From NCBI RefSeq assembly GCF_000952855.1, contig NZ_JSVU01000001.1, forward strand, positions 1-64,000: a DNA stretch of 64,000 bases. Direction: 5' to 3'. The stretch comes from Aequorivita vladivostokensis (GTDB lineage Bacteria > Bacteroidota > Bacteroidia > Flavobacteriales > Flavobacteriaceae). The notes under the pieces were generated by a model that worked only from the letters and a program-made list of their open reading frames with translations, was not told the origin of the DNA and ran no database searches. Shown here in pieces: positions 1 to 64,000 of the stretch (the stretch's first letter is position 1; the number at the start of each line of letters is the position of its first letter). The position numbers and the translations under genes were made by a program.

Positions 1-276
1 AGGATCCTTTACCTCATCAAGAAAGTCTTCGGCTTCCTTGATTAAACCTTTCATGGCCTTACAGGTTTCCCCTTTTGGATCTATATCCAATTCGTCACAG
101 ATTTCCTCCAGTCGGGCCTTGTGTTCCTTAGTTTCCTCCAAATGGTCCTCAAAAGCCTTTTTCAACTTCGAGTTGTGGGCATTCTTCACCATTTTAGGCA
201 AAGCTTTTGTCAATTGATCTTCAGCGCTATATAAATCCTTTAGCTGATGTTCAAAAAGTTCTTCTAAATTTTTCAT
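1..276 (-). CDS. DUF892 (YciE/YciF-like) ferritin-like protein, 3' end cut by window edge
   Basis: The first 92 codons are present, starting at ATG 274-276 on the minus strand and running off the left edge. The translation begins MKNLEELFEHQLKDLYSAED and continues as charged, Glu/Lys-rich helices with LEEICDELDIDPKG further on. This is the N-terminal half of the DUF892 ferritin-like family (YciE/YciF), a four-helix bundle with acidic and His residues able to bind metals; the family is linked to stress responses but its biochemical role is not settled. It is transcribed away from the neighbouring metallothionein-like gene. The family call is firm; completeness cannot be judged. Confidence 0.85.
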   Translation of the reverse strand, partial: MKNLEELFEHQLKDLYSAEDQLTKALPKMVKNAHNSKLKKAFEDHLEETKEHKARLEEICDELDIDPKGETCKAMKGLIKEAEDFLDEVKDP

Positions 277-634
277 GCTTATATTTTTTTTGGTTTAGCC
301 TAAAATTAGTTTGAATGTTGACAATACAAAACAACCTTAAATTTATTTTAACAGCGTGGGGGGAAATGAGTTAAATTTTTCCGCTAATGAAATAATCGTT
401 GGAGCCATAACAAATTTGAAAAAGCCTATCTGCTATTTTATATCCGTTAAACCGTAGTCCGTTAAAACACTGCACCCACCATAGATATGGCCTGTAAAAT
501 AGTGCCGTTTCCTATTAAAATGCCAAGAAGGAAATGGTCCCACCCAAGTTCATTTATGTAAAAATATTTAGAAAAAAATGTATCCTTTTCCCTCCTTTTC
601 GGTCTTCCTATAAAACCCATAAAATAGTTAAGTT
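277..634. other. Intergenic region with no recognisable gene
   Basis: About 358 bases lie between the divergent DUF892 gene and the cysteine-rich peptide gene. The sequence is AT-rich with several stop codons in every frame. It must carry the promoters for both flanking genes, but no clear TAnnTTTG element was seen. A pyrimidine-rich stretch at about 583-609 sits just upstream of the peptide gene. Confidence 0.5.
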
Positions 635-748
635 ATGAATACTTGTGAATGTACCCAATGCGAATGCCAAAAATGCAACTGTGGCAATTGCCGCGACGCC
701 CAATGTCCGTGCAATAGTTGCAATTGTACCAAATGCAGTTGCTGTTAA
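635..748 (+). CDS. Metallothionein-like 37-residue Cys-rich peptide
   Basis: A short frame runs from ATG 635 to TAA 746-748. Its 37 residues contain 13 cysteines, almost all in C-x-C or C-x-x-C spacing: it opens MNTCECTQCECQKCNCGNC and ends CTKCSCC. There are no aromatic residues and no hydrophobic segment. This composition is what metallothioneins use to bind Zn, Cu(I) or Cd in thiolate clusters in the cytoplasm. The gene lies 51 bases upstream of a SigZ-like sigma factor on the same strand, separated by a hairpin. The frame on the other strand (608-823) is only its shadow. The metal and the function are inferred; the coding potential rests on the regular Cys pattern, which is hard to get by chance. 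Confidence 0.75.
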   Translation: MNTCECTQCECQKCNCGNCRDAQCPCNSCNCTKCSCC

Positions 749-757
749 ATAGCGAAT

Positions 758-779
758 AGGTTGGCCATTGTGCCAACCT
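758..779 (+). terminator. Hairpin between the Cys-rich peptide gene and the sigma factor gene
   Basis: A perfect 8-bp stem, AGGTTGGC (758-765) and GCCAACCT (772-779), encloses a 6-base loop. It is followed by TTCCTTATTTTT. It could end most transcripts after the peptide gene, letting the peptide be made in excess over the sigma factor 21 bases further on. The T-run is interrupted, so it may be a partial terminator or an attenuator. Confidence 0.55.
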
Positions 780-799
780 TTCCTTATTTTTGAAGTGCT

Positions 800-1321
800 A
801 TGGACACACAAACCCTTTGGCAACGCTATGGCGATGGCATCTACTTCTTTATCTTAAAGAGGGTAAATGACCGTGCCAAGGCGCAGGATATTTTTCAAAA
901 TACCTTTTTAAAGATCCACTCCCACATCCACCAACTCCGCGATAAGGGTAGCGCCAAATCGTGGGCCTTTCGCATTGCGCGCAACGAGCTTGCCAATTAT
1001 ACAAATCGGGAAGCCTCCTATGCCCCACTCGAAGGGCCCGAATTGACGGAATTTTCTCGTCAGGAGAATGCTTTTTGTTGTTTCGACCGCTTCTTGGACG
1101 AATTGCCCGAAACCTATTTCCGCGCGGTACAGCTTGTATATGTGGAAGGCAAAAAGCAGGCCGAGGCAGCCGATATACTGGACATTAGCCTTCCCAATCT
1201 AAAGGCCAGATTGCGACGGGCAAAGGAAATTTTAAAAACCAATTTTCAGGAATGCTGCAATTATGCAGTGGATGCTCAGGGCCAACTCACGGGCGAAGCC
1301 GATTGCGGCCACTGCGGATAA
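800..1321 (+). CDS. sigZ: ECF RNA polymerase sigma factor, SigZ-like
   Basis: This 173-residue protein has the two-domain ECF sigma layout. Region 2 covers roughly residues 5-70 (KAQDIFQNTFLKIHSHI, then WAFRIARNEL). Region 4 covers roughly 100-155 (LPETYFRAVQLVYVEGKKQ, then an HTH ending NLKARLRRAKEIL). The C-terminal tail after residue 155 carries a Cys-Cys pair and a final CGHCG, the layout known from SigZ proteins, which suggests thiol or metal sensing. No anti-sigma gene follows; only 58 bases separate it from the convergent AraC gene. Upstream on the same strand is a metallothionein-like gene, so a metal- or redox-responsive regulon is a reasonable inference. Confidence 0.85.
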   Translation: MDTQTLWQRYGDGIYFFILKRVNDRAKAQDIFQNTFLKIHSHIHQLRDKGSAKSWAFRIARNELANYTNREASYAPLEGPELTEFSRQENAFCCFDRFLDELPETYFRAVQLVYVEGKKQAEAADILDISLPNLKARLRRAKEILKTNFQECCNYAVDAQGQLTGEADCGHCG

Positions 1322-1379
1322 ATTTTTGATCGATTTTTGCCATGAAACGGTTGTGCTGGAAGTCAATTCTGAAAACGTC

Positions 1380-2291
1380 CTATACGTTCAGCCCCATCAA
1401 AAACTTCTTGGGCGTAGTGCCGAACTTCTTCTTAAAGGCAGCAATAAAGTGGCTGGAAGTGCTGTAGCCTACTTTCAATCCCACTTCATTCACATTGTGC
1501 GAGCCCGTGGCCAAAAGCTGCCGCGCCACCTCCATTTTATAGTCAAACAGAAAACTGAACACCGAATCGCCATATACCTGCTTAAACCCTTCCTTCAGTT
1601 TGTTCAGCGGTAGGTTTATTTCGTCTGCCAGCTGTTGGAGGGTAGGGGGTTCCGCCATGCGCGCAATGATTATCTGCTTCGCCTTTTTTATTTTTGAAAC
1701 GTTGTCCTCATCGGCCAAAAAGGGGCACTGCTCCACATCGGCATCGGCGGGACGGTTAAAGTACAGGCTTAGCAGCTCGTATGCCTTCGCCTTAAAATAA
1801 AGGGGTTTTATGGTGGGGTGCAGGTTGTAGTTCATCAACTGGTTCAGCACTATGGCCATGGAAGGCGAAATCTGCGAATCTTTATAATATTTTCGGTCCT
1901 TGTTCTCCTCGCTCAAAAAAGTGATATAATCGGCTTCGGTTGAAAAAAGACTGTGGAATTTATTGATGGGAAGCAATACCGAGAGCACCCACGAATGTGG
2001 GTTAAGCGACAGATCCAGCGGCAAATCGCGTTGCGGATTATAGAGCAACAACGAATTCCCTTCCTGTATGGGCAGTTTGTAATTTCCTTCGTTAAAAACA
2101 AAGGAAGCCGAGCCCTTTATACAGAAATGAAACTGGATGAAATTGGAACTCACTTCCCGCTTAAAAGTTTGGTTATCATCGGTTTCACTGTTGAATTTTA
2201 AGATGAAAAACCCGGGTGAAATCGTTGTTTCTTCATAAAAACCTATCTCCTTGGCGGGTAAACTTTGAGCGACATTTTTTGATGCTTCCAT
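1380..2291 (-). CDS. AraC-family transcriptional regulator
   Basis: This 303-residue protein has a C-terminal AraC/XylS double helix-turn-helix at about residues 205-300: PPTLQQLADEINLPLNKLKE, then VNEVGLKVGYSTSSHFIAAF and the closing FKKKFGTTPKKF. The N-terminal 190 residues form a cupin-like sensing region without an identifiable ligand site. It is divergent from hemA with a 192-base shared promoter region that contains a 24-bp palindrome. That position makes it the likely regulator of the heme cluster, though this is inferred from arrangement only. Its start is ATG 2289-2291. Confidence 0.85.
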   Translation of the reverse strand: MEASKNVAQSLPAKEIGFYEETTISPGFFILKFNSETDDNQTFKREVSSNFIQFHFCIKGSASFVFNEGNYKLPIQEGNSLLLYNPQRDLPLDLSLNPHSWVLSVLLPINKFHSLFSTEADYITFLSEENKDRKYYKDSQISPSMAIVLNQLMNYNLHPTIKPLYFKAKAYELLSLYFNRPADADVEQCPFLADEDNVSKIKKAKQIIIARMAEPPTLQQLADEINLPLNKLKEGFKQVYGDSVFSFLFDYKMEVARQLLATGSHNVNEVGLKVGYSTSSHFIAAFKKKFGTTPKKFLMGLNV

Positions 2292-2373
2292 ATCAATTCT
2301 GAATGTTTTCTATTTAGAATAGTTCTAAATTAAATAGTGTTAACTTTGTCCTGAAACCGCGAATTTAGGGGTA

Positions 2374-2397
2374 AAAATATGATAATTGTCATATTTT
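2374..2397. promoter_or_regulatory. 24-bp near-perfect palindrome between araC-like gene and hemA, candidate operator
   Basis: The half sites AAAATATGA (2374-2382) and TCATATTTT (2389-2397) are exact inverted repeats. The centre, TAATTG, is itself nearly symmetrical, with one mismatched pair. It lies in the divergent promoter region, about 87 bases before the hemA start. AraC proteins more often bind direct repeats, so a dimeric regulator such as a Fur/PerR-type protein is an alternative. The TGATAAT core loosely resembles such boxes. Confidence 0.5.
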
Positions 2398-2483
2398 GCC
2401 CTTTTTTAACAGCCAACGACATAAAAGATACCGCTGGCGTTATTTTTTAAAAAACAATGCGCTTACATTTGCTCCTGTTTTAT

Positions 2484-3743
2484 ATGGAAAACTTGAAAAC
2501 ATATTCTGGCCAATCCCTCGAAGGCAATTTTTACGCCATCGGCCTAAACTACAAAAAAGCAGATGCCGAAATCCGTGGCCACTTCAGCATTAGTGATATT
2601 GCGAAGGAAAAAATACTCCTTCAGGCCAAAGCAGACGGCATTCCTTCCCTTACCGTAATTTCCACTTGCAACCGCACCGAGCTTTACGGCTTTGCACAGC
2701 ATCCATACCAAATTATAAAATTGCTCTGCGAGCACACCAACGGCACGGTGGAGGAGTTTGAAAAAGTAGCCTATATCTATAAAAACCGCGATGCCGTATC
2801 GCATCTATTTACGGTTGGTACGGGGCTGGATAGCCAGATTTTAGGCGATTTTGAAATTATAAGCCAACTGCGAAATGCTTTCCGCGAGTCCAAAAAACAC
2901 GACATCATCAATCCGTTTATGGAGCGGCTTGCCAATGCGGTCATCCAGGCCAGCAAGCGTATAAAGAATGAAACGGAGATTTCCTCCGGCGCTACCTCGG
3001 TGAGCTTTGCGGCCGTGCAATACATAATGTCGCGCGTGCCCCATATTTCCGAAAAGAACATATTGCTCTTCGGCACCGGGAAAATAGGTAGAAATACCTG
3101 CGAAAACCTGATCAAGCATACCAAAAATGACCATATCACCCTTATAAACCGCACCAAGGAAAAGGCCGAGAAAGTGGCCGGCAAATTCAATTTGGTGGTG
3201 AAGGACTATGCCGATATACAAAGCGAAATAGCCCAGTCCGATGTGCTTGTCGTCGCTACTGGCGCGCAACAGCCTACTATTTCCAAAGAGCTTCTGTACT
3301 TGAAGAGACCATTGCTTATCCTGGACCTCTCGATTCCGAAAAACGTTTCCGAGGATGTCTTGGAGAACGAATTGGTTACCCTGGTGCATATGGACCATCT
3401 TTCTGCGGTAACGGACAATACCCTTGAAAAACGGGCGGCCCAACTTCCGCAGGCGAAGAAAATAATAGCCGAAATAGAAAAGGAATTCAATCAGTGGGCA
3501 GACAACCGAAAGTTTGCGCCTACCATTAAGGCCCTTAAAAGTAAGCTGTTGGAAATTAAGGAAGGTGAAATTGACTATCAACGCAAAAAGATTGATGGTT
3601 TCAACGAGGCCCAAGCCGAAATAATCAGCGACCGTCTTATCCAAAAAATAACTACACATTTCGCCAATCACCTAAAAGGCGAGGAAGGCGCTGCCGAAAG
3701 TATAGAACTCATCCGAAGGGTTTTCCAACTTGAAACTGCCTAA
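2484..3743 (+). CDS. hemA: Glutamyl-tRNA reductase
   Basis: This enzyme catalyses the NADPH-dependent reduction of glutamyl-tRNA(Glu) to glutamate-1-semialdehyde, the first committed step of C5-pathway heme synthesis. Seen in the sequence: the N-terminal GLNYKKA, the active-site motif STCNRTELYG with catalytic Cys at about residue 62, the SQILGDFEI stretch, and a Rossmann loop GTGKIG near residue 200. The C-terminal helical dimerisation domain follows. The length of 419 residues is normal. ATG 2484 (MENLKTYSG) was chosen over ATG 2457, which would only add a short hydrophobic leader unlike the family. It is the first gene of the heme cluster, two bases before hemC. Confidence 0.95.
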   Translation: MENLKTYSGQSLEGNFYAIGLNYKKADAEIRGHFSISDIAKEKILLQAKADGIPSLTVISTCNRTELYGFAQHPYQIIKLLCEHTNGTVEEFEKVAYIYKNRDAVSHLFTVGTGLDSQILGDFEIISQLRNAFRESKKHDIINPFMERLANAVIQASKRIKNETEISSGATSVSFAAVQYIMSRVPHISEKNILLFGTGKIGRNTCENLIKHTKNDHITLINRTKEKAEKVAGKFNLVVKDYADIQSEIAQSDVLVVATGAQQPTISKELLYLKRPLLILDLSIPKNVSEDVLENELVTLVHMDHLSAVTDNTLEKRAAQLPQAKKIIAEIEKEFNQWADNRKFAPTIKALKSKLLEIKEGEIDYQRKKIDGFNEAQAEIISDRLIQKITTHFANHLKGEEGAAESIELIRRVFQLETA

Positions 3744-3745
3744 TC

Positions 3746-4702
3746 TTGAAAAAAACAATCCGAATTGGCACCCGCGACAGTGAACTTGCACTTTGGCAAG
3801 CCAACACCGTAAAATCCAAACTTGAGGCTTTGGGCTATACCACCCAGCTGGTTCCCGTAAAGTCTGAAGGCGACTTGGTGCTGGACAAGCCCCTTTACGA
3901 AATGGGCATTACCGGCATTTTCACCAAAACGCTGGACGTCGCAATGATAAAAGGCACGGTGGACATTGCAGTACACAGTATGAAGGACGTGCCCACGCAA
4001 TTGCCCAATGGCATCGTGCAGACCGCTGTTTTGGCGCGCGCCTCTTCCGAAGATATTTTGGTGACAAAGAATGTAATAGATTTCGAAAAACCATGCACGA
4101 TTGCTACCGGAAGTTTACGCCGTCACGCACAATGGTTAAATCGATATCCGCATCATAAAGTTGTGGATTTACGAGGAAACGTAAATACCCGACTTCAAAA
4201 ATTAAGTGATAATGACTGGCAAGGTGCAATTTTCGCAAAAGCTGGTTTACAGAGATTAGGATATGTGAGCAAAGCGAACATAAAAAGCCCCTCCTTTGGA
4301 GGGGTTGGGGAGGCTTTTTGGGAGGTTTTAGACTGGATGCTTCCCGCCCCGGCACAGGGCGCAATGGTTATTGTAACTTTGGAAAATGATGATTTTTGCA
4401 AGGAAGCCACTTCAAAATTAAATGATCCCGCTTCCGAAATCTGCACCCATATAGAACGCGAATTTTTAAGAACTCTCGAAGGTGGCTGTACCGCGCCAAT
4501 CGGTGCGTTTGCTGAAATAATTGAGGACAAGGTCCTCCTAAAGGGCTGCCTATTTTCTTTGGACGGAAAGGAAAAATTGGAGATTGAAAAGGCTGTGGCC
4601 AAGACCGATTACCTACATTTTGGAAAGGAATGTGCCTTGCAGATTTTGAAAAATGGCGGCAGCGAATTGATGGCGCAAATCAAGAGCCAGATCAATAAGT
4701 AA
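3746..4702 (+). CDS. hemC: Porphobilinogen deaminase (hydroxymethylbilane synthase), TTG start, with in-frame palindromic insertion
   Basis: HemC joins four porphobilinogens into hydroxymethylbilane. Seen: RIGTRDSELALWQ at the N-terminus, SMKDVPTQLP, GSLRRHAQW, PAPAQGAM and EGGCTAP, whose Cys carries the dipyrromethane cofactor. The frame opens with TTG 3746, two bases after the hemA stop, so the two are probably translationally linked. The 318 residues are slightly long for the family. The excess is explained by a nested palindromic repeat at 4282-4319, which adds about a dozen residues (SPSFGGVGEAFW) between the RLGYVSKANI and EVLDWMLPAP segments. The catalytic residues are intact, so the enzyme is probably functional. 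Confidence 0.95.
   Translation: MKKTIRIGTRDSELALWQANTVKSKLEALGYTTQLVPVKSEGDLVLDKPLYEMGITGIFTKTLDVAMIKGTVDIAVHSMKDVPTQLPNGIVQTAVLARASSEDILVTKNVIDFEKPCTIATGSLRRHAQWLNRYPHHKVVDLRGNVNTRLQKLSDNDWQGAIFAKAGLQRLGYVSKANIKSPSFGGVGEAFWEVLDWMLPAPAQGAMVIVTLENDDFCKEATSKLNDPASEICTHIEREFLRTLEGGCTAPIGAFAEIIEDKVLLKGCLFSLDGKEKLEIEKAVAKTDYLHFGKECALQILKNGGSELMAQIKSQINK
4282..4319. repeat. Nested palindromic repeat inserted in frame inside hemC
   Basis: Outer arms AAAAAGCC (4282-4289) and GGCTTTTT (4312-4319) enclose an inner hairpin CCTCC-TTT-GGAGG (4290-4302). The G/C-rich block is unlike the AT-richer hemC around it. Related CCCCTCC/GGAGGGG palindromes occur outside genes elsewhere in the window (27285-27344, 61689-61701). 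Confidence 0.8.
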
Positions 4703-4722
4703 GTATTTTAAATTTCATTGAA

Positions 4723-5409
4723 ATGAAAAGCGTTCTCTCAACAAAAAAATTGAGTCCTTCTCAAAGGGAACTGCTCGTGAACGCCGGAATTTCTCTCGTA
4801 GATTACAATGCCATAAACATTGAATTTGTTCCTTTTAGAGCACCGAATACTGTGGAAAATGCTATTTTCACAAGTCAAAATGCTGTAAAGGCCTATTTAA
4901 ATGAAAAAGACCATCTCCCCTCTCCTTTGGAAGGAGAGGGGTCGGGGGTGAGGATGTTTTGCGTGGGTGAAAAGACGAAATCGCTTTTGGAGGAAAACGG
5001 TTTCAAAGTGGTTAAAATGACCGAATATGCTTCCGAATTGGCTTCGTATTTAGTTGAAAACCACAAAAATGATTCCTTTCACTTTTTCTGCGGAAACATC
5101 CGAAGCGATGAAATTCCCTCAAAATTGAAGGAAAACCATATCGCTTTTGAAGAAATTGAAGTATATAAAACAACGTTGAATCCGAAGAAATTTGAAAGGC
5201 AGTTTGATGCAATCTTGTTTTTCAGTCCAAGTGGAGTAAGAAGTTATTGCGAGGAACGAAGCAATCTCATTAATGATCAACCAACATTCGTTTGTATTGG
5301 CACAACAACTGCTTCCGAAGCAAAAAAATATTCCGAAAATGTGGTTATTGCTAATGCCACAACCGTGGAAAGCGTAATTGCCAAAACAGTCAAAAAATTA
5401 AAAACATAG
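4723..5409 (+). CDS. hemD: Uroporphyrinogen-III synthase, with in-frame palindromic insertion
   Basis: HemD cyclises hydroxymethylbilane to uroporphyrinogen III with inversion of ring D. The family is poorly conserved, so the call rests on position between hemC and hemE plus family features: a start resembling MKSVLSTKKLSPSQ, the segment FTSQNAVKAY, FCGNIRSDEIP, and FFSPSGVRSY near residue 165 with IGTTTASEA after it. The 228 residues are within the normal range. A perfect 11-bp stem hairpin at 4917-4941 contributes PSPLEGEGSGVR to the protein at about residues 67-78, at a surface-loop position before the conserved CVGEKT segment. Confidence 0.88.
   Translation: MKSVLSTKKLSPSQRELLVNAGISLVDYNAINIEFVPFRAPNTVENAIFTSQNAVKAYLNEKDHLPSPLEGEGSGVRMFCVGEKTKSLLEENGFKVVKMTEYASELASYLVENHKNDSFHFFCGNIRSDEIPSKLKENHIAFEEIEVYKTTLNPKKFERQFDAILFFSPSGVRSYCEERSNLINDQPTFVCIGTTTASEAKKYSENVVIANATTVESVIAKTVKKLKT
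4917..4941. repeat. Palindromic repeat inserted in frame inside hemD
   Basis: CCCCTCTCCTT (4917-4927) and AAGGAGAGGGG (4931-4941) form a perfect 11-bp stem with a 3-base loop, followed by the G-rich tail TCGGGGGTGAGG. It is read through in frame as part of the HemD protein. Confidence 0.85.
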
Positions 5410-5418
5410 AAATTATAT

Positions 5419-5448
5419 ACCTAACAGGTTTTTAAAAACCCGTTAGGT
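5419..5448. repeat. CCTAAC-type palindrome between hemD and hemE
   Basis: ACCTAAC-A-GGTTTTT (5419-5433) pairs with AAAAACC-C-GTTAGGT (5434-5448), with one mismatch. The same element, slightly diverged, recurs at 6979-7009, so the two copies bracket hemE and the next gene. Confidence 0.8.
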
Positions 5449-5462
5449 TTGAACTAAAGCTT

Positions 5463-6491
5463 ATGATAAAGAACGATTTATTCTTAAAAGCCCTCCGCGG
5501 CGAAACCGTGGAGCGGCCACCTGTTTGGATGATGCGTCAAGCCGGAAGATACTTGCCCGAATTTCAGGAGATAAAAGCGAAATACGATTTTTTCACGCGT
5601 TGCCAAACCCCAGAACTTGCAAGTGAAATTACCGTGCAGCCCATTCGCAGATACGGCATGGACGCTGCTATTTTGTTCAGCGATATTTTGGTAATTCCGC
5701 AGGCGATGAACATTCACGTTGAGATGAAACCCGGCGTTGGCCCCTGGTTGCCGGATCCAATCCGCTCGAAAAAGGATTTGGAACGCGTAACTGTGCCGGA
5801 CATCAACGAAACCCTCGGCTATGTAATGGAAGCCATAAAGATGACGAAAGAAAAACTGAACGACGAAGTTCCGTTGATCGGTTTTGCGGGTAGTCCGTGG
5901 ACCATTCTTTGTTATTGCGTGCAGGGGCAAGGCTCTAAAAACTTTGATAAGGCGAAGGAATTCTGCTTTACCCAACCCGTATTGGCCCACGAACTGCTTC
6001 AAAAAATAACCGATACCACCATTCTATATCTAAAGGAAAAGGTAAAAGCTGGCGTAAACGCCGTGCAGGTTTTTGACAGTTGGGGCGGGATGCTTTCGCC
6101 CACGGATTATCAGGAATTCAGCTGGCAATATATGCAGCAAATAATTGATGCGCTAAAAGATGAAACGCCCGTTATCGCCTTTGGGAAAGGTTGCTGGTTT
6201 GCGTTGGACACTATGGCGAAAAGCGGTGCATCGGCTTTGGGGGTAGATTGGACCTGTTCCCCAAGAAACGCTCGCTATTTGACTGGCGGAAAGATTACAT
6301 TACAAGGAAATTTCGACCCAACGCGCCTTTTCAGTCCGCCATCCGAAATAAAAAAGATGGTGAAGCAGATGATCGATGAATTCGGGAAAGACCGTTATAT
6401 CGTGAATTTGGGCCACGGAATCCTGCCCAATATTCCACTTAAAAATGCAGGTGCTTTTATTGAAGCGGTGAAGGAATACAAACAGGAATAG
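5463..6491 (+). CDS. hemE: Uroporphyrinogen decarboxylase
   Basis: HemE removes four carboxyl groups from uroporphyrinogen III to give coproporphyrinogen III. Seen: the N-terminal signature [17 protein letters not shown] with its substrate-binding Arg residues, the [11 protein letters not shown] segment, [12 protein letters not shown] near residue 140, DSWGG near 205, and the closing [11 protein letters not shown]. The 342 residues match the family length. ATG 5463 follows a palindromic repeat. The stop codon is directly followed by the start of the next gene, with no spacer. Confidence 0.96.
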
Positions 6492-6974
6492 ATGCTTTGG
6501 CGGATTGTAAGAAATCTGGATTTCAGGCAGCTCTTTGGGTTGCTTGGTCTTTTTCTTAGGAATCCGTTGTACACCTTTCCGACCATTTTCGCCACGAAGA
6601 AATGTATGGCAATTGCAGAAAGAGAGTACGGCAGCAAGCATCATTTGGGAAATCCGGCAAATGCATTCCGGCATGCGCTTTGGGTGATTTTGATAACCAA
6701 AAAGTGCCTGAAATGGCAAAACAACGAACAAAAGGCAAAAGCTTGGGCAAAGCAGTTTACCGATTGGCACGAGGATTTTTCGCCAAACAAAGCGTTGGAA
6801 CGCGCCATGGATTTGCACAATAATGCAATGGGACTTCGTTATTTTGAGCAGATAAAAGACAGAAACGAAGCGGAAACGGTTTCATTTTTAAAACAAAGAG
6901 CTTCGGAAGCGGTAAAAGTTTTAACGGTTGAAGAGGTTAAAAGTATTGAGGATAAATTAGTTTATATCGATTGA
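6492..6974 (+). CDS. Protein of unknown function, DUF6973-like
   Basis: This 160-residue protein begins at the base after the hemE stop, so it is very likely co-translated with it. It has a hydrophobic N-terminal stretch (about residues 13-32), then conserved-looking His/Asn motifs: NAFRHALW, FTDWHED, and MDLHNNAMG. That spaced trio resembles the DUF6973 family, whose function is not known; the invariant His and Asn residues suggest a catalytic or metal site. Placement inside the heme cluster is suggestive of a related role but proves nothing. Confidence 0.7.
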   Translation: MLWRIVRNLDFRQLFGLLGLFLRNPLYTFPTIFATKKCMAIAEREYGSKHHLGNPANAFRHALWVILITKKCLKWQNNEQKAKAWAKQFTDWHEDFSPNKALERAMDLHNNAMGLRYFEQIKDRNEAETVSFLKQRASEAVKVLTVEEVKSIEDKLVYID

Positions 6975-6978
6975 AAAG

Positions 6979-7009
6979 AACCTAACGGGTTTTCGGAACC
7001 TGTTAGGTT
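6979..7009. repeat. Second copy of the CCTAAC-type palindrome
   Basis: AACCTAAC (6979-6986) pairs with GTTAGGTT (7002-7009), with an inner GGTT/AACC stem around TTCG. It matches the element at 5419-5448 apart from the loop. Confidence 0.8.
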
Positions 7010-7022
7010 TGGATTTAGGAAA

Positions 7023-7793
7023 ATGGTCAAAAACATTCTAAAAGGCATAAAGGCATACGCAGGCACTTTCAAGCTCATTGGCAAACTCGGACTTTGGAAG
7101 TACTTCGGCATCCCGATGGCCATTAGTTTTTTGACCGCTGTTTTAATTGGGTTTTCCGCTTGGGGCTTGAGCGATAATCTGGGAGCCTTTATTTCAAAAA
7201 TCTGGTTTTGGGAATGGGGCGCCGAAACGTTCCGGACTATTAGCGATTTTATTGGCGCACTTATAATCATTGCTTTGGGAATTATTCTATATCGGCATAT
7301 TGTAATGGCATTGAGCGCACCCTTTATGAGTCCGGTTTCAGAAAAAATTGAAAAGCATTTTTATGGCGAAAACCATTCCCATAGAAATACTTCAAACGCG
7401 CAGCAGCTTTGGCGTGGCGTCCGAATAAACTTAAGGAATTTACTGATGGAGCTATTGCTCACACTCCCGATAATCTTGATAGGGTTTATACCCGTTGTGG
7501 GAATAATTTCTTCGGTACTTTTGTTTTTGGTGCAGAGCTATTACGCAGGTTTCGGGAATATGGATTATACGTTGGAACGGCATTATAAATATACCGAAAG
7601 TATCGAGTTTGTTAAAAGAAACCGCGGCTTGGCAATCGGCAACGGCATGATTTTTATGCTGATGCTTTTGATTCCGGTGATTGGGATTATTCTTGTATTG
7701 CCACTTTCGGTGACGGCGGCGAGTACGGAGACATTAAAGGTTTTGGAAACGACCAAGCAAATTGGTTTTAATAGAGATTTGGATAAAAATTAA
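7023..7793 (+). CDS. EI24/CysZ-like multi-pass membrane protein
   Basis: The 256-residue protein has four to six hydrophobic segments, at about residues 28-48, 70-95, 140-172 and 200-230. The pattern and the segments ALSAPFMSPVSEKIE and QSYYAGFGNMDY fit the EI24 domain family, which includes bacterial CysZ sulfate transporters. It lies between the DUF6973-like gene and hemF. No sulfate-assimilation genes are nearby, so transport of sulfate cannot be inferred. The membrane topology is solid; the substrate is unknown. Confidence 0.75.
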   Translation: MVKNILKGIKAYAGTFKLIGKLGLWKYFGIPMAISFLTAVLIGFSAWGLSDNLGAFISKIWFWEWGAETFRTISDFIGALIIIALGIILYRHIVMALSAPFMSPVSEKIEKHFYGENHSHRNTSNAQQLWRGVRINLRNLLMELLLTLPIILIGFIPVVGIISSVLLFLVQSYYAGFGNMDYTLERHYKYTESIEFVKRNRGLAIGNGMIFMLMLLIPVIGIILVLPLSVTAASTETLKVLETTKQIGFNRDLDKN

Positions 7794-7799
7794 AAGATA

Positions 7800-7817
7800 C
7801 CCGCCTACGCGGGCATG
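7800..7817. repeat. CCCGC/GCGGG palindrome just upstream of hemF
   Basis: CCCGC (7800-7804) and GCGGG (7809-7813) form a tight hairpin, followed by CATGGTG. It abuts the hemF start region. A near-identical element sits right before trpS (33635-33652). Confidence 0.75.
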
Positions 7818-7820
7818 GTG

Positions 7821-8729
7821 ATGAAAGAAAAATTTGTAGCATATATAAAGAATTTGCAGAATGAAATTACTTCCGCTTTGGAGGAAATTGACGGTAAAGC
7901 AAAATTCAAGGAAGACAAATGGACACGTGCGGAAGGCGGCGGCGGCCAAACCCGAGTGATCGAAAACGGAGCAGTTTTCGAAAAAGGCGGGGTGAACATT
8001 AGTGAAGTCCATGGAAAACTTCCGGAGAGTATGCAGCAATATTTCGGCGTAAAGGATGCCGATTTCTTTGCTTGCGGCCTCAGTTTGGTGCTTCACCCAA
8101 AAAGTCCGATGGTACCAACGGTACACGCAAACTGGCGTTATTTTGAAATGTACAATTCCGAAGGAACAATCGTGGACAGCTGGTTTGGCGGCGGACAGGA
8201 TTTAACGCCCTATTATTTGTTTGAAGAAGATGCCAAACATTTTCATCAAGTCTGCAAAACTGCTTGCGAAAGGCATAATCCGGATTTTTATGAAACTTAT
8301 AAAAAGCGCTGCGACGAGTATTTTTGGAATGCGCATCGCGAAGAAGCGAGAGGAATTGGTGGTCTTTTCTTTGATTATTTAAAAGAAACGGACACGATGA
8401 AAATGCAGGATTGGTACAATTTCGTAACCGAAGTTGGCAACAGTTTCTTGGAATGTTATCTTCCCATTGTTGAAAAAAGAAAAAACCTTCCCTATTCCGA
8501 AGAAAACAGAACTTGGCAGGAAATACGCCGTGGCCGTTATGTTGAGTTTAATTTAGTTCACGATAAAGGCACGCTTTTCGGCCTAAAAACAAATGGCCGA
8601 ATTGAAAGCATTTTGATGAGTTTGCCGCCGGTAGTTCAATGGAAATACGACCATCAACCGAAGTCTGGAAGTGAGGAAGCAAAACTTGTGGAGGTTTTGA
8701 AAAAGCCGAAAAAATGGCTAAAAATTTAA
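7821..8729 (+). CDS. hemF: Oxygen-dependent coproporphyrinogen-III oxidase
   Basis: HemF uses O2 to convert coproporphyrinogen III to protoporphyrinogen IX. Seen: GGGGQTRVIENGAVFEKGGVN, MVPTVHANWRYFE, WFGGGQDLTPYYLFEEDA, and REEARGIGGLFFDYL, all signature blocks of the family. ATG 7821 (MKEKFVAYIKN) is preferred over ATG 7815, because the latter lies in the palindromic repeat tail; the resulting 302 residues are typical. An oxygen-dependent enzyme points to an aerobic lifestyle; no oxygen-independent HemN is in the window. Confidence 0.95.
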   Translation: MKEKFVAYIKNLQNEITSALEEIDGKAKFKEDKWTRAEGGGGQTRVIENGAVFEKGGVNISEVHGKLPESMQQYFGVKDADFFACGLSLVLHPKSPMVPTVHANWRYFEMYNSEGTIVDSWFGGGQDLTPYYLFEEDAKHFHQVCKTACERHNPDFYETYKKRCDEYFWNAHREEARGIGGLFFDYLKETDTMKMQDWYNFVTEVGNSFLECYLPIVEKRKNLPYSEENRTWQEIRRGRYVEFNLVHDKGTLFGLKTNGRIESILMSLPPVVQWKYDHQPKSGSEEAKLVEVLKKPKKWLKI

Positions 8730-8741
8730 ATTTGAGATATT

Positions 8742-9596
8742 ATGAAATATGTTTTATCAGTCTTGCTATTAACAATTACAATTGGGTTTTCACAATCTAA
8801 TCCACAAGAACTTAGTTTTGACACTAAATATTATAATGCTGTAGATAAGTGGATAGCATTTCCCAAAAAAGCAACTGATACATCTTATATCTTCGGATTT
8901 ATTTATTTGGACGATACGGCGGGTTTTACTTTTAATTATGAATCGAAGTTTATAGAAACGGATAGTGGTCTTAAAAAATTACCAAGGAAGATTGAGGCTG
9001 GCTTAAAATCAAGACTTGTAGAAACAACTACTGATGTTGCAGTACTTTCAGATAGTCAACTTACCCAGTTAGAATTACCAAAATTCCCTGAATGGCTTTC
9101 GGTATACAAAGCAGATTCAACAAAAGTATCCTATTTAAAAAATATTGGATATCATTATAATCATGTGGGTGCAAACAATTTGGCTCTTAACCCTCTAAAA
9201 AAGGCCTACGTGCTAGATCCACATTATGCAGGGCTTGAATTTGAACTTGCATATGCATATAATGCCTTGCATGATTTTAATCAAGCGATTCTAATCCTTC
9301 AAGAAGCAATTAAAAATGATCCAAACAACTTTTTATTTTATCGTGAATTAGGTTTCTCTTTAAAAAATATTGGACAAAATGAAAATGCTGAAAAAATTTA
9401 TAAAAAAGGAATTAATTTGACTGATGATAAATTTCAGAAAAGTGAAATGGCTATAAATATGGCACAATCCTATTATTTAGAAAAGAATCTGAAAAAATTT
9501 AAAGAATGGGCCGTAATTACACGGAAGTTTACAGAAAATGATTCCAGATTTGATCAATTTTTAAAAATCTGGGAAAAGGAATTAAAAATTAATTAG
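8742..9596 (+). CDS. TPR-containing protein of unknown function, probably exported
   Basis: This 284-residue protein begins with a probable signal peptide (MKYVLSVLLLTITIGFSQS, cleavage near residue 18). The first half shows no known domain. Residues of about 125-250 form three to four tetratricopeptide repeats (NHVGANNLALNPLKKAYVLD and following units), which mediate protein contacts. The codon use is visibly more AT-rich than in hemF and hemB, which flank it, and it is followed by a repetitive-element remnant at 9599-9620. It therefore looks like a later arrival between two heme genes and need not be involved in heme synthesis. Confidence 0.65.
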   Translation: MKYVLSVLLLTITIGFSQSNPQELSFDTKYYNAVDKWIAFPKKATDTSYIFGFIYLDDTAGFTFNYESKFIETDSGLKKLPRKIEAGLKSRLVETTTDVAVLSDSQLTQLELPKFPEWLSVYKADSTKVSYLKNIGYHYNHVGANNLALNPLKKAYVLDPHYAGLEFELAYAYNALHDFNQAILILQEAIKNDPNNFLFYRELGFSLKNIGQNENAEKIYKKGINLTDDKFQKSEMAINMAQSYYLEKNLKKFKEWAVITRKFTENDSRFDQFLKIWEKELKIN

Positions 9597-9598
9597 GC

Positions 9599-9620
9599 CT
9601 CGACGGCGCTCGACCTGACA
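9599..9620. repeat. Remnant of a CTCGAC-type repeat
   Basis: CTCGACGGCGCTCGACCTGACA contains the direct core CTCGAC twice and resembles intergenic palindromic elements common in Bacteroidota. It lies between the TPR gene and hemB. Part of it is given here as CTCGAC, GGCG, CTCGACC and TGACA. Confidence 0.5.
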
Positions 9621-9634
9621 AAAAAATTAAGATT

Positions 9635-10624
9635 ATGTACCCACTAAGAAGAAACCGAAGACTGCGAACCAATGAAAGTATGCGAAGCCTGGTTCGTGAA
9701 ACTATTATAAGCCCCAATGATTTTATTGTGCCACTTTTTGTGGTGGAAGGAAAGGGCGTAAAGGAAGAAATTGCCTCGATGCCTAACTATTACAGACTGA
9801 GTTTGGATAATCTTCAAAAAGAGGTAAAAGAGCTTTGGGAGCTCGGTTTGAAATCGGTTTTGCTTTTTGTGAAAGTTGATGATAAACTGAAGGACAATAG
9901 CGGAAAGGAAGCCTTAAATGCTGATGGATTGATGCAACGCGCCATAAAAACGGTGAAGGATGCCGTTCCCGAAATGATTGTGATGACCGATGTGGCCCTG
10001 GATCCGTTTTCAGTATATGGGCACGACGGAATTATTTCCGAAGGGAAAGTTTTAAATGACGATACCAATGCGGTCTTGGCTGAAATGTCCCTAAGCCACG
10101 CCATTGCGGGTGCGGATGTGGTTGCGCCCAGCGATATGATGGACGGACGCATTTTTGAAATCAGAACCCTTTTAGAGGACGAAGGTTTCTGCGATACCGC
10201 GATTATGGCGTACAGCGCCAAATATGCTTCGGCATTTTACGGGCCGTTCCGGGACGCGTTGGATTCAGCTCCAGTGGATGTTAAGGATATTCCGAAGGAT
10301 AAAAAAACTTACCAAATGGATTACGGCAACCGGGAAGAGGCCATTCGCGAAACCTTGATGGACATTGACGAGGGCGCAGATATTGTGATGGTAAAACCCG
10401 GACTTTGTTATTTGGACATCGTCCGTGAGATTAAGGATGCCGTAAATGTTCCCGTGGCGGTTTATCAAGTAAGCGGCGAATACGCGATGCTAAAAGCAGC
10501 GGCCGAAAAGGGTTGGATAGACCACGATGCCGTAATGCTGGAACAGGTTACCGCCATAAAACGCGCTGGAGCCTCAATGATTGCGAGCTATTTCGCCAAA
10601 GATGCTGTAAAACTGATTAATTAG
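9635..10624 (+). CDS. hemB: Delta-aminolevulinic acid dehydratase (porphobilinogen synthase)
   Basis: HemB condenses two 5-aminolevulinates into porphobilinogen. Seen: RRLRTNESMRSLVRET, the active-site lysine segments YSAKYASAFYGPFRD and VMVKPGLCYLDI, and DVVAPSDMMDGR. In zinc enzymes the segment after TDV holds three Cys ligands; here it reads TDVALDPFSVYGHDG, with none, which is the pattern of the zinc-independent, Mg-stimulated enzymes. The 329 residues are normal. It is the last gene of the cluster, although it acts before hemC in the pathway. Confidence 0.96.
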   Translation: MYPLRRNRRLRTNESMRSLVRETIISPNDFIVPLFVVEGKGVKEEIASMPNYYRLSLDNLQKEVKELWELGLKSVLLFVKVDDKLKDNSGKEALNADGLMQRAIKTVKDAVPEMIVMTDVALDPFSVYGHDGIISEGKVLNDDTNAVLAEMSLSHAIAGADVVAPSDMMDGRIFEIRTLLEDEGFCDTAIMAYSAKYASAFYGPFRDALDSAPVDVKDIPKDKKTYQMDYGNREEAIRETLMDIDEGADIVMVKPGLCYLDIVREIKDAVNVPVAVYQVSGEYAMLKAAAEKGWIDHDAVMLEQVTAIKRAGASMIASYFAKDAVKLIN

Positions 10625-10657
10625 CAAAATTTTATCTTTCCGAATTCATTTTTCGCA

Positions 10658-10665
10658 TACATTTG
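10658..10665 (+). promoter_or_regulatory. Flavobacterial -7 element TACATTTG
   Basis: It matches the Bacteroidota consensus TAnnTTTG. No clear TTG was found at the expected -33 distance. Transcription would begin close to GTG 10670, which would make that mRNA nearly leaderless. Confidence 0.4.
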
Positions 10666-10669
10666 CGGC

Positions 10670-11026
10670 GTGAAACATGTTGAAAAACATATAAGTAGGT
10701 TACTGGTCTCGATTGCCGTTTTCCTGGTTTTCGGGAATGTGGCTTTTGCCGCCGAAACCTTTTCCGAAAAGAGCAAGAACACCGTTGTTTCTGAACTTCA
10801 GAAGGATGACCACAAGCCTTTTGTTTTTAATGAAATTTCTATTGGGGAGGTTTCGCAAACGGTTTCGCAGAATGAATATTTGGGGCTCGGATTGTTTGGA
10901 ACATTTTATTCCAATCAGGATTTTTCCTTTGTCCGCGAATCTTCTTTAATCAATTCGTCCTTTACCCTAAAGGACAAACGGGAGCTAATCTTCCGGCATC
11001 TGTTTCCTTTCCATTTTTTTTGGTGA
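10670..11026 (+). CDS. Small exported protein of unknown function
   Basis: This 118-residue frame opens with GTG 10670. It has a clear signal peptide (residues 1-27, hydrophobic core LLVSIAVFLVFGNVAFA, cleavage after AFA). The mature part is polar and has no recognisable domain; it ends in an aromatic HLFPFHFFW. No in-frame ATG is available, so the GTG start is the best choice. Not recognised. Confidence 0.5.
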   Translation: MKHVEKHISRLLVSIAVFLVFGNVAFAAETFSEKSKNTVVSELQKDDHKPFVFNEISIGEVSQTVSQNEYLGLGLFGTFYSNQDFSFVRESSLINSSFTLKDKRELIFRHLFPFHFFW

Positions 11027-11109
11027 TTTTTTGAGCATGCTTCGGCTTGTTTGGATTGGTTTCCAAGCATTTTCTTATTCAAATTTATTCACCTAAAAAT
11101 TTATTCATC

Positions 11110-11580
11110 ATGGAAATGAACACCACCCTAATTGGGATAATTATATTGTTATTGATTTTTGTGCCCGTAGGTTATTTAATCCTTAATACCACCGGGCAGG
11201 ACAAAAAAGCAAAGAAAACCGTATCGCAACTGTCGCAGACCAAGGGCATACAGGTAAAAAATATAGAAGTGATAGGCAACTGCGTAATTGCTGTTGACGA
11301 GGCTTCAAAGAAACTAGTTTACACCTCAAAGACCAACCCCAGCGCAGACTTTAAGATTGTGGATATGACCGAGGTGCGCGACTGCAGGGCCAAGAGCATT
11401 AAGCAGACCGAAAAGACACTGGATTGGGTAGGGCTGGAACTGCTTGAGAAAACGGGCAGGGTAGAAATACCTTTCTACATTGAGAACGACGAAGAGGGCT
11501 ATACCAAAGACCCTTTTGTTTGTCTGCAGGACGCAAAGCGATGGGAGGGAACGCTGAGGCCCTTGCTGAAGGCTTCGTAA
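11110..11580 (+). CDS. Single-pass membrane protein of unknown function
   Basis: From ATG 11110 the protein has 156 residues. Residues 6-26 (LIGIIILLLIFVPVGYLIL) form a transmembrane helix, and the remainder is a soluble domain with mixed alpha/beta character (IEVIGNCVIAVDEASKKLVY, VDMTEVRDC). The longer open frame from 11047 would add an unconvincing leader, so ATG 11110 was chosen. No family was recognised. A terminator hairpin follows at 11595-11618. Confidence 0.65.
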   Translation: MEMNTTLIGIIILLLIFVPVGYLILNTTGQDKKAKKTVSQLSQTKGIQVKNIEVIGNCVIAVDEASKKLVYTSKTNPSADFKIVDMTEVRDCRAKSIKQTEKTLDWVGLELLEKTGRVEIPFYIENDEEGYTKDPFVCLQDAKRWEGTLRPLLKAS

Positions 11581-11594
11581 AACCACTTTTTAAG

Positions 11595-11618
11595 AAAACC
11601 GTCCATTGTGGCGGTTTT
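11595..11618 (+). terminator. Rho-independent terminator
   Basis: AAAACCG (11595-11601) pairs with CGGTTTT (11612-11618), followed by further T residues. Confidence 0.75.
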
Positions 11619-11695
11619 TTTATGCAATTAACAAAGTGTTACGCATAAATCAGGTTATAAATCTTTATTTTAGATGAAAATTTCTAAAACCAACT

Positions 11696-12808
11696 ATGAC
11701 CTTACTGATTGTTTATGCGGTGCTTTCTATTTTCTTCTCCTTTTTGTGTTCTATCCTTGAGGCAGCGCTACTTAGCTTTACGCCCACTTATTTACGAATG
11801 AAGGCACAGGCGGGAAAGGTCTATGCCACGACCCTTACCAATTTTAAAAAAGATATAGACAAGCCGCTGATTGCAATCCTCACCCTAAATACCATTGCGC
11901 ATACCGTTGGTGCCATTTTGGTTGGGGTACAAGCTGAAAAATTGCCTTATAAGGTGGAGCTATGGGGGATGAATCTGGTAGGAATTGTCTCTGCAATAAT
12001 GACGATGCTTATATTGGTGGTTTCTGAAATTATCCCAAAAACCATTGGCGCTACCTACTGGAAGAAACTTGGTCCGTTTACGGCTATTTTCCTAAAACTA
12101 ATAATTATCCCGTTAAAATATACGGGAATTCTGTGGCTGCTGATGCTCATTACGCGCTTGGTGGGCAAATCGGCTCATGTGAGTACGATGAGCCGTGAGG
12201 AATTTATGGCCATAACCGATGCCGCCGAGGAAGAAGGGGTTTTTGAGGAAAGTGAGACTACCGTTATAAAAAACCTACTTGTTTTTAAGAGCGTGCACGC
12301 CAAAGATGTAATGACGCCTTTTACCGTTGTTACTTTGGAAGATGAAACTAAGAGCCTTGATGAATTTCACCAAAACCATAAAAGCCTTCGATTTTCGAGG
12401 ATACCAGTGTATAAAAACAAAACCCACAACATTACGGGGTTTGTACTTCGTGACGATGTGCTTGAGGAAATTGTGGAAGATCGCGGCGATAAGCTCTTAA
12501 GCGATTTAAAACGGGAGATTTTTGTGGTTTCGGCAGAAAAACCCATTCCAGAGCTATTTGAAACCTTTATTAAGCAACGCGTTCACATTGCATCGGTGGT
12601 TGATGATTTTGGAAATACCATTGGCGTTGTTACGATGGAAGATATTATTGAGACGCTCCTGGGCCTTGAGATTATGGACGAAAGTGACAGCATTGAGGAC
12701 ATGCAGTTACAGGCTCGTAAAAATTGGGAACGTCGTGCAAAGCGGATGGGAATTGAGATTAACAGAGATATAGAACTGGAACGGGGCGATGATGAACAGG
12801 AGCTATGA
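11696..12808 (+). CDS. CNNM (DUF21) and CBS domain transporter-like protein
   Basis: This 370-residue protein has an N-terminal CNNM/DUF21 membrane domain (residues 1-150, with LEAALLSFTPTYLR and VVSEIIPKTIGATYW) and a C-terminal CBS pair (about 205-330, with VHAKDVMTPFTVV and IASVVDDFGNTIGVVTMEDI). This family is implicated in Mg/Co efflux or homeostasis (CorC/MpfA types). The C-terminal CorC/HlyC domain of larger members is missing or minimal. It overlaps the next gene by 20 bases, so the two are translationally coupled. Confidence 0.88.
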   Translation: MTLLIVYAVLSIFFSFLCSILEAALLSFTPTYLRMKAQAGKVYATTLTNFKKDIDKPLIAILTLNTIAHTVGAILVGVQAEKLPYKVELWGMNLVGIVSAIMTMLILVVSEIIPKTIGATYWKKLGPFTAIFLKLIIIPLKYTGILWLLMLITRLVGKSAHVSTMSREEFMAITDAAEEEGVFEESETTVIKNLLVFKSVHAKDVMTPFTVVTLEDETKSLDEFHQNHKSLRFSRIPVYKNKTHNITGFVLRDDVLEEIVEDRGDKLLSDLKREIFVVSAEKPIPELFETFIKQRVHIASVVDDFGNTIGVVTMEDIIETLLGLEIMDESDSIEDMQLQARKNWERRAKRMGIEINRDIELERGDDEQEL

Positions 12809-13286
12809 TGATTATGTTGATACTCCCATAGGGATATTAATGCTTTCCTTTAATGAAAAGTTTGAATTGGTTTCGGCTATTTTTCCTGAGGATGAAATAG
12901 CGCTTCCCGTAGCCAATGGTTTGGGAAGTGTGAAAATTCAGCGTGTGAAGAAACAATTCGAGGAATACTTTAACGGCACCCGAAAAACTTTTGATATACC
13001 GCTTTCGCCGGAAGGAACCGAATTTCAAAAAAAGGTTTGGACGGAATTGTTGAACATACCCTACGGAGAAACTACCACCTATCAACAAATGGCGAACAAG
13101 TTGGGCGACCCAAAAGTAATCCGTGCGGCTGCCTCGGCCAACGGCAAGAACCCTATTTCCATAGTCATTCCCTGCCATCGGGTTATTGGCAGCGATGGTT
13201 CGCTCACAGGCTATGCGGGCGGTCTGCACCGAAAGAAATGGTTATTGGAGCTCGAAAGCCCTTCCCCCCAACAATCGCTTTTTTAA
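12789..13286 (+). CDS. ogt: Methylated-DNA--[protein]-cysteine S-methyltransferase
   Basis: This suicide repair protein transfers alkyl groups from O6-alkylguanine in DNA to its own cysteine. Seen: the helix-turn-helix PYGETTTYQQMANKLG, then the active-site PCHRVIG and the closing GYAGGLHRKKWLLELE. The 165 residues are normal for the Ogt type without an Ada domain. Two tandem ATGs (12789, 12792) could serve as start. It begins inside the end of the CNNM gene. Confidence 0.94.
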   Translation: MMNRSYDDYVDTPIGILMLSFNEKFELVSAIFPEDEIALPVANGLGSVKIQRVKKQFEEYFNGTRKTFDIPLSPEGTEFQKKVWTELLNIPYGETTTYQQMANKLGDPKVIRAAASANGKNPISIVIPCHRVIGSDGSLTGYAGGLHRKKWLLELESPSPQQSLF

Positions 13287-13287
13287 G

Positions 13288-14439
13288 ATGAAACGTTTCA
13301 AGAATTTCCTCAAGTGGCTTTTTATATTGCTTGTCGCCGTGGTACTTGGCCTTTACATTAGCGGGTATGGCTATATTCTGAAAGGCATTTGGGTGGTCTA
13401 TCTACACGGCCACACCACGGCCTATATTGACGATTTTAAATTTTTTGAAAACGAGACGATTCCCGCGAGCCGCGACCCGCAGCCTTGGCCATTCCATAAA
13501 GATTACAACAGCGTTGAGGCCACCAAAGCTCTTTCTGAAATGAACGACACTTTGGGAACGGTTGCTTTTTTAATTATAAAAAATGATAGCATTTGGTTTG
13601 AAAAGTATTTTGACGGCTTCACGAAAAACTCGCAGACCAATTCCTTTTCCATGGCGAAGAGTGTTACTTCTGCTTTGCTGGGAAAGGCAATAAATGATGG
13701 ATATATAAAAAGCTTAGGCCAGCCCGTCGGCGATTTTTATCCGCAGTATGCCGGAACCGGAATGACGGTGGGCGATCTTTCTTCCATGGCTTCGGGGCTA
13801 AATTGGGACGAATCGTATTTCAATCCGTTTGGGATGACGGCGCGGGCATACTACGATGCCGATTTGGCCAAAACTATCTTGAAATTGAAAGTGGTAGATA
13901 CGCCCGGCGTTCGCTTTAAGTATTTAAGCGGAAATACGGAGCTTCTGGCAATGGTTATCCAAAAAGCAACAAATAAAAAGTTGGCAGATTATTTACACGA
14001 AAGTTTTTGGCAACCGCTGGGCTTTGAAAATCCTGCGGTTTGGCAAGTGGATGATGAAGAAAACAGATTGGTAAAAGCCTACTGCTGTATTGGCAGCAAT
14101 GCGAGGGATTTTGCACGTTTTGGGAAATTGTATAAAGAGTACGGCAAGTGGAACGGTCAACAAATTTTGGATTCTGCTTTTGTGGCAAAATCCATTGCAC
14201 CACGCTTTGCGGAAAGCCCCGAATACGGTTATGGGTTTTGGCTGAGCGATTATTTGGAAAGGAAAATTTTTGTGATGCGAGGTATTCTTGGACAATACGT
14301 AATCGTGATTCCCGAAGATGATTTAATTATCGTACGCTTGGGGCATAAACGCGGCAATAAAACCGATTTGCCTTTTAGCAGTGATTTTTATGTTTATGTG
14401 AGGGAGGTTTATGAGATGATTGAAAATGGTGGCTCTTAA
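13288..14439 (+). CDS. Serine hydrolase of the class C beta-lactamase fold, membrane-anchored
   Basis: The 383-residue protein has an N-terminal hydrophobic anchor (residues 9-30) and a beta-lactamase/penicillin-binding fold. The nucleophile motif SxxK is seen as SMAK in NSFSMAKSVTSALL, and the second-motif tyrosine in FKYLSGNTELLAMV. Such proteins act as esterases or D-amino-acid peptidases in the periplasm; antibiotic resistance is not implied. ATG 13288 is used; the longer frame would run through the end of ogt. The last HxG-type motif is not obvious, so substrate class is uncertain. Confidence 0.85.
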   Translation: MKRFKNFLKWLFILLVAVVLGLYISGYGYILKGIWVVYLHGHTTAYIDDFKFFENETIPASRDPQPWPFHKDYNSVEATKALSEMNDTLGTVAFLIIKNDSIWFEKYFDGFTKNSQTNSFSMAKSVTSALLGKAINDGYIKSLGQPVGDFYPQYAGTGMTVGDLSSMASGLNWDESYFNPFGMTARAYYDADLAKTILKLKVVDTPGVRFKYLSGNTELLAMVIQKATNKKLADYLHESFWQPLGFENPAVWQVDDEENRLVKAYCCIGSNARDFARFGKLYKEYGKWNGQQILDSAFVAKSIAPRFAESPEYGYGFWLSDYLERKIFVMRGILGQYVIVIPEDDLIIVRLGHKRGNKTDLPFSSDFYVYVREVYEMIENGGS

Positions 14440-14487
14440 TTCTATTGTTTCATTTTGTATATTTACTTATAAAATAATTTACGACAG

Positions 14488-14694
14488 ATGAATACATCAC
14501 TATTAAAAGAAGAACTTCATCAATTAATTGAAAAGGGTGACGAAAGTTTCGTAAAAAACTTTTATAAACTCGCTAAGCTATATCTTCAGAAATCTGAAAT
14601 GGATAAAATGATAATGGATGGCGAGGCGGATATAAAGGCCGGTAGAATATACAGCTCAGAGGAAATGAAGGATTTTATCGATTCTTGGAATTGA
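14488..14694 (+). CDS. Small antitoxin-like protein
   Basis: The 68-residue acidic, helical protein (MNTSLLKEELHQLIEKGDES, ending DFIDSWN) directly precedes and overlaps a ParE/RelE-fold gene. The size, charge and overlap are those of the antitoxin in type II systems. It does not carry a recognisable RHH or Phd DNA-binding motif. The conserved segment MIMDGEADIKAGRIYSSEEM resembles small Bacteroidota antitoxins adjacent to ParE toxins. Confidence 0.65.
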   Translation: MNTSLLKEELHQLIEKGDESFVKNFYKLAKLYLQKSEMDKMIMDGEADIKAGRIYSSEEMKDFIDSWN

Positions 14695-15008
14695 ACGGAA
14701 AACCTACGTATTGGACGCATCGTGCAAAGAGGGATTTGGAAAAAATCTTCCATTTCAATAAAGTATTGTACGGTACCGAAAAAGCAAAAGAGATTTCCTA
14801 TAGTATTCGAGAAAGGACCTTGCTGCTTGAAAATCCAGAATATGATTTTGAGCGAATAGGGTCCGTGGACGAATCCTTTAACCATTTAAAACACACTTAT
14901 AGAAAACTAATTGAAGGCTATTGCAAAATAACATATAGGATAGGTAAGAAAAGGATATATATTGTCCGGGTTTTTGATACACGACAGCATCCCTCAAAGA
15001 ATTTATAA
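14685..15008 (+). CDS. RelE/ParE-family toxin
   Basis: This 107-residue protein has the RelE/ParE layout: an N-terminal strand and helix (WTHRAKRDLEKIFHF), a central helix, and the C-terminal strands KITYRIGKKRIYIVRVFDTR. ParE members poison gyrase and RelE members cut mRNA; which applies here cannot be decided. It opens with TTG 14685 (or TTG 14691), overlapping the antitoxin stop, the arrangement expected for a coupled type II toxin-antitoxin pair. Confidence 0.78.
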   Translation: MELNGKPTYWTHRAKRDLEKIFHFNKVLYGTEKAKEISYSIRERTLLLENPEYDFERIGSVDESFNHLKHTYRKLIEGYCKITYRIGKKRIYIVRVFDTRQHPSKNL

Positions 15009-15082
15009 AAAATTGAAATTATTTTTGAATCAATAATTTTCCGTAGCTTTAAGCATCTCCCCAGTTTGAAAATTTCAGAATT

Positions 15083-15796
15083 ATGATCAAGCGAATAAAC
15101 TTGGAGCATATCCTGTTCTTGGATATTGAGACCGTGCCACAGTACGAAAATTTTGATGAACTGGACGATACCTCAAAAACACTTTGGGAGCTGAAAAGCC
15201 AATACCAAAGGAAGGATGAAATTTCCGCGGAAGAGTTTTACGAGCGCGCAGGCATTTGGGCGGAGTTTGGTAAAATTGTTTGCATATCCGTAGGCTATTT
15301 TGTGTTGAAAGGCGACGTCCGCAATTTTCGCGTAACCAGTTTTCACGGCGATGAGATTAGCATTTTAAAGGAGTTCAAGGCCTTGCTCGAAATCCATTTC
15401 AACAAACCACACCATCTCCTATGCGCGCATAACGGCAAGGAGTTTGACTTTCCGTACATTGCGCGAAGAATGATTATTAACAGTATCGACATTCCTTTTA
15501 AACTAGATCTTTTCGGAAAAAAACCTTGGGAGGTACCGCATTTGGACACTTTGGAATTATGGAAATTTGGCGATTACAAGACTTTTACCTCCCTCAAATT
15601 GATGGCGCATGTTCTCGGGATTCCTTCTCCAAAGGACGATATTGATGGCAGTCAAGTGCGAAGCGTTTATTACGATGAAAAGGATATTGACCGAATAATT
15701 ACCTATTGCGAAAAAGATGCGGTTACGGTGGCACAGATTTTCCTAAAACTTCGCAATGAAGAAATGTTGCGGGATGACGAAATACTTTCGGTTTAA
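15083..15796 (+). CDS. 3'-5' exonuclease, DNA polymerase B exonuclease-like
   Basis: This 237-residue protein has the DEDD exonuclease motifs: Exo I in FLDIETVP (Asp, Glu about residues 13 and 15), Exo II in LLCAHNGKEFDFPYI, and Exo III in ITYCEKDAV with the preceding Asp-rich loop. It corresponds to the stand-alone predicted 3'-5' exonuclease family related to the proofreading domain of PolB. Its in vivo role is unknown. It is preceded by a short intergenic stretch after the toxin gene. Confidence 0.85.
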   Translation: MIKRINLEHILFLDIETVPQYENFDELDDTSKTLWELKSQYQRKDEISAEEFYERAGIWAEFGKIVCISVGYFVLKGDVRNFRVTSFHGDEISILKEFKALLEIHFNKPHHLLCAHNGKEFDFPYIARRMIINSIDIPFKLDLFGKKPWEVPHLDTLELWKFGDYKTFTSLKLMAHVLGIPSPKDDIDGSQVRSVYYDEKDIDRIITYCEKDAVTVAQIFLKLRNEEMLRDDEILSV

Positions 15797-15880
15797 ATCG
15801 CTTTTATGAGCCAACATCATTCTGCAAGGTTTTCTGTCTAAAATTTAGTAGTTTTACCGGCCACATTCAAATATACTTCT

Positions 15881-16294
15881 ATGACATTTTCAAAATTTAT
15901 CCCAAAATCATTTTTAATCCCTATGGTAGCGGCATTTCCTCTTTTTATGTCCTGCAAGGATGAGAAGGTAGCAGAACAGACGCCCGCAGCCACCCAAGAG
16001 GCAACCCTTGAACAGAAGAAACAAGCTTTGGAGAATGCCGCTCCGGCTTCTACTACTATAAACGCAGCAAGTAACGGTGGTGCGGTTAATCCGCCCCACG
16101 GGCAGCCCGGCCACGATTGCAAAATTCCAGTGGGCGCTCCCTTGAACGGGGCGGCTGGAGGCACCGACGCTACATCTATGCCAGCGATGAATCAGACCAA
16201 GGCTACTCCGGCGGCCATTTCAGGCAATGGCGTAAACCCACCCCACGGGCAGCCAGGCCATAGATGTGATATAAAAGTAGGCGATCCTCTTTAA
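15881..16294 (+). CDS. Lipoprotein with two HGQPGH-x-C repeats
   Basis: This 137-residue protein has a lipoprotein signal peptide with lipobox LFMSC (Cys near residue 25). After an Ala/Thr/Gln-rich linker come two copies of a 19-22 residue repeat with the core NPPHGQPGH, then a Cys two residues later and a hydrophobic tail (VGAPL, VGDPL). One repeat is in the middle, one at the very C-terminus. The His and Cys residues could bind a metal. The same peptide repeat is met in other Bacteroidota proteins, but its function is not known. Confidence 0.7.
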   Translation: MTFSKFIPKSFLIPMVAAFPLFMSCKDEKVAEQTPAATQEATLEQKKQALENAAPASTTINAASNGGAVNPPHGQPGHDCKIPVGAPLNGAAGGTDATSMPAMNQTKATPAAISGNGVNPPHGQPGHRCDIKVGDPL

Positions 16295-16313
16295 AAAGAA
16301 TATTTATAAAGTA

Positions 16314-16345
16314 AACGGCCCGTTTCATTTTTGAAACAGGCCGTT
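16314..16345. terminator. Bidirectional terminator between convergent genes
   Basis: AACGGCC-C-GTTTCA (16314-16327) pairs with TGAAAC-A-GGCCGTT (16332-16345), with one mismatch. It sits between the lipoprotein gene and the M4 protease gene, which converge. Confidence 0.75.
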
Positions 16346-16365
16346 CTATTATCAATATTAATTAA

Positions 16366-19300
16366 CTACTCTTTTATGAAACGTTTCATAAGCTTGTTGT
16401 TGTTGTTGTGGGTATTTACTTCAAGCATATAAACACCACTTCGCAATGAGGAAACATCTAAGCTTTCAGTATAAAGGCCTTTGCCAATAACCTGTCCCAT
16501 AATGTTATAGATTACATAATCCTTTCCATTTGCCTCAACCAAAGAGATGTTAAGGGTATGTTTGGCAGGGTTTGGATAAATGGACATTTCTGAACTGTTG
16601 AAGCCTGTACCTCCAGAAATACCTTGGTTCACTGAATTACTGATGATCACGGTATAATCTTCCACTTCACCATAAGTAAAAGTTTCACAAGAAGTTGGAT
16701 TTGCGTTATACTTCATAGAAACGCGCATTCTGGTTGCGCCCGAAAGTGCAGATGTAGGAACTGTAAAACTACCGGAAATTGAGGATGCAGTAGTTCTGGA
16801 GCGCGAGTAAACCTGCTCGCCAGCATCATTAAAGTCGCCATCCTGGTTATAGTCAATCCATACGCGGTATGCTTCGCTGTACGTTCTACCGGTCCAGCGT
16901 GGAGTTATGGTTATGGTATTGCTGCTTCCTTTGGTTAAGGATGTAGAAATACTTGTGAAATTTCCATAGCCACCATTATTTCCAGAAAGATTATTAATGC
17001 TTCCCAGTTGGACCCTGTCTATATATTCATCATTTGTATTGTTTCCTTGCGAAGTACAGTATGTAACCGTATTTGATAGAGTGGTAACATTTACAGTATT
17101 GCTGAAGCCAGAATTGTTGCCAGCCGCATCGTGTGCACGTACTCTAAAGGAATAAGCGGTAGCAGGTGACAATCCAGTAATGTTTGCTGAAGTGCCTGCA
17201 ACGCTTCCTAAGTTGGTACTGCCTTGGAAAACGTCGTAGCCCGTTACGCCCACATTGTCTGTGGAAGCATTCCACGAAAGTGTAAGCGTGGTTTGGGTTA
17301 CATTTGAAGCGGACAGACTTCCCGGCGCAGTTGGAGCCTGCGTATCTGGTGCAGCGCCTCCCAAGTTGATTGTATAGTCTTCTACTTCACCATAGCTGAA
17401 AGTTTCACAGGAAGTTGGAATTCCGTTGTATTTCATCGAAACCCTCATTCTTGTTTCGCCGCCAACAGTTCCTGATGGCACCGTGAATGTTCCGCTATTT
17501 GGAGTGTCTTTTGATGCGGCTTTGGACCAGACCAATTCGCCTGCATCACCGAAATCGTTATCACCATTGTAATCGATCCATACGGCATAACCTTCATTGT
17601 AGGTTGTTCCTGTCCAAGTAGGAGTTACTGTAATAGTGTAAGCGGTGCCTTCGTTTAAAGTAGTAGAAATACTTGTAAAATCTGAATAAAGTTGTGCGCC
17701 CGAAGCATTATTGATGGTGTTCAACTGTACGCGGCTTATGTATTCATCATTTACATTGTTACCCTGTGAAGCGCAATAGCTACTTCCCCCACCACCACCG
17801 TATGGAGCGCCAACACCTACAGCATACCAAGCGTTAGTGGTGGCAATTTCCTCTGGGCTATCTGCGCCGTAAAGATCTCTTGCGGCTTGAATAGCGCCAT
17901 TTCTTGCATCGCTGTACTGTGAGTTTGAATTCAAATAGACAGTTAGGTTCCTGTAGGCAATTGCAGCTGCTTTGTCCATCCCGATTCCGGTAACGTTATA
18001 GCTGTTGCCTAAATCGTTGGTACCGCTTTTACCCAGGGATAGAACATAAAACCAAAAATTCTGCACCCCGGAGTTTATGTGTACCCCGCCATTATCGCCT
18101 GAGCCGGAATACCAATTGGTTCCCAAATACGTGTCTGGATCGCCATAGGCATTTGGGTTGCTCATGGAGCGAAGTGCACCACCGCTTCCGCCAGCACCAA
18201 TGTCATCACCCATAAGCCAGTCGTTTGTTCCAGAGGCAAACTTTTCAATTGATTCACCGAAAATGTCTGAAAAAGATTCATTCAAAGCTCCAGATTGATA
18301 GCTATAAACAAGGTTTGCGGAATATTCGGTAACGCCGTGTGCAATCTCGTGGCCACAAATATCCAAGGATACCAATGGGCCATAGTTTACGCCATCCCCA
18401 TCGCCGTAAGTCATTCGGCTACCGTCCCAAAATGCATTCACATAATTTGAGGAATAGCTAACGTACGATTTTATAATGGCTCCCGCATTGTTGTAGGAGT
18501 TTCTTCCATGCTTTTGGCTGAAGTATTTGTGGGTACGCTCCGCGCCAAAATGGGCTTGAACACCCGTTGGGTTCGATGTAAAATTTGTTGAAGAGCTGGT
18601 AACATCCACGGCGCTGTTATAGTTGGTACTATTGTTCAGGTCAAAGGTCTGTATTCCGCTGCCATCTGCTGTTTGGCGCAAACGGTATGGGCCAGAGGCA
18701 TTATCGGCCGTAAAGGACACCGTGCCGTTATAAAGGCTGGTTCCCGTTGCTGGCACATTGGCATGGTGAATACGCTTGTTTTCAAAAATGAATTGTCCCG
18801 TTTTCGCATCAATATAAACATCTGCTCTGTAAAGCGGAGCCGTAGCATAAATATCAAACTTATAGGCTAGGCGGTTGGTTTCAGAAATATTCTTCATTGC
18901 AGGGAAAACCACCAATTCACCCGAAGGCTTTTGATAATCTGCCAAAGCTGCTTCCGAAGTATTTTGCCACATATATTTTGTGGCGCCTACGTGTGCCATA
19001 GCATTGTTCAAAGCCTGGGAATTGCTTACGGATGGGGTTACATTAAAATCTTCAGCAATGGGGGAATAGGAAGAATTTAAAGTTTGTACCGTTCCATTTT
19101 TACTGCTCAGGGTGGCAGTTGCAAATTCTACTTTTACACCTTTAAAATACTGCTGCATTTTTTGATGTGTAAAACCTAGGGGATCTTGTTCTTGTTTTAG
19201 CGTAGTGAAGGAAGTTTGTGGGGATGGATTTAAAACTTCCTTGAAAATTTGGGAGGAGTTTTGAAGCGAATAGGATTGCGAGGCATCAAAAACTACTAGA

Positions 19301-19416
19301 CTTGGTGGTTCTTTTACGTTTCTCTTTTCATCTTTTTTGTCTTGGGCAGAAACCACCCCGGAAAACGCAAAGATGATCAACGAAAATAGAAAAACGATTT
19401 TGTTAATTTTTTTCAT
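16366..19416 (-). CDS. Secreted M4 (thermolysin-type) metalloprotease with GEVED, FN3 and T9SS sorting domains
   Basis: The 1016-residue protein has a signal peptide (1-25), a fungalysin/thermolysin propeptide region (about 30-210), and an M4 catalytic domain. The zinc site is HEIAH at residues 356-360, with the downstream ligand in NESFSDIFGE. A GEVED domain follows (about 545-685, ending FSYGEVEDYTINL), then a fibronectin type III domain (about 695-780) and a second GEVED domain (about 785-920). The T9SS type A tail starts at MSIYPNPAKHTLNIS and ends KLMKRFIKE. It is exported by the Sec and type IX pathways and probably degrades protein outside the cell. It is transcribed alone, divergent from the ABC gene. 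Confidence 0.93.
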   Translation of the reverse strand: MKKINKIVFLFSLIIFAFSGVVSAQDKKDEKRNVKEPPSLVVFDASQSYSLQNSSQIFKEVLNPSPQTSFTTLKQEQDPLGFTHQKMQQYFKGVKVEFATATLSSKNGTVQTLNSSYSPIAEDFNVTPSVSNSQALNNAMAHVGATKYMWQNTSEAALADYQKPSGELVVFPAMKNISETNRLAYKFDIYATAPLYRADVYIDAKTGQFIFENKRIHHANVPATGTSLYNGTVSFTADNASGPYRLRQTADGSGIQTFDLNNSTNYNSAVDVTSSSTNFTSNPTGVQAHFGAERTHKYFSQKHGRNSYNNAGAIIKSYVSYSSNYVNAFWDGSRMTYGDGDGVNYGPLVSLDICGHEIAHGVTEYSANLVYSYQSGALNESFSDIFGESIEKFASGTNDWLMGDDIGAGGSGGALRSMSNPNAYGDPDTYLGTNWYSGSGDNGGVHINSGVQNFWFYVLSLGKSGTNDLGNSYNVTGIGMDKAAAIAYRNLTVYLNSNSQYSDARNGAIQAARDLYGADSPEEIATTNAWYAVGVGAPYGGGGGSSYCASQGNNVNDEYISRVQLNTINNASGAQLYSDFTSISTTLNEGTAYTITVTPTWTGTTYNEGYAVWIDYNGDNDFGDAGELVWSKAASKDTPNSGTFTVPSGTVGGETRMRVSMKYNGIPTSCETFSYGEVEDYTINLGGAAPDTQAPTAPGSLSASNVTQTTLTLSWNASTDNVGVTGYDVFQGSTNLGSVAGTSANITGLSPATAYSFRVRAHDAAGNNSGFSNTVNVTTLSNTVTYCTSQGNNTNDEYIDRVQLGSINNLSGNNGGYGNFTSISTSLTKGSSNTITITPRWTGRTYSEAYRVWIDYNQDGDFNDAGEQVYSRSRTTASSISGSFTVPTSALSGATRMRVSMKYNANPTSCETFTYGEVEDYTVIISNSVNQGISGGTGFNSSEMSIYPNPAKHTLNISLVEANGKDYVIYNIMGQVIGKGLYTESLDVSSLRSGVYMLEVNTHNNNNKLMKRFIKE

Positions 19417-19546
19417 AATAAATAAGATTTAGTGAATAAATAGGTTTGATGTTTTGTTAAAAAACTATTAAAAGAACGATAATTTTAGATAAGATGAAAT
19501 TTTATTCGATGAACGGCAGTTAAAGTTTTAATATTCCCTTTTATCC

Positions 19547-19554
19547 TATCTTTG
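19547..19554 (+). promoter_or_regulatory. Flavobacterial -7 element TATCTTTG before the ABC gene
   Basis: It matches TAnnTTTG and lies 6 bases upstream of ATG 19560, which would make the transcript nearly leaderless. No TTG at the -33 distance is evident. Confidence 0.45.
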
Positions 19555-19559
19555 GAATT

Positions 19560-21248
19560 ATGAATGGAAAACCATTGTTATCGGTTAAGGAACTATCAGT
19601 TTCCTTTGGAAATAGGAAACAGCTTGTTGAAGTTTTACACCAAATTTCTTTTGATGTTTTCGAAAATGAAATAGTGGGAATAGTGGGTGAATCTGGTTCG
19701 GGTAAGTCGGTCACTTCACTTTCCATTATGGGTCTATTGCCAAAAAAGCAAGCAAATCTTTCCGGGAATATTTTTTTTGGAGAAAAAGAGCTATTAAAAG
19801 TCACCGAAAAAGAATTTCGAAGTATAAGAGGAAAGGAAATAGCAATGATTTTTCAGGAGCCTATGAGCGCGCTCAATCCTTCGCTGAAATGTGGCTTTCA
19901 GGTTGCAGAGATTCTCCGGCTTCATTTAAAGATGAACGCTTCCGAAGCAAAAAAGGAAACCATATCACTATTTGAAAAGGTAAAGCTGCCAAGACCTAAC
20001 GATATTTACAACAGTTATCCGCACCAAATAAGCGGCGGGCAAATGCAGCGGGTGATGATTGCCATGGCCATTGCCTGTAAACCAAAACTGCTCATTGCCG
20101 ACGAACCCACCACAGCGCTGGACGTAACCGTGCAAAAGGAAATCCTCTCACTTTTGAAATCCATTCAGCAGGAAACAAAAATGGCGATGATTTTTATCTC
20201 GCACGATTTGAGTTTGGTTTCTGAAATTGCCGATAGGGTGGTGGTTATGTATAGAGGCGATATTGTTGAAAACGCAACTACCGATGAAATTTTCAAACAC
20301 CCAAAAGCGGAATATACCAAAGCGCTTTTGGCGTCACGACCGTCGCTAAGTGTTCGTTTGGCAAAATTGCCCACCATTGCCTCCATTGCCGATAAAAGCT
20401 TTGTCCCGCGGGAAGTGAAGGCTACCGAACGCGCAAAGAGACACAAACAGATTTATACCAAAGTGCCTATTTTGGAAATTTCCAATTTGGAAAAATACTA
20501 TTTCAGCAATGTTGGAATCTTTGCAAAGCCCGAAATAGTAAAAGCCGTGGACAACGTTAGTTTTTCGGTTTTTGAAGGAGAAACTTTGGGGCTCGTGGGC
20601 GAATCGGGTTGCGGAAAATCTACTTTGGGAAAAACCATTCTTCGGCTTGAAAAGGCAACTTCAGGAAGCATAAAATATAGGGGAAAGGAACTTACAAGGC
20701 TTTCAAAAGTTGAAATCAGAAATCTTCGGAAGGAGATACAGATTATTTTTCAAGATCCCTATTCATCCCTCAATCCGCGTTTAATGATAGGCCAGGCACT
20801 GATGGAGCCGATGGAGGTCCACGGTTTGGGAAAGACTAAAAAGGAAAGAAAGGATCGGGTGCTAGCCTTGCTTGAAAGAGTGGGATTGGATGAAAGTTAT
20901 TTTTACCGCTATCCACACGAGCTTTCGGGCGGGCAACGGCAGCGGGTAGGCATTGCTCGCACGATTGTGGTTGAGCCCAAGCTGGTAATTTGTGATGAAT
21001 CGGTTTCGGCTTTGGACATTTCGGTGCAGGCGCAAGTGTTGAACCTGTTGAATGAATTGAAAAAGGATTTTGGTTTCACCTATATATTTATATCACACGA
21101 TCTGGCAGTAGTAAAATATATGTCGGACCAGCTTTTGGTAATGAACAAAGGAAAGATAGAGGAATTGGGCGATGCCGATGAAATTTACGAAAATCCGCAG
21201 ACAGCATATTCAAAAAAACTTATTGAGGCAATCCCGAAGGGAATTTAA
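19560..21248 (+). CDS. ABC transporter ATP-binding protein with two fused ATPase domains (oligopeptide type)
   Basis: This 562-residue protein contains two complete ABC ATPase domains. Domain 1 has Walker A GESGSGKS (about 45), signature SGGQMQR and Walker B LLIADEPT. Domain 2 has [15 protein letters not shown] and [12 protein letters not shown]. Each is followed by an oligopeptide-type C-terminal region ([18 protein letters not shown]). The layout is that of DppD-DppF or GsiA/YejF fusions, which power uptake of peptides or glutathione. The membrane and binding subunits are not in this window, so the substrate is unknown. Confidence 0.92.
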
Positions 21249-21272
21249 AGCGTCTAAAAATTAAGCAATAAA

Positions 21273-21304
21273 AAACCCGTTCTAACCTCACGAAGAACGG
21301 GTTT
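21273..21304 (+). terminator. Terminator of the ABC gene
   Basis: A perfect 11-bp stem, AAACCCGTTCT (21273-21283) and AGAACGGGTTT (21294-21304), with a 10-base loop; it ends in an AT-rich tail. Confidence 0.75.
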
Positions 21305-21586
21305 AATAATTTATCTGTGTTTATGACAGATTTGGGGCATAAACAACCATAAAAAAAGATTAGACCAATAAAAACACTTTCTTAAAAATGAAAAGCACAT
21401 TTTGTACTAATTCCTTTGTGCCTTTAAATGATCTAATTACTTTTTCCATATGAGGTTAAGTTGGTAAGATTTGGGACTGCTAATATGTGAAGGAATTTTC
21501 AATAAAGCGATAAAAAGCATTAATATTCGATGAAGTGCACTAAAATTTAACATATCGAGAGTTTTACACCTTTTTTTATCATAAAA

Positions 21587-21608
21587 AAACCATGACAGTG
21601 CATGGTTT
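21587..21608 (-). terminator. Terminator of the scoAB operon
   Basis: AAACCATG (21587-21594) and CATGGTTT (21601-21608) enclose a 6-base loop. On the minus strand the stem is followed by a run of T residues. Confidence 0.75.
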
Positions 21609-21633
21609 GATATTTTAAAATTTGAAAAGGATG

Positions 21634-22290
21634 TTAAAATTTCATCTCTGCAATTTCTCCGTTTATTATTAAATCGCCCTCGGTGGCTTGCTGGATTTCT
21701 TCTATGGAAACTCCCGGAGCGCGTTCAAGTAAATGGAATTTTCCATCCTTGATTTCAAGTACAGCAAGATTTGTAACTATTTTTTTTACACAATTTACAC
21801 CGGTAAGCGGCAAACTACACTCTTTTAGTAATTTTGATTCGCCGTCGCGGTTGGTGTGCATCATTGCTACGATAATATTCTCAGCCGAAGCTACGAGGTC
21901 CATGGCGCCGCCCATTCCCTTTACCATTTTACCGGGAATTTTCCAGTTGGCAATATCGCCGTTTTGTGAAACTTCCATTGCCCCAAGTATTGTTAAATCT
22001 ACATGTTGCCCACGAATCATTCCAAAACTCATCGCCGAATCAAAAAAAGAAGCGCCGGGCAAGGCTGTGATAGTTTGTTTGCCAGCGTTTATTAAATCTG
22101 GGTCTTCTTCACCTTCATACGGAAAAGGGCCCATGCCGAGGATTCCGTTCTCGCTTTGGAATTCCACGCTTATGTCGTCGCGCACAAAGTTTGCAACCAG
22201 CGTAGGGATGCCGATTCCCAGATTAACGTAGTAACCGTCCTTTACTTCTTTCGCTATTCTTTGCGCTATTTGTTCTTTAGTTAAGGCCAT
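21634..22290 (-). CDS. scoB: 3-oxoacid CoA-transferase, subunit B
   Basis: The beta subunit of a succinyl-CoA:3-ketoacid CoA transferase. Seen: GIGIPTLVANF, the catalytic glutamate in SENGILGMGPFPYEGEEDPD, and SFFDSAMSFGMIRGQHVD. The 218 residues fit the two-subunit form. Its ATG overlaps the scoA stop by one base (TAATG), so they are co-translated. The enzyme moves CoA from succinyl-CoA to acetoacetate in ketone-body and branched-chain amino acid breakdown. Confidence 0.93.
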   Translation of the reverse strand: MALTKEQIAQRIAKEVKDGYYVNLGIGIPTLVANFVRDDISVEFQSENGILGMGPFPYEGEEDPDLINAGKQTITALPGASFFDSAMSFGMIRGQHVDLTILGAMEVSQNGDIANWKIPGKMVKGMGGAMDLVASAENIIVAMMHTNRDGESKLLKECSLPLTGVNCVKKIVTNLAVLEIKDGKFHLLERAPGVSIEEIQQATEGDLIINGEIAEMKF

Positions 22291-22991
22291 TAGTTTCTTT
22301 TTCTAACTGTTAGTTGCTCAATTCGCTTTTCGTATTTTTCCCCTTGAAATATCCGTTGGACAAAAATTCCCGGGATATGGATTTGGTTGGGGTCCAATTC
22401 CCCAGCGGGAACCAATTCTTCCACCTCGGCAACGGTTATTTTTCCAGCACCGCACATGGCTGGGTTGAAATTTCTTGCGGTTCCCTTAAAGATGAGGTTG
22501 CCGGCTTCATCGCCCTTCCAAGCTTTTACAAAGGAAAAATCTGCCTCAAAGGCCTTTTCCATCACATACATTTTTCCGTGGAATTCACGGGTTTCCTTTC
22601 CTTCGGCCACTTCGGTTCCATAACCTGCGGGCGTGAAAAAGGCAGGAATACCACTTCGGGCGGCTTCACAGCGTTGTGCCAAAGTGCCCTGTGGAATGAG
22701 TTCAACTTCCATTTCGCCACTGAGCATTTGGCGCTCAAACTCGGCATTTTCTCCTACATACGAAGAAATCATTTTTTTTATTTGATGTTTTTTCAGAAGA
22801 AGACCAAGCCCAAAATCATCCACTCCAGCATTGTTTGAAATACAGGTAACGTTCTGAACATTTCGCCTTACCAATTCTGAAATAATATTTTCTGGGATGC
22901 CACAGAGACCAAAGCCGCCGAGCATAAAAGTCATTCCGTCTTCAATGCCTTCACAGGCTTCGCGAACGTTTGCAACTGTCTTTTTTATCAT
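22290..22991 (-). CDS. scoA: 3-oxoacid CoA-transferase, subunit A
   Basis: The alpha subunit, with [18 protein letters not shown] at residues of about 19-36 (the GGFGLCG CoA-binding loop), [12 protein letters not shown], and [19 protein letters not shown] 22989-22991 ([13 protein letters not shown]) matches the family start; the longer frame would add 17 unrelated residues. The 233 residues are typical. It is the first gene of a two-gene operon with scoB. Confidence 0.93.
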
Positions 22992-23030
22992 TTTTGAAAT
23001 TTTCTGAAAATTACGAAATTTCAACCTATA

Positions 23031-23069
23031 AAAAAACCCCACGGCGCTTCAAAACGCGTGAGGTTTTTT
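23031..23069. terminator. Terminator downstream of the PBP1A gene
   Basis: AAAAAACC-C-CACG (23031-23043) pairs with CGTG-A-GGTTTTTT (23057-23069), with one mismatch. On the minus strand it ends in a T-run, placing it at the end of the ricT-gldH-PBP1A unit. Confidence 0.75.
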
Positions 23070-23091
23070 ATAATTATAAAAGGAACATTCT

Positions 23092-25407
23092 TTAAAAATC
23101 GAATTCATCCGGAATTTCCTCGACATCTGAATTGCCTTCGCGCCATTTGGAGCAATCGGTCTCGATGGAAAGATTTGCAGGTCGTTTGAAGTTGCCGGTG
23201 GAAACATCCAGATCCTCATCGGCATAGCAACTTTTCATATACATAGCCCAAATGGGCAATGCCATGGTGGCACCCTGCCCGTAGGCCGTGGAACCGAAGT
23301 GTATGGCGCGATCGTCGCCGCCTACCCAAACGCCCGTTACCAGGTTTGGCACCATTCCCATAAACCAGCCATCGCTGTTGTTTTGTGTGGTTCCTGTTTT
23401 ACCGGCAATCGGATTTTTGAAATCGTACGGATATCCCGTAACAGCTTTTTTATAGATTGGCGAATTAACTGCCCAGGTGCCCCTTAGGCGCGCCCCAGAA
23501 CCGGATTGTGTTACCCCTTCCATCAAACTTACGGTAACGTAAGCGGTTTCGTTGCTGATTACGTCTTTGGTTTTGGGAACGTTTTGGTAAAGCACGGTTC
23601 CATTTTTATCTTCGATCCGCTGAATGAGTATAGGTTCCACATAAACGCCTTCATTTGCAAAGGTGCTGTAGGCGCCCACCATTTCATAAACGGAAACATC
23701 TGGGGTTCCCAGCGCTATGGAAGGTACGGCTGGCATATTCTCGGTATCCACGCCCATTTTCGCCACCAAATCTATAACGGGTTCTGGGCCCACGCGATCA
23801 ATCAATCGCGCGGTTATGGTGTTTATGGAGTTTGCCAGGGCATATTTAAGAGTAACCATGCCACCGTAGCTGTTTCCTGCATTTTTTGGCGCCCACGGCT
23901 TCAATAAATTGTGTTTGCCCGCGGGAATGGTGTACATGGTGTTGGGCAAGGTATCGCAGGGCGACATGTGCATTTGGTCTATGGCCGTAGCGTACACGAA
24001 TGGTTTAAAGGTTGAACCTATTTGGCGTCTTCCTTTCTTTACCATATCATATTTATAATGTTTGTAATCTATGCCTCCAACCCACGCTTTTACCTCCCCG
24101 GTCTGTGGGGTCATGGACATCATGGCGGCCTGTAAAAATGATTTGTGGTACCGAATGGAATCCAGCGGGGTCATTACGGTATCAATATCGCCTTTCCAAG
24201 AAAAAACCCGCATGGGCACTTTCTTCTTAAAGCTTTCTATGATTTCTTCCTCATCCTTGCCTTGCTTGGCCATTTCGCGCCAACGGTCGCTTTTCCGCAT
24301 GGCGGAATTTAAAATGCTTTCGGTTTCCTTTTCTGTAATATCGCGGAACGGAGCTGTTTTGTTCTTTTCGTTCTGCTCGTCAAAAGCCTTTTGAAGGTGG
24401 GCCATATGCTTTCTTACGGCCTCCTCGGCATATTCCTGCATCTTGCTGTCTATGGTTACATATACCTTTAGGCCATCTTGGTAAATATTGTATTTGCTGC
24501 CGTCAGCCTTTGGATGTTCCTGAATCCAATCTTCCATAAAATGACGGGCATATTCACGGAAATAGGTCGCGCTTCCTTCGTCATGGCCCTGTGGTGTGAA
24601 TTTTAAGCCCAAGGGAAGCGCCTGTAATGAATCCATTACCTTTTCCGAAATAAAATCATATTTCTCCATTTGTGCCAAGACCACGTTTCGTCTTTCGCGC
24701 ACCAATTCCGGTCTGCGGTTTGGATTGAAGAGCGAGGAATTTTTGAACATGCCCACCAGCATTGCCGCTTCCGCAGTGCTCAATTGCGACGGTGGTTTGT
24801 CGAAATAAATGTTTGCGGCGCTCTCGATGCCTACGGCCTGGTTTAAAAAGTCGTACTCGTTGAAGTACATCGTGATAATTTCCTCTTTGGTATAGCGCCG
24901 TTCCAAACGAGTGGCAATTATCCACTCCTTTACTTTTTGAACAACTCTTTCCAGTTTATTAGAGGCTCTTTGATCTGTAAAAAATAATTTGGCCAACTGC
25001 TGTGTAATGGTACTGGCACCGCCGCGCGTGCCCAAAAAGGCAACGGCCCTTATGGTTCCCCTGCCATCGATGCCGGAGTGGTCGTAAAAGCGCACATCTT
25101 CGGTAGCGATGAGAGCATTTACCAAATGATCGGGCAACGTATCGAATGGAACGGGGGTTCGGTTTTCTTTGTAAAATTTTCCAATGGTTTTGCCATCGGA
25201 AGAAATAATCTCGGTTGCCAAGTTTTTTTCAGGATTTTCAAGACTGGTCTCATCGGGAAGACTTCCGAATACACCCCAGGAAGCCAAAAGGAAAAATAAA
25301 ATTATAAATAGAACGAAGCCTGCAAATAGCTTCCAAAATGTTCTGATGTGATGGCTCACATCAGCTTTGTTTTTCTTTTTCGGGGATGTCTTTTTCTTAG
25401 TTGCCAT
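23092..25407 (-). CDS. Bifunctional penicillin-binding protein 1A
   Basis: A peptidoglycan glycosyltransferase and transpeptidase. After a Lys-rich cytoplasmic tail there is one membrane anchor (about residues 25-47). The GT51 domain follows with ATEDVRFYDHSGIDGRG (catalytic Glu). The transpeptidase domain has SxxK as GSTFKPF, SxN as SIN in YALANSINTI, and KTG in AGKTGTTQNNSDGWF. ATG 25407 (MATKKKTSP) gives 771 residues and a 7-base gap to gldH; an upstream ATG at 25437 would overlap gldH. Its place downstream of gldH is usual in flavobacteria. Confidence 0.93.
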   Translation of the reverse strand: MATKKKTSPKKKNKADVSHHIRTFWKLFAGFVLFIILFFLLASWGVFGSLPDETSLENPEKNLATEIISSDGKTIGKFYKENRTPVPFDTLPDHLVNALIATEDVRFYDHSGIDGRGTIRAVAFLGTRGGASTITQQLAKLFFTDQRASNKLERVVQKVKEWIIATRLERRYTKEEIITMYFNEYDFLNQAVGIESAANIYFDKPPSQLSTAEAAMLVGMFKNSSLFNPNRRPELVRERRNVVLAQMEKYDFISEKVMDSLQALPLGLKFTPQGHDEGSATYFREYARHFMEDWIQEHPKADGSKYNIYQDGLKVYVTIDSKMQEYAEEAVRKHMAHLQKAFDEQNEKNKTAPFRDITEKETESILNSAMRKSDRWREMAKQGKDEEEIIESFKKKVPMRVFSWKGDIDTVMTPLDSIRYHKSFLQAAMMSMTPQTGEVKAWVGGIDYKHYKYDMVKKGRRQIGSTFKPFVYATAIDQMHMSPCDTLPNTMYTIPAGKHNLLKPWAPKNAGNSYGGMVTLKYALANSINTITARLIDRVGPEPVIDLVAKMGVDTENMPAVPSIALGTPDVSVYEMVGAYSTFANEGVYVEPILIQRIEDKNGTVLYQNVPKTKDVISNETAYVTVSLMEGVTQSGSGARLRGTWAVNSPIYKKAVTGYPYDFKNPIAGKTGTTQNNSDGWFMGMVPNLVTGVWVGGDDRAIHFGSTAYGQGATMALPIWAMYMKSCYADEDLDVSTGNFKRPANLSIETDCSKWREGNSDVEEIPDEFDF

Positions 25408-25414
25408 ATTGTTT

Positions 25415-25900
25415 TTACTGTTTGGAGGCTTCTTCAATACTGAAACCTACATCTGTAATGCCTTCGAGTTTTGTAACGCCCTCCACATCGCCATTATTGC
25501 GCATAGCTTGGGCTATATCAACGGTATAAATGCCGTCCTCAAAAAACTGGACATTTTCCTTATACCAAAGTTTGTTTTCCTTTATGTTGCCTATGCCCTG
25601 GCCCATCCACGAACCATCGGGTTGAGCCATTCTGTATTCCAAAGTGTCCGTGACGGTTTTTCCGTGGGGAAAGGTCATATTTACAATTAAGAAAAGGTTG
25701 TTGTATCTATACTCGTTTGTGTTGCGAATGTTCAAAAATAGATTGTATTTTTTGAGCGAATCGAGTTGGGGAAGCTTAAACTGCACCACTTCATCTGCAC
25801 CCCAATGGCCATCCATAGCCTGTGATTCACTAAATACGGTGTTTGACTCGCAGGAAACGAGCATGACCACCGTCAAAAAAAGTGCCATTAATCTATTCAT
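25415..25900 (-). CDS. gldH: Gliding motility lipoprotein GldH
   Basis: This 161-residue protein has a lipoprotein signal peptide with lipobox LVSC (Cys at residue 17). The mature part has the family-typical segments VVQFKLPQLDSLKKYNLFLN, IRNTNEYRYNNLF and GTGIG-like GQGIGNIKENKLWYKE. GldH is needed for gliding motility and is part of the type IX secretion/gliding gene set. Presence of GldH fits the three T9SS cargo proteins found here. It overlaps ricT by 8 bases. Confidence 0.92.
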   Translation of the reverse strand: MNRLMALFLTVVMLVSCESNTVFSESQAMDGHWGADEVVQFKLPQLDSLKKYNLFLNIRNTNEYRYNNLFLIVNMTFPHGKTVTDTLEYRMAQPDGSWMGQGIGNIKENKLWYKENVQFFEDGIYTVDIAQAMRNNGDVEGVTKLEGITDVGFSIEEASKQ

Positions 25901-27155
25901 TTTTCATCGGCTTCGGATTTCTGGGCTTGTTGCTGGGTTTGTTACCGGTTCTTTTGGGTGCCTTGTTTCGAGGCTTATTTTTTTGGGCGGTTCCGGCAGT
26001 GGCTTCGGCTTTTCCACGATTTTTATTGCGGCTTTTCTTTCGTCGTTTTTTACCTTTTTGCTTTGGTTGGTCAAAACGGGTCAAACTATCCTGGCCCACC
26101 ACATTGCTGAAAGGTTCTTTCTCTGCCTTGGGGCTTTCGATAATAAATTCCTCCAGCGCCAAGGGCTTCTTGCCTTTTTTGTTGAGTTCTATTATTTCAT
26201 TGGCCTTTTCAGCCGTAAGCTCATGCCAATTTGCAAATTCATTTTCATAGGCATACCAGAGCAGTCCCTTAAAAATATCTATCTTTTGGCAAGTGGCATT
26301 TCCTTTTTCGGTTTGAAGTTTGGTTTCGGTATTTGGAAATGATTCCAAGGCTTCCAAATAGGTATCCAGCTCATAATTCAAGCAGCATTTCAACTTTCCG
26401 CATTGCCCGGCAAGTTTTTGTGGATTCAAGGAAAGTTGTTGATAGCGCGCCGCGGAAGTATTCACCGACCTGAAATCCGTCAACCAAGTAGAACAGCAAA
26501 GCTCGCGCCCACAGCTACCAATACCGCCCAAACGTGCGGCTTCCTGGCGGAAACCCACTTGTTTCATTTCAATCCGGGTATTGAAGGTACGGGCAAATTC
26601 CTTTATCAATTCGCGGAAATCGACCCGTTCTTCGGCGGTATAATAAAAAATGACCTTGGAAGCATCGCCCTGAAATTCCACATCGCTTATTTTCATCTGC
26701 AGTCCGTGGCGGATGGCAATTTCCCGCGAACGCTTTTGTACATCGGCCTCTTTATTGCGCACGCCTTGCCAAATGTCTATATCTTTTTGTGAAGCCTTGC
26801 GATAAATTTTCGGCAGGGCTTCCACCTTTACTGGAACTTTCTTCTTTTTCATTTGTACGCGCACCAGTTCACCGGTAAGCGTAATAATGCCAATGTCGTG
26901 GCCCGGCGAAGCTTCGGTGGCAACCACATCGCCAATACTTAATGTAAGGTTCTCTGGATTTTGGAAGAATTCCTTTCTTCCGTTTTTAAAGCGCACTTCC
27001 ACCGCATTGAAGGGTTCCATGTCGGCGGGAAGTTGCATATTTGAAAGCCAGTCAAACACCGTAAGTTTATTGCAGCCATCGGTTCCGCAAGTACCATTGT
27101 TCTTGCATCCCTTTGGCTGTCCGTTGGCGCCCGTGGCACAGCTGGTACAGCCCAT
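25893..27155 (-). CDS. ricT: PSP1/RicT-family protein
   Basis: From ATG 27153-27155 (MGCTSCATG) the protein has 420 residues. It opens with a cysteine-rich segment (CTSC, CKNNGTC, CNKL), then the PSP1 domain (about residues 60-270) with YYTAEERVDFRELIKE and GGIGSCGRELCCSTWL and QCGKLKCCLNYE. In Bacillus the RicT (YaaT) protein works with RicA/RicF, carries Fe-S clusters and affects RNA maturation; its role in Bacteroidota is not established. The C-terminal 70 residues are Lys/Arg/Pro-rich and low-complexity. The upstream ATG at 27209 adds an unrelated leader. It leads the gldH-PBP1A unit. Confidence 0.9.
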   Translation of the reverse strand: MGCTSCATGANGQPKGCKNNGTCGTDGCNKLTVFDWLSNMQLPADMEPFNAVEVRFKNGRKEFFQNPENLTLSIGDVVATEASPGHDIGIITLTGELVRVQMKKKKVPVKVEALPKIYRKASQKDIDIWQGVRNKEADVQKRSREIAIRHGLQMKISDVEFQGDASKVIFYYTAEERVDFRELIKEFARTFNTRIEMKQVGFRQEAARLGGIGSCGRELCCSTWLTDFRSVNTSAARYQQLSLNPQKLAGQCGKLKCCLNYELDTYLEALESFPNTETKLQTEKGNATCQKIDIFKGLLWYAYENEFANWHELTAEKANEIIELNKKGKKPLALEEFIIESPKAEKEPFSNVVGQDSLTRFDQPKQKGKKRRKKSRNKNRGKAEATAGTAQKNKPRNKAPKRTGNKPSNKPRNPKPMKNE

Positions 27156-27242
27156 ATTTTTTATATATAAAGCCCTTTTTCTAAGCGAATAGGGACGAAA
27201 ATTAAACAAATAATTTAATCAGTAAAGATACCAATAAAATTT

Positions 27243-27275
27243 TCGATTTAGGATTTACGATTTTAGATTTTTGAA
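27243..27275. repeat. AT-rich GATTTA/ACGATT repeat
   Basis: GATTTAGGATTTACGATTTT-type sequence upstream of ricT; related AATCGT-rich stretches occur at 46428-46450 and 61724-61749. These are short dispersed repeats common in this lineage. Confidence 0.4.
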
Positions 27276-27284
27276 GTCCTCTCC

Positions 27285-27344
27285 GAACCCCTCTAAATGA
27301 GGGGCCAATAAAAATTGAATATTACCCCCTTGGAGGCAAGGGGG
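27285..27344. repeat. Two CCCCT/AGGGG palindromes
   Basis: CCCCTC-TAAAT-GAGGGG (about 27288-27304) is followed by CCCCCTTG (27325-27332) and CAAGGGGG (27337-27344) around GAGG. Similar in kind to the in-frame elements in hemC and hemD. Confidence 0.7.
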
Positions 27345-27352
27345 GCTAATTA

Positions 27353-28384
27353 CTATTTTTTAAACTTCAACTTCTCCGAACGTCCTTTTTTAAAAATCTT
27401 ATTACTGTTCGGGATGCCCTGGCGCAGGCGTTTCTGCTCTTCGTAGGGCAAGTGGATTATCTCGATACATTCTTCGGAACAACAGTTTTCCATTGCCACG
27501 GCACATTTCTCACATTGAATAAAAAGCAAGTGGCAGGCCTCGTTGGCGCAATTGGTATGCGTGTCGCAGGGTTCACCGCATTGGTGGCAGTTTGAAATTA
27601 CATCATCTGTAATGCGTTCGCCACGGCGATGGTCAAAAACGAAATTTTTTCCGATGAATTTATTTTCCAAACCTAAATTTTCCACTTGGCGCGCGTATTC
27701 AATAATACCGCCTTCCAGCTGGAACACATTCTTAAAACCTTTGTGTTTGTAGTAAGCGCTGGCCTTTTCGCAACGGATGCCGCCCGTGCAGTACATTACC
27801 AATTTCTTGTCTTCTTTGTGGTCTTTTAAATCTGCTTCTATAATATCCAAAGAATCACGAAACGTATCCACATCGGGCGTAACGGCGTTTTTGAAATGGC
27901 CGATTTCGCTTTCATAATGGTTGCGCATATCTACCAAAACCACATCGGGATCTTCAATAAGTTCGTTGAATTTTTGCGCATCCACGTGGATTCCCTTATT
28001 GGTAACGTCGAAGGTTTCGTCATTCAAGCCATCGGCAACAATCTTATCGCGCACTTTTACTTTCAGCTTTAGAAATGACTTCAAATCCTGCTCAATGGCA
28101 ATGTTCAAACGTACGTCTTTCAGAAAATAAATACCGTCCAGGAATTCCTTAAATTCCTTAAAACGTTTCGCCGGAACGGAAAGTTGGGCGTTTATGCCTT
28201 CGTGGGCTACGTAAATTCGGCCCAAAACGTCCTGCTCGTGCCAGGCAACAAAAAGATGGTTACGGAAAAGATGCGGATTGCCAATTTTGGCATATTGATA
28301 AAAAGAAAGGGTTAGCCGTTCCTCGCCGGCCTGTTCCAATAATGCTTCCCTCTCTTTTGCACTTAATTTGTTGTACAGTTGCAT
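27353..28384 (-). CDS. trhO: tRNA uridine(34) hydroxylase, rhodanese family
   Basis: This 343-residue protein has the layout of TrhO (YceA/UPF0176): an N-terminal acylphosphatase-like domain (about 20-110), a rhodanese domain (about 125-240) with the active-site loop MYCTGGIRCEKAS, and a C-terminal cysteine-rich domain (CHQCGEPCDTHTNCAN, then CEKC). TrhO makes 5-hydroxyuridine at position 34 of certain tRNAs in an O2-dependent reaction. It stands alone, with repeats downstream. Confidence 0.92.
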   Translation of the reverse strand: MQLYNKLSAKEREALLEQAGEERLTLSFYQYAKIGNPHLFRNHLFVAWHEQDVLGRIYVAHEGINAQLSVPAKRFKEFKEFLDGIYFLKDVRLNIAIEQDLKSFLKLKVKVRDKIVADGLNDETFDVTNKGIHVDAQKFNELIEDPDVVLVDMRNHYESEIGHFKNAVTPDVDTFRDSLDIIEADLKDHKEDKKLVMYCTGGIRCEKASAYYKHKGFKNVFQLEGGIIEYARQVENLGLENKFIGKNFVFDHRRGERITDDVISNCHQCGEPCDTHTNCANEACHLLFIQCEKCAVAMENCCSEECIEIIHLPYEEQKRLRQGIPNSNKIFKKGRSEKLKFKK

Positions 28385-28477
28385 GCTATACTTTTTTTTA
28401 GGTGAAAAGAATTGATTTTTTAAGTTGCAAAAATACAGGTTTTAAGGAAATAGGGGAGATTAAAATCTTTTTAATAG

Positions 28478-28825
28478 CTAATTAGCGCCAGCCAGCAATC
28501 CTACGATCAGCTCATCCAGCACTTTGAAGGCCTAATAGCTGTCCTGGCATCAGAACCAAGCTACGCCCCAAACGAAACAGAACTGCAAATTACCAGCCTA
28601 CAGGCAAAGGCACAGGACCTAAAGGACAAAAACAACCAAGTGGCCACCGCTTACACCGCCGTAAGCAACGCCCGTCTGGAAAGAAATAGAATCCTCTATC
28701 AAGAAAATACAGGCCTGGTAGATACCGCCCTAGATATAAAAAAATACGTCAAGTCACTATTTGGAGCCTCCAGCCCAGAGTACAATCAAATAAGAGGCAT
28801 AAAATTCAAAAACTATAAAGATTGA
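28478..28825 (+). pseudogene. 3' fragment of a larger flavobacterial hypothetical gene
   Basis: An open frame runs from just after the TAG at 28475-28477 to TGA 28823-28825 without a usable start at its 5' end. The translation begins around SQQSYDQLIQHFEGLIAVL and contains SYAPNETELQITSLQ, a coiled-coil-like middle, and KKYVKSLFGASSPEYNQIRG at the end. The composition and the ending fit a family of Bacteroidota hypothetical proteins that occurs in several copies per genome. Only the C-terminal part is left here. A GTG at 28640 could start a 61-residue remnant but is unlikely to be a real gene. Confidence 0.6.
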
Positions 28826-28894
28826 AAACCTAACACCTCGTGCCACATAAAGCACAACGCGTTCAGCAATAGGTAGTATGCTTAATCAGCAAGG

Positions 28895-29209
28895 TTCCGC
28901 TTTTTAGCTACACGCTACCACTTTTATACATATGGCTTCCGCTTTAACAAGTATAACTATCACTTTAACAAATATGCTCTCCGCTTTTTATATAATGGCG
29001 TTCGCAACAACAAATTTTGCGTTCGCCATTTATATTCTTGCGTCCGCATTAACAAATAACTGCTTGGCTTTAACACTTCTCGCGTTGGCTTTAACAAATA
29101 TTGCACCCGCTTTCATAATAGTACCTTCCGCTCTCAAGAAAGTCTTGGTTCTTTCAGCAAACTTTGCTGCGCTTGTCGTAATAAGCGGTGTTGATTCTTT
29201 TTTGTTAAC
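28895..29209. repeat. 15 tandem copies of a degenerate 21-bp repeat
   Basis: Fifteen consecutive units of exactly 21 bases can be laid out without gaps. The consensus on the plus strand is close to TTCCGCTTTAACAAATATGC. Because 21 is a multiple of 3, both strands show a 7-residue periodicity. The plus strand stays open from ATG 28932 to 29228 (units such as ASALTNI, ALALTNI). The minus strand reads units like AIFVKAN and AIFVKAE but is broken by stops in three units. It may be a decayed repeat gene or a non-coding minisatellite. It lies between the gene fragment and recA. Confidence 0.75.
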
Positions 29210-29232
29210 AAAAATCGTTTCTCCCTAGATTT

Positions 29233-29240
29233 TACTTTTG
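29233..29240 (+). promoter_or_regulatory. Flavobacterial -7 element TACTTTTG before recA
   Basis: It matches TAnnTTTG and lies 62 bases upstream of the recA start, just past the 21-bp repeat array. Confidence 0.45.
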
Positions 29241-29302
29241 CCCCAAGCACAAAGAAATAGTATCTTAGCTACTTAAAAATTCCATCATAAAACATACTGA
29301 AA

Positions 29303-30310
29303 ATGAGCACTGAAAAAGACGCAAAACTAAAAGCACTAAAGCTTACTCTCGATAAACTTGACAAAACCTACGGCAAGGGAACCGTAATGAAAATGGGCGA
29401 TAGCGCCGTGGAGGATGTGGACGTAATCCCAACAGGTTCACTCGGCTTGGATGTGGCCCTGGGCGTAGGCGGTTATCCGCGCGGGAGGGTAATAGAAATC
29501 TACGGTCCCGAATCCTCCGGTAAAACAACCTTGACGCTCCATGCAATGGCAGAGGCCCAGAAAAAAGGAGGGATTGCCGCATTTATTGATGCAGAGCACG
29601 CCTTCGACCGCGGTTATGCCGAAAAGCTCGGCGTAGATATTGAAAACCTGATCATTTCGCAACCCGATAATGGCGAGCAGGCTTTGGAAATCGCAGACAA
29701 TCTAATCCGAAGTGGAGCCATAGACATTGTGGTTATTGACTCCGTAGCCGCCTTGACGCCGAAAAGCGAAATAGAGGGCGAAATGGGCGACAGCAAAATG
29801 GGGCTCCATGCCCGATTGATGAGCCAAGCTTTGCGAAAACTTACGGGCTCCATCAGCAAAACGAAATGTACGGTAATCTTCATTAACCAATTGCGCGAAA
29901 AGATAGGCGTAATGTTCGGCAACCCAGAAACTACAACTGGCGGTAACGCTTTAAAATTTTATGCGTCCGTACGTTTGGACATTCGCCGTTCCACACAGAT
30001 TAAGGATACCGACAGCAACGCTACAGGTAACAAAACCCGCGTAAAAGTGGTAAAAAACAAAGTAGCGCCACCCTTCAAACAAGCAGAGTTTGACATTATG
30101 TATGGCGAAGGAATCTCCAAAGTGGGTGAAATAATTGACCTGGGCGTTGATTTCGAAATCATCAAAAAGGCGGGCTCTTGGTTCAGTTATGACGATACCA
30201 AACTTGGGCAAGGGCGCGATGCCGTTAAAAATCTACTTCTGGACAATCCAGAACTGATGGACGAGCTGGAAAAGAAAATCAAAGATGCCATTGCGGCCAT
30301 AAGCCAATAA
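29303..30310 (+). CDS. recA: Recombinase RecA
   Basis: RecA forms filaments on single-stranded DNA, catalyses strand exchange and triggers LexA cleavage where LexA exists. Seen: Walker [10 protein letters not shown] at about residues 66-74, the segment [14 protein letters not shown], Walker B-type VVIDSVAAL, the L1/L2 region ending [17 protein letters not shown], and [15 protein letters not shown]. The 335 residues and the order are standard. ATG 29303 gives the usual N-terminus. Confidence 0.98.
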
Positions 30311-30436
30311 AATTTCAGCAAAGTACGCAACCCTTTTGATACACTGGTATCTACACAATGTAGGAACCTTGATTATTACGGTTGCCCTCTGAAGAAAGAG
30401 GTATTTACAACGGAACGATAACTCACGGTACCGCAT

Positions 30437-30970
30437 TTGACATTAGACGAGCTCATAATACAATGCAAAAAGCAGGATGCAACGGCGCAGGGCGAATTGT
30501 ACAAGCAGTACAACAGAATCCTTTTTGCCATTTGTCTTCGCTATTCGCCTAACTATTCCGAAGCTGAAGACAATTTGCAGGATGCTTTTATCACCATTTT
30601 TAAAAAAATTGAGCAATATAACGCCAAAGGTTCTTTTGAAGGCTGGATGAAACGGGTAACCGTAAACACCGTGCTTCAAAAATACCGAAAGCAGCGAACC
30701 TTTGAAATTGTTGACGAAGGCCAGATCGAAGATGAAGCTGAGGTAGAAATTGAAAGCGAGGAAATTCCCTTGGACTTCCTGCTGAAAATAGTACAGGAAC
30801 TGCCCGATAGGTACCGATTGGTTTTCAGTATGTACGTGATGGACGGCTATCAGCACAAAGAGATAGCGGAAATGTTAGGAATCAGCGATGGCACGTCTAA
30901 ATCAAACCTGGCACGCGCCAGAATGATATTGAAAAATAAAATTGAAGACTATAATGCCAATAAACTATAA
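30437..30970 (+). CDS. ECF RNA polymerase sigma factor paired with a trans-envelope anti-sigma protein
   Basis: This 177-residue sigma-70 family protein has region 2 at about residues 20-90 (YSEAEDNLQDAFITIFKKI, then FEGWMKRVTVNTVLQ) and region 4 at about 115-170 (LPDRYRLVFSMYVMDGYQHK, HTH ISDGTSKSNLARARMIL). A Glu-rich linker joins them. It opens with TTG 30437. The gene after it, 111 bases on, encodes an inner-membrane plus outer-membrane protein with an anti-sigma-like cytosolic end, its probable partner. Confidence 0.92.
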   Translation: MTLDELIIQCKKQDATAQGELYKQYNRILFAICLRYSPNYSEAEDNLQDAFITIFKKIEQYNAKGSFEGWMKRVTVNTVLQKYRKQRTFEIVDEGQIEDEAEVEIESEEIPLDFLLKIVQELPDRYRLVFSMYVMDGYQHKEIAEMLGISDGTSKSNLARARMILKNKIEDYNANKL

Positions 30971-31012
30971 CACTTAAGGTATTATATGAATTGTTTAGAT
31001 TGAAAATGTAAT

Positions 31013-31036
31013 CCCCCGCTCTTGGGTGGGGGTTTT
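31013..31036 (+). terminator. CCCCC/GGGGG hairpin between sigma and anti-sigma genes
   Basis: CCCCC (31013-31017) pairs with GGGGG (31028-31032), followed by TTTT. The T-run is short, so it may only attenuate transcription into the next gene. A degraded CCCGCC/GCGG repeat lies between it and the start codon (about 31052-31074). Confidence 0.5.
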
Positions 31037-31081
31037 ACAAAAAAAGATTCCCGCCAGAGTTTATCTTGAGCGGAACCAATA

Positions 31082-32638
31082 ATGAAAGAAAAGAAAAACA
31101 TAGACAACATTTTTAACGAAGGTTTCAAAAACTTTGAGGCCACTCCTTCGCCACGCGTTTGGGAAAAGATCCAAGCCGAGCTTAAAAAGGAGAAGAAGGA
31201 GCGCAAGGTTATCCCGCTGTGGGTTAAACTTGGGGGTGTTGCCGCGTTGCTCGCGCTTTTGTTGACCGTTGGCAATTCGCTTTTCAATTCTTCGGAAATA
31301 GCAACGCCTGCGATTACGGAGGAAAAGGTGATTAAGACCGAAAAGGAACTACAGCAAAATGCTTCTGAAATAGAAAAAGATGCAAACAAAACACAAGTAG
31401 CTTCTGAGGACAATCCACTTCAAAATGAATCGTTGGAAAGCGAGAAGGTTTCCCATAAAAATGCTTCGGAAACTAAATCCCAAACAAAGGCTTCCAATAA
31501 TATTTTCAAAAGCGCTTCTGAGAGAAACGGGGAAGCCGTAGTCGCTGCAAGCAATTCTGAAAAAAGAAATTCAAACACGGCTCAAGATTCCAAAGAAAAT
31601 CTGGTAGAGAAGCAGATTTCTAAGAATGATTTAAATGAAGGGATAGCCGTTTTAAAAAATAGTTCTGAAAAAACAAACACGGAAAATAAAGAAATAGCTA
31701 CCGAAAAGGGTATCAAAAAAGATGAAGCTATTTTCAACAACAAGAAAGAAGGCGTTGCGGTAAACGAAAATTCCGAAGTGAAAAAAATAGGAGAAAGCGT
31801 TGTAAAAACCGAGGAGGAAATGGCGGAAGCCTCCAAAAACAAAAAATCCATTTTTGACGCTATTGCCGAAAAAGATGAAGAAATAGTTCCCGAAAAGAAA
31901 AAGAAAGAAAAGCCGGAACAGCGCTGGAGTGTTGCCCCAAACGTTGCTCCCGTGTATTATAGCAGTCTTGGAAATGGGTCTTCCATTGACCCAAATTTTG
32001 CGGATAATCCACAGAGTGGAGACGTAAATATGAGCTATGGAGTGCAAGTGAGCTATGCGCTGAGCAACCGTTTAAGTGTTCGTGCCGGCGTTAACAATGT
32101 AGATTTAAGTTACAGTACGAGTGGCATTGAAGTAGGCACTGGCCCCGTTGCTGCGGCCTTACGTTCTGTTGACTATGGAAGTAGAGAAATCGTAGTTACT
32201 GCCGTAGATAAAGGTGCTTTGAGCAATGCAGCCCCATCCAATGGTTTTGGAGATATCATGCCGAAATCCTTACAGGGCGACGCCAGATTGGTACAGAACA
32301 TAAATTATTATGAAGTGCCCGTAGAGTTGAAATACGCAGTAGTAAACAGTAGGTTTGGCGTAAATATTATTGGAGGTCTCAGTACGTTGTTTTTAGGTAA
32401 TGATGAAATTTCTGTGAAGGCAGATAATTTCAATACTGTTCTGGGAGAAGCGAATAATCTTTCAAGCGTGAGTTTTTCAACTAACGTAGGGCTGGGAGTG
32501 GACTATAAACTGTCCAAAAAATTTACGTTTAATATTGAGCCCATGTTTAAATACCAGCTCAACCCTTATACCGATTCATCTGTAAACTTTAAGCCATATT
32601 ATTTAGGTGTTTACAGCGGATTGAGTTTCAAGTTTTAG
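31082..32638 (+). CDS. Dual-membrane-spanning anti-sigma-like protein with C-terminal outer-membrane beta-barrel
   Basis: This 518-residue protein has no N-terminal signal peptide. Residues 1-43 are a charged cytosolic segment (FNEGFKNFEATPSPRVWEKI), 44-65 a transmembrane helix (VKLGGVAALLALLLTV), and 70-280 a long low-complexity Lys/Glu/Asn/Ser linker. Residues 281-518 form an outer-membrane barrel that starts RWSVAPNVAPVYYSS and ends YLGVYSGLSFKF, with the terminal Phe typical of such barrels. It thus reaches from cytoplasm to outer membrane. This matches the dual-membrane-spanning anti-sigma (Dma) class described in Bacteroides thetaiotaomicron, where it pairs with an ECF sigma factor and controls vesiculation. 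The function here is inferred from layout and pairing. Confidence 0.82.
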   Translation: MKEKKNIDNIFNEGFKNFEATPSPRVWEKIQAELKKEKKERKVIPLWVKLGGVAALLALLLTVGNSLFNSSEIATPAITEEKVIKTEKELQQNASEIEKDANKTQVASEDNPLQNESLESEKVSHKNASETKSQTKASNNIFKSASERNGEAVVAASNSEKRNSNTAQDSKENLVEKQISKNDLNEGIAVLKNSSEKTNTENKEIATEKGIKKDEAIFNNKKEGVAVNENSEVKKIGESVVKTEEEMAEASKNKKSIFDAIAEKDEEIVPEKKKKEKPEQRWSVAPNVAPVYYSSLGNGSSIDPNFADNPQSGDVNMSYGVQVSYALSNRLSVRAGVNNVDLSYSTSGIEVGTGPVAAALRSVDYGSREIVVTAVDKGALSNAAPSNGFGDIMPKSLQGDARLVQNINYYEVPVELKYAVVNSRFGVNIIGGLSTLFLGNDEISVKADNFNTVLGEANNLSSVSFSTNVGLGVDYKLSKKFTFNIEPMFKYQLNPYTDSSVNFKPYYLGVYSGLSFKF

Positions 32639-32692
32639 GTTAGTTTTTAGTTGAATGTGTTTGATATACTTCAAACAAAATGATTGCAAAAG

Positions 32693-32715
32693 ACCGTCCT
32701 CCGCCATAGGACGGT
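32693..32715 (+). terminator. Rho-independent terminator
   Basis: ACCGTCCT (32693-32700) and AGGACGGT (32708-32715) enclose a 7-base loop and are followed by at least five more T residues. Confidence 0.85.
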
Positions 32716-32808
32716 TTTTTTATTCTTTCTTAATTTTGGATTAAGAACCTTATGGGACTTAATTGAAAGGGATTTTCCTGACCGCTAGAACAGAATTAAG
32801 AATATACT

Positions 32809-33549
32809 TCAAACCGTCGGCGCCAATAATTCCCCCAAAATAACATCCCGCGTTTTCTGTTTCAACTCCTTTCTATTTTCCAAAGTCAAGTTTTCGGTGG
32901 GGATAAGGTTGTGTACTTTTACGCGCATCTTGCCCGGCCCACCTTTAAAAAAGGAATACGGAAACCGCTTTTTGTTGTCGTGAAAAGTCATCGGCGCAAT
33001 GGGAATTTGGTGCTCAATGGAAAGCCGAAAGGCGCCATCCTTAAATTCATCCAACAAAAGCGAGAGGTCTTCCGGCACGCCGCCTTCGGGAAAAATGCAG
33101 ACGCTTAAACCCTCGTTCAATCTAATTTCCGCTCTGCGAAATGCTTCCACGCGACTTTTAGTATTGCCGCGATCCACCAAAATACAGGTGCGTTTATAGA
33201 TGTATCCAAAAAGAGGAATCTTTGCCAATTCTTTTTTCCCAACAAACACAAACGGATTTTTTGTGGCGTAAAACATCAGCATAATATCGGTCATTGAAGT
33301 GTGGTTCGCCACAAACATATAGCTTTTGCCTTTTTTATAATTTACCTCCCTTTTGATGACGGGATAGCAGCCAATGCCATAAATTATAAAAGCCGACCAA
33401 GTGCGGGCCACTTTAAAGAAAAAGGGATACCAGGAATTTTTCAGAATGCTTATTACCAAGAACGGAAAGAGCAGGATAGTGGCCAGAGCGACTATCAAAT
33501 AAAACCAAATGCGGTAAAGCGCCGCAAAAATTTGTTGAATTAGCTTCAT
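32809..33549 (-). CDS. 1-acyl-sn-glycerol-3-phosphate acyltransferase family (PlsC-like)
   Basis: This 246-residue membrane protein has one or two N-terminal hydrophobic segments (about 10-32) and the acyltransferase motifs: block 1 VANHTSMTDIML (HxxxxD), block 3 IFPEGGVPEDLS, and block 4 IPIAPMTF. It probably adds an acyl chain to lysophosphatidate in phospholipid synthesis at the inner membrane. The exact acceptor is inferred. It is divergent from trpS. Confidence 0.88.
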   Translation of the reverse strand: MKLIQQIFAALYRIWFYLIVALATILLFPFLVISILKNSWYPFFFKVARTWSAFIIYGIGCYPVIKREVNYKKGKSYMFVANHTSMTDIMLMFYATKNPFVFVGKKELAKIPLFGYIYKRTCILVDRGNTKSRVEAFRRAEIRLNEGLSVCIFPEGGVPEDLSLLLDEFKDGAFRLSIEHQIPIAPMTFHDNKKRFPYSFFKGGPGKMRVKVHNLIPTENLTLENRKELKQKTRDVILGELLAPTV

Positions 33550-33634
33550 GGAGCTCCAAAAGTACTAATTTGAACGATGCGAATAAATCAAAAAAAGTAC
33601 CTTTGGTGAAATTTTTTAAGTTTAATTAAAAGGA

Positions 33635-33652
33635 TTCCCGCCTGCGCGGGAA
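33635..33652. repeat. CCCGC/GCGGG palindrome just upstream of trpS
   Basis: TTCCCGC (33635-33641) and GCGGGAA (33646-33652) enclose CTGC; the element ends 5 bases before the trpS ATG. Same family as 7800-7817. Confidence 0.8.
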
Positions 33653-33657
33653 ATGAT

Positions 33658-34626
33658 ATGTCAAGAATACTTACAGGAATACAAAGCACCGGCACGCCAC
33701 ACCTCGGAAATCTCCTGGGCGCGATCGTTCCGGCCATTGAGATGGCAAACGACCCGAAGAACGACTCCTTTCTCTTTATTGCCGATATGCACTCGTTAAC
33801 ACAGATAAAAAATGCCGAACTCCTTCGCGCAAATACCTATAGTGTAGCCGCAACTTGGCTGGCGTTCGGGTTGGATATAGAGCGCGTGGTATTTTACCGC
33901 CAGAGCGATGTGCCACAGACCGCAGAGCTATCGTGGTATTTAAGCTGCTTTTTTCCTTTCCAGAGATTGACGTTGGCACATTCCTTTAAGGACAAGGCTG
34001 ACCGTTTGGAAGATGTAAATGCCGGACTTTTCACCTATCCCATGCTTATGGCGGCAGATATTCTTTTGTACGATGCCGAAATAGTTCCCGTGGGGAAGGA
34101 CCAAATGCAGCACATTGAAATAACGCGCGATGTAGCGTCCCGTTTTCATGCGCAAATGGGCGAGACTTTTGTGATGCCCGTTGGCAAGGTTCAGGTAGAA
34201 ACAATGTATATTCCGGGCACGGATGGTACCAAGATGAGCAAATCCAAAGGAAATTATATCAACATATTTTTGGATGATAAAAAACTTCGGAAGCAGATAA
34301 TGGGTATTGAAACCGACAGTACGCCGATGGAAGCGCCGAAAAATCCTGATACCTGTAATGTTTTTGCACTTTATAAAATTCTCGGCACAAAAGAAGAAGT
34401 TGCGCAAATGCGAAACAACTACGAAGCGGGCAATTACGGCTATGGCCACGCAAAACAGGCTTTGTTTGAACTGATAACCGAAAGATTTTCGGAAGAACGA
34501 ACGCGCTATCATTATTTTATGGAGAATCTCGCCGAGGTTGATGCCGCCTTGGCTACCGGTGCCGAAAAGGCTCGGAAAGTTGCCGATACGGTTTTAAAAA
34601 GGGTTCGCGAGAAAGTGGGGTATTAA
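33658..34626 (+). CDS. trpS: Tryptophanyl-tRNA synthetase
   Basis: The class I synthetase attaches tryptophan to tRNA(Trp). Seen: GIQSTGTPHLGNLLGA (HIGH-like motif) at the N-terminus, ADMHSLTQ, FLYDAE-type LLYDAEIVPVGKDQMQH, and the KMSKS motif in GTKMSKSKGNYI near residue 195. The 322 residues are normal. ATG 33658 is unambiguous. Confidence 0.97.
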   Translation: MSRILTGIQSTGTPHLGNLLGAIVPAIEMANDPKNDSFLFIADMHSLTQIKNAELLRANTYSVAATWLAFGLDIERVVFYRQSDVPQTAELSWYLSCFFPFQRLTLAHSFKDKADRLEDVNAGLFTYPMLMAADILLYDAEIVPVGKDQMQHIEITRDVASRFHAQMGETFVMPVGKVQVETMYIPGTDGTKMSKSKGNYINIFLDDKKLRKQIMGIETDSTPMEAPKNPDTCNVFALYKILGTKEEVAQMRNNYEAGNYGYGHAKQALFELITERFSEERTRYHYFMENLAEVDAALATGAEKARKVADTVLKRVREKVGY

Positions 34627-34663
34627 CTTCCGGGTCGTCTAACTATCGACAATAGTATAAGTT

Positions 34664-35767
34664 TTAAACCAACTGAAACAACTTCCCCGGCAAGGGGCGT
34701 ACCACGCCCTTAATTTCCATATTCATCAACACACTTGCGGCTTTGTAGGCCGGGAGGTTGCACTCCAGGGCAATGATGTCCAATAGCTCTTTTTCCTTTT
34801 CCTTGAGAAAACGAAAAACTACTTTTTCATCTTCGTCCAATTCCACAAAAAGTTGGGTCTGTTTGGGTTTTTGGTTTTTTTCCAGTTCCCAGCCCAGCAT
34901 ATAGATTATATCGGCAGCACTGGTGAGCAAATGGGCTTTTTGCTGTTTTATCAAATTATTGCAACCACGGCTTTGGTTATCGTTGGCTCTTCCGGGAACG
35001 GCAAAAACTTCCCTGTCGTATGAATTTGCGATATCGGCTGTTACCAAGCTTCCCCCTTTTTCAGCAGATTCTATTACAATGGTTGCCTCGGAAAGGCCTG
35101 CGATTATTCGGTTTCGCTTTAAAAAGTTGTTTCGGTCAAAAGTATCGCTGCTCCAAAACTCAGTGATTAATCCGCCATTTTCTTCAATCTGTTGCACGTA
35201 TTTTTTGTGGGTTTTTGGATATATCTGATTGAGCCCATGGGCCAAACATGCAATATTCTGCAACTTGTTGTCGATAGCGGCTTTGTGCGCACAGATGTCC
35301 ACACCATAGGCCAAACCCGAAACGATTACCGGATTCAACGGCGCTATTTCCTCAATTAAATTTTCACAAAAAGCATTGCCGTAGCTCGTTATTTTTCGGG
35401 TACCGACGATGCTGATGATTTTCTTTCCCACCAAATCTATATTGCCACGGTGAAAGATAAGTATGGGGCCATCCAAACAGTGCTTTAACTTTTCGGGATA
35501 GGTTTTATCTTGAAAATAGCTGCACTCTATATTGTTTTCCTCAATAAATTTCAATTCGTCATCGGCCTGTTCCAACTGCTGTTTCAGATTGATTTCCTTT
35601 AAACGCACAAGACCGATGCCGTCAATTTTGGCGAGATTGCTTTTTTTCTCTTTGAAAACTGCTTCCGCAGAACCCATTTTCCGCAATAGTTTTTTTGCTG
35701 AAATATCACCCAGATTCGGAATTCGCTGCAAGGCAAGCGTATAGCGCAGTTCGGTTTTTGAAAGCAT
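34664..35767 (-). CDS. dprA: DNA-processing protein DprA
   Basis: DprA loads RecA on incoming single-stranded DNA during natural transformation. Seen: an N-terminal SAM/HhH-like part (ALQRIPNLGDISAKKLL), then the Rossmann core with ISIVGTRKITSYG, SGLAYGVDICAHKAAI, ECLAHGLNQIYP-type CLAHGLNQIYPKTH, and FAVPGRANDNQSRGCNNLI. A C-terminal winged-helix follows. ATG 35765-35767 (MLSKTELRYTLAL) gives 367 residues; the longer frame adds a leader unlike the family. It is divergent from the HU/SPOR gene. Confidence 0.94.
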   Translation of the reverse strand: MLSKTELRYTLALQRIPNLGDISAKKLLRKMGSAEAVFKEKKSNLAKIDGIGLVRLKEINLKQQLEQADDELKFIEENNIECSYFQDKTYPEKLKHCLDGPILIFHRGNIDLVGKKIISIVGTRKITSYGNAFCENLIEEIAPLNPVIVSGLAYGVDICAHKAAIDNKLQNIACLAHGLNQIYPKTHKKYVQQIEENGGLITEFWSSDTFDRNNFLKRNRIIAGLSEATIVIESAEKGGSLVTADIANSYDREVFAVPGRANDNQSRGCNNLIKQQKAHLLTSAADIIYMLGWELEKNQKPKQTQLFVELDEDEKVVFRFLKEKEKELLDIIALECNLPAYKAASVLMNMEIKGVVRPLPGKLFQLV

Positions 35768-35845
35768 ATTTTTGAGAATTACAATCGGGGGAGTTTCTAA
35801 AAATACGAAAAATTTGAGTTGTTGATAAATTACCAAAACAAAAAA

Positions 35846-35875
35846 TTGGATTGCCTCCAAAAAACGCTAATTTTG
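35846..35875 (+). promoter_or_regulatory. Flavobacterial promoter with both elements, before the HU/SPOR gene
   Basis: TTG at 35846-35848 and TAATTTTG at 35868-35875 are separated by 19 bases, in the 17-23 range of the Bacteroidota consensus. The element ends 5 bases before ATG 35881. Confidence 0.6.
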
Positions 35876-35880
35876 TTAAT

Positions 35881-36819
35881 ATGCAACTTACAACCTACAT
35901 AGCCGACCTGCTCTACCGATACGAATGTGTGATTATTCCTGGTTTTGGGGCGTTTTTGACGCGATACAAATCTGCGCATATTGACGATACTTCCAACACC
36001 TTTCATCCACCCTCTAAAATTGTTTCCTTCAACAAACAGTTACAGGCCAACGATGGTCTGTTCGCAAACTATGTGGCTTCGGTGGAAAAATGCAGTTATG
36101 AAACGGCGTTGCAACAAATAAGAAATTTTACGGCCCAAATATCAAAAGAGCTTTCTGAAGGAAAAACCGTTACTTTCAAAAATATAGGTGCGTTTTCACT
36201 GAACGAAGAAAAATCGCTTCAGTTTGAACCTTTACAGCAACAGAATTTTAGTACTTCGGCCTTTGGACTTTCTTCGTTTGTTTCCCCAAAAATAAGCCGC
36301 GAGGTTTATAAGGAAACTGTGGAAGCTTTGGAGGAAAAGGCACCGATACATTTTACGCCCGAAAGAAGGGAAGCCAAGCCGTATCTCAAATACGCTGCTA
36401 TAGCAGTAATCGCATTATCGGCAATAGGTTTTGGAAGTTTAAAGCTTTATGAAAGCCAAGTTCAAAAATTTAACTATGCGGAAAGGGAAAAGGCTAATTC
36501 CCTTGTTGAAAACCAGATACAGGAGGCTACCTTCGTAATTGAAAATCCTTTGCCAGTACTTAGTCTTCAAGTTCCTAAACATGTTGGAATGTACCATATT
36601 GTTGCTGGGGCTTATCGTTTGGAAGAAAACGCGGAAAAAAAAGTTTCCCAACTGCGGGAGAAAGGCTATGCTCCCTTAAAAATGGAAGTTAATCGCTACG
36701 GACTGCACCAAGTGCTTTATGCGAGCTTTGATAATAAACTGGAAGCGCAGCAAAAGCTTTACGAAATTCAACGGTCTGAAAATGCCGATGCGTGGTTATT
36801 GGTACAGGAAATTCGTTAA
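35881..36819 (+). CDS. HU-CCDC81-like and SPOR domain protein
   Basis: From ATG 35881 (MQLTTYIADLLYRYECVIIP) the protein has 312 residues. The N-terminal 120 residues are a tandem HU-like (CCDC81-type) domain with GFGAFLTRYKSA and GKTVTFKNIGAFSL. A transmembrane helix is at about 168-188 (YAAIAVIALSAIGFGSL). The C-terminal 75 residues are a SPOR domain (MYHIVAGAYRLEENAEKK), which binds peptidoglycan lacking stem peptides. It is therefore a cell-envelope protein, possibly at the division site. The longer frame to 35851 was rejected. Confidence 0.92.
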   Translation: MQLTTYIADLLYRYECVIIPGFGAFLTRYKSAHIDDTSNTFHPPSKIVSFNKQLQANDGLFANYVASVEKCSYETALQQIRNFTAQISKELSEGKTVTFKNIGAFSLNEEKSLQFEPLQQQNFSTSAFGLSSFVSPKISREVYKETVEALEEKAPIHFTPERREAKPYLKYAAIAVIALSAIGFGSLKLYESQVQKFNYAEREKANSLVENQIQEATFVIENPLPVLSLQVPKHVGMYHIVAGAYRLEENAEKKVSQLREKGYAPLKMEVNRYGLHQVLYASFDNKLEAQQKLYEIQRSENADAWLLVQEIR

Positions 36820-36821
36820 AT

Positions 36822-36860
36822 TTCAGTCTCCGTTTTAAGTATCAGTCTCAGTCTCAGTTT
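36822..36860. repeat. TCAGTCTC short repeats
   Basis: TCAGTCTC occurs three times in about 35 bases (near 36823, 36842 and 36848). A simple local repeat in the gap between two genes. Confidence 0.5.
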
Positions 36861-36974
36861 TCGGTGATGTGGCTGTAAAACTGTTGTCTCTTCCATTCAT
36901 CCGAGTGAATTAATTTTTGGTTACAGGGTGGTTTTCTTTCCTCTTTTTTCGCTATTCTTTATTCCGAACTTAGG

Positions 36975-36982
36975 TATCTTTG
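36975..36982 (+). promoter_or_regulatory. Flavobacterial -7 element TATCTTTG before the thioesterase gene
   Basis: It matches TAnnTTTG, 16 bases upstream of ATG 36999. Confidence 0.45.
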
Positions 36983-36998
36983 CCAAAAATTTTCACAG

Positions 36999-37508
36999 AT
37001 GCAATCCAAGACACCGCAACAATCCTTGACAATTTATACCGATATGGTCTTGCCCAGCGAGACTAACCCCATTGGCAATATGTTTGGGGGCGAACTGCTG
37101 GCGCGCATGGACCGCGCGGCCAGTATTGCTGCACGCCGCCATAGCCGCCGTATTGTTGTTACCGCTTCCGTAAACCACGTGGCGTTCAATAAAATGATTC
37201 CTTTGGGAAGTGTGGTTACAGTGGAAGCAAAAGTTTCCAGAGCGTTTAGCAGTTCGATGGAAGTTTATATGGACGTGTTTATCGAAGACCGTGAAAGCGG
37301 TGAAAGAAGCCTTTCCAACGAAGCTATTTACACGTTTGTGGCGGTTGATGAGATGGGAAATCCCGTTCGGGTGCCAGAGATAGTTCCAGAAACCGAGCTT
37401 GAAATAAAACGTTTTGAGGCGGCGCTTCGCCGTAAACAATTGAGTCTGGTTCTCGCCGGAAAAATGAAGCCCAAAGATGCTACAGAGCTGAAGGCTTTAT
37501 TTCAATAA
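36999..37508 (+). CDS. Acyl-CoA thioesterase (hotdog fold, YciA/BFIT type)
   Basis: This 169-residue protein opens MQSKTPQQSLTIYTDMVLP and has the thioesterase signature NPIGNMFGGELLARMDRAASI, where the Gly-Gly and Asp lie at the active site. Also VVTASVNHVAFNKMIPLG and a C-terminal YTFVAVDEMGNPV. It cleaves acyl-CoA to free acid and CoA; chain-length preference cannot be read from the sequence. Confidence 0.93.
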   Translation: MQSKTPQQSLTIYTDMVLPSETNPIGNMFGGELLARMDRAASIAARRHSRRIVVTASVNHVAFNKMIPLGSVVTVEAKVSRAFSSSMEVYMDVFIEDRESGERSLSNEAIYTFVAVDEMGNPVRVPEIVPETELEIKRFEAALRRKQLSLVLAGKMKPKDATELKALFQ

Positions 37509-37702
37509 AACAATTCTAATTTCATAAACTATTGATTCAGTTGGTTTTTCGTCAAATATTTTTATGTTAAAATGAAATATTTAGACCGAAACTTGATGGG
37601 TTTAAAGTAGGTATTAAATATATTTGAAATCCTTTCTTGAAAATTTCATTTGAAATATTCCATAAGGGTGTCCAAAAACCTATTTTAAAATCTGTCGCAA
37701 TT

Positions 37703-40700
37703 ATGAAAAAAACTACCCTTCTCTCTTTTCGAAATCTCTGTTTTTTGGCAATGGCATTTGTGTTCTCCATGTCGTTCGGCCAAAATTCTACCAGCATCAA
37801 TTTTCAAGGCGAAACAATTGTAATGCCTGAAAATATTTCAACTTTCCAATGGAGCCAAATGCCCGAATCGGCAAGACTTAATAACGGTTTTGTTGCTTGG
37901 GTTCAATTTTATGAAACTCCTTCACAAAACGTACAAAACCTTTTTAAAAGAAATAAGGTGGAATTGTTGGAATATATTCCCCATAAAACCTATTTGGCTT
38001 TTTTTCCAAATAACACCAGCGTTAATCTATTACGAAACAACGGGGTGCGCAGTGTGATAGCCGTGCCGGCGAGCGTGAAAATATCAAATGGATTAAAACT
38101 TCCTCCCTATGATTCTTACGCTATGGATGGGAACAATATTTTGGTGACACTTCAATTTCATAAAAATGTTTCTGCCGAATACGTAATTCAGCAGTTGGCA
38201 GAAAAGCAAATTGCGGTAAAACAACAATATAAAGGATCTAACAATATTGATCTTTCTATACCCAACAACTGTTTGGATGAACTAGCTGGGCAGCCTTTTG
38301 TTAAATGGATAGAATTAATTGTGGCACCGTCAGTTCCAGACGATACCCGAGGCCGAAGCTTGCACCGCTCCAGCAATTTGGATACCCAAACTTCTGCCGG
38401 AAGAAATTATACAGGATTGGACATAGGCGTATTGTGCCGCGATGATGGCATTGTAGGTCCCCATATAGATTTTCAGGGAAGAATTGATAACTCACAGGCC
38501 ACAGGTACGGGCGCGAATCATGGTGACGGGGTTTCAGGAATTATGTCGGGCGCCGGAAATATAAACCCCTCGAATCGGGGAATGGCAGCAGGATCATTTT
38601 TATATGTGGTAAACTATCAACCCTCATTTCTGGATTCTCCTACCGTTTCGCTTATCAATAGCGGAGACGTACTTATTACAAATTCTTCCTACAGTAATGG
38701 TTGCAATGATGGTTATACCACCATAACCCAAACCGTGGATACGCAGGTGCATTCTATGCCAAATCTTCAGCATACCTTTTCCGCAGGAAACTCCAATGGA
38801 AGCAATTGTGGTTATGGTGCAGGAGGCCAGTGGGGAAATATAACCGGAGGGCATAAGCAAGGCAAGAATGTTATTGCTACGGCAAATGTGTTTTTTGACG
38901 GTTCGTTGGTTAATTCCAGCAGTCGCGGCCCAGCCCATGATGGTAGAATTAAACCCGACATTGCGGCCAATGGTCAAAATCAAATTTCAACAGATGAAAA
39001 TAATACCTACAGATCTTTTGGCGGTACTTCTGGTGCCTCTCCGGGCATTGCAGGTGTTTCGGCACAGTTATACCAAGCTTATTCAGAGGCCAATGGCAAT
39101 GTGCTTCCTCCTTCGGCACTCATAAAGGCAACGCTTTTAAATACTGCAAATGATGCTGGAAATGTAGGCCCTGATTACAAATTTGGATGGGGAATTGTGA
39201 ATGGGCTTCGTGCTGCAAAGCTTATCGAAGACAATCGTTTTCTTTCCGGGGTTATTTCGCAAGGCGGATCAAACAACCATAATATTAGCTTGCCCGCTGG
39301 CACCAAACAAGTTCGCTTTATGGTTTATTGGAGTGATAGTCCTGCTGCACCCGGTGCCAATCCGGCCTTGGTAAACGATTTGGACTTGCTGGTTACAGAT
39401 CCGGCAAGCAATGTTTTGGAGCCCTATATTTTAGACCCAACGCCCAATCCGGTTACACTGAATCTTCCCGCCACAAATGGCCCAGACCACTTGAATAATA
39501 TGGAACAAGTGGTTATCAATAATCCTGCTGCCGGTAACTATAATGTTAACATTGCTGGGTTTAACGTGCCGATGGGCCCGCAGGAATATTTTGTGGTTTA
39601 TGAAATTATTTCAGATAACATAACCGTGACCTATCCAAATGCAGGAGAAAGCTTTGTTCCCGGGGAAACGGAATCCATCCATTGGGACGCCGTGGCTGTA
39701 AATACCACTTCAAATTTTGTTCTAGAATATTCCACCAATAACGGAAGTAGCTGGAATGCTATCGCAACTGTTCCAAACACAACTACTAATTATGGTTGGT
39801 CTGTTCCAAATTCAGTTACAGGAGATGCCTTAATTCGTGTGAGCAATGGTTCGTCACAAGATGTGAGTGATGAAAACTTTTCTATCGCACCGTTGGTTAC
39901 AAACGTGCAGGTAAGCCAAGTTTGTCCTACCGAAGCAACCTTTTCCTGGAATGCAGTAAGCGGTGCGGAATCGTATGATCTATATATTTTAGGCGATAAG
40001 TATATGGAAGTTGCCGGTACTTCAACAACCAATAGCATTACCGTATCCATCCCAAATTCTGCGGACCCAATTTGGTTCGCCGCTTTGGCGAAGAACACAA
40101 CAGAAGCTTGGGAGGGTAGAAGAAGTATTGCTGTTCTATATGGAGGCGGTTTGCTGAACTGTACACTTGCTAATGATTTGGCTATTGAAAGCAACAACGA
40201 GGCGAGCGATTTCAACTTAATATGTAATCCAGGCCCTGCGACTGTTTCAACAACCATTTGGAATTTTGGAAGTAGTCCCGAAAGTAATTTTGAAGTAACC
40301 TATCAATTGGATAGCGGATTGGTGATAAGTGAAACCTATACAGGAACCTTGGCGCCCGGCGAACAAACAATCTTTGATTTTTCAACACCTTTGGATATTA
40401 CCGCGGCGGGCAATTATACACTAACCGTATCGGTAAACTTGAGCGGTGATGAAAATCCAAATAACAACACCGATATCCTAACCTTTTATGCCGCAACAGA
40501 TGCCGAGCAACTGGATTATGCGGAACCTTTTGATGTGAACGGGCTTCCACCCGCAGGTTGGAATATTATAAATCCCGACAATGACGATACGTGGCAGGAA
40601 AGATCAAATGTAACAGGAAGCGATGGGGCACCAACGGTAACAGGCTATATTGACAATTTTTCCTATAATGGTCAGGGCGATGAGGATGTTTTGGAAACCC

Positions 40701-41302
40701 TTTATATTGACTTAACCTATGCTACTTCAGCTCAACTAGACTTTGATCTGGCGAAAGCGCAATATTCAACCACCTTTACAGATGCATTTAGAGTTGATGT
40801 TTCTATAGATTGTGGTGCTACTTTCACACAAATCTATTATAAGGAAGGCCTTGGCCTTTCCACGGTTTCTGGATATATTACCACTTTATGGACTCCCAAT
40901 TCCGCTTCTGATTGGCGTACCGAAATGGTAGATCTTGCCCCATACTTGGGAGAGAATGTTCAGTTCCGTTTTGTGAATATTAACGGCTATGGAAACAGTA
41001 CTTTTATAGATAACATTAATGTTAGCGGCGTTTTGGGAGTTGCCAAAGAAGAATTGAATGGGATAAAAATGTATCCAAATCCGGCCAATAGCGAAGTATT
41101 CATCAATTTTAAAAATGTATCGACCGATGCTTCCATCACTTTATTTAATAGTCTGGGGCAAAGGTTACAGTTCATTTCTGAAACAGAAATGGCAGGAAAA
41201 TCCCAAGCTATCTTGAACGTTTCTGGATTAGCGAGTGGTGTTTACTTTGTGAAGATTAAGATGGGAGAAAACACTTCAACCAAAAAATTGATAGTTCAAT
41301 AA
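37703..41302 (+). CDS. Secreted S8 (subtilisin-type) serine protease with T9SS sorting domain
   Basis: From ATG 37703 the protein has 1199 residues. It has a signal peptide (about 1-27, ending SMSFGQ) and a propeptide region, then an S8 domain with the three catalytic motifs: Asp in VLCRDDGIVGPH, His in ANHGDGVSGIM, Ser in FGGTSGASPGIAG. Beta-rich domains fill the region of about 560-1110, including an FN3-like segment (VCPTEATFSWNAVSGAESYD). The T9SS type A tail starts GIKMYPNPANSEVFI and ends STKKLIVQ. It is exported through the outer membrane and likely degrades extracellular protein. Confidence 0.93.
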   Translation: MKKTTLLSFRNLCFLAMAFVFSMSFGQNSTSINFQGETIVMPENISTFQWSQMPESARLNNGFVAWVQFYETPSQNVQNLFKRNKVELLEYIPHKTYLAFFPNNTSVNLLRNNGVRSVIAVPASVKISNGLKLPPYDSYAMDGNNILVTLQFHKNVSAEYVIQQLAEKQIAVKQQYKGSNNIDLSIPNNCLDELAGQPFVKWIELIVAPSVPDDTRGRSLHRSSNLDTQTSAGRNYTGLDIGVLCRDDGIVGPHIDFQGRIDNSQATGTGANHGDGVSGIMSGAGNINPSNRGMAAGSFLYVVNYQPSFLDSPTVSLINSGDVLITNSSYSNGCNDGYTTITQTVDTQVHSMPNLQHTFSAGNSNGSNCGYGAGGQWGNITGGHKQGKNVIATANVFFDGSLVNSSSRGPAHDGRIKPDIAANGQNQISTDENNTYRSFGGTSGASPGIAGVSAQLYQAYSEANGNVLPPSALIKATLLNTANDAGNVGPDYKFGWGIVNGLRAAKLIEDNRFLSGVISQGGSNNHNISLPAGTKQVRFMVYWSDSPAAPGANPALVNDLDLLVTDPASNVLEPYILDPTPNPVTLNLPATNGPDHLNNMEQVVINNPAAGNYNVNIAGFNVPMGPQEYFVVYEIISDNITVTYPNAGESFVPGETESIHWDAVAVNTTSNFVLEYSTNNGSSWNAIATVPNTTTNYGWSVPNSVTGDALIRVSNGSSQDVSDENFSIAPLVTNVQVSQVCPTEATFSWNAVSGAESYDLYILGDKYMEVAGTSTTNSITVSIPNSADPIWFAALAKNTTEAWEGRRSIAVLYGGGLLNCTLANDLAIESNNEASDFNLICNPGPATVSTTIWNFGSSPESNFEVTYQLDSGLVISETYTGTLAPGEQTIFDFSTPLDITAAGNYTLTVSVNLSGDENPNNNTDILTFYAATDAEQLDYAEPFDVNGLPPAGWNIINPDNDDTWQERSNVTGSDGAPTVTGYIDNFSYNGQGDEDVLETLYIDLTYATSAQLDFDLAKAQYSTTFTDAFRVDVSIDCGATFTQIYYKEGLGLSTVSGYITTLWTPNSASDWRTEMVDLAPYLGENVQFRFVNINGYGNSTFIDNINVSGVLGVAKEELNGIKMYPNPANSEVFINFKNVSTDASITLFNSLGQRLQFISETEMAGKSQAILNVSGLASGVYFVKIKMGENTSTKKLIVQ

Positions 41303-41323
41303 TAATCGAGGAATCAATTGTAG

Positions 41324-41351
41324 AAAAGGGAGCCGTGTTGGACTCCCTTTT
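41324..41351. terminator. Terminator between S8 protease and EnvC-like gene
   Basis: AAAAGGGAG (41324-41332) and CTCCCTTTT (41343-41351), followed by more T residues. It serves the plus-strand gene and possibly the converging operon. Confidence 0.75.
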
Positions 41352-41352
41352 T

Positions 41353-42648
41353 TTACATCCTATAAATCCAGTCTGACGGATTTATTTTCGTGTTATTCTT
41401 ATAAATGTAGAATTTTAAAACGGTTCTTCCTTCCGTTGGACTTTTGGCAACGGTTCCTATTACCTGCTTGGTAGCAATTTTATCGCCTTTTTTCACCGTC
41501 ACGGTCGCCAAATTGCTATAAGCGCTCAAATAATCTCCGTGCTGGATGATCACTACTTTATTGGCGCCTTTTATCATTTGTATTGACAGTACTTGCCCTT
41601 CAAAAATAGACCGCACGGGGGCGTTATCCTCGGTGGCTATTTCAACACCGCTGCTACTGGTTGTTACATTGGGAAACTGTGGGTGCTGGTGCGTTCCAAA
41701 ACTTTTTACGACCATACCTTTTTCCACGGGCCACGGAAGCTTGCCTTTATTGTTCGTAAAGCTTGCGGCAAGAGATTTTTCCTCTGCCGTTAAGGCGAAC
41801 TCCTCAGTTTTTGCAGGTTTGGTTATAACATTTTTGGTTGAGGTAGATGTAGGGGTAGTCGTGTTTCCTTTGGCTTTTTCTTCGGCAAGCGCCTTTTCCC
41901 TCGCTATCCGGTTTGCTTCTTCGATGGCGGCCTTGATCAGGGCGTCTATCTGGCGGTCTATCTCGTCTGCCTGTTTCTGTTTTGCTCTAATCTGTGAGGC
42001 AAACTTGCTTTCGTCCTTCTTCAAGGTTGCAACCAAGGCTTGCTGGTTTTTGCGCTCCTCCGTGAGTTGTGTTTTGGCTTTTTCGTTTTCAGCGATGAGC
42101 TTTTGTTTGGTTTTTTTCTGGTCGATTAAAGCTGCATTCAATTGTTGTAGCTCTTCGGTCTTTGTCTTTATGCTCTCTCCCTGTTTTTTTCGGAATTTGG
42201 CATACTGTTTCATATATTGAATACGCTTGTATGCCTGTAGAAAATTCTGCGAAGACAGTAAAAACATAATCCGGCTCTGTTGGCTTTTGCTTTTGTACGA
42301 TTTGCGGATCATTTCGGCATAATCTGCCTTCATTACCTTCAGCTCTTCGCGCAGGGCACTGATTTTTTCAATATTGTCATTGATATTTCGGGTGAGCAGG
42401 TTTGCCTGCTGGTTTGTGACCCGAATTAAATTTTCGGTGGCGGAAATGCGTTGGTTAAGGTCCTCCACCTGTGAAAGAACGGATTTCTCCTCTTTTTTTG
42501 TTTTGAAAAGAAGCGAATTTATCTGCTTTATTTCTTCCAGAATAGCCTGTCGTTTTTCTTCCAGTTCCTTTTGTTTATCCCCTTGGGCAAGGGCGGAAAC
42601 TGAGAGTAAACAGATCAATAAAAAAAGATATGTGCGGAAATGCTTCAT
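41353..42648 (-). CDS. EnvC-like murein hydrolase activator with degenerate LytM domain
   Basis: This 431-residue protein has a signal peptide (1-21), a long coiled-coil (about 22-250) rich in Glu/Lys/Gln, and a C-terminal LytM/M23 fold (about 310-430). In active M23 enzymes the zinc ligands are in HxGxDxA and YxHL motifs; here the corresponding segments read SSGVEIA and AYSNL, so the ligands appear to be lost. That is the pattern of EnvC/NlpD-type activators, which switch on cell-wall amidases instead of cutting themselves. It is the last gene of the envelope operon. Confidence 0.88.
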   Translation of the reverse strand: MKHFRTYLFLLICLLSVSALAQGDKQKELEEKRQAILEEIKQINSLLFKTKKEEKSVLSQVEDLNQRISATENLIRVTNQQANLLTRNINDNIEKISALREELKVMKADYAEMIRKSYKSKSQQSRIMFLLSSQNFLQAYKRIQYMKQYAKFRKKQGESIKTKTEELQQLNAALIDQKKTKQKLIAENEKAKTQLTEERKNQQALVATLKKDESKFASQIRAKQKQADEIDRQIDALIKAAIEEANRIAREKALAEEKAKGNTTTPTSTSTKNVITKPAKTEEFALTAEEKSLAASFTNNKGKLPWPVEKGMVVKSFGTHQHPQFPNVTTSSSGVEIATEDNAPVRSIFEGQVLSIQMIKGANKVVIIQHGDYLSAYSNLATVTVKKGDKIATKQVIGTVAKSPTEGRTVLKFYIYKNNTKINPSDWIYRM

Positions 42649-43413
42649 TTAGTTAAGTTGGATTTCTTCGTAGCCTTGTGGAATTTCAAACGGAAAACTC
42701 ACGTCTGCATTCAGATCAATTTTTCTGTAATTCATTTCAATTTTTGTCGTTGCGCCTTTTTCCGAAGTGTCTATCGAGATGGTGGACGGAAAATATTGGT
42801 CGCCAATTTTTTGGTAATCGCCGTAACGAATGCTCAACAATCTATCAGAATTGGGCTGGGCCAGCGTTTCCATGGCAATCTTGAAATTTTCAGGATTCAA
42901 AAACAGCGAATGTATGAAATTTTGGGGCTGCTGCTTGGGTTGGATCTTAAATCTATTCTGAAAAATCTCGGATCGATATTCCGAAGGGTTCAACGTAAAA
43001 ATAGATTGCCCCAAAAGCATATTCTGCGCCTGCTGGAAGTTTATGGGTGTGCCGATCCAATCACCCAAAAGTGCAAAATCGCCTTCAAAATAAGTCTTCC
43101 CCACGGTTTCATAATAGCTAACACTTGTGGGCGTTATCAAAACCTTTGCAATGGTGATTCCTAAAATAGAAGCTTTTACCCAAATGTTTTTATCCTTTTC
43201 CATTCGAAGGCTCACGGTAATGCTCTGCAATTTTTCCTCGGTTTCGTAAACCAGTTGTACGCGGCCTGCCAGAGTTTTAAAATCGGGAGCGGCTGCTTTG
43301 TGGGCGGCAATAATTTCTTTGGCCGAAGCATTTTCAATATTGGTAATTTTTTTGGCGCCGCCGCAAGAAGCAAGGACTAGGGCCAAAAGAAGGTAAAAGG
43401 ATTTCAGTTTCAT
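42649..43413 (-). CDS. DUF4292 lipoprotein
   Basis: This 254-residue protein has a lipoprotein signal peptide (lipobox LASC, Cys at 17) and a predominantly beta-strand body with SITVSLRMEKDKNIWVKAS, ILGITIAKVLITPTSVSYYE and YFEGDFALLGDWIG. This corresponds to DUF4292, a Bacteroidota family with a LolA/LolB-like look, so a role in lipoprotein or lipid handling in the periplasm is plausible but unproven. It is directly upstream of the EnvC-like gene and downstream of the TPR gene. Confidence 0.88.
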   Translation of the reverse strand: MKLKSFYLLLALVLASCGGAKKITNIENASAKEIIAAHKAAAPDFKTLAGRVQLVYETEEKLQSITVSLRMEKDKNIWVKASILGITIAKVLITPTSVSYYETVGKTYFEGDFALLGDWIGTPINFQQAQNMLLGQSIFTLNPSEYRSEIFQNRFKIQPKQQPQNFIHSLFLNPENFKIAMETLAQPNSDRLLSIRYGDYQKIGDQYFPSTISIDTSEKGATTKIEMNYRKIDLNADVSFPFEIPQGYEEIQLN

Positions 43414-43418
43414 AGTTT

Positions 43419-44786
43419 TTAGTTCGGCATTTTGGTTGCTGCGGCTTTATCTGCATACATTTTGCCCTTTTTTGAATCCCCTTTTGCAGTGTACGCCAAG
43501 CTTAATTGTTCGTAAAAATCACGTTCCATTTTCGGGTTTTCAAAAACAAAATCCAATCCCGTCTCAAGGCTTTCAATGGCGGCATCACTCTTTTGAAGAC
43601 CGTTGTTTGCTACGCCGTTCAGCAAATATAAAAGTGCCTGTGCGGGAAAAATTTCTAAACCTTCCGCGCTCAATTTAGCAGCGGCTTCATATTTTTTGAA
43701 ATCAATTTGGAACAATAATGTATTCTTTAGCAGGTTGTAATTATCCGGGTCTTTTGCTATTCCTTTTTCATAAGCGTTTAAGGCATCCTCATTTTGGTTT
43801 TTTGCCGCATAATAATCGCCCAATTTTTCATAAACCCGTCCGTTTTCAACTGAAAATTGATTTACGATTTCAGCCAAATCTGTTTCGTACTGCGGGTTTT
43901 CATTCACAAATTGAATAAAATCGCCCAGTACTTTATATTTTGTTTCCTTATCGACTTCCTCTGAAGCAAAAACGATTTTAATGGATTTTATGGCTTCCGA
44001 AGCATTGCCTTCATCCAGATAAAACTTGTAAAGCGCCAAATGCACCAATTCTGATTTTGGATTGTTTTTCAGAAGATTTTTTGCAACTTCGAAGGCCTTT
44101 TCCTTGTTGCCCTGTTCGCTATAAAGAAAGATGAGGTTTAAATATTCCTTCTCGTTTTTAGGATTGTCATCTATTTTTTGTTCCAGGTTTTCAATGGCAC
44201 CTTCCGTATTGCCGGTAGCGCGGTAGATTTGGGCGCGCAGGGCATTGCGGATGTCGCTCTCGCCCCAAACTTGGTCGAGTTCGTCCAATTGCACCAAAGC
44301 CTTGTCGTATTGCTGCGTGAGTATATATAGATTGGCCAGATCCTCCTTGTAATCTTCATCAAAAGGTATTAATTTTTGCACCAAGGGGATGGATTTTTCG
44401 TATTCCTTTTGCTGGTAATAGAGTTCGTAAAATTGTTCCAAAACATCCAAGCGGTCGCCCTGACTTTTCAATACTTTGTTGAAGTTTGTCTCGGCCTCGG
44501 CATATTGTTTTAGATAGGTGTGGTTTTTGCCCATTTCAAAATAGACCACCGCTTTGTTTTCTTCGGTTTTTGCGGCTTTTTCGGCTTTGTTCAGGGCGGC
44601 GAGGGCCAGTTCATAGTTTTCTATGCCCTTTTGTTTCAGTGCCTCAAAAAAGCTCTCCTGAAACGCATCGGTCACATTCTCCGGTTCGCCACTTGCGGGA
44701 GCTTCGGTTTCTTGGGCACCGAGTTGCTTCGGAATTAATAGTATCCCAAGAAAAAGGTTTATGAATAGAAAAAATTTAAATGTCAT
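43419..44786 (-). CDS. Exported tetratricopeptide repeat protein
   Basis: This 455-residue protein has a signal peptide (1-24, ending LGAQ) and about ten TPR units through the rest (for example KAVVYFEMGKNHTYLKQYAE and the following helix pairs). It acts as a scaffold for protein contacts in the periplasm. It is part of a conserved block with DUF4292 and the EnvC-like gene; the neighbours suggest a cell-envelope role. Confidence 0.9.
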   Translation of the reverse strand: MTFKFFLFINLFLGILLIPKQLGAQETEAPASGEPENVTDAFQESFFEALKQKGIENYELALAALNKAEKAAKTEENKAVVYFEMGKNHTYLKQYAEAETNFNKVLKSQGDRLDVLEQFYELYYQQKEYEKSIPLVQKLIPFDEDYKEDLANLYILTQQYDKALVQLDELDQVWGESDIRNALRAQIYRATGNTEGAIENLEQKIDDNPKNEKEYLNLIFLYSEQGNKEKAFEVAKNLLKNNPKSELVHLALYKFYLDEGNASEAIKSIKIVFASEEVDKETKYKVLGDFIQFVNENPQYETDLAEIVNQFSVENGRVYEKLGDYYAAKNQNEDALNAYEKGIAKDPDNYNLLKNTLLFQIDFKKYEAAAKLSAEGLEIFPAQALLYLLNGVANNGLQKSDAAIESLETGLDFVFENPKMERDFYEQLSLAYTAKGDSKKGKMYADKAAATKMPN

Positions 44787-44809
44787 TTTTATAACTGATG
44801 TTGCTTTTT

Positions 44810-45166
44810 TCAGTAACCAATTGAAAGGACTTTTGATAACCCATCCTTAATTTTTTCAAGTGTTTCCGAGTCAATTTTTCCAAGTTTGTTGATAATTCGT
44901 TTTTCCGAAAGCGAACGTACCTGAAAACAATCTGCGGAAGAAATCTTCTTTAATTTGTTGCTGTTGTTCGGCAAAATTTGAACCATCCAGGGCGCAATTT
45001 CGTAATGGTCTTCCCAGTCAGTAATGGGAACGATGACTTTAAGGGGAAGTTTTCCAATGGAATTTTCATTCACAGTGATTGCTGGCCTTGTCTTTTTAAG
45101 TTCTGCGCCTATTGTTGGATCGAGATTTATGAGCCAGATTTCACCTTGTTTCATAGAAATTTTCAT
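44810..45166 (-). CDS. MazF/PemK-family endoribonuclease toxin
   Basis: This 118-residue protein has the MazF fold: MKQGEIWLINLDPTIGAELKKTRPAITV at its N-terminus (shown here as KQGEIWLINLDP and KKTRPAITV), the central PLKVIVPITDW, and the closing SLSEKRIINKLGKID. Such toxins cut mRNA at specific short sequences. Start is ATG 45166 or 45154; both overlap the end of the antitoxin gene. It lies between genes of an otherwise conserved envelope operon. Confidence 0.88.
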   Translation of the reverse strand: MKISMKQGEIWLINLDPTIGAELKKTRPAITVNENSIGKLPLKVIVPITDWEDHYEIAPWMVQILPNNSNKLKKISSADCFQVRSLSEKRIINKLGKIDSETLEKIKDGLSKVLSIGY

Positions 45167-45353
45167 AATCCAATTCGGTAAAAACGGTTAATTCCCGATC
45201 TGTTTCATAATCTGGACCAAGTTTTTCAGCAGCCATCAACATGCTTTTTTCAAAATTGCTTTTGCGAATGGACTTCAGCGTTTTTTCAATCAACCGCATT
45301 CTTTGGTCAACTGGCAAACGCTTAATTTCTTTAAATAACTCTTTTGTTCCCAT
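45141..45353 (-). CDS. Probable antitoxin of the MazF-like toxin
   Basis: The 70-residue protein (MGTKELFKEIKRLPVDQRMR, ending ELDYENFYETR) precedes and overlaps the MazF-like gene by up to 26 bases. It has an N-terminal helical region resembling small antitoxins of the VPDDD-type or AbiEi-free classes, and an acidic C-terminal tail that could wrap the toxin. The classic MazE AbrB-fold is not obvious, so the exact antitoxin family is unassigned. Confidence 0.72.
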   Translation of the reverse strand: MGTKELFKEIKRLPVDQRMRLIEKTLKSIRKSNFEKSMLMAAEKLGPDYETDRELTVFTELDYENFYETR

Positions 45354-45394
45354 AATTTAAAGTTACAAAATTTTAAACAGGCTGTTAGTGGCGT

Positions 45395-46414
45395 TTATTG
45401 TTTCAATTCAGAATAATCGCCGATGCTCACATTGGTAAACTTGCCATCAAAAGTAGCGTAATTGCCAATCATTGCGTTGTCCAAAGTGGCATTCTTTATT
45501 GTTGAATTGGTTTGAATAATGCTGTTTTTTACCGTACTATCCTCAATTACCGTGCCCTCCCCGACCGAAGCAAAGGGGCCTATTGTACTGTTTTTCAAGA
45601 CAACGCCATTGCCGATAAAGCAAGGTTCAATTATTTTTGAATTTTCTTTTGAAATATTCTCTGAGATAAGCGGTTCATTTGCTTCGGAAAGAAACCCCAA
45701 CATTTTCTGGTTGGTTTCCACGGTAACTTCTTTGTTGCCGCAGTCCATCCACTCATCAACCGTTCCGGTTTTGAAAATTTTTCCCGAAGCCATCATTCTT
45801 TTGATTCCGTCGTTTATTTGGTATTCGCCACCGTTGATGATGTTGTTGTCCAACACGTACTGCAGTTCATTTTTCAATTGCGAAACATCCTTAAAATAGT
45901 AAATACCTATAACGGCTTGGTCGCTTACATATTCTTTAGGTTTTTCAACCAATTCGATTATTTCGTTTTTATCGTTGAGATTTACAACGCCGTAGGCTTC
46001 CGGATTTGCAACTTTTTTGGTCCAGATTACAGCGTCTGCATCTTTGTCCAAATCAAAATCGGCACGTATCAAAGTATCTGCGTAAGCAATCACCGCAGGG
46101 CCCGAAAGCGAATCTTTGGCGCACATAATGGCGTGGCCCGTGCCTTTGGGGTCGAGCTGGCGGTAAATAGTTGCTTTGGCCTCTAAATTTGTTGCAAGTT
46201 CTTTTAAACTTTCAACCACATCATCCCCAAAAAAAGCGGGGTCGCCGAGGATGAAGGCAATTTCGTCAATATCTTCGTTAAGCACACCCACGATATCTTC
46301 CACCAAACGGTGAACTATTGGTTTTCCTGCAACCGGAATCAATGGTTTTGGAACGGTAAGTGTATGTGGGCGAAGACGGCTTCCGCGGCCTGCCATTGGG
46401 ACTATAATCTTCAT
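45395..46414 (-). CDS. Sugar-1-phosphate nucleotidyltransferase with left-handed beta-helix tail
   Basis: This 339-residue enzyme has the nucleotidyltransferase signature MAGRGSRLRPHTLTVPKPLI at the N-terminus, metal-binding Asp in YADTLI, and EKPKEYVS. The C-terminal 80 residues are hexapeptide-type left-handed beta-helix (NGVVLKNSTIGPFASVGEGT). The enzyme joins a sugar-1-phosphate to an NTP, giving an activated sugar for envelope or surface polysaccharide synthesis. The sugar and nucleotide (dTDP-glucose or GDP-mannose type) cannot be fixed from the sequence. Confidence 0.9.
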   Translation of the reverse strand: MKIIVPMAGRGSRLRPHTLTVPKPLIPVAGKPIVHRLVEDIVGVLNEDIDEIAFILGDPAFFGDDVVESLKELATNLEAKATIYRQLDPKGTGHAIMCAKDSLSGPAVIAYADTLIRADFDLDKDADAVIWTKKVANPEAYGVVNLNDKNEIIELVEKPKEYVSDQAVIGIYYFKDVSQLKNELQYVLDNNIINGGEYQINDGIKRMMASGKIFKTGTVDEWMDCGNKEVTVETNQKMLGFLSEANEPLISENISKENSKIIEPCFIGNGVVLKNSTIGPFASVGEGTVIEDSTVKNSIIQTNSTIKNATLDNAMIGNYATFDGKFTNVSIGDYSELKQ

Positions 46415-46427
46415 ATTTGCGATTGTC

Positions 46428-46450
46428 GATTAACGATTTTAGATTTTTTT
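46428..46450. repeat. GATTAACGATTTTAG-type AT-rich repeat
   Basis: A copy of the AATCGT/GATTTA dispersed repeat between the nucleotidyltransferase gene and dut. Confidence 0.4.
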
Positions 46451-46463
46451 TGAATTGCTATTT

Positions 46464-46898
46464 TTACTTTGTGCCCGTTGAACCAAAACCCCCAGCGCCG
46501 CGCGAAGTATCCGTCAGTTCTTCCACTTCTTCCCAAACGGCGCGTTCGTGTTTTGCGATTACCAATTGGGCGATGCGTTCGCCATGCTCGATAGTGAAAT
46601 CTTCATTGGAAAGGTTTACCAAAATCACTCCAATCTCACCGCGGTAATCGGCATCAATGGTACCGGGCGAATTAAGAACGGTGATTCCTTTTTTTGCTGC
46701 CAAACCGCTTCGCGGACGCACTTGGGCTTCGTAACCGATTGGCAATTCAATAAAAAGTCCCGTCTTTACGATGGCGCGTTGCAAGGGTTTTAATGTTGAA
46801 GGCCCGTCAACGCAGGCGCGTAAATCCATTCCGGCGGAAGCTATGGTTTCGTAGGAAGGCAGCGGGTGGTTTGATTTGTTGATTATTTTAATTGTCAT
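46464..46898 (-). CDS. dut: dUTP diphosphatase
   Basis: Dut hydrolyses dUTP to dUMP and pyrophosphate, keeping uracil out of DNA and supplying thymidylate synthesis. All five trimeric dUTPase motifs are seen: [49 protein letters not shown] and the C-terminal [10 protein letters not shown]. The 144 residues are standard. It lies 5 bases downstream of the flippase gene. Confidence 0.97.
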
Positions 46899-46903
46899 TG
46901 AAT

Positions 46904-48358
46904 TTATTTTCGGATGATTTTTAAAAATTCCTTCTTTTCAGAATAGAACATAATTACGGCAAACACTACTAACAACGCAGTTCCCAGCCAAATATTTCCG
47001 TTGAAAGCGTAAAAGGAAATTGCCGAAAACCCAATGGCCAGCAGCAGGTATCCGCTTATTTTTTTCACTTCGTATGGCACATCGTAATACTTGCGGCCGT
47101 AAAGATACGAAAGCACCATCATACTGCCATAGGCGGCAAGCGTTGCGATTGCGGAGCCCATATAACCGATAATTGGAATCAAAACATAGTTCAAAACTAA
47201 AGTTACAATTGCTGCGAAAACCGAGATATAGGCTCCGAACTTAGTACGGTCCGTAACTTTGTACCATACCGAAAGGTTGTGGTAAATTCCCAAAAAAAGA
47301 TTGGCCAAAAGAATGAGGGGTACAATTTTCAACGCCTCCCAATATTGGCTGTTTGGGATGAGGATTCTTTTGAAAACGTCAATATACACAACTACTACCA
47401 AAAGAATGAGGCAGCCGAAAAGCGTGAAATATTTGGTAATGGTGGCGTAGGTGTTTTTCGCATTTTCATGGCCGGAATGGTTGAAGAAAAACGGTTCAAT
47501 CCCCAAACGGAACGCCATTACGAAAAGCGTCATAAACATTCCCAGTTTATAGCAGGCTGAGTAAAGCCCCACTTGGGTTTCGGCTATATTTTCGGGGAGT
47601 AGATATTTCAGAAGAATTCTGTCAAAAGCTTCGTTTACGCTGAAAGCAATTCCTGCAATCAACACGGGAATGGCGTATTTCATCATCTGTTTCCAAATGG
47701 TTTTATTGAAGCCGAAGCCTATTTTCACATAAAGCGGCAGCAATACCAAAAGTGTTACCGCACTCGCAATTAAATTTGCGACAAACACATAAGCCACTTT
47801 GTTTTCCGGAAACCAAAGGGAGTCCCAAAAACTACTATTTACGGCAAGTTTTGGAAGCAACAAAAGAAAAAATAAGTTGAAAGCGAGATTGACAACGACG
47901 TTGAAAATTTTAACCACTGCATAGCGCATCGGTCTTTCGTTTACGCGAAACCATGCAAAGGGCAAAACCACTAAAGCATCTAAAGCTAGAATCAGTAAAC
48001 CGTAGGTTACATATTCGGGTTTAAATTCGGCAACTGTGGCAATTTGGTTGGTAAATAGAGGCGTAATTCCCAAAAAAAGAAAGGTAGAAACGGTGATTGA
48101 AGTAAGGGTGGTGGACTGTACAATTTTCTGCTGGTTACTGTCTTTGGTGATAAACCTGAAAAACGCCGTTTCCATGCCGTAACTCAATAAAACGTTTCCC
48201 AGAATAAGGTACGCCATCAAGGTGGCATAAACCCCATATTCCTCGGGAAGCATAACCGTAGTGTAAAGCGGCACGAGAATAACCGCTAAAACCCGCGGCA
48301 GCACGGTAGCCAATCCGTAAATAAAAGTTTGTTTGAAAAGTTTTTTGAAAACGCTCAA
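46904..48358 (-). CDS. Oligosaccharide flippase family (polysaccharide biosynthesis) membrane protein
   Basis: This 484-residue protein has about 12-14 predicted transmembrane helices, the first with [20 protein letters not shown]. That opening is typical of the Wzx/MATE-like flippase superfamily, which moves lipid-linked sugars across the inner membrane. The next genes are dut and a sugar nucleotidyltransferase, in line with surface polysaccharide work. The substrate is unknown. Confidence 0.88.
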
Positions 48359-48428
48359 GGCGGTGCAATTTTATAGCGCAAAAGTATTGAAAATAATAGT
48401 ATTGAAGGCTACTTCGCTGACTTCATAT

Positions 48429-48824
48429 TTAGATGAAAAGATTAGAAATATTTTCTGTAATTTTCGTGGGCCGAAATGTCTTGGCATCCAAAAAGCACCA
48501 AAGCGTGGTTGCTTCCACGATTGTTTTTCCGTCAGCGGGACGGATTATTTTGTAATGTCGTTCACTTTTTACGCCTTCGTAGCTTTCAATCCAGGTTTGC
48601 GTTTCAAGTTCTTCGCCCAAAAAGGAAGGATTTTTATAGGAAATGAAATGGTTCAGTACTACCCAAACGTATTGCTCGCGCTGCGCTTCGGTAGTTTTTG
48701 AAATCCAATGTGCTTCCGCGGCTTCAAGGCACCACTGCAAGTAAATTACATTATTTACGTGATTCAAACCATCGATGGCTGAAGCGGGAACGGTGAAGCG
48801 CTGTTTGAAAATGTCCGATTTCAA
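48429..48824 (-). CDS. Acyl-CoA thioesterase, 4-hydroxybenzoyl-CoA type
   Basis: This 131-residue hotdog protein opens [20 protein letters not shown] and has the active-site-like HVNNVIYLQWCLEAAEAHW, with the Asp/Asn position of the 4HBT family. The C-terminus reads ATTLWCFLDAKTFRPTKI. It overlaps mgtE by 4 bases (ATGA), so the two are co-translated. The acyl substrate is not evident. Confidence 0.9.
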   Translation of the reverse strand: MKSDIFKQRFTVPASAIDGLNHVNNVIYLQWCLEAAEAHWISKTTEAQREQYVWVVLNHFISYKNPSFLGEELETQTWIESYEGVKSERHYKIIRPADGKTIVEATTLWCFLDAKTFRPTKITENISNLFI

Positions 48825-50173
48825 AAGCCAAGGATTAATTTCGCAATAAGAAAATAGGTAAGTATCCCGAAAATATCATTGCTTGTAGTTATAAACGGAC
48901 CAGTTGCTACGGCAGGATCAATCCCTCTCTTGTCCAAAAGAATAGGGATAAAAGTGCCAATTAAGGCGGCAAGGACGATAACTGTGATAATGGCTATTCC
49001 GATGCTAATGGATTCCAGATAGGTGGTGAAAAAAACGAAATGACTTATTATCAAAACAACTAAGGCGATGGCAATCCCGTTTACCAATGCCAAGGACGAT
49101 TCTTTTAGTAAGCGGGCAAAAAGATTTCCTTTTAGGGAATCGTTTGCGAGGCCCTGAACTACGATGGCACTGCTCTGAACTCCCACATTTCCGGCGGTTG
49201 CCTGGATAAGTGGTACAAAGATGATGATCTTGGGAAATGTGGACATCATTTCCTGAAATCCCGTTATGATACTTGCCGCTCCCAAGCCGCCAAACATCCC
49301 TATTAACAGCCACGGTAAGCGGGCACGGGTCTGTTTGAAAATTCCATCGTCCGCTTCCACGTCTTGCGAGATACCGGCCGCCATTTGATAATCTTTTTCG
49401 GCTTCTTCTCTTATGAAATCTACGATATCGTCAATGGTTACCCTTCCCACCAAAATACCATCATCATCAACCACGGGAATAGCTTCCAAGTCGTATTTCT
49501 GCATAATTCGGGCAACTTCCTCGGCCTCGGTGTGAACGTTCACGTAATCTACCTTCGGAATGTAAATATCGCTGATGTGCGCCCGTTCCGGTGCCGTGAG
49601 CAAATCTTTTAGGGAAAGCCTTCCCTTAAGTTTTCCGTGTTTGTCTGTAACATAAATAGAATGCACGCGCGTAACGTTTTCGGCCTGCCGACGCATTTCA
49701 CGTACACATCCGGCAACGGTCCACGTTTCCTTAACTCGAACCAATTCCTTCGCCATCAAACCCCCTGCGGTATCTTCATCGTAACGCAACAGATCTACTA
49801 TATCTGCGGCGTGCTCTTCATCTTCTATATGGTCAATTACCTGCTTTTGGATATCGTCATCAAGCTCGGCGATTATATCTGCCGCGTCATCGGTGTCCAT
49901 TTCGTCCAGCTCGTCGGCAATTTCGGAAGGGGAAAGATTGTCCAAAATCCGCTCACGGAAATCTTCATCCAGCTCCATCAGGGCTTCACTGGTAATTTCA
50001 CTGTCAAGAAGTTTAACCAGATAAGTGGCTTCCTCGTGGTTCAGTTCCTGTAGCAGTTCGGCAACATCTGCAAAGTGAAAATCGTCCAAAAGCCCTTTCA
50101 GCGCATCGCCATCATTATTGGCGATGTACTGTTCAATCTGCTCGATAAATTCATCAGTCAGTTCAAATTGCAT
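48821..50173 (-). CDS. mgtE: Magnesium transporter MgtE
   Basis: MgtE is a Mg2+-gated channel. Seen: an N-terminal MgtE_N domain (about 1-130, [21 protein letters not shown]), two CBS domains (about 135-260, [19 protein letters not shown] and [19 protein letters not shown]), and a transmembrane domain of five helices (about 280-450) with [25 protein letters not shown] 50173 ([12 protein letters not shown]) gives 450 residues; a TTG three codons upstream is an alternative. It overlaps rsmA by 11 bases. Confidence 0.95.
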
Positions 50174-50948
50174 CTTTTTCAAGTTTTTGTGTAAGGGCTA
50201 TAAATTGCGGAACGGAAAGTTGTTCCGGGCGTTGGCCAAAGATAGCATCTTCTTTTATTTTATCGGAAAGATTGAAGGATTTTAAGCTGTTACGCAGTGT
50301 TTTTCTGCGTTGCTGAAAAGCGGTCTTTACAACTTTATAAAGCATTTTTTCATCACATGGAAGCGAAAAATTTTCTTTTCTACGAAGCCGAAGCACACCG
50401 CTATCCACCTTTGGCGGCGGATTAAAAACCGATGGCGGCACAGTAAAAAGATATTCAGCATCGTAAAAAGCTTGCGCCAAAACTGAAAGAATGCCGTAGG
50501 CTTTACTGCCTTCTTTTTCGCAAATGCGCTGCGCCACTTCTTTTTGAAACATGCCCGTAAATTCGGGAATCTGTTCTTTCCATTCCAGCATTTTGAAGAC
50601 GATTTGTGTTGAAATATTATACGGAAAATTCCCCGTAATGGCGAATTGTTCGTCCCCGAAAAGTTGCGAAAGGTCGAATTTCAAGAAATCTGCTTCAACT
50701 ATTTTGAGATTTTTTTCGGGATAGTTCGCTTCCAAATAGGCGATAGATTCCGTGTCGAGGTCCATCGCGATTACTTCTATGTTCTTTTGAATTAAATATT
50801 TGGTGAGCACGCCCATGCCGGGGCCTATTTCCAAAACGTTTTTATAGCCTTCAAGCGTCAAGGTATCGCCAATTTTTTCGGCAATGGCTTCGTCTTTTAG
50901 AAAATGCTGGCCTAAGTGTTTTTTGGCACGAACTCCACCCGTTTCCAT
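50163..50948 (-). CDS. rsmA: 16S rRNA (adenine1518-N6/adenine1519-N6)-dimethyltransferase
   Basis: RsmA (KsgA) dimethylates two adenines in the 3' end of 16S rRNA, a late assembly step. Seen: [18 protein letters not shown], the SAM site [30 protein letters not shown] (NPPY-like), and [20 protein letters not shown] 50948 ([13 protein letters not shown]) is preceded by an AAAGGA-type ribosome site; an ATG at 50984 would add 12 residues. The gene leads an operon with mgtE and a thioesterase. Confidence 0.95.
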
Positions 50949-51008
50949 ATTTCCTTTTGACTTATTTAGGTTTTCTCTTTTCATTTAAAAAAATCTGGAA
51001 TTTTGTTT

Positions 51009-51050
51009 AACCGCAAAGTACACAAAGGTTTTCACAGAGGACGCAGAGCG
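51009..51050. repeat. CCGCAAAG/CGCAGAG-type dispersed repeat
   Basis: ACCGCAAAGTACACAAAGG followed by TTTTCACAGAGGACGCAGAG; such CGCAAAG-type stretches are met in intergenic regions of many Bacteroidota. It lies between rsmA and the DUF4286 gene. Confidence 0.45.
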
Positions 51051-51052
51051 AT

Positions 51053-51385
51053 TTAGCTTTTTTTGAAAAGTTGGTTATGGGCTTCGCCAACAATTTCAAG
51101 TTCGGTGCGGAAGGCTACGAATTTTCCCTCAAAGGGTTTGCTCTGCGCTCGGAGCTCTGCGGCGTTTTCGGCATAGTATTTTTGTAGTGTTTCCTTGCTG
51201 TCGGTTGTATATTGGACCGAATAGGTAATCCCGCCCATTTCTTCAGTAATAACAACCCGGGTCATCAATGCCTTGCTGAATTTTCCGGTGGCAAGCATGG
51301 CAGGAATGTGTTCGGTTTTCATCCAATGCAGCCAACGGTCGTTGATGGTTTCTTCTATGTTTATGGTTACGTTGTAGATGTACAT
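51053..51385 (-). CDS. DUF4286 family protein
   Basis: This 110-residue protein opens MYIYNVTINIEETINDRWLH and has HIPAMLATGKFSKAL and GITYSVQYTTDSKETLQKYY. This matches DUF4286, a small dimeric alpha/beta ferredoxin-like fold with no known function, widespread in Bacteroidota. It lies beside the TPR gene, on the same strand. Confidence 0.9.
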   Translation of the reverse strand: MYIYNVTINIEETINDRWLHWMKTEHIPAMLATGKFSKALMTRVVITEEMGGITYSVQYTTDSKETLQKYYAENAAELRAQSKPFEGKFVAFRTELEIVGEAHNQLFKKS

Positions 51386-51480
51386 GTTTTTAAAATTCCA
51401 ATTTTAAAATTCCAAATTCCAAAAACAGAGACGGAATATTCTTAAAATCCCTTTGGAATTTGGAATTTGAATCTTGGTGC
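51386..51480. repeat. AATTCCAA/TTGGAATT inverted repeat region
   Basis: TTCCAAATTCCAAA (about 51409-51423) and TTTGGAATTTGGAA (about 51452-51465) are inverted copies, with further AATTCCAA units nearby. It fills the gap between two genes. Confidence 0.6.
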
Positions 51481-51483
51481 TTT

Positions 51484-53265
51484 TTAGTTTATCGCATCTC
51501 CGCGCAGTGCTCTATACTTCTTCCGCGCTTCCACAAAGTAAATGCTGTCCGCAAAGTTGAAAATTATGGCTTCGTACTGCGTCTTTGCCTTATCGGGCTG
51601 GTTTAGCTTTTCTTCGTAAATCTTCGCCAAGCGGAAATGGGCATCGTCGGCTAAAATATCGTCGTTGTAAAACTCGATTATTTTAAGGTAGTTGGCTTCG
51701 GCTTTTGCATATTCTCCGGTCTTTTCATAAATCTCGCCTTGCTTTAAAAGTGCCTCGTCCTCTATTTTTTCGCCTTTGTGGTTCGTTAAAATATCATTTA
51801 ATGCGGCAATTGCCTCCGTATTTTTATCCTGAAAAGCCAAGAGGTCTGCGCGGGCGTATTTTTTTAGTGCGGTTTGGGTGCTATCTTCCAAAGAATTGTC
51901 GCGAATCAATAAACTGAGTTGCATGGCATCGTTCGCCATTAATTGTGAAGTAGATTTTTTCAACACATCAAGCTGCACCTGCGCCCATTCAAAATCGCCC
52001 TTAAAATAGCTGGTGCGGGCCACCTTGAAACGAGCTTCCTGCGCCAGCACGTCGTTCTGTACTTTTTTCTGGATTTGGGAGTAATAAATCAGCGCTTCGT
52101 TGAATCTTTCATCAAAGACCAAAATATCGGCAAGCTCCATTTTAACACGTGCTTCCTGATAGGCGGTTAAATCTTGTTTTGCCAAGGTTTTTAGGTTCTC
52201 GATAGCAACTTCTTTTTTATTATTCTGAAATGCCAAAAAATGATTGTAGTCTATTTGCAATAAATAAGTTTCGCGGTTTCTTCCGAATTCATCCAACAGG
52301 TTTTCAAACTTTTTTTCCACTTCTGCATATTCTTTTGGGATAGCGGTTTTCACCTCCATTTTCATCAAAATTTGATTGCCCTGCAACTTGTTTTGGGGCG
52401 TGAAGGAATTGTCGATTATGAAGTTTACTATTTCCCTTCCTGTTTCATAATCTTTATCTGCGATGGCAATGTAGGCGAGTTCGGTAATTCCGCCAAGGTC
52501 TTCGCCTATGCGCTTGTAGATGGCTTTTTCTTGTGTAAATGCTTTTTTGTATTCCTTTTGCTGAATGAACAACCAACTTAGCAATTCATTGTAAAGAATG
52601 TCGGGATTTTGCTGCGAGCGCTGCAGGAGTATCTTTTTTAGCTGTTGGTTGGCTTCATTGTTGGGGTCTTCGGAAGTGTAAAGGCTAAAATAGCGCTGTG
52701 CGGCTCCCTTGAAGGCATTGTTCTTTTCCACCAGCCCCAGATAGCTGTCAAACATTTTTTCCAGATTGCCCTGTTCGCCATAAATCTGGGCGAGCTGCAT
52801 GTTGAAGTCCAATTTATCGCTCAGTGCCATCGCCTTCTCATAGGCAGCAATAGCCTGGTCCAATAGACTATATTTTTCAAAGGTATTGCCTATGTTATAG
52901 GAATAATTGGGGTTTGATTCTATAGCCTCTATTGCCTTGTTGTAGTTTAAGGTTGCCTGCTCCGGCTGATTTTGTAGGGAATAGTTATGCCCCAGTTCTA
53001 CATATAGTTGTGGATAATTTCTGCCGTTGCCCAGTTTGTGCTTTATTAAACGTTCGGCTTCTTCAAATTTTTCAAGTTGTTGATTGCTTTGTACCATTCC
53101 CATAAAATAATCGAGACGGTAGGGACTTTCCTTGTTGAGTTTTTCATAGATGCGCAGGGCTTTTTCAAACTGGCCCTGTTCAAAATAATTTTTGGCCAAG
53201 GCATCGCTCTGCGCCAGACTTGCCGAGACCGTAAAAAGGAAGAGTATAATAAGAATATTCCGCAT
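51484..53265 (-). CDS. Exported tetratricopeptide repeat protein
   Basis: From ATG 53263-53265 (MRNILIILFLFTVSASLAQS) the protein has 593 residues with a signal peptide (1-19) and at least eleven TPR-type helix pairs through to the C-terminus (AEANYLKIIEFYNDDILADD). The family and the adjacent DUF4286 gene occur together in flavobacteria. It probably serves as a scaffold in the periplasm; the partner is unknown. The longer frame to 53298 was rejected, since it precedes the signal peptide. Confidence 0.88.
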   Translation of the reverse strand: MRNILIILFLFTVSASLAQSDALAKNYFEQGQFEKALRIYEKLNKESPYRLDYFMGMVQSNQQLEKFEEAERLIKHKLGNGRNYPQLYVELGHNYSLQNQPEQATLNYNKAIEAIESNPNYSYNIGNTFEKYSLLDQAIAAYEKAMALSDKLDFNMQLAQIYGEQGNLEKMFDSYLGLVEKNNAFKGAAQRYFSLYTSEDPNNEANQQLKKILLQRSQQNPDILYNELLSWLFIQQKEYKKAFTQEKAIYKRIGEDLGGITELAYIAIADKDYETGREIVNFIIDNSFTPQNKLQGNQILMKMEVKTAIPKEYAEVEKKFENLLDEFGRNRETYLLQIDYNHFLAFQNNKKEVAIENLKTLAKQDLTAYQEARVKMELADILVFDERFNEALIYYSQIQKKVQNDVLAQEARFKVARTSYFKGDFEWAQVQLDVLKKSTSQLMANDAMQLSLLIRDNSLEDSTQTALKKYARADLLAFQDKNTEAIAALNDILTNHKGEKIEDEALLKQGEIYEKTGEYAKAEANYLKIIEFYNDDILADDAHFRLAKIYEEKLNQPDKAKTQYEAIIFNFADSIYFVEARKKYRALRGDAIN

Positions 53266-53380
53266 GCCGTAAATATAAGCAAATGACGCGATAGCCATAA
53301 GGTTCTTTAAAGAATTATCAAAAACAGCACCATTGCGAATATGGCAAGAAAAGTTTTTTCAAGGAACTTTTTTGAAATGA

Positions 53381-53407
53381 AAAAGGGACCGCGATAAAGC
53401 AAGTCCC
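53381..53407 (-). terminator. Terminator of the T9SS-exported protein gene
   Basis: On the minus strand GGGAC (53407-53403) and GTCCC (53389-53385) form the stem core, followed by a T-run and TTTCATTT. Confidence 0.65.
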
Positions 53408-53435
53408 CTCTTTTCAACATTAAACAATCTCCTCA

Positions 53436-55154
53436 TTATTGTTTAATGAATTTGTAAGTGGCCGATTGGCCATTTATGGCTAATTTCAATACATAAACTC
53501 CGGGGCTAAACTTAGCAACGTTTAGGGTTGCATCATTTTGATTTGGCGAAGCTTCCAAAACTTTCTGACCTAGAATGGAGTAGATTGAAAGATTTTCAAT
53601 CGCATCTTTGGAAGAAAGGTTTAAAACATCGCTTGTGGGATTTGGATAGAATTTGAAGCCCTCAAAACTGTTTTCAGCTGTGGAAGCCGTTGAGTTTTGT
53701 GCGTCGAAATATAGTCCATAACCGAAAGTGCCGCCGGCACTGGTCCCCGCAAATGCGATGCACGGATTGTTGTCTGGGGTTTCAGCTACCGCAGAGGCGA
53801 ATCCATCAAATACATCGCGACCGGTGTCGCCCACTCCCTCAAAGGGACCGAAAGAAGTTCCGTCATATTGAAAAGATCGATTCTGGTCATTTTCAGAGTT
53901 GTCAATGTCATCACGGACGTATGAAGTTTCTATGATTTCAGAATTATTCACTTTCTGCATCCAGGTGTCTATATGGGCAATGTTTGCGTCAGCACCTGCA
54001 GATATATAAGGGGTTGGGGTGTAGGCAGCACTATTTTCACGAAGGTATGCCTGTCCAATAAAGGAGTCTGAGCTGCTAGCTGCCCTAGAAGATGCAATAA
54101 TCAATACCTCATCAGAAGGAAGGCCTTTGCGGGCTGCACGTATGGTAGGATTTACCGATTCCACACTGGCTCCGTCTGCAATGGTTTCATTACTGCCCCA
54201 AGATGCGGGGTCATTATAATCGCTATTCGCATTTGTGCGGAGACTTCTGGAATTGAAACCAATAAAGACTGTATATGTGGCGCCAAGGTATCCGTAGGCA
54301 AACTCTATCTGTTCCGTAACTATGCCGAGGGAGGTTTCATCGACCCAATCAAAACCGTGGCTTCCTGCAGTGCTGCGTGCCGAATATGTGCTGTTATCTG
54401 ATTTGTTGTATGTGGCAAAGCTTCTTTGGCTTCCAACACCAGGATAATTGGTGTCCACCCCAAAATCTATAACATCGGAGGCAATAACTTGTGCGTCAAA
54501 GGTACCCGTATTTGTGTCCCATCTCCACGCTTGAAAATTCTTGGATTCCGTTACCAAATAGGCCACGAGATAGCTATCATCATAAGTTATGAGTTGCATT
54601 TTGCGCATTGGCGCAGTTACTCCTACTTTTTTCCACTCATCAAATGAGAGTCCGCCGTCTTGTGAACGATAGATAAATATAGAATCAAAAGTTCCACCAA
54701 AGTCAATAATATTTTCATATACGCCTATGTATATATTATCGGAGGTTTTGTCCTTATCCATATCCACACCATCAATATAATCCTCGCGCAATAGCTGGTC
54801 GAATCCCCACTCTGGAATTATGCCTTCCCCATCGCGCTCCAGTATTCTATCGGGAGAATAGATGCCGTTGATAGGAAGATTTTCCACAGTTTCGGGTACT
54901 CGGTTTGTGGCTATAGGCTTATAGAGGGCCGCTACATCTGGATCGACTTCCTGCCACGCATTTTTAATAGCCATACGGTTGGCGTTTATTTCGGCTGCCG
55001 TTCCATTCTCTTCAAGGGTTTTTGCTTGCTGATACAAGGCTTCAAGTTCTGGTGTTCTTTCAGGAATAATAATATTGTTCCCGCTAAAGTCTGATTGTGC
55101 TATCCCTGTGATGATACAAAGTGAGCACATTAAAAAAGTAATTACATTTTTCAT
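53436..55154 (-). CDS. Secreted protein with T9SS type A sorting tail, sialidase-like repeats possible
   Basis: This 572-residue protein has a signal peptide (1-19, ending ITGIAQ). The body has no clear family; one segment, IYRSQDGGLSFDEWKK, is an Asp-box (BNR) motif as found in beta-propellers of sialidases and related proteins. The C-terminal 75 residues are a T9SS type A sorting domain starting EGFKFYPNPTSDVLN and ending SATYKFIKQ. It is exported through the T9SS. The catalytic role, if any, is unknown. Confidence 0.85.
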   Translation of the reverse strand: MKNVITFLMCSLCIITGIAQSDFSGNNIIIPERTPELEALYQQAKTLEENGTAAEINANRMAIKNAWQEVDPDVAALYKPIATNRVPETVENLPINGIYSPDRILERDGEGIIPEWGFDQLLREDYIDGVDMDKDKTSDNIYIGVYENIIDFGGTFDSIFIYRSQDGGLSFDEWKKVGVTAPMRKMQLITYDDSYLVAYLVTESKNFQAWRWDTNTGTFDAQVIASDVIDFGVDTNYPGVGSQRSFATYNKSDNSTYSARSTAGSHGFDWVDETSLGIVTEQIEFAYGYLGATYTVFIGFNSRSLRTNANSDYNDPASWGSNETIADGASVESVNPTIRAARKGLPSDEVLIIASSRAASSSDSFIGQAYLRENSAAYTPTPYISAGADANIAHIDTWMQKVNNSEIIETSYVRDDIDNSENDQNRSFQYDGTSFGPFEGVGDTGRDVFDGFASAVAETPDNNPCIAFAGTSAGGTFGYGLYFDAQNSTASTAENSFEGFKFYPNPTSDVLNLSSKDAIENLSIYSILGQKVLEASPNQNDATLNVAKFSPGVYVLKLAINGQSATYKFIKQ

Positions 55155-55314
55155 GATTACGTGTTTTTTTAATTAATACTTGTTTATTTCACTTTATAAT
55201 CGAGGAGTTTACTAATGAGTGATTTAAAAACTTACGACAAATCTAAGGGGGTCTTTTGTGAAGCTTTATAAGTATTGTACCAAAAACTATAACAGATGTA
55301 ACACGCATGAAAAA

Positions 55315-55340
55315 AGCCGAAAACACAAGGGTTTTCGGCT
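55315..55340. terminator. Terminator, bidirectional
   Basis: AGCCGAAAAC (55315-55324) and GTTTTCGGCT (55331-55340) form a perfect 10-bp stem with a 6-base loop. On the minus strand it ends in a T-run, serving the lipoprotein gene. Confidence 0.8.
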
Positions 55341-55365
55341 CTTAGAAAATTTGAAAAAAACGATT

Positions 55366-55968
55366 TTAGCCTAAGTTTTCAATATCCAAGTCTTCAATAG
55401 CGTCCCAGGTTTCGTCCAAATCCATATTGCTTCCGGTGGCTTCTAAATAGAAACGATTGCCTTCCATAAGTTGGATTTTGCTTCGGTTGTTGCTGGTACG
55501 GTATTCCTCAATGGCTTTTTTGCCATTTTTGTTTACCGTTCTTCGGGAGCCATTTTCGTCTTCTTCCTCAAAATCCTGGGACATGACCATACGTATTCCT
55601 GCAGTTGCCGCAGCGCCCACTTGTCCGGCTCCGTCTATGATATTTATCGAGAATTTTTTTGATTTGTCTTCGTTGGCATACGTAGCCTCAATAGATGAAA
55701 TGTTCATCATTCCGGCTTGTCCGGCTTTATAGCTAATACGTTTTAGGCCTTCTACTTCCTCTGGAAGCCAAGCCTTTAGTTCTTCATTTGTAAGTGGGGC
55801 GGTTTCTTGCAGTTCCTTAATATCGTCCTGCATTTTGTTCATTTCCTGAACTGCATTGGTAGAGTTGGATACGGCATCTTTGGTTTCCTTGATTTTTTTG
55901 CTCACAGGGTTGTCCTTACAGCCAAGCAAAGCCGAAAAAACAAAAAGAATCAATACATACTTTTTCAT
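55366..55968 (-). CDS. Lipoprotein of unknown function
   Basis: This 200-residue protein has a lipoprotein signal peptide (lipobox LLGC, Cys at 17). After a helical linker (KIKETKDAVSNSTNAVQEM) it has a beta-rich domain with IEATYANEDKSKKFSINIID and GNRFYLEATGSNM. No family was recognised. It stands alone with its own terminator. Confidence 0.75.
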   Translation of the reverse strand: MKKYVLILFVFSALLGCKDNPVSKKIKETKDAVSNSTNAVQEMNKMQDDIKELQETAPLTNEELKAWLPEEVEGLKRISYKAGQAGMMNISSIEATYANEDKSKKFSINIIDGAGQVGAAATAGIRMVMSQDFEEEDENGSRRTVNKNGKKAIEEYRTSNNRSKIQLMEGNRFYLEATGSNMDLDETWDAIEDLDIENLG

Positions 55969-56069
55969 AATTGAGAATTTTAGTTAGTGAATAAATTTGT
56001 TGAATTGAAACACTAATATAATCAATATCAGTAAAATATGCGGTTTTAATAAAGAAGTTGGGGGAATGT

Positions 56070-56633
56070 TTACATTTGGGAAGCTACCTTTTCCAATTCG
56101 GAATACCAATTTTCACCAAATTTTCGGATAAGGGCAGCTTTTACAAATTTATAAACCGGTACTTGCAGCTCTTTTCCCAAAGTACAGGCATCATCGCAAA
56201 TAGGCCATCTGTGGTAGTTTACGGCTGCAAATTCACTGTAGTCCTGAACGCGAACGGGGTAGAGGTGGCAGGAAATTGGTTTTCTGAAATCAATGGATCC
56301 TGCATTAAAAGCATCTTCGATGCCGCAGCTGGCTATGCCTTTATCGGTAAAGGTAACGTAAGCACACTCACGACCATCTACTAATGGGGTTTCCAGTTCA
56401 TCAAGATCGGTCTTTATGTGGGTGCCCTGTTTCTCGATAGCTGCAATGCCTTCGGGACGGAGGAAGGGTTTTACTTTTGGGTAGATTTCCTTTAGAATAG
56501 TTACTTCCTCTTCGGTTACGGGCGCACCCGCCTCGCCTTCAATACAGCAAGCTCCTTTGCAGGCATTGAGATTGCACACAAAATCTTTTGCGATAATGTC
56601 TTCAGAAACAATTGTTTTTCCCAGTTGAAACAT
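56070..56633 (-). CDS. DUF3109 family cysteine-cluster protein
   Basis: This 187-residue protein has the cysteine pattern of DUF3109/YkgJ-type proteins: CNLNACKGACC near the N-terminus, a Cys in GRECAYV, CGIEDAF, CHLYPVR and CDDAC. The spaced cysteines probably bind zinc or an iron-sulfur cluster. The biochemical role is not known. It diverges from the MarC gene. Confidence 0.88.
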   Translation of the reverse strand: MFQLGKTIVSEDIIAKDFVCNLNACKGACCIEGEAGAPVTEEEVTILKEIYPKVKPFLRPEGIAAIEKQGTHIKTDLDELETPLVDGRECAYVTFTDKGIASCGIEDAFNAGSIDFRKPISCHLYPVRVQDYSEFAAVNYHRWPICDDACTLGKELQVPVYKFVKAALIRKFGENWYSELEKVASQM

Positions 56634-56749
56634 GCGGCAAAACTATGAAATTCCACGTTACGAGCGCAAAATTCCAATTAAAAAAACAGCGATCATTCTC
56701 TTTCGGAAAACTAAGCTCGGAATAGTTTCAAAAGTTGGAACAATAAACT

Positions 56750-56757
56750 TAATTTTG
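56750..56757 (+). promoter_or_regulatory. Flavobacterial -7 element TAATTTTG before the MarC gene
   Basis: It matches TAnnTTTG and lies 18 bases upstream of ATG 56776. The nearest TTG (56735-56737) is 12 bases away, closer than the usual spacing. Confidence 0.45.
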
Positions 56758-56775
56758 CCCCCTCAAACAGAAAGA

Positions 56776-57357
56776 ATGGTTTTAAACTTTAAGGAAATAG
56801 TAACTGCCACTATGGTGCTTTTTGCGGTAATCGATATTATAGGAAGTATTCCCATTATTATCGGGCTTCGCGAAAAGGCGGGCCATATCAATTCTGGTAA
56901 GGCTTCAATTATTGCCGCAATAGTGATGATTGTTTTTCTCTTTTTGGGAGAAAGTATTTTGAAGTTAATAGGCGTTAACGTTAACGAATTTGCAGTTGCG
57001 GGTTCCTTGATTCTATTCTTTATTGCTTTGGAAATGATCCTGGGCGTCACCCTTTTTAAGGAAGGCGACACCAGTCCCGACGTGGCATCCATCTTTCCTT
57101 TGGCTTTTCCGTTATTGGCCGGTCCGGGTAGTTTAACAACCTTGCTTTCGCTTCGCGCGGAATATGCCATTCAAAATATAATCGTGGCAATTTTGGTGAA
57201 CATAATAATCATTTTTGTGGTGCTGAAAACCTCTGGGAGATTGCAGCGTTTTTTGGGAAAGAACGGAATTGCAGTGATTCAAAAAATATTTGGCGTAATT
57301 TTGTTGGCCATTGCGGTGAAACTTTTCACCTCAAATATTCAGGAATTATTTAATTAA
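56776..57357 (+). CDS. MarC family integral membrane protein
   Basis: From ATG 56776 (MVLNFKEIVTATMVLFAVID) the protein has 193 residues and six predicted transmembrane helices. The conserved MarC elements are present: IDIIGSIPIIIGL, the FFIALEMILGVTLF helix, and FPLAFPLLAGPGSLTTLLSL. The family has unclear transport function; early claims of drug resistance are not supported in E. coli. The longer frame from 56632 lies over the divergent DUF3109 gene and was rejected. Confidence 0.93.
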   Translation: MVLNFKEIVTATMVLFAVIDIIGSIPIIIGLREKAGHINSGKASIIAAIVMIVFLFLGESILKLIGVNVNEFAVAGSLILFFIALEMILGVTLFKEGDTSPDVASIFPLAFPLLAGPGSLTTLLSLRAEYAIQNIIVAILVNIIIIFVVLKTSGRLQRFLGKNGIAVIQKIFGVILLAIAVKLFTSNIQELFN

Positions 57358-57363
57358 AGTATA

Positions 57364-57561
57364 ATGAAGATTTTTATTTACATATTGATGGCATTAGCCG
57401 CGGGACTTATAATTTTCAACGCTACTAAATTGGATTTTGACAATTTATTTGCGGGCGAAAGTGGTGTGGCGTCCATTAGCATTCTGGCTGGACTTTGCGC
57501 AATTTTGCTTTTGGGGATTTTACTTGTCTCTAAAATGATTGCCGCCCAGGTCAAAAAATAA
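57364..57561 (+). CDS. Small two-helix membrane protein
   Basis: This 65-residue protein has two transmembrane helices (about 3-19 and 38-58) with a short polar loop (KLDFDNLFAGESGVA). It starts 6 bases after the MarC stop and so is almost certainly co-transcribed with it. Function unknown. Confidence 0.75.
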   Translation: MKIFIYILMALAAGLIIFNATKLDFDNLFAGESGVASISILAGLCAILLLGILLVSKMIAAQVKK

Positions 57562-57565
57562 CTTC

Positions 57566-59167
57566 TTATTTTTTATCCAAATGATTAGCGGCCTCCAGTT
57601 CCAAAACTTTTAGGAGCATTGGGTCGTTTTCGTTAAGGATGATCTCGTACTCATTAGGGCCGAAAAGTTGCTGAGCAATGTTTGCCTTGAGGGTTCGCTT
57701 TAAATCTTCGGTGTAGTTTGAAAGATCTATCTGGGCTTCGTTAAATTTGGCATATTCAATAAATTCTTTTGAAAGCTTTTCGTCCACGATAAAGTTTTTT
57801 CTGAAATCTTCAAATTTCACTCCTTTAAACATATCGCGATTTTTTTCGAGGTATTCAAAGATGAAATAGCTCATAAAACCACTTCTCGACACATATTGAA
57901 GAGTTTCATTTTCCACGCTCGTATCTTTTGGAACAAATACGTCCGGTATAATTCCACCGCCGCCATACACTACTTTGCCTTTTGGGGTTTTGTATTTTAG
58001 GGAGTCTGCAACCTTTATACTGTCTGCGTGTATCAGTTCTCCGTTACGGTATCGCTTTTCATAATCGCTGTAATACGTATCATTGCCGTTGCCATAAGGC
58101 CGCTGGATGGAACGGCCGGTAGGAGTGTAATAGCGAGCAATAGTTAAGCGTACGGCACTGCCATCGCCAAGCGACATTTCGCGCTGCACCAGTCCTTTCC
58201 CGAAAGAGCGGCGGCCAATTATGGTTCCCTTATCGTTATCTTGAAGTGCGCCGGCGACAATTTCACTGGCCGAAGCGGAGTTTTCATTGATGAGAACATA
58301 GAGCTTGCCATGCTCAAAATCACCCCGACGCGTGGCGTAGGTTTTGTTGATGTCGCCACTTTTATTTTTAGTGATAAGTACTAGTTTGTCTTTTTCCAAA
58401 AATTCATCCACAACCCGTTCGGCAGTTGAAATGTAACCTCCTGGATTGTTGCGAAGATCCAAGACCAATTTTTTGATACCTTGATCCTTGAGATTGTCCA
58501 GCGCGGTTTCAAACTCCTTAAATGTTGTTTCGGAAAAGCGATTGATTTTTATATATCCCAAATCATCTGCCAATTTATAGGAAGCGTCCACACTTACGAG
58601 TGGTACTTGTTTTCTTCTCACTTTAAGCTCCAATACCTTATTTTCACTGGGGCGATAAACGTCTAGAGCAACTTTGCTGTTTATCTCGCCTTTTAAATAA
58701 TTTGAGATGCTATCGCGATTTACCAATTCGCCAAAAAGTTTTTTGCCGTCGGCATAAAGAATTCGGTCACCTCCCTTAATGCCCGCTTTTTCAGCAGGTC
58801 CTCCTTCGATGGAACGGATTACGGCGATGGTATCTTTATAAATATAGAAACTTACGCCAATGCCGGTAAAGGCTCCACGCATATCATCAGCATTGTGCTG
58901 ATATTCGCTTTTGGGAATATATACGGAATGCGGGTCCAGGTTTTCGAGTATGCCGTTTACGGTAACGTCCACGATGCTGTCTGTATTTACCTTGTCCACA
59001 TATTCGTAGTCTATGTAATCTATAAGCCTGTTGAGCTTGTCCTTTTTGGAGCTTGTGGCAAAGATCTTTTCGGTATCGTCGTTAAAATTGAGTTTTGACC
59101 CAATAAAAACACCTGCGGCCAGCGCCAGTCCAATCCACAAAGGCAAGTATTTTTTTTGATTTCCCAT
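57566..59167 (-). CDS. C-terminal processing protease (S41 family)
   Basis: This 533-residue protease has an N-terminal membrane anchor or signal (about 7-23), a PDZ domain (about 90-175, GIGVSFYIYKDTIAVIRSIE and GIKGGDRILYADG), and the S41 domain with LVLDLRNNPGG, the catalytic Ser in NENSASASEIVAGAL and the catalytic Lys in GRRSFGKGLVQ. It cleaves proteins from their C-terminal end in the periplasm. It converges on the MarC operon with 4 bases between and is directly downstream of the dCMP deaminase gene. Confidence 0.95.
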   Translation of the reverse strand: MGNQKKYLPLWIGLALAAGVFIGSKLNFNDDTEKIFATSSKKDKLNRLIDYIDYEYVDKVNTDSIVDVTVNGILENLDPHSVYIPKSEYQHNADDMRGAFTGIGVSFYIYKDTIAVIRSIEGGPAEKAGIKGGDRILYADGKKLFGELVNRDSISNYLKGEINSKVALDVYRPSENKVLELKVRRKQVPLVSVDASYKLADDLGYIKINRFSETTFKEFETALDNLKDQGIKKLVLDLRNNPGGYISTAERVVDEFLEKDKLVLITKNKSGDINKTYATRRGDFEHGKLYVLINENSASASEIVAGALQDNDKGTIIGRRSFGKGLVQREMSLGDGSAVRLTIARYYTPTGRSIQRPYGNGNDTYYSDYEKRYRNGELIHADSIKVADSLKYKTPKGKVVYGGGGIIPDVFVPKDTSVENETLQYVSRSGFMSYFIFEYLEKNRDMFKGVKFEDFRKNFIVDEKLSKEFIEYAKFNEAQIDLSNYTEDLKRTLKANIAQQLFGPNEYEIILNENDPMLLKVLELEAANHLDKK

Positions 59168-59602
59168 TTATTCTAAATCCAAATCTGTAATGTGCTGTAT
59201 GCTTACGCCTGCTTTTTCAAGAAAGGTAATGCCGGAGTTGTCTTTATATTCGTTTAAATAAACCATTCTTTTTATACCGGCTTGGTGTATTAATTTGCTA
59301 CACTCCTTGCAGGGCGACATTGTAATGTAAAGCGTTGCTCCCTGACAGGCTTGGGTACTTGAAGCTACTTTTAAAATCGCATTTGCTTCTGCGTGAAGTA
59401 CGTACCATTTGGTAAAACCTTCCTCGTCTTCGCAAATATTCTCAAAACCTGTGGGGGTGCCGTTATAACCGTCGCTAATAATCATTTTATCCTTTACAAT
59501 AAGCGCGCCAACCTGTCTTCGCTTGCAATAGGAAAGTTTGCTCCATTCTTGGGCCATTCGCAGATAGGCAATGTCATACTTGCGTTGTTTGCTGTCCTTC
59601 AT
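59168..59602 (-). CDS. Deoxycytidylate (dCMP) deaminase
   Basis: This 144-residue zinc enzyme has the cytidine/deoxycytidylate deaminase signature HAEANAIL and PCKECSKLI, giving the His and two Cys zinc ligands and the catalytic Glu. It opens MKDSKQRKYDIAYLRMAQEW and has DGYNGTPTGF, the substrate segment typical of dCMP deaminases. It makes dUMP for thymidylate synthesis, in keeping with dut in the same window. Its stop abuts the protease start. Confidence 0.94.
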   Translation of the reverse strand: MKDSKQRKYDIAYLRMAQEWSKLSYCKRRQVGALIVKDKMIISDGYNGTPTGFENICEDEEGFTKWYVLHAEANAILKVASSTQACQGATLYITMSPCKECSKLIHQAGIKRMVYLNEYKDNSGITFLEKAGVSIQHITDLDLE

Positions 59603-59751
59603 ACAATTAAATAAGTAGCGAAATTACTGGGAAGTTACGCCACTGCCAAAAAAAATGTTGTTAAGTTATTGCCAAAGAAGGATAAGAGTGGATGCGTTTA
59701 GAAATTTAAGGGTATTTCTGAAACTGCTTTTCCGCGAAACTTGCTAATTCT

Positions 59752-60330
59752 TTAAAAAATCCAATTGTCAATTAGCATCGGGATTATCATCCCTATCACC
59801 AATGAAGAAACCACCAATACCCAATCTCTTTTGTTGAAACGGAAAATGGTTTGAAAGATAAAGGCGATAATTAAAATGATGATAACAACTATAATTTGGG
59901 CTGCTTCAATCCCTAGAGCAAATTCAAGCAATGGTAAAAACCCATTGCCGCTGTCCAAAGCAGTGAAGAAGGAGGCAAACCCCAAGCCGTGTATCAATCC
60001 AAAAAAGATGGTAACAATATAGAAAATACCCATTTTCTCCATTTTCTTTTCCTTACCGGCGGTAAAAAGATTGAAAAGCGCCGTAACCAAAATGGTAACG
60101 GGAATCAGAAACTCAATAAGCCTGCCCGAAACACTTACCACGTTGTAGCTTGCCAGAAGTAACGAAAGTGTATGGCCAATAGTGAACATGGTCACCAAAA
60201 GCAACAATCTTTTCCATGACGAAAAAGTATAAGCTGCGCAGAGCACAATTAAAAATAGAATGTGGTCATAGGCCTTCCAATCCAATACGTGGTGAAGACC
60301 AAGGTTAAAATACAACCAGAAATCAGACAT
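59752..60330 (-). CDS. HupE/UreJ family membrane protein
   Basis: This 192-residue protein has six predicted transmembrane helices. Conserved elements include LGLHHVLDWKAYDHILFL near the start, FTIGHTLSLLLA in the middle and FGLIHGLGFASFF, with several His residues in the membrane part. Family members serve nickel or cobalt uptake for hydrogenase and urease, but no such enzyme is nearby, and in Bacteroidota these proteins occur without it. The metal is unknown. Confidence 0.88.
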   Translation of the reverse strand: MSDFWLYFNLGLHHVLDWKAYDHILFLIVLCAAYTFSSWKRLLLLVTMFTIGHTLSLLLASYNVVSVSGRLIEFLIPVTILVTALFNLFTAGKEKKMEKMGIFYIVTIFFGLIHGLGFASFFTALDSGNGFLPLLEFALGIEAAQIIVVIIILIIAFIFQTIFRFNKRDWVLVVSSLVIGMIIPMLIDNWIF

Positions 60331-60463
60331 TGGGGATATTGGGTTTTCAGGGTTTGCCCAAATATAGTGATTGTGTGGAAGATTTCTAATTAAAATTTAT
60401 GTAGTTTTTGTAATTTTTATGGAAAAAATAAACCCCAACATTTCTGTTGAGGTTAGTTATCTG

Positions 60464-60545
60464 TACTCGAGGTGGGAATCGAACCCACACTCCCGAAAGA
60501 ACTGGATTTTGAATCCAGCGCGTCTACCAATTCCGCCACTCGAGC
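60464..60545 (-). tRNA. tRNA-Leu, anticodon CAA
   Basis: On the minus strand the 82-nt cloverleaf runs from GCTCGAG (acceptor 5' arm) to CTCGAGT plus discriminator A. The D-arm has GGTAGAC, the anticodon stem-loop is CTGGA-TTCAAAA-TCCAG with anticodon CAA, a long variable arm follows (TTCTTTCGGGAGT), and the T-arm is GTGGG-TTCGATT-CCCAC. The long variable arm and A discriminator fit leucine. CCA is not encoded. Confidence 0.95.
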
Positions 60546-60569
60546 TTATTAGTTATTTATTTTTTTACC

Positions 60570-60615
60570 CCAGCGCTTCTATCATCCCGATTGCTATCGG
60601 GGCCGCCACTCGAGC
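60570..60615 (-). other. Partial, broken copy of the tRNA-Leu 5' region with an inserted palindrome
   Basis: The block CCAGCGCTTCTA (60570-60581) followed later by CCGCCACTCGAGC (60603-60615) repeats the corresponding pieces of the tRNA-Leu gene (CCAGCGCGTCTA and CCGCCACTCGAGC at 60533-60545). Between them the normal bases are replaced by a palindrome, CCCGAT (60586-60591) and ATCGGG (60596-60601). The anticodon part is missing, so it cannot be a working tRNA. Confidence 0.7.
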
Positions 60616-60702
60616 AAACGGGAGGCAAAAATAAACAAATTATTATAATTACATTAAATTTTTATGCGGCTATTTTTTTAAAAATCGCTAACTATTAATT
60701 TT

Positions 60703-60710
60703 TACCTTTG
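60703..60710 (+). promoter_or_regulatory. Flavobacterial -7 element TACCTTTG before prs
   Basis: It matches TAnnTTTG and lies 28 bases upstream of ATG 60739. Confidence 0.5.
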
Positions 60711-60738
60711 TAGCCTATTCAACCAAAACCATATAATA

Positions 60739-61677
60739 ATGCCGACCATCGCACCAGACCCCAAGATTTTTGCTTGTAAACAAAGTGAAGTTCTCGCTAA
60801 AGATATAGCAGAAGCCTTCGGAATACCTTTGGGAAAGGTAATAACGGCCCATTACAGCGATGGCGAATTTCAACCTTCCTTTGAAGAATCCGTTCGCGGC
60901 AGCCGTGTGTTTTTGATTGGTTCCACATTTCCGAACAGCGACCATTTAATGGAGCTTTTACTGATGATAGACGCCGCAAAGCGAGCTTCGGCAAGACATA
61001 TTACAGCCGTATTGCCTTACTTTGGTTGGGCGCGCCAAGATAGAAAAGACAAGCCCCGTGTGCCGATCGCCGCAAAATTGGTCGCAAAAATGCTTGAAAC
61101 CGCAGGAGCTACGAGAATTATTACAATGGATTTGCACGCAGACCAAATTCAAGGTTTTTTCGAAAAACCTGTGGACCACCTTTTTGCTTCAACTATTTTT
61201 CTTCCTTATTTAAGAAGTTTGAATCTTGAAAACCTAACAATTGCCTCGCCAGATATGGGCGGTTCAAAACGCGCCTATGCCTATTCAAAATTTTTGGAAA
61301 GCGATGTGGTAATCTGCTACAAGCAGCGTGAAAAGGCTAATGTTATCTCACACATGGAACTCATTGGCGACGTAAAGGGTAAAAACGTTGTTTTGGTTGA
61401 CGATATGGTCGATACTGCTGGCACCCTCACCACCGCTGCCGATTTGATGATGGAGCGCGGTGCTTTGAGCGTTCGTGCGGTCTGTACGCATCCGTTGCTT
61501 TCGGGGAATGCTTACGAGCGGATTGAAAAATCACAAATGCTCGAACTAATCGTTTCAGATTCCATTCCTACCAAACCGAGCAAAAAAATCAGAGTGATAA
61601 GCTGCGCAAAATTGTTTGCAGATGTTATGTTGAGCGTAAATGCCAACAAGTCCATCAGCGGTAAGTTTTTAATGTAA
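60739..61677 (+). CDS. prs: Ribose-phosphate pyrophosphokinase
   Basis: Prs makes PRPP from ribose-5-phosphate and ATP for nucleotide, His and Trp synthesis. Seen: FACKQSEVLAKDIAEAFG, DGEFQPSFEESVRGSRVFLI, the metal site ITMDLHADQIQGFF, and the PRPP loop VLVDDMVDTAGTL. The 312 residues are standard. ATG 60739 is unambiguous. The rplY-pth pair follows. Confidence 0.97.
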   Translation: MPTIAPDPKIFACKQSEVLAKDIAEAFGIPLGKVITAHYSDGEFQPSFEESVRGSRVFLIGSTFPNSDHLMELLLMIDAAKRASARHITAVLPYFGWARQDRKDKPRVPIAAKLVAKMLETAGATRIITMDLHADQIQGFFEKPVDHLFASTIFLPYLRSLNLENLTIASPDMGGSKRAYAYSKFLESDVVICYKQREKANVISHMELIGDVKGKNVVLVDDMVDTAGTLTTAADLMMERGALSVRAVCTHPLLSGNAYERIEKSQMLELIVSDSIPTKPSKKIRVISCAKLFADVMLSVNANKSISGKFLM

Positions 61678-61688
61678 TAGCCCCCTAA

Positions 61689-61701
61689 CCCCCGAAGGGG
61701 G
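61689..61701. repeat. CCCCC/GGGGG palindrome after prs
   Basis: CCCCC (61689-61693), GAA, GGGGG (61697-61701), preceded by CCCCCTAA. Same G/C-rich palindrome class as those at 27285-27344. Confidence 0.65.
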
Positions 61702-61723
61702 AACTTTTATTTTCGAAAGAAAA

Positions 61724-61749
61724 AATCGTAAATCGTAAATCGTAAATCC
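61724..61749. repeat. AAATCGT tandem heptamers
   Basis: AAATCGT occurs three times in a row, with a partial fourth, between prs and the rplY promoter. Confidence 0.65.
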
Positions 61750-61760
61750 AAAATAAACCC

Positions 61761-61768
61761 TATCTTTG
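61761..61768 (+). promoter_or_regulatory. Flavobacterial -7 element TATCTTTG before rplY
   Basis: It matches TAnnTTTG, 59 bases before ATG 61828. Confidence 0.5.
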
Positions 61769-61827
61769 CCGTCCTTAAAAAACGGGGTTTCAAGAACCCA
61801 ATAACTTAATAATTAATAACTTTTACA

Positions 61828-62475
61828 ATGAAATCTATTACAATTAAAGGATCACAAAGAGAAAGCGTGGGCAAAAAGGCAACGAAGGCCCTACGTAATG
61901 CTGGAATGGTTCCTTGCGTAGTTTACGGAGGGGATGAGCCAATTAGCTTTTCAGCAGAGGAAATTGCATTTAAAGACTTGGTTTACACTCCAGACGTACA
62001 CACGGTTGTAATCAACCTGGGAGGCACAAAGATTAACGCCATCCTTCAGGATATACAATTTCACCCAGTGACTGACCGTATTCTTCACATCGATTTTTAT
62101 CAAATTTTTGATGACAAGGAAGTAACTATGGAAATTCCGGTGCGTACCGTTGGTAACTCCCGCGGTGTTCGTAACGGTGGGGTTTTGCGTATTGTTAACC
62201 GTAAACTTCGTGTGAAGGCGTTGCCCGAAAATCTACCGGATTTTATTGAGGCAGATATTACCGAAATGCGTATTGGTAATAAAATGTACACAAAGTCGCT
62301 TAAGACAGACAATTACAAAATCATGCACCCAGATAACACTGTTATCTGTCAGGTTAGAACTTCACGTACCGCCATTGTGGACGAAGTTGAAGAAGAAGAT
62401 GAAACTGCTGAAGGTGCAGAAGGAGAAGAAGTTCCAGCTACAGAAACCGATGATGTTGCTGCAGTAAAGGAATAA
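61828..62475 (+). CDS. rplY: 50S ribosomal protein L25 (general stress protein Ctc type)
   Basis: L25 binds 5S rRNA in the large subunit. This 215-residue form has the N-terminal L25 domain (1-95, [19 protein letters not shown] and [19 protein letters not shown]) and the C-terminal Ctc/TL5 beta domain (about 100-185, [18 protein letters not shown]). A Glu/Ala-rich acidic tail ends the protein. The order with prs and pth is common in Bacteroidota. Confidence 0.96.
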
Positions 62476-62499
62476 ATTTCTTTTTAAGAAGATTACCCA

Positions 62500-62527
62500 A
62501 AAGCATCCCGTTAATTCGGGGTGCTTT
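62500..62527 (+). terminator. Terminator of rplY
   Basis: AAAGCATCCCG (62500-62510) pairs with CGGGGTGCTTT (62517-62527) around TTAATT, followed by a T-run. Confidence 0.8.
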
Positions 62528-62556
62528 TTTTATTTTTACCGAAGATTGACAGCAAT

Positions 62557-63192
62557 ATGTTTTCATTTTTCAAAAAACTTTTTTCGGCAAAAACTGTCGA
62601 TACTATTTCAGAAGAAACAGATCCAATGAAGAAATTCCTTATTGTGGGCCTTGGCAATATTGGCCCAAAATACGCAAACACCCGCCACAACATCGGTTTT
62701 AAAGTGGTCGATTTTTATGCCGAAAAGAATTCCCTTTCGTGGGAAACGGCCAAATTGGGCGACGTTACTTCGCATAAAATAAAAGGAAGAACGCTCATAT
62801 TTCTGAAGCCGAGCACGTATATGAATTTAAGCGGAAAGGCCGTAAATTACTGGCTCGAAAAAGAAAAAATCCCTTTGGAAAATATGCTGGTGATTACGGA
62901 CGATTTAAATTTGGCCTTTGGAACCATTCGCATAAAAACCAAAGGCAGCGACGGCGGGCACAACGGGTTGAAGGATATTCAGAATACGCTGCAAACCACT
63001 AATTACAACCGTTTCCGTTTCGGGATAGGCGATGCTTTCTCAAAAGGGAGACAGGTAGATTACGTGTTGGGCGAATGGGAAGCCGAAGAAGAAAAACAAC
63101 TGCCCGAGCGGCTGGAGTTAAGCTGCAAAATTATTGAATCCTTTGCCCTCGCGGGGATGAATATTACGATGAACACATATAACGGCAAATAA
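62557..63192 (+). CDS. pth: Peptidyl-tRNA hydrolase
   Basis: Pth frees tRNA from peptidyl-tRNA dropped by ribosomes. Seen: FLIVGLGNIGPKYANTRHNI with the catalytic His, FLKPSTYMNLSG, VITDDLNLAFGTIRIK and GSDGGHNGLKDI. ATG 62557 (MFSFFKKLFSAKT) gives 211 residues with a short basic leader seen in flavobacterial Pth proteins; ATG 62626 (MKKFLIVGLGN) is a possible alternative giving the classic start. Confidence 0.95.
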   Translation: MFSFFKKLFSAKTVDTISEETDPMKKFLIVGLGNIGPKYANTRHNIGFKVVDFYAEKNSLSWETAKLGDVTSHKIKGRTLIFLKPSTYMNLSGKAVNYWLEKEKIPLENMLVITDDLNLAFGTIRIKTKGSDGGHNGLKDIQNTLQTTNYNRFRFGIGDAFSKGRQVDYVLGEWEAEEEKQLPERLELSCKIIESFALAGMNITMNTYNGK

Positions 63193-63194
63193 TT

Positions 63195-64000
63195 TTGAAG
63201 AAATATCCCTCAGCTTCCGCATATAAAAATTCCCGCCAAAGTGTGGTCACAATCGGCACTTTTGATGGCGTGCATATTGGCCACAAAGCCATTTTGAAGC
63301 GTTTGGTAGAAACCGCAAAAAAGGAAAATCTGGATTCCGTGGTGCTGACTTTTTTCCCACATCCGCGGATGGTGCTTCAACAAAATGTGGATATAAAATT
63401 GATAAACACCATCGAAGAGCGCACCGAACTGCTCGAAAACACAGGGCTGGACCATTTGGTTATCCATCCGTTTACCCACGCTTTTTCACGATTGACCGCT
63501 TTGGAATACGTGCGTGATATTTTGGTAAATAGTTTAAAGGCGAAAAAAATCATTATCGGTTACGACCATCGCTTCGGAAGAAACCGCAATGCCGATATCG
63601 AGGATTTAAAGGAATTCGGAAAAACCTATAATTTTGAGGTTGAGGAAATTTCAGCAAAGGAAATTGACGATGTTGCTGTAAGTTCCACTAAAATAAGAAA
63701 GGCGTTGAACGAAGGCGATATTGAAACGGCCAACAATTATTTGGGGTATAACTTTATGATTTCGGGCGAAGTGGTTAAAGGAAAAGCCATTGGCCGAACT
63801 ATAAATTACCCCACTGCAAATCTGAAATTGAAGGAAAAATACAAACTCGTTCCCAAAAACGGCGTTTATATTGTGCAGTCCACAATTGAAGGCGAAAAAA
63901 TCTTCGGAATAACCAGTATCGGCACCAACCCCACCGTTGGCGGAACCGAAAAAACCATCGAAACGCATTTTCTCAATTTCAACAAAGACCTATACGGAAA
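63195..64000 (+). CDS. ribF: Riboflavin kinase / FAD synthetase, 3' end cut by window edge
   Basis: The frame opens with TTG 63195, two bases after the pth stop, and runs off the window. RibF converts riboflavin to FMN and FMN to FAD. Seen: VVTIGTFDGVHIGHKAIL (nucleotidyltransferase HxGH), LTFFPHPRMVL, IIIGYDHRFGRNRNADIE, VSSTKIRKAL, and the start of the kinase domain (VVKGKAIGRTINYPTANLKL). No ATG gives a full N-terminus, so TTG is the best start, as also used by hemC. Confidence 0.93.
   Translation, partial: MKKYPSASAYKNSRQSVVTIGTFDGVHIGHKAILKRLVETAKKENLDSVVLTFFPHPRMVLQQNVDIKLINTIEERTELLENTGLDHLVIHPFTHAFSRLTALEYVRDILVNSLKAKKIIIGYDHRFGRNRNADIEDLKEFGKTYNFEVEEISAKEIDDVAVSSTKIRKALNEGDIETANNYLGYNFMISGEVVKGKAIGRTINYPTANLKLKEKYKLVPKNGVYIVQSTIEGEKIFGITSIGTNPTVGGTEKTIETHFLNFNKDLYG

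Follow-up and report, generated by a model that had tools for sequence, protein, structure and literature searches.

A probable Dma/Reo-type sigma/anti-sigma pair, putatively spanning the cell envelope, in Aequorivita vladivostokensis and across Flavobacteriaceae

Introduction

To our knowledge, Bacteroidota have no well-defined counterpart of the sigma-E outer-membrane stress pathway. A locus of Aequorivita vladivostokensis, located in a 64,000-nucleotide stretch of contig NZ_JSVU01000001.1 (hereafter the window), raises the question of whether a single polypeptide could connect the outer membrane to transcription in Flavobacteriaceae. A sequence-only reading of the window had described a 518-residue protein encoded after an ECF sigma gene and had likened it to the dual-membrane-spanning anti-sigma class of Bacteroides thetaiotaomicron. 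The consulted sections of PMC13088901 describe this Dma design as an anti-sigma segment, a helix, a disordered tether and a barrel encoded next to an ECF21 sigma factor, and place it only in Bacteroidota. The locus was compared with its relatives across the family and phylum, and with Reo/Dma-like systems.

Results

Gene order and protein architecture

The ECF sigma factor gene (30437..30970, forward strand; 177 aa, TTG start) matches Sigma70_r2 (4.5e-16) and Sigma70_r4_2 (6.7e-16) in Pfam and is followed, after a gap of 111 nt, by the gene of the putative Dma/Reo-type trans-envelope anti-sigma factor (31082..32638, forward strand; 518 aa). The upstream neighbour of the pair is recA (29303-30310), and on its other side lies an acyltransferase gene on the reverse strand (32809-33549), its match to AGP_acyltrn (2.3e-27) lying under the Pfam cut-off. 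A terminator-like hairpin is located 3' of the anti-sigma gene (32688..32720, forward strand), in a region where four such hairpins were found and 2.7 were expected from shuffles. The source genome comprises 3.27 Mb in 25 contigs, and among named relatives those nearest to the barrel protein come from seven loci of Aequorivita (identity 58-75% over the best segment). No match was obtained in a PHROGs search. A protein encoded near the pair carries a T9SS sorting domain, and apart from this protein no connection of the pair to gliding or T9SS was found.

Four parts were distinguished in the 518-residue protein, all on the forward strand. Residues 1-43 (31082..31210) form a putative cytosolic sigma-binding segment with invariant P22 and W27, delimited by alignment and model. 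Residues 47-68 (31220..31285), a hydropathy peak coinciding with an AlphaFold2 helix, form a putative inner-membrane helix. Residues 69-281 (31286..31924) make up a disordered, Cys-free putative periplasmic tether, and residues 282-518 (31925..32635) an eight-stranded OmpA/OmpW-like barrel with a C-terminal Phe, recognized by Pfam and AlphaFold2. The AlphaFold2 model, based on an alignment of 56 sequences, contained helices at residues 7-14, 24-40 and 47-68, a stretch of pLDDT < 50 across residues 69-255 and, within 282-517, the eight strands of the barrel, for which pLDDT was mostly > 90 apart from one loop block at 65. The N-terminal part was modelled with low confidence (blocks of pLDDT 54-72) and carries little information on sigma contact. 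OMP_b-brl_2 matched residues 301-485 (2.3e-8); because this is a broad family, the barrel likeness is not specific. By sequence, the only match to a solved homologue (E 0.076) covered the tether. The tether is hypervariable (median 207 residues, range 119 to 287, no Cys among 98 family proteins), with a short conserved helix at about residues 257-264, just before the barrel, and most of the invariant positions of the family sit in the barrel. The arrangement first read from the sequence, with a linker of about 210 residues between helix and barrel, was thus borne out, the tether measuring 213 residues.

Distribution of the pair in Flavobacteriaceae

Conservation across the family, proposed earlier as a check, was extensive. 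Of 149 family genomes, 132 contain a relative, which corresponds to 131 of 148 genera; two of these relatives are weak (G020, E 5e-4; G111, E 5.8e-7), and 13 of the 17 genomes without a match are no larger than 2.2 Mb. Across a phylum sample, the family profile matched 55 of 198 genomes. Gene order was assessed in two locus sets that share species. The first set (n=70) consisted of 30 loci returned by the family search, the window's own included, and 40 chosen from its list; nine of the 70 are paralogous second copies. The sigma gene lay directly upstream on the same strand in all 70, and within these short loci recA was seen in 53 cases and plsC in 50. Translation from the first ATG includes the P..W motif in 66 of the 70; in three of the remaining four the segment lies upstream of the first ATG, and the fourth (L077) has a longer spacing. 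The second set comprised 80 loci kept from at least 439 relatives in a contig scan, with sigma present in 78, recA in 78 and plsC in 73. Both loci without the sigma gene (L203 and L237) start at contig ends. The sigma/anti-sigma pair is found in most sampled genera of Flavobacteriaceae and often lies between recA and plsC.

Start codon of the sigma gene and the intergenic gap

The TTG start of the sigma gene, the 111-nt gap with its hairpin and a promoter-like motif at 30327-30353 had gone unremarked in the sequence-only reading. At one aligned position, the 70 loci of the first set carried TTG in 48, GTG in 12 and ATG in 10 (non-ATG in 60 of 70), and this exclusive interchange of TTG, GTG and ATG at a single codon identifies the position as the start. 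The 69 second-set loci in which the alignment reached residue 1 carried TTG in 42, GTG in 26 and ATG in 1. Control genes of the first set, again with the alignment reaching residue 1, began with ATG in 55 of 55 cases for the anti-sigma gene, 10 of 10 for recA and 39 of 44 for plsC; at least four further anti-sigma genes (L016, L091, L093 and L097) seem to be without an ATG start. Non-ATG starts are not unique to the sigma gene, as kdsD begins with TTG in 28 of 30 loci. A weak start of this kind would keep the sigma factor below its anti-sigma factor.

The gap in the window contains a terminator-like hairpin, CCCCC...GGGGG followed by TTTT (31013..31036, forward strand), which was not flagged by a terminator consensus scan. 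Folded alone, it reached -17.7 kcal/mol (z -3.4); when all 111 nt of the gap are folded together, the G run takes other pairing partners. A comparable hairpin was present in all eight related loci, seven from Aequorivita and an eighth, L004, almost identical to L174, and a T run followed it in six of the eight, L175 and L179 being without one. Gaps longer than 60 nt occurred in seven of 74 second-set loci, all from Aequorivita, against a median gap of 4 nt, and two loci of the first set (L010 and L103) likewise have long gaps. The hairpin may lower the anti-sigma factor relative to the sigma factor, or it may be a processing site.

A promoter-like motif and its recurrence

The motif GCAACC-N15-TATCTA lies 110 nt upstream of the sigma start (30327..30353, forward strand). 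Its general form, GCAACC-N15-YATC(TA), came from inspection by eye of the first 70 loci, of which 57 carried GCAACC, 14-16 nt and [CT]ATC within 700 nt 5' of the sigma start, with a spacer of 15 in 55. The 13 loci without the full motif include all nine second copies, three of which (L080, L086 and L087) have GCAACC followed by other sequence and not the usual second box. In the second set, the motif with a spacer of 15 preceded the operon in 75 of 78 loci, compared with 0/78 for the reversed pattern, 0/78 on the opposite strand and 34/1380 for other windows of the same loci. Presence of the motif at the operon of the sigma factor itself is as expected of autoregulation, and this sigma factor would read GCAACC-N15-YATCTA promoters.

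Sites elsewhere in the genome were sought in eight further genomes, where the exact motif occurred 31 times and the reversed pattern four times. Six of the 30 sites examined were the sigma operon. Among the 24 sites outside the operon, a lipoprotein gene, assigned by an automatic lipobox rule, started within 150 nt at nine. Lipoprotein genes made up 5 of 201 background ORFs taken from kdsD neighbourhoods and from ECF loci of the source genome; in a larger background of 741 ORFs, to which the operon lipoproteins and the targets also belong, they numbered 76. Eight other genomes, two of them without the sigma/anti-sigma system, were searched with a looser pattern, which gave 27 sites against 10 for its reverse; 11 of the 27 were intergenic, lying before five sigma operons, three kdsD genes, two genes for DegT-type aminotransferases and one other gene. 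The aminotransferase was rejected as a target, since the motif preceded it in only two of the eight genomes and not in the source genome.

The kdsD product matches the KpsF family (1.4e-94). Among the 13 most similar kdsD loci, 10, including that of the source genome, have an upstream site scoring at least 14.9 at positions -115 to -129; the site was weaker in L149 and L153 and absent from L150, and in the other 17, less similar loci no site scored above 2.6. By eye, the gene after kdsD in the source genome looks like tatC. The pattern ending in YATCT occurred at five sites in the source genome, two of them shortly before a gene start (the pair's own operon and kdsD). No wider regulon was visible there among one-mismatch sites (18, against 21 in the control), and 14 of the 17 such sites besides the operon's own lie inside ORFs. 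Outside the operon, the motif recurs upstream of lipoprotein genes (other genera) and of kdsD (clade of the window).

A lipoprotein gene in the operon of other genera

A lipoprotein gene of about 130-160 codons was located between recA and the sigma gene in 34 of 70 first-set and 43 of 80 second-set loci, mostly with a GCAACC motif upstream; no such gene was found in the operon of the window or its clade. Pfam searches with 40 members gave weak, scattered matches (best 0.0028, TraQ_transposon) and none to NigD, and a PDB search with the predicted fold (pLDDT 90) yielded nothing at or below E 1e-3, the best match being 1.1e-2. Identity with NigD was considered and rejected, as the profile comparison aligned the signal peptide only. 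NigD_C itself matched 19 of 246 genomes of the class, none of them in the window's family. Of 28 NigD_C loci of the class, five combine nigD with a neighbouring ECF gene and Reo/Dma-like gene, nigD being upstream at two of them and divergently oriented at three. In Phocaeicola vulgatus, nigD (03762), ecfO (03761) and reo (03760) have consecutive locus numbers in the consulted text of PMC13114119 and PMC9308784. The parallel between the flavobacterial lipoprotein and NigD is, in these comparisons, one of position and not of homology.

Barrel-less and split versions

Two other ECF loci of the source genome encode related proteins. At one, an ECF sigma gene whose product is 50% identical is followed by the gene of a barrel-less 206-residue protein in which a similar segment and helix are present. 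At the other, an ECF gene precedes two genes, one for a segment-plus-helix protein of 263 residues and one for a protein of 353 residues, the latter giving only a marginal Pfam barrel match (0.059). This split layout was surveyed at 17 loci from the phylum sample (L266-L282) and was present at seven (L270, L272, L273, L274, L276, L279 and L280). At each of these, an ECF gene is accompanied by the gene of a segment-plus-helix protein (about 240-265 residues), and the barrel-type gene stands separately downstream. Three of the seven downstream genes were tested with Pfam and matched OMP_b-brl_2 (1.3e-12, 2.1e-10 and 3.2e-5, the last under the cut-off). Five long single-chain proteins were also tested (L267, L269, L275, L278 and L281); two gave a barrel match above the cut-off, two gave one below it and L275 gave none. 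Fusion in one genome and adjacency in another usually mark two proteins as partners. In a sigma tree, fused and split forms fell inside one clade (95/96) together with EcfO-like sigma factors, many inner forks of this tree being weak and its outgroup rows lying on long branches. The split loci offer a natural experiment on the need for a covalent tether.

Similarity to Reo/Dma-like proteins

The comparison set (A4) consisted of five class proteins, taken as Bacteroidales and labelled by architecture and an adjoining nigD; these are Reo/Dma-like proteins and not the B. thetaiotaomicron Dma sequences themselves. The P..W helical segment is common to these proteins and to the two other ECF-adjacent proteins of the source genome. 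Compared alone, the N-terminal segment scored 20.5 in hhalign, against a maximum of 9.3 in 100 column shuffles; the hhalign probability was 11% for the segment alone and 94% for segment plus helix. The barrels also matched (E 5.9e-15), and the full-length profile comparison aligned the barrel only. The proposed likeness to the B. thetaiotaomicron class was thus upheld in architecture, in the N-terminal signature of the Reo/Dma-like proteins and in the single clade with EcfO-like sigma factors.

Discussion

The pair is very probably a Dma/Reo-type sigma/anti-sigma system, an architecture that is already known. Architecture, pairing with an ECF gene, the N-terminal signature and the sigma clade, all from sequence and model, support the trans-envelope anti-sigma function put forward initially. 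The explanation that we consider probable as a whole is that the sigma factor is released on damage to the outer membrane or to barrel assembly and transcribes its own operon and envelope genes. In this mechanism, residues ~1-43 would hold the ECF sigma factor at the inner membrane, anchored there by helix 47-68, the 213-residue disordered tether would cross the periplasm, and the C-terminal barrel, presumably inserted by the BAM machinery, would lie in the outer membrane. As long as the barrel is properly assembled, the sigma factor would stay bound. Damage to the outer membrane or to barrel assembly would change or cut the tether side, most simply by a cut in the tether and then one in the membrane helix, final steps modelled on known anti-sigma factors, and the N-terminal segment would be degraded or loosened to free the sigma factor. 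Sigma binding by this segment, the topology, the signal and the proteolysis step are all inferred. Freed sigma factor, otherwise kept below the anti-sigma factor by its weak start, would transcribe from GCAACC-N15-YATCTA promoters its own operon and envelope genes, which would be lipoprotein genes in several genera and kdsD, then the tatC-like gene in the source genome, in the clade of the window. The response would be self-limiting, because the anti-sigma gene lies downstream of the sigma gene.

What triggers release is more finely balanced. The chances seem about even that the protein is a sensor of outer-membrane integrity which frees the sigma factor when barrel or tether is disturbed. The barrel could instead be an anchor only, the signal being read by the tether or by proteases acting on it, as might be suggested by the source-genome paralogue, which keeps the N-terminal segment, the helix and the stretch that follows without a barrel, and by a Cys-free tether whose length varies from 119 to 287 residues. 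However, the barrel holds most of the invariant positions, and a separate barrel-type gene lies beside the anti-sigma gene at seven of 17 loci of the class (three of the seven genes Pfam-tested), so that a role as mere anchor is a possible but less favoured account. An ordinary outer-membrane barrel with a long cleaved signal sequence, adjoining an unrelated sigma gene, would also have a hydrophobic stretch before the barrel. This is scarcely credible, because the helix comes after 46 residues that include the invariant P22 and W27, an AXA-like motif follows it in only seven of 98 family proteins, a segment of this kind is retained next to ECF genes even where the barrel is missing or separately encoded, and sigma and barrel genes are paired at 70 of 70 loci; a cleaved signal peptide, the finding that was to have overturned the original proposal, is accordingly disfavoured.

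The sign of regulation and the ownership of the motif can be weighed in the same way. FecR-type regulators are common in Bacteroidota, and strict co-occurrence of the sigma factor with its partner fits either sign, so that the sigma factor might need the N-terminal segment for activity. This is quite improbable, as Pfam matches of the 518-residue protein include no FecR domain up to E 1, and loss of the analogous protein is reported to turn the sigma regulon on in Bacteroides (PMC13088901) and in P. vulgatus, where O-antigen is also lengthened (PMC9308784). The motif might belong to another ECF sigma factor that controls this operon together with other genes. The source genome contains 13 further sigma-like matches, down to E 4.3e-4, and in Flavobacterium psychrophilum overlapping ECF regulons have been suggested, the SM6 promoters (CGT box) including an ECF/anti-sigma pair (PMC9723704). 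The SM6 motif, compared by its CGT box, is not obviously equal to the GCAACC motif. With the motif at this operon in 75 of 78 second-set loci, and the full motif missing from all nine second copies although three have GCAACC, control by another sigma factor is unlikely, and reading of the motif by the sigma factor of this operon is preferred.

A broader reading can be offered tentatively. The recA-linked pair might be the central means by which Flavobacteriaceae monitor the outer membrane. The barrel might serve the assembly machinery as a sacrificial client, and the sigma factor might be freed when the barrel fails to insert or tension is lost. The sigma factor might then renew outer-membrane lipoproteins and the LPS core from one family-wide promoter type, the ratio of sigma to anti-sigma factor being set by the conserved weak start, and the relay might exist in fused and two-protein form across Bacteroidota. 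With the pair in most sampled genera of a large environmental family, a readable promoter and candidate targets, tests of outer-membrane sensing by a covalent two-membrane protein would no longer be confined to gut Bacteroides but would extend to free-living species, and the conserved promoter hints at what the pair controls.

No description of the flavobacterial version was found among the open-access papers searched, one of which cites the Dma work, nor by a search specific to Aequorivita, and in the consulted part of PMC9723704 an ECF/anti-sigma pair of F. psychrophilum is listed and its architecture not given. The family-wide spread, the conserved non-ATG sigma start, the promoter motif with its candidate targets and the barrel-less and split versions are added here.

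RseA-type single-membrane anti-sigma factors consist of a cytosolic sigma-binding part, one helix and a periplasmic sensing part, a plan that the window protein would share; RseA, however, has no outer-membrane barrel, whereas here the sensing part would be covalently linked. Signalling through FecR and TonB-dependent receptors likewise combines an outer-membrane barrel, an inner-membrane regulator and an ECF sigma factor. The barrel of those systems is a separate receptor, and the split loci are similar to them in layout but have a small barrel of OMP_b-brl_2 type.

Closer likeness is found in Bacteroidales. With Dma1/Das1 and Dma2/Das2 of B. thetaiotaomicron, the pair shares the segment, a single helix, a long disordered tether, a C-terminal barrel and an adjacent ECF gene. 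The Dma systems differ in acting through nigD1 (Dma1) or altering PUL expression (Dma2), and in the consulted sections of PMC13088901 the Dma2 operon is restricted to B. thetaiotaomicron and close relatives, whereas the operon of the window lacks nigD and the flavobacterial pair is present in 132 of 149 family genomes, often beside recA. The non-ATG sigma start also sets the flavobacterial pair apart. Release of the sigma factor and a higher vesicle output on loss of the anti-sigma protein are also counted among the traits of the Dma family. EcfO-Reo of Bacteroides fragilis and P. vulgatus has the same architecture as the window pair. An envelope-acting toxin is reported to induce its regulon in P. 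vulgatus (PMC9308784), outer-membrane stress has been proposed as its signal (PMC13114119), and the system controls nigD lipoproteins (PMC9308784, PMC13114119). A lipoprotein gene precedes the sigma and anti-sigma genes in other flavobacterial genera as nigD does in P. vulgatus, although the flavobacterial lipoprotein is not detectably related to NigD and is absent from the clade of the window, and the candidate targets of the flavobacterial sigma factor, like those of EcfO, include lipoprotein and LPS genes.

ECF sigma gene layouts

Between the sigma and anti-sigma genes of the window lies a GC-rich hairpin followed by TTTT (31013-31036), which is possibly an attenuator of the anti-sigma gene. 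A comparable intergenic hairpin is present in eight related loci, seven from Aequorivita plus L004, which is nearly identical to one of them; in most other genera the two genes almost overlap.

The window's genome contains three more ECF sigma genes, each followed by a gene for a short protein with a putative cytosolic segment and a helix; these arrangements lie in L056 (1428-2597), L057 (1250-3742) and L058 (1590-2916). One of these short proteins lacks a barrel, and one has a possible separate barrel protein encoded after its gene. Elsewhere in the class, a split arrangement was found at L270, L272, L273, L274, L276, L279 and L280, in which an ECF sigma gene is accompanied by genes for an inner-membrane protein of approximately 240-265 residues and, downstream, a separate barrel-type protein.

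Neighbouring and associated genes

An uncharacterised lipoprotein family is encoded between recA and the sigma gene in 34 loci within L021-L032 and L069-L108, and in 43 loci within L206-L253. Its members have two conserved cysteines beside the lipid-attachment cysteine and a predicted beta-sandwich fold, with no convincing match in Pfam or PDB. Besides the sigma gene, kdsD, encoding arabinose-5-phosphate isomerase, likewise shows a conserved TTG start (28 of 30 loci, L141-L170). The product of 37637-41302 in the window is large and secreted and carries a T9SS type A sorting domain; its matches to subtilase-type models were below the cut-off.

The window's trhO gene (27353-28384) is close to recA. 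At L295 and L296, from two genera, sites of the promoter-like motif lie approximately 330 nt 5' of trhO-looking genes. A YceA rhodanese gene is listed among the ECF-type SM6 promoters of F. psychrophilum (PMC9723704).
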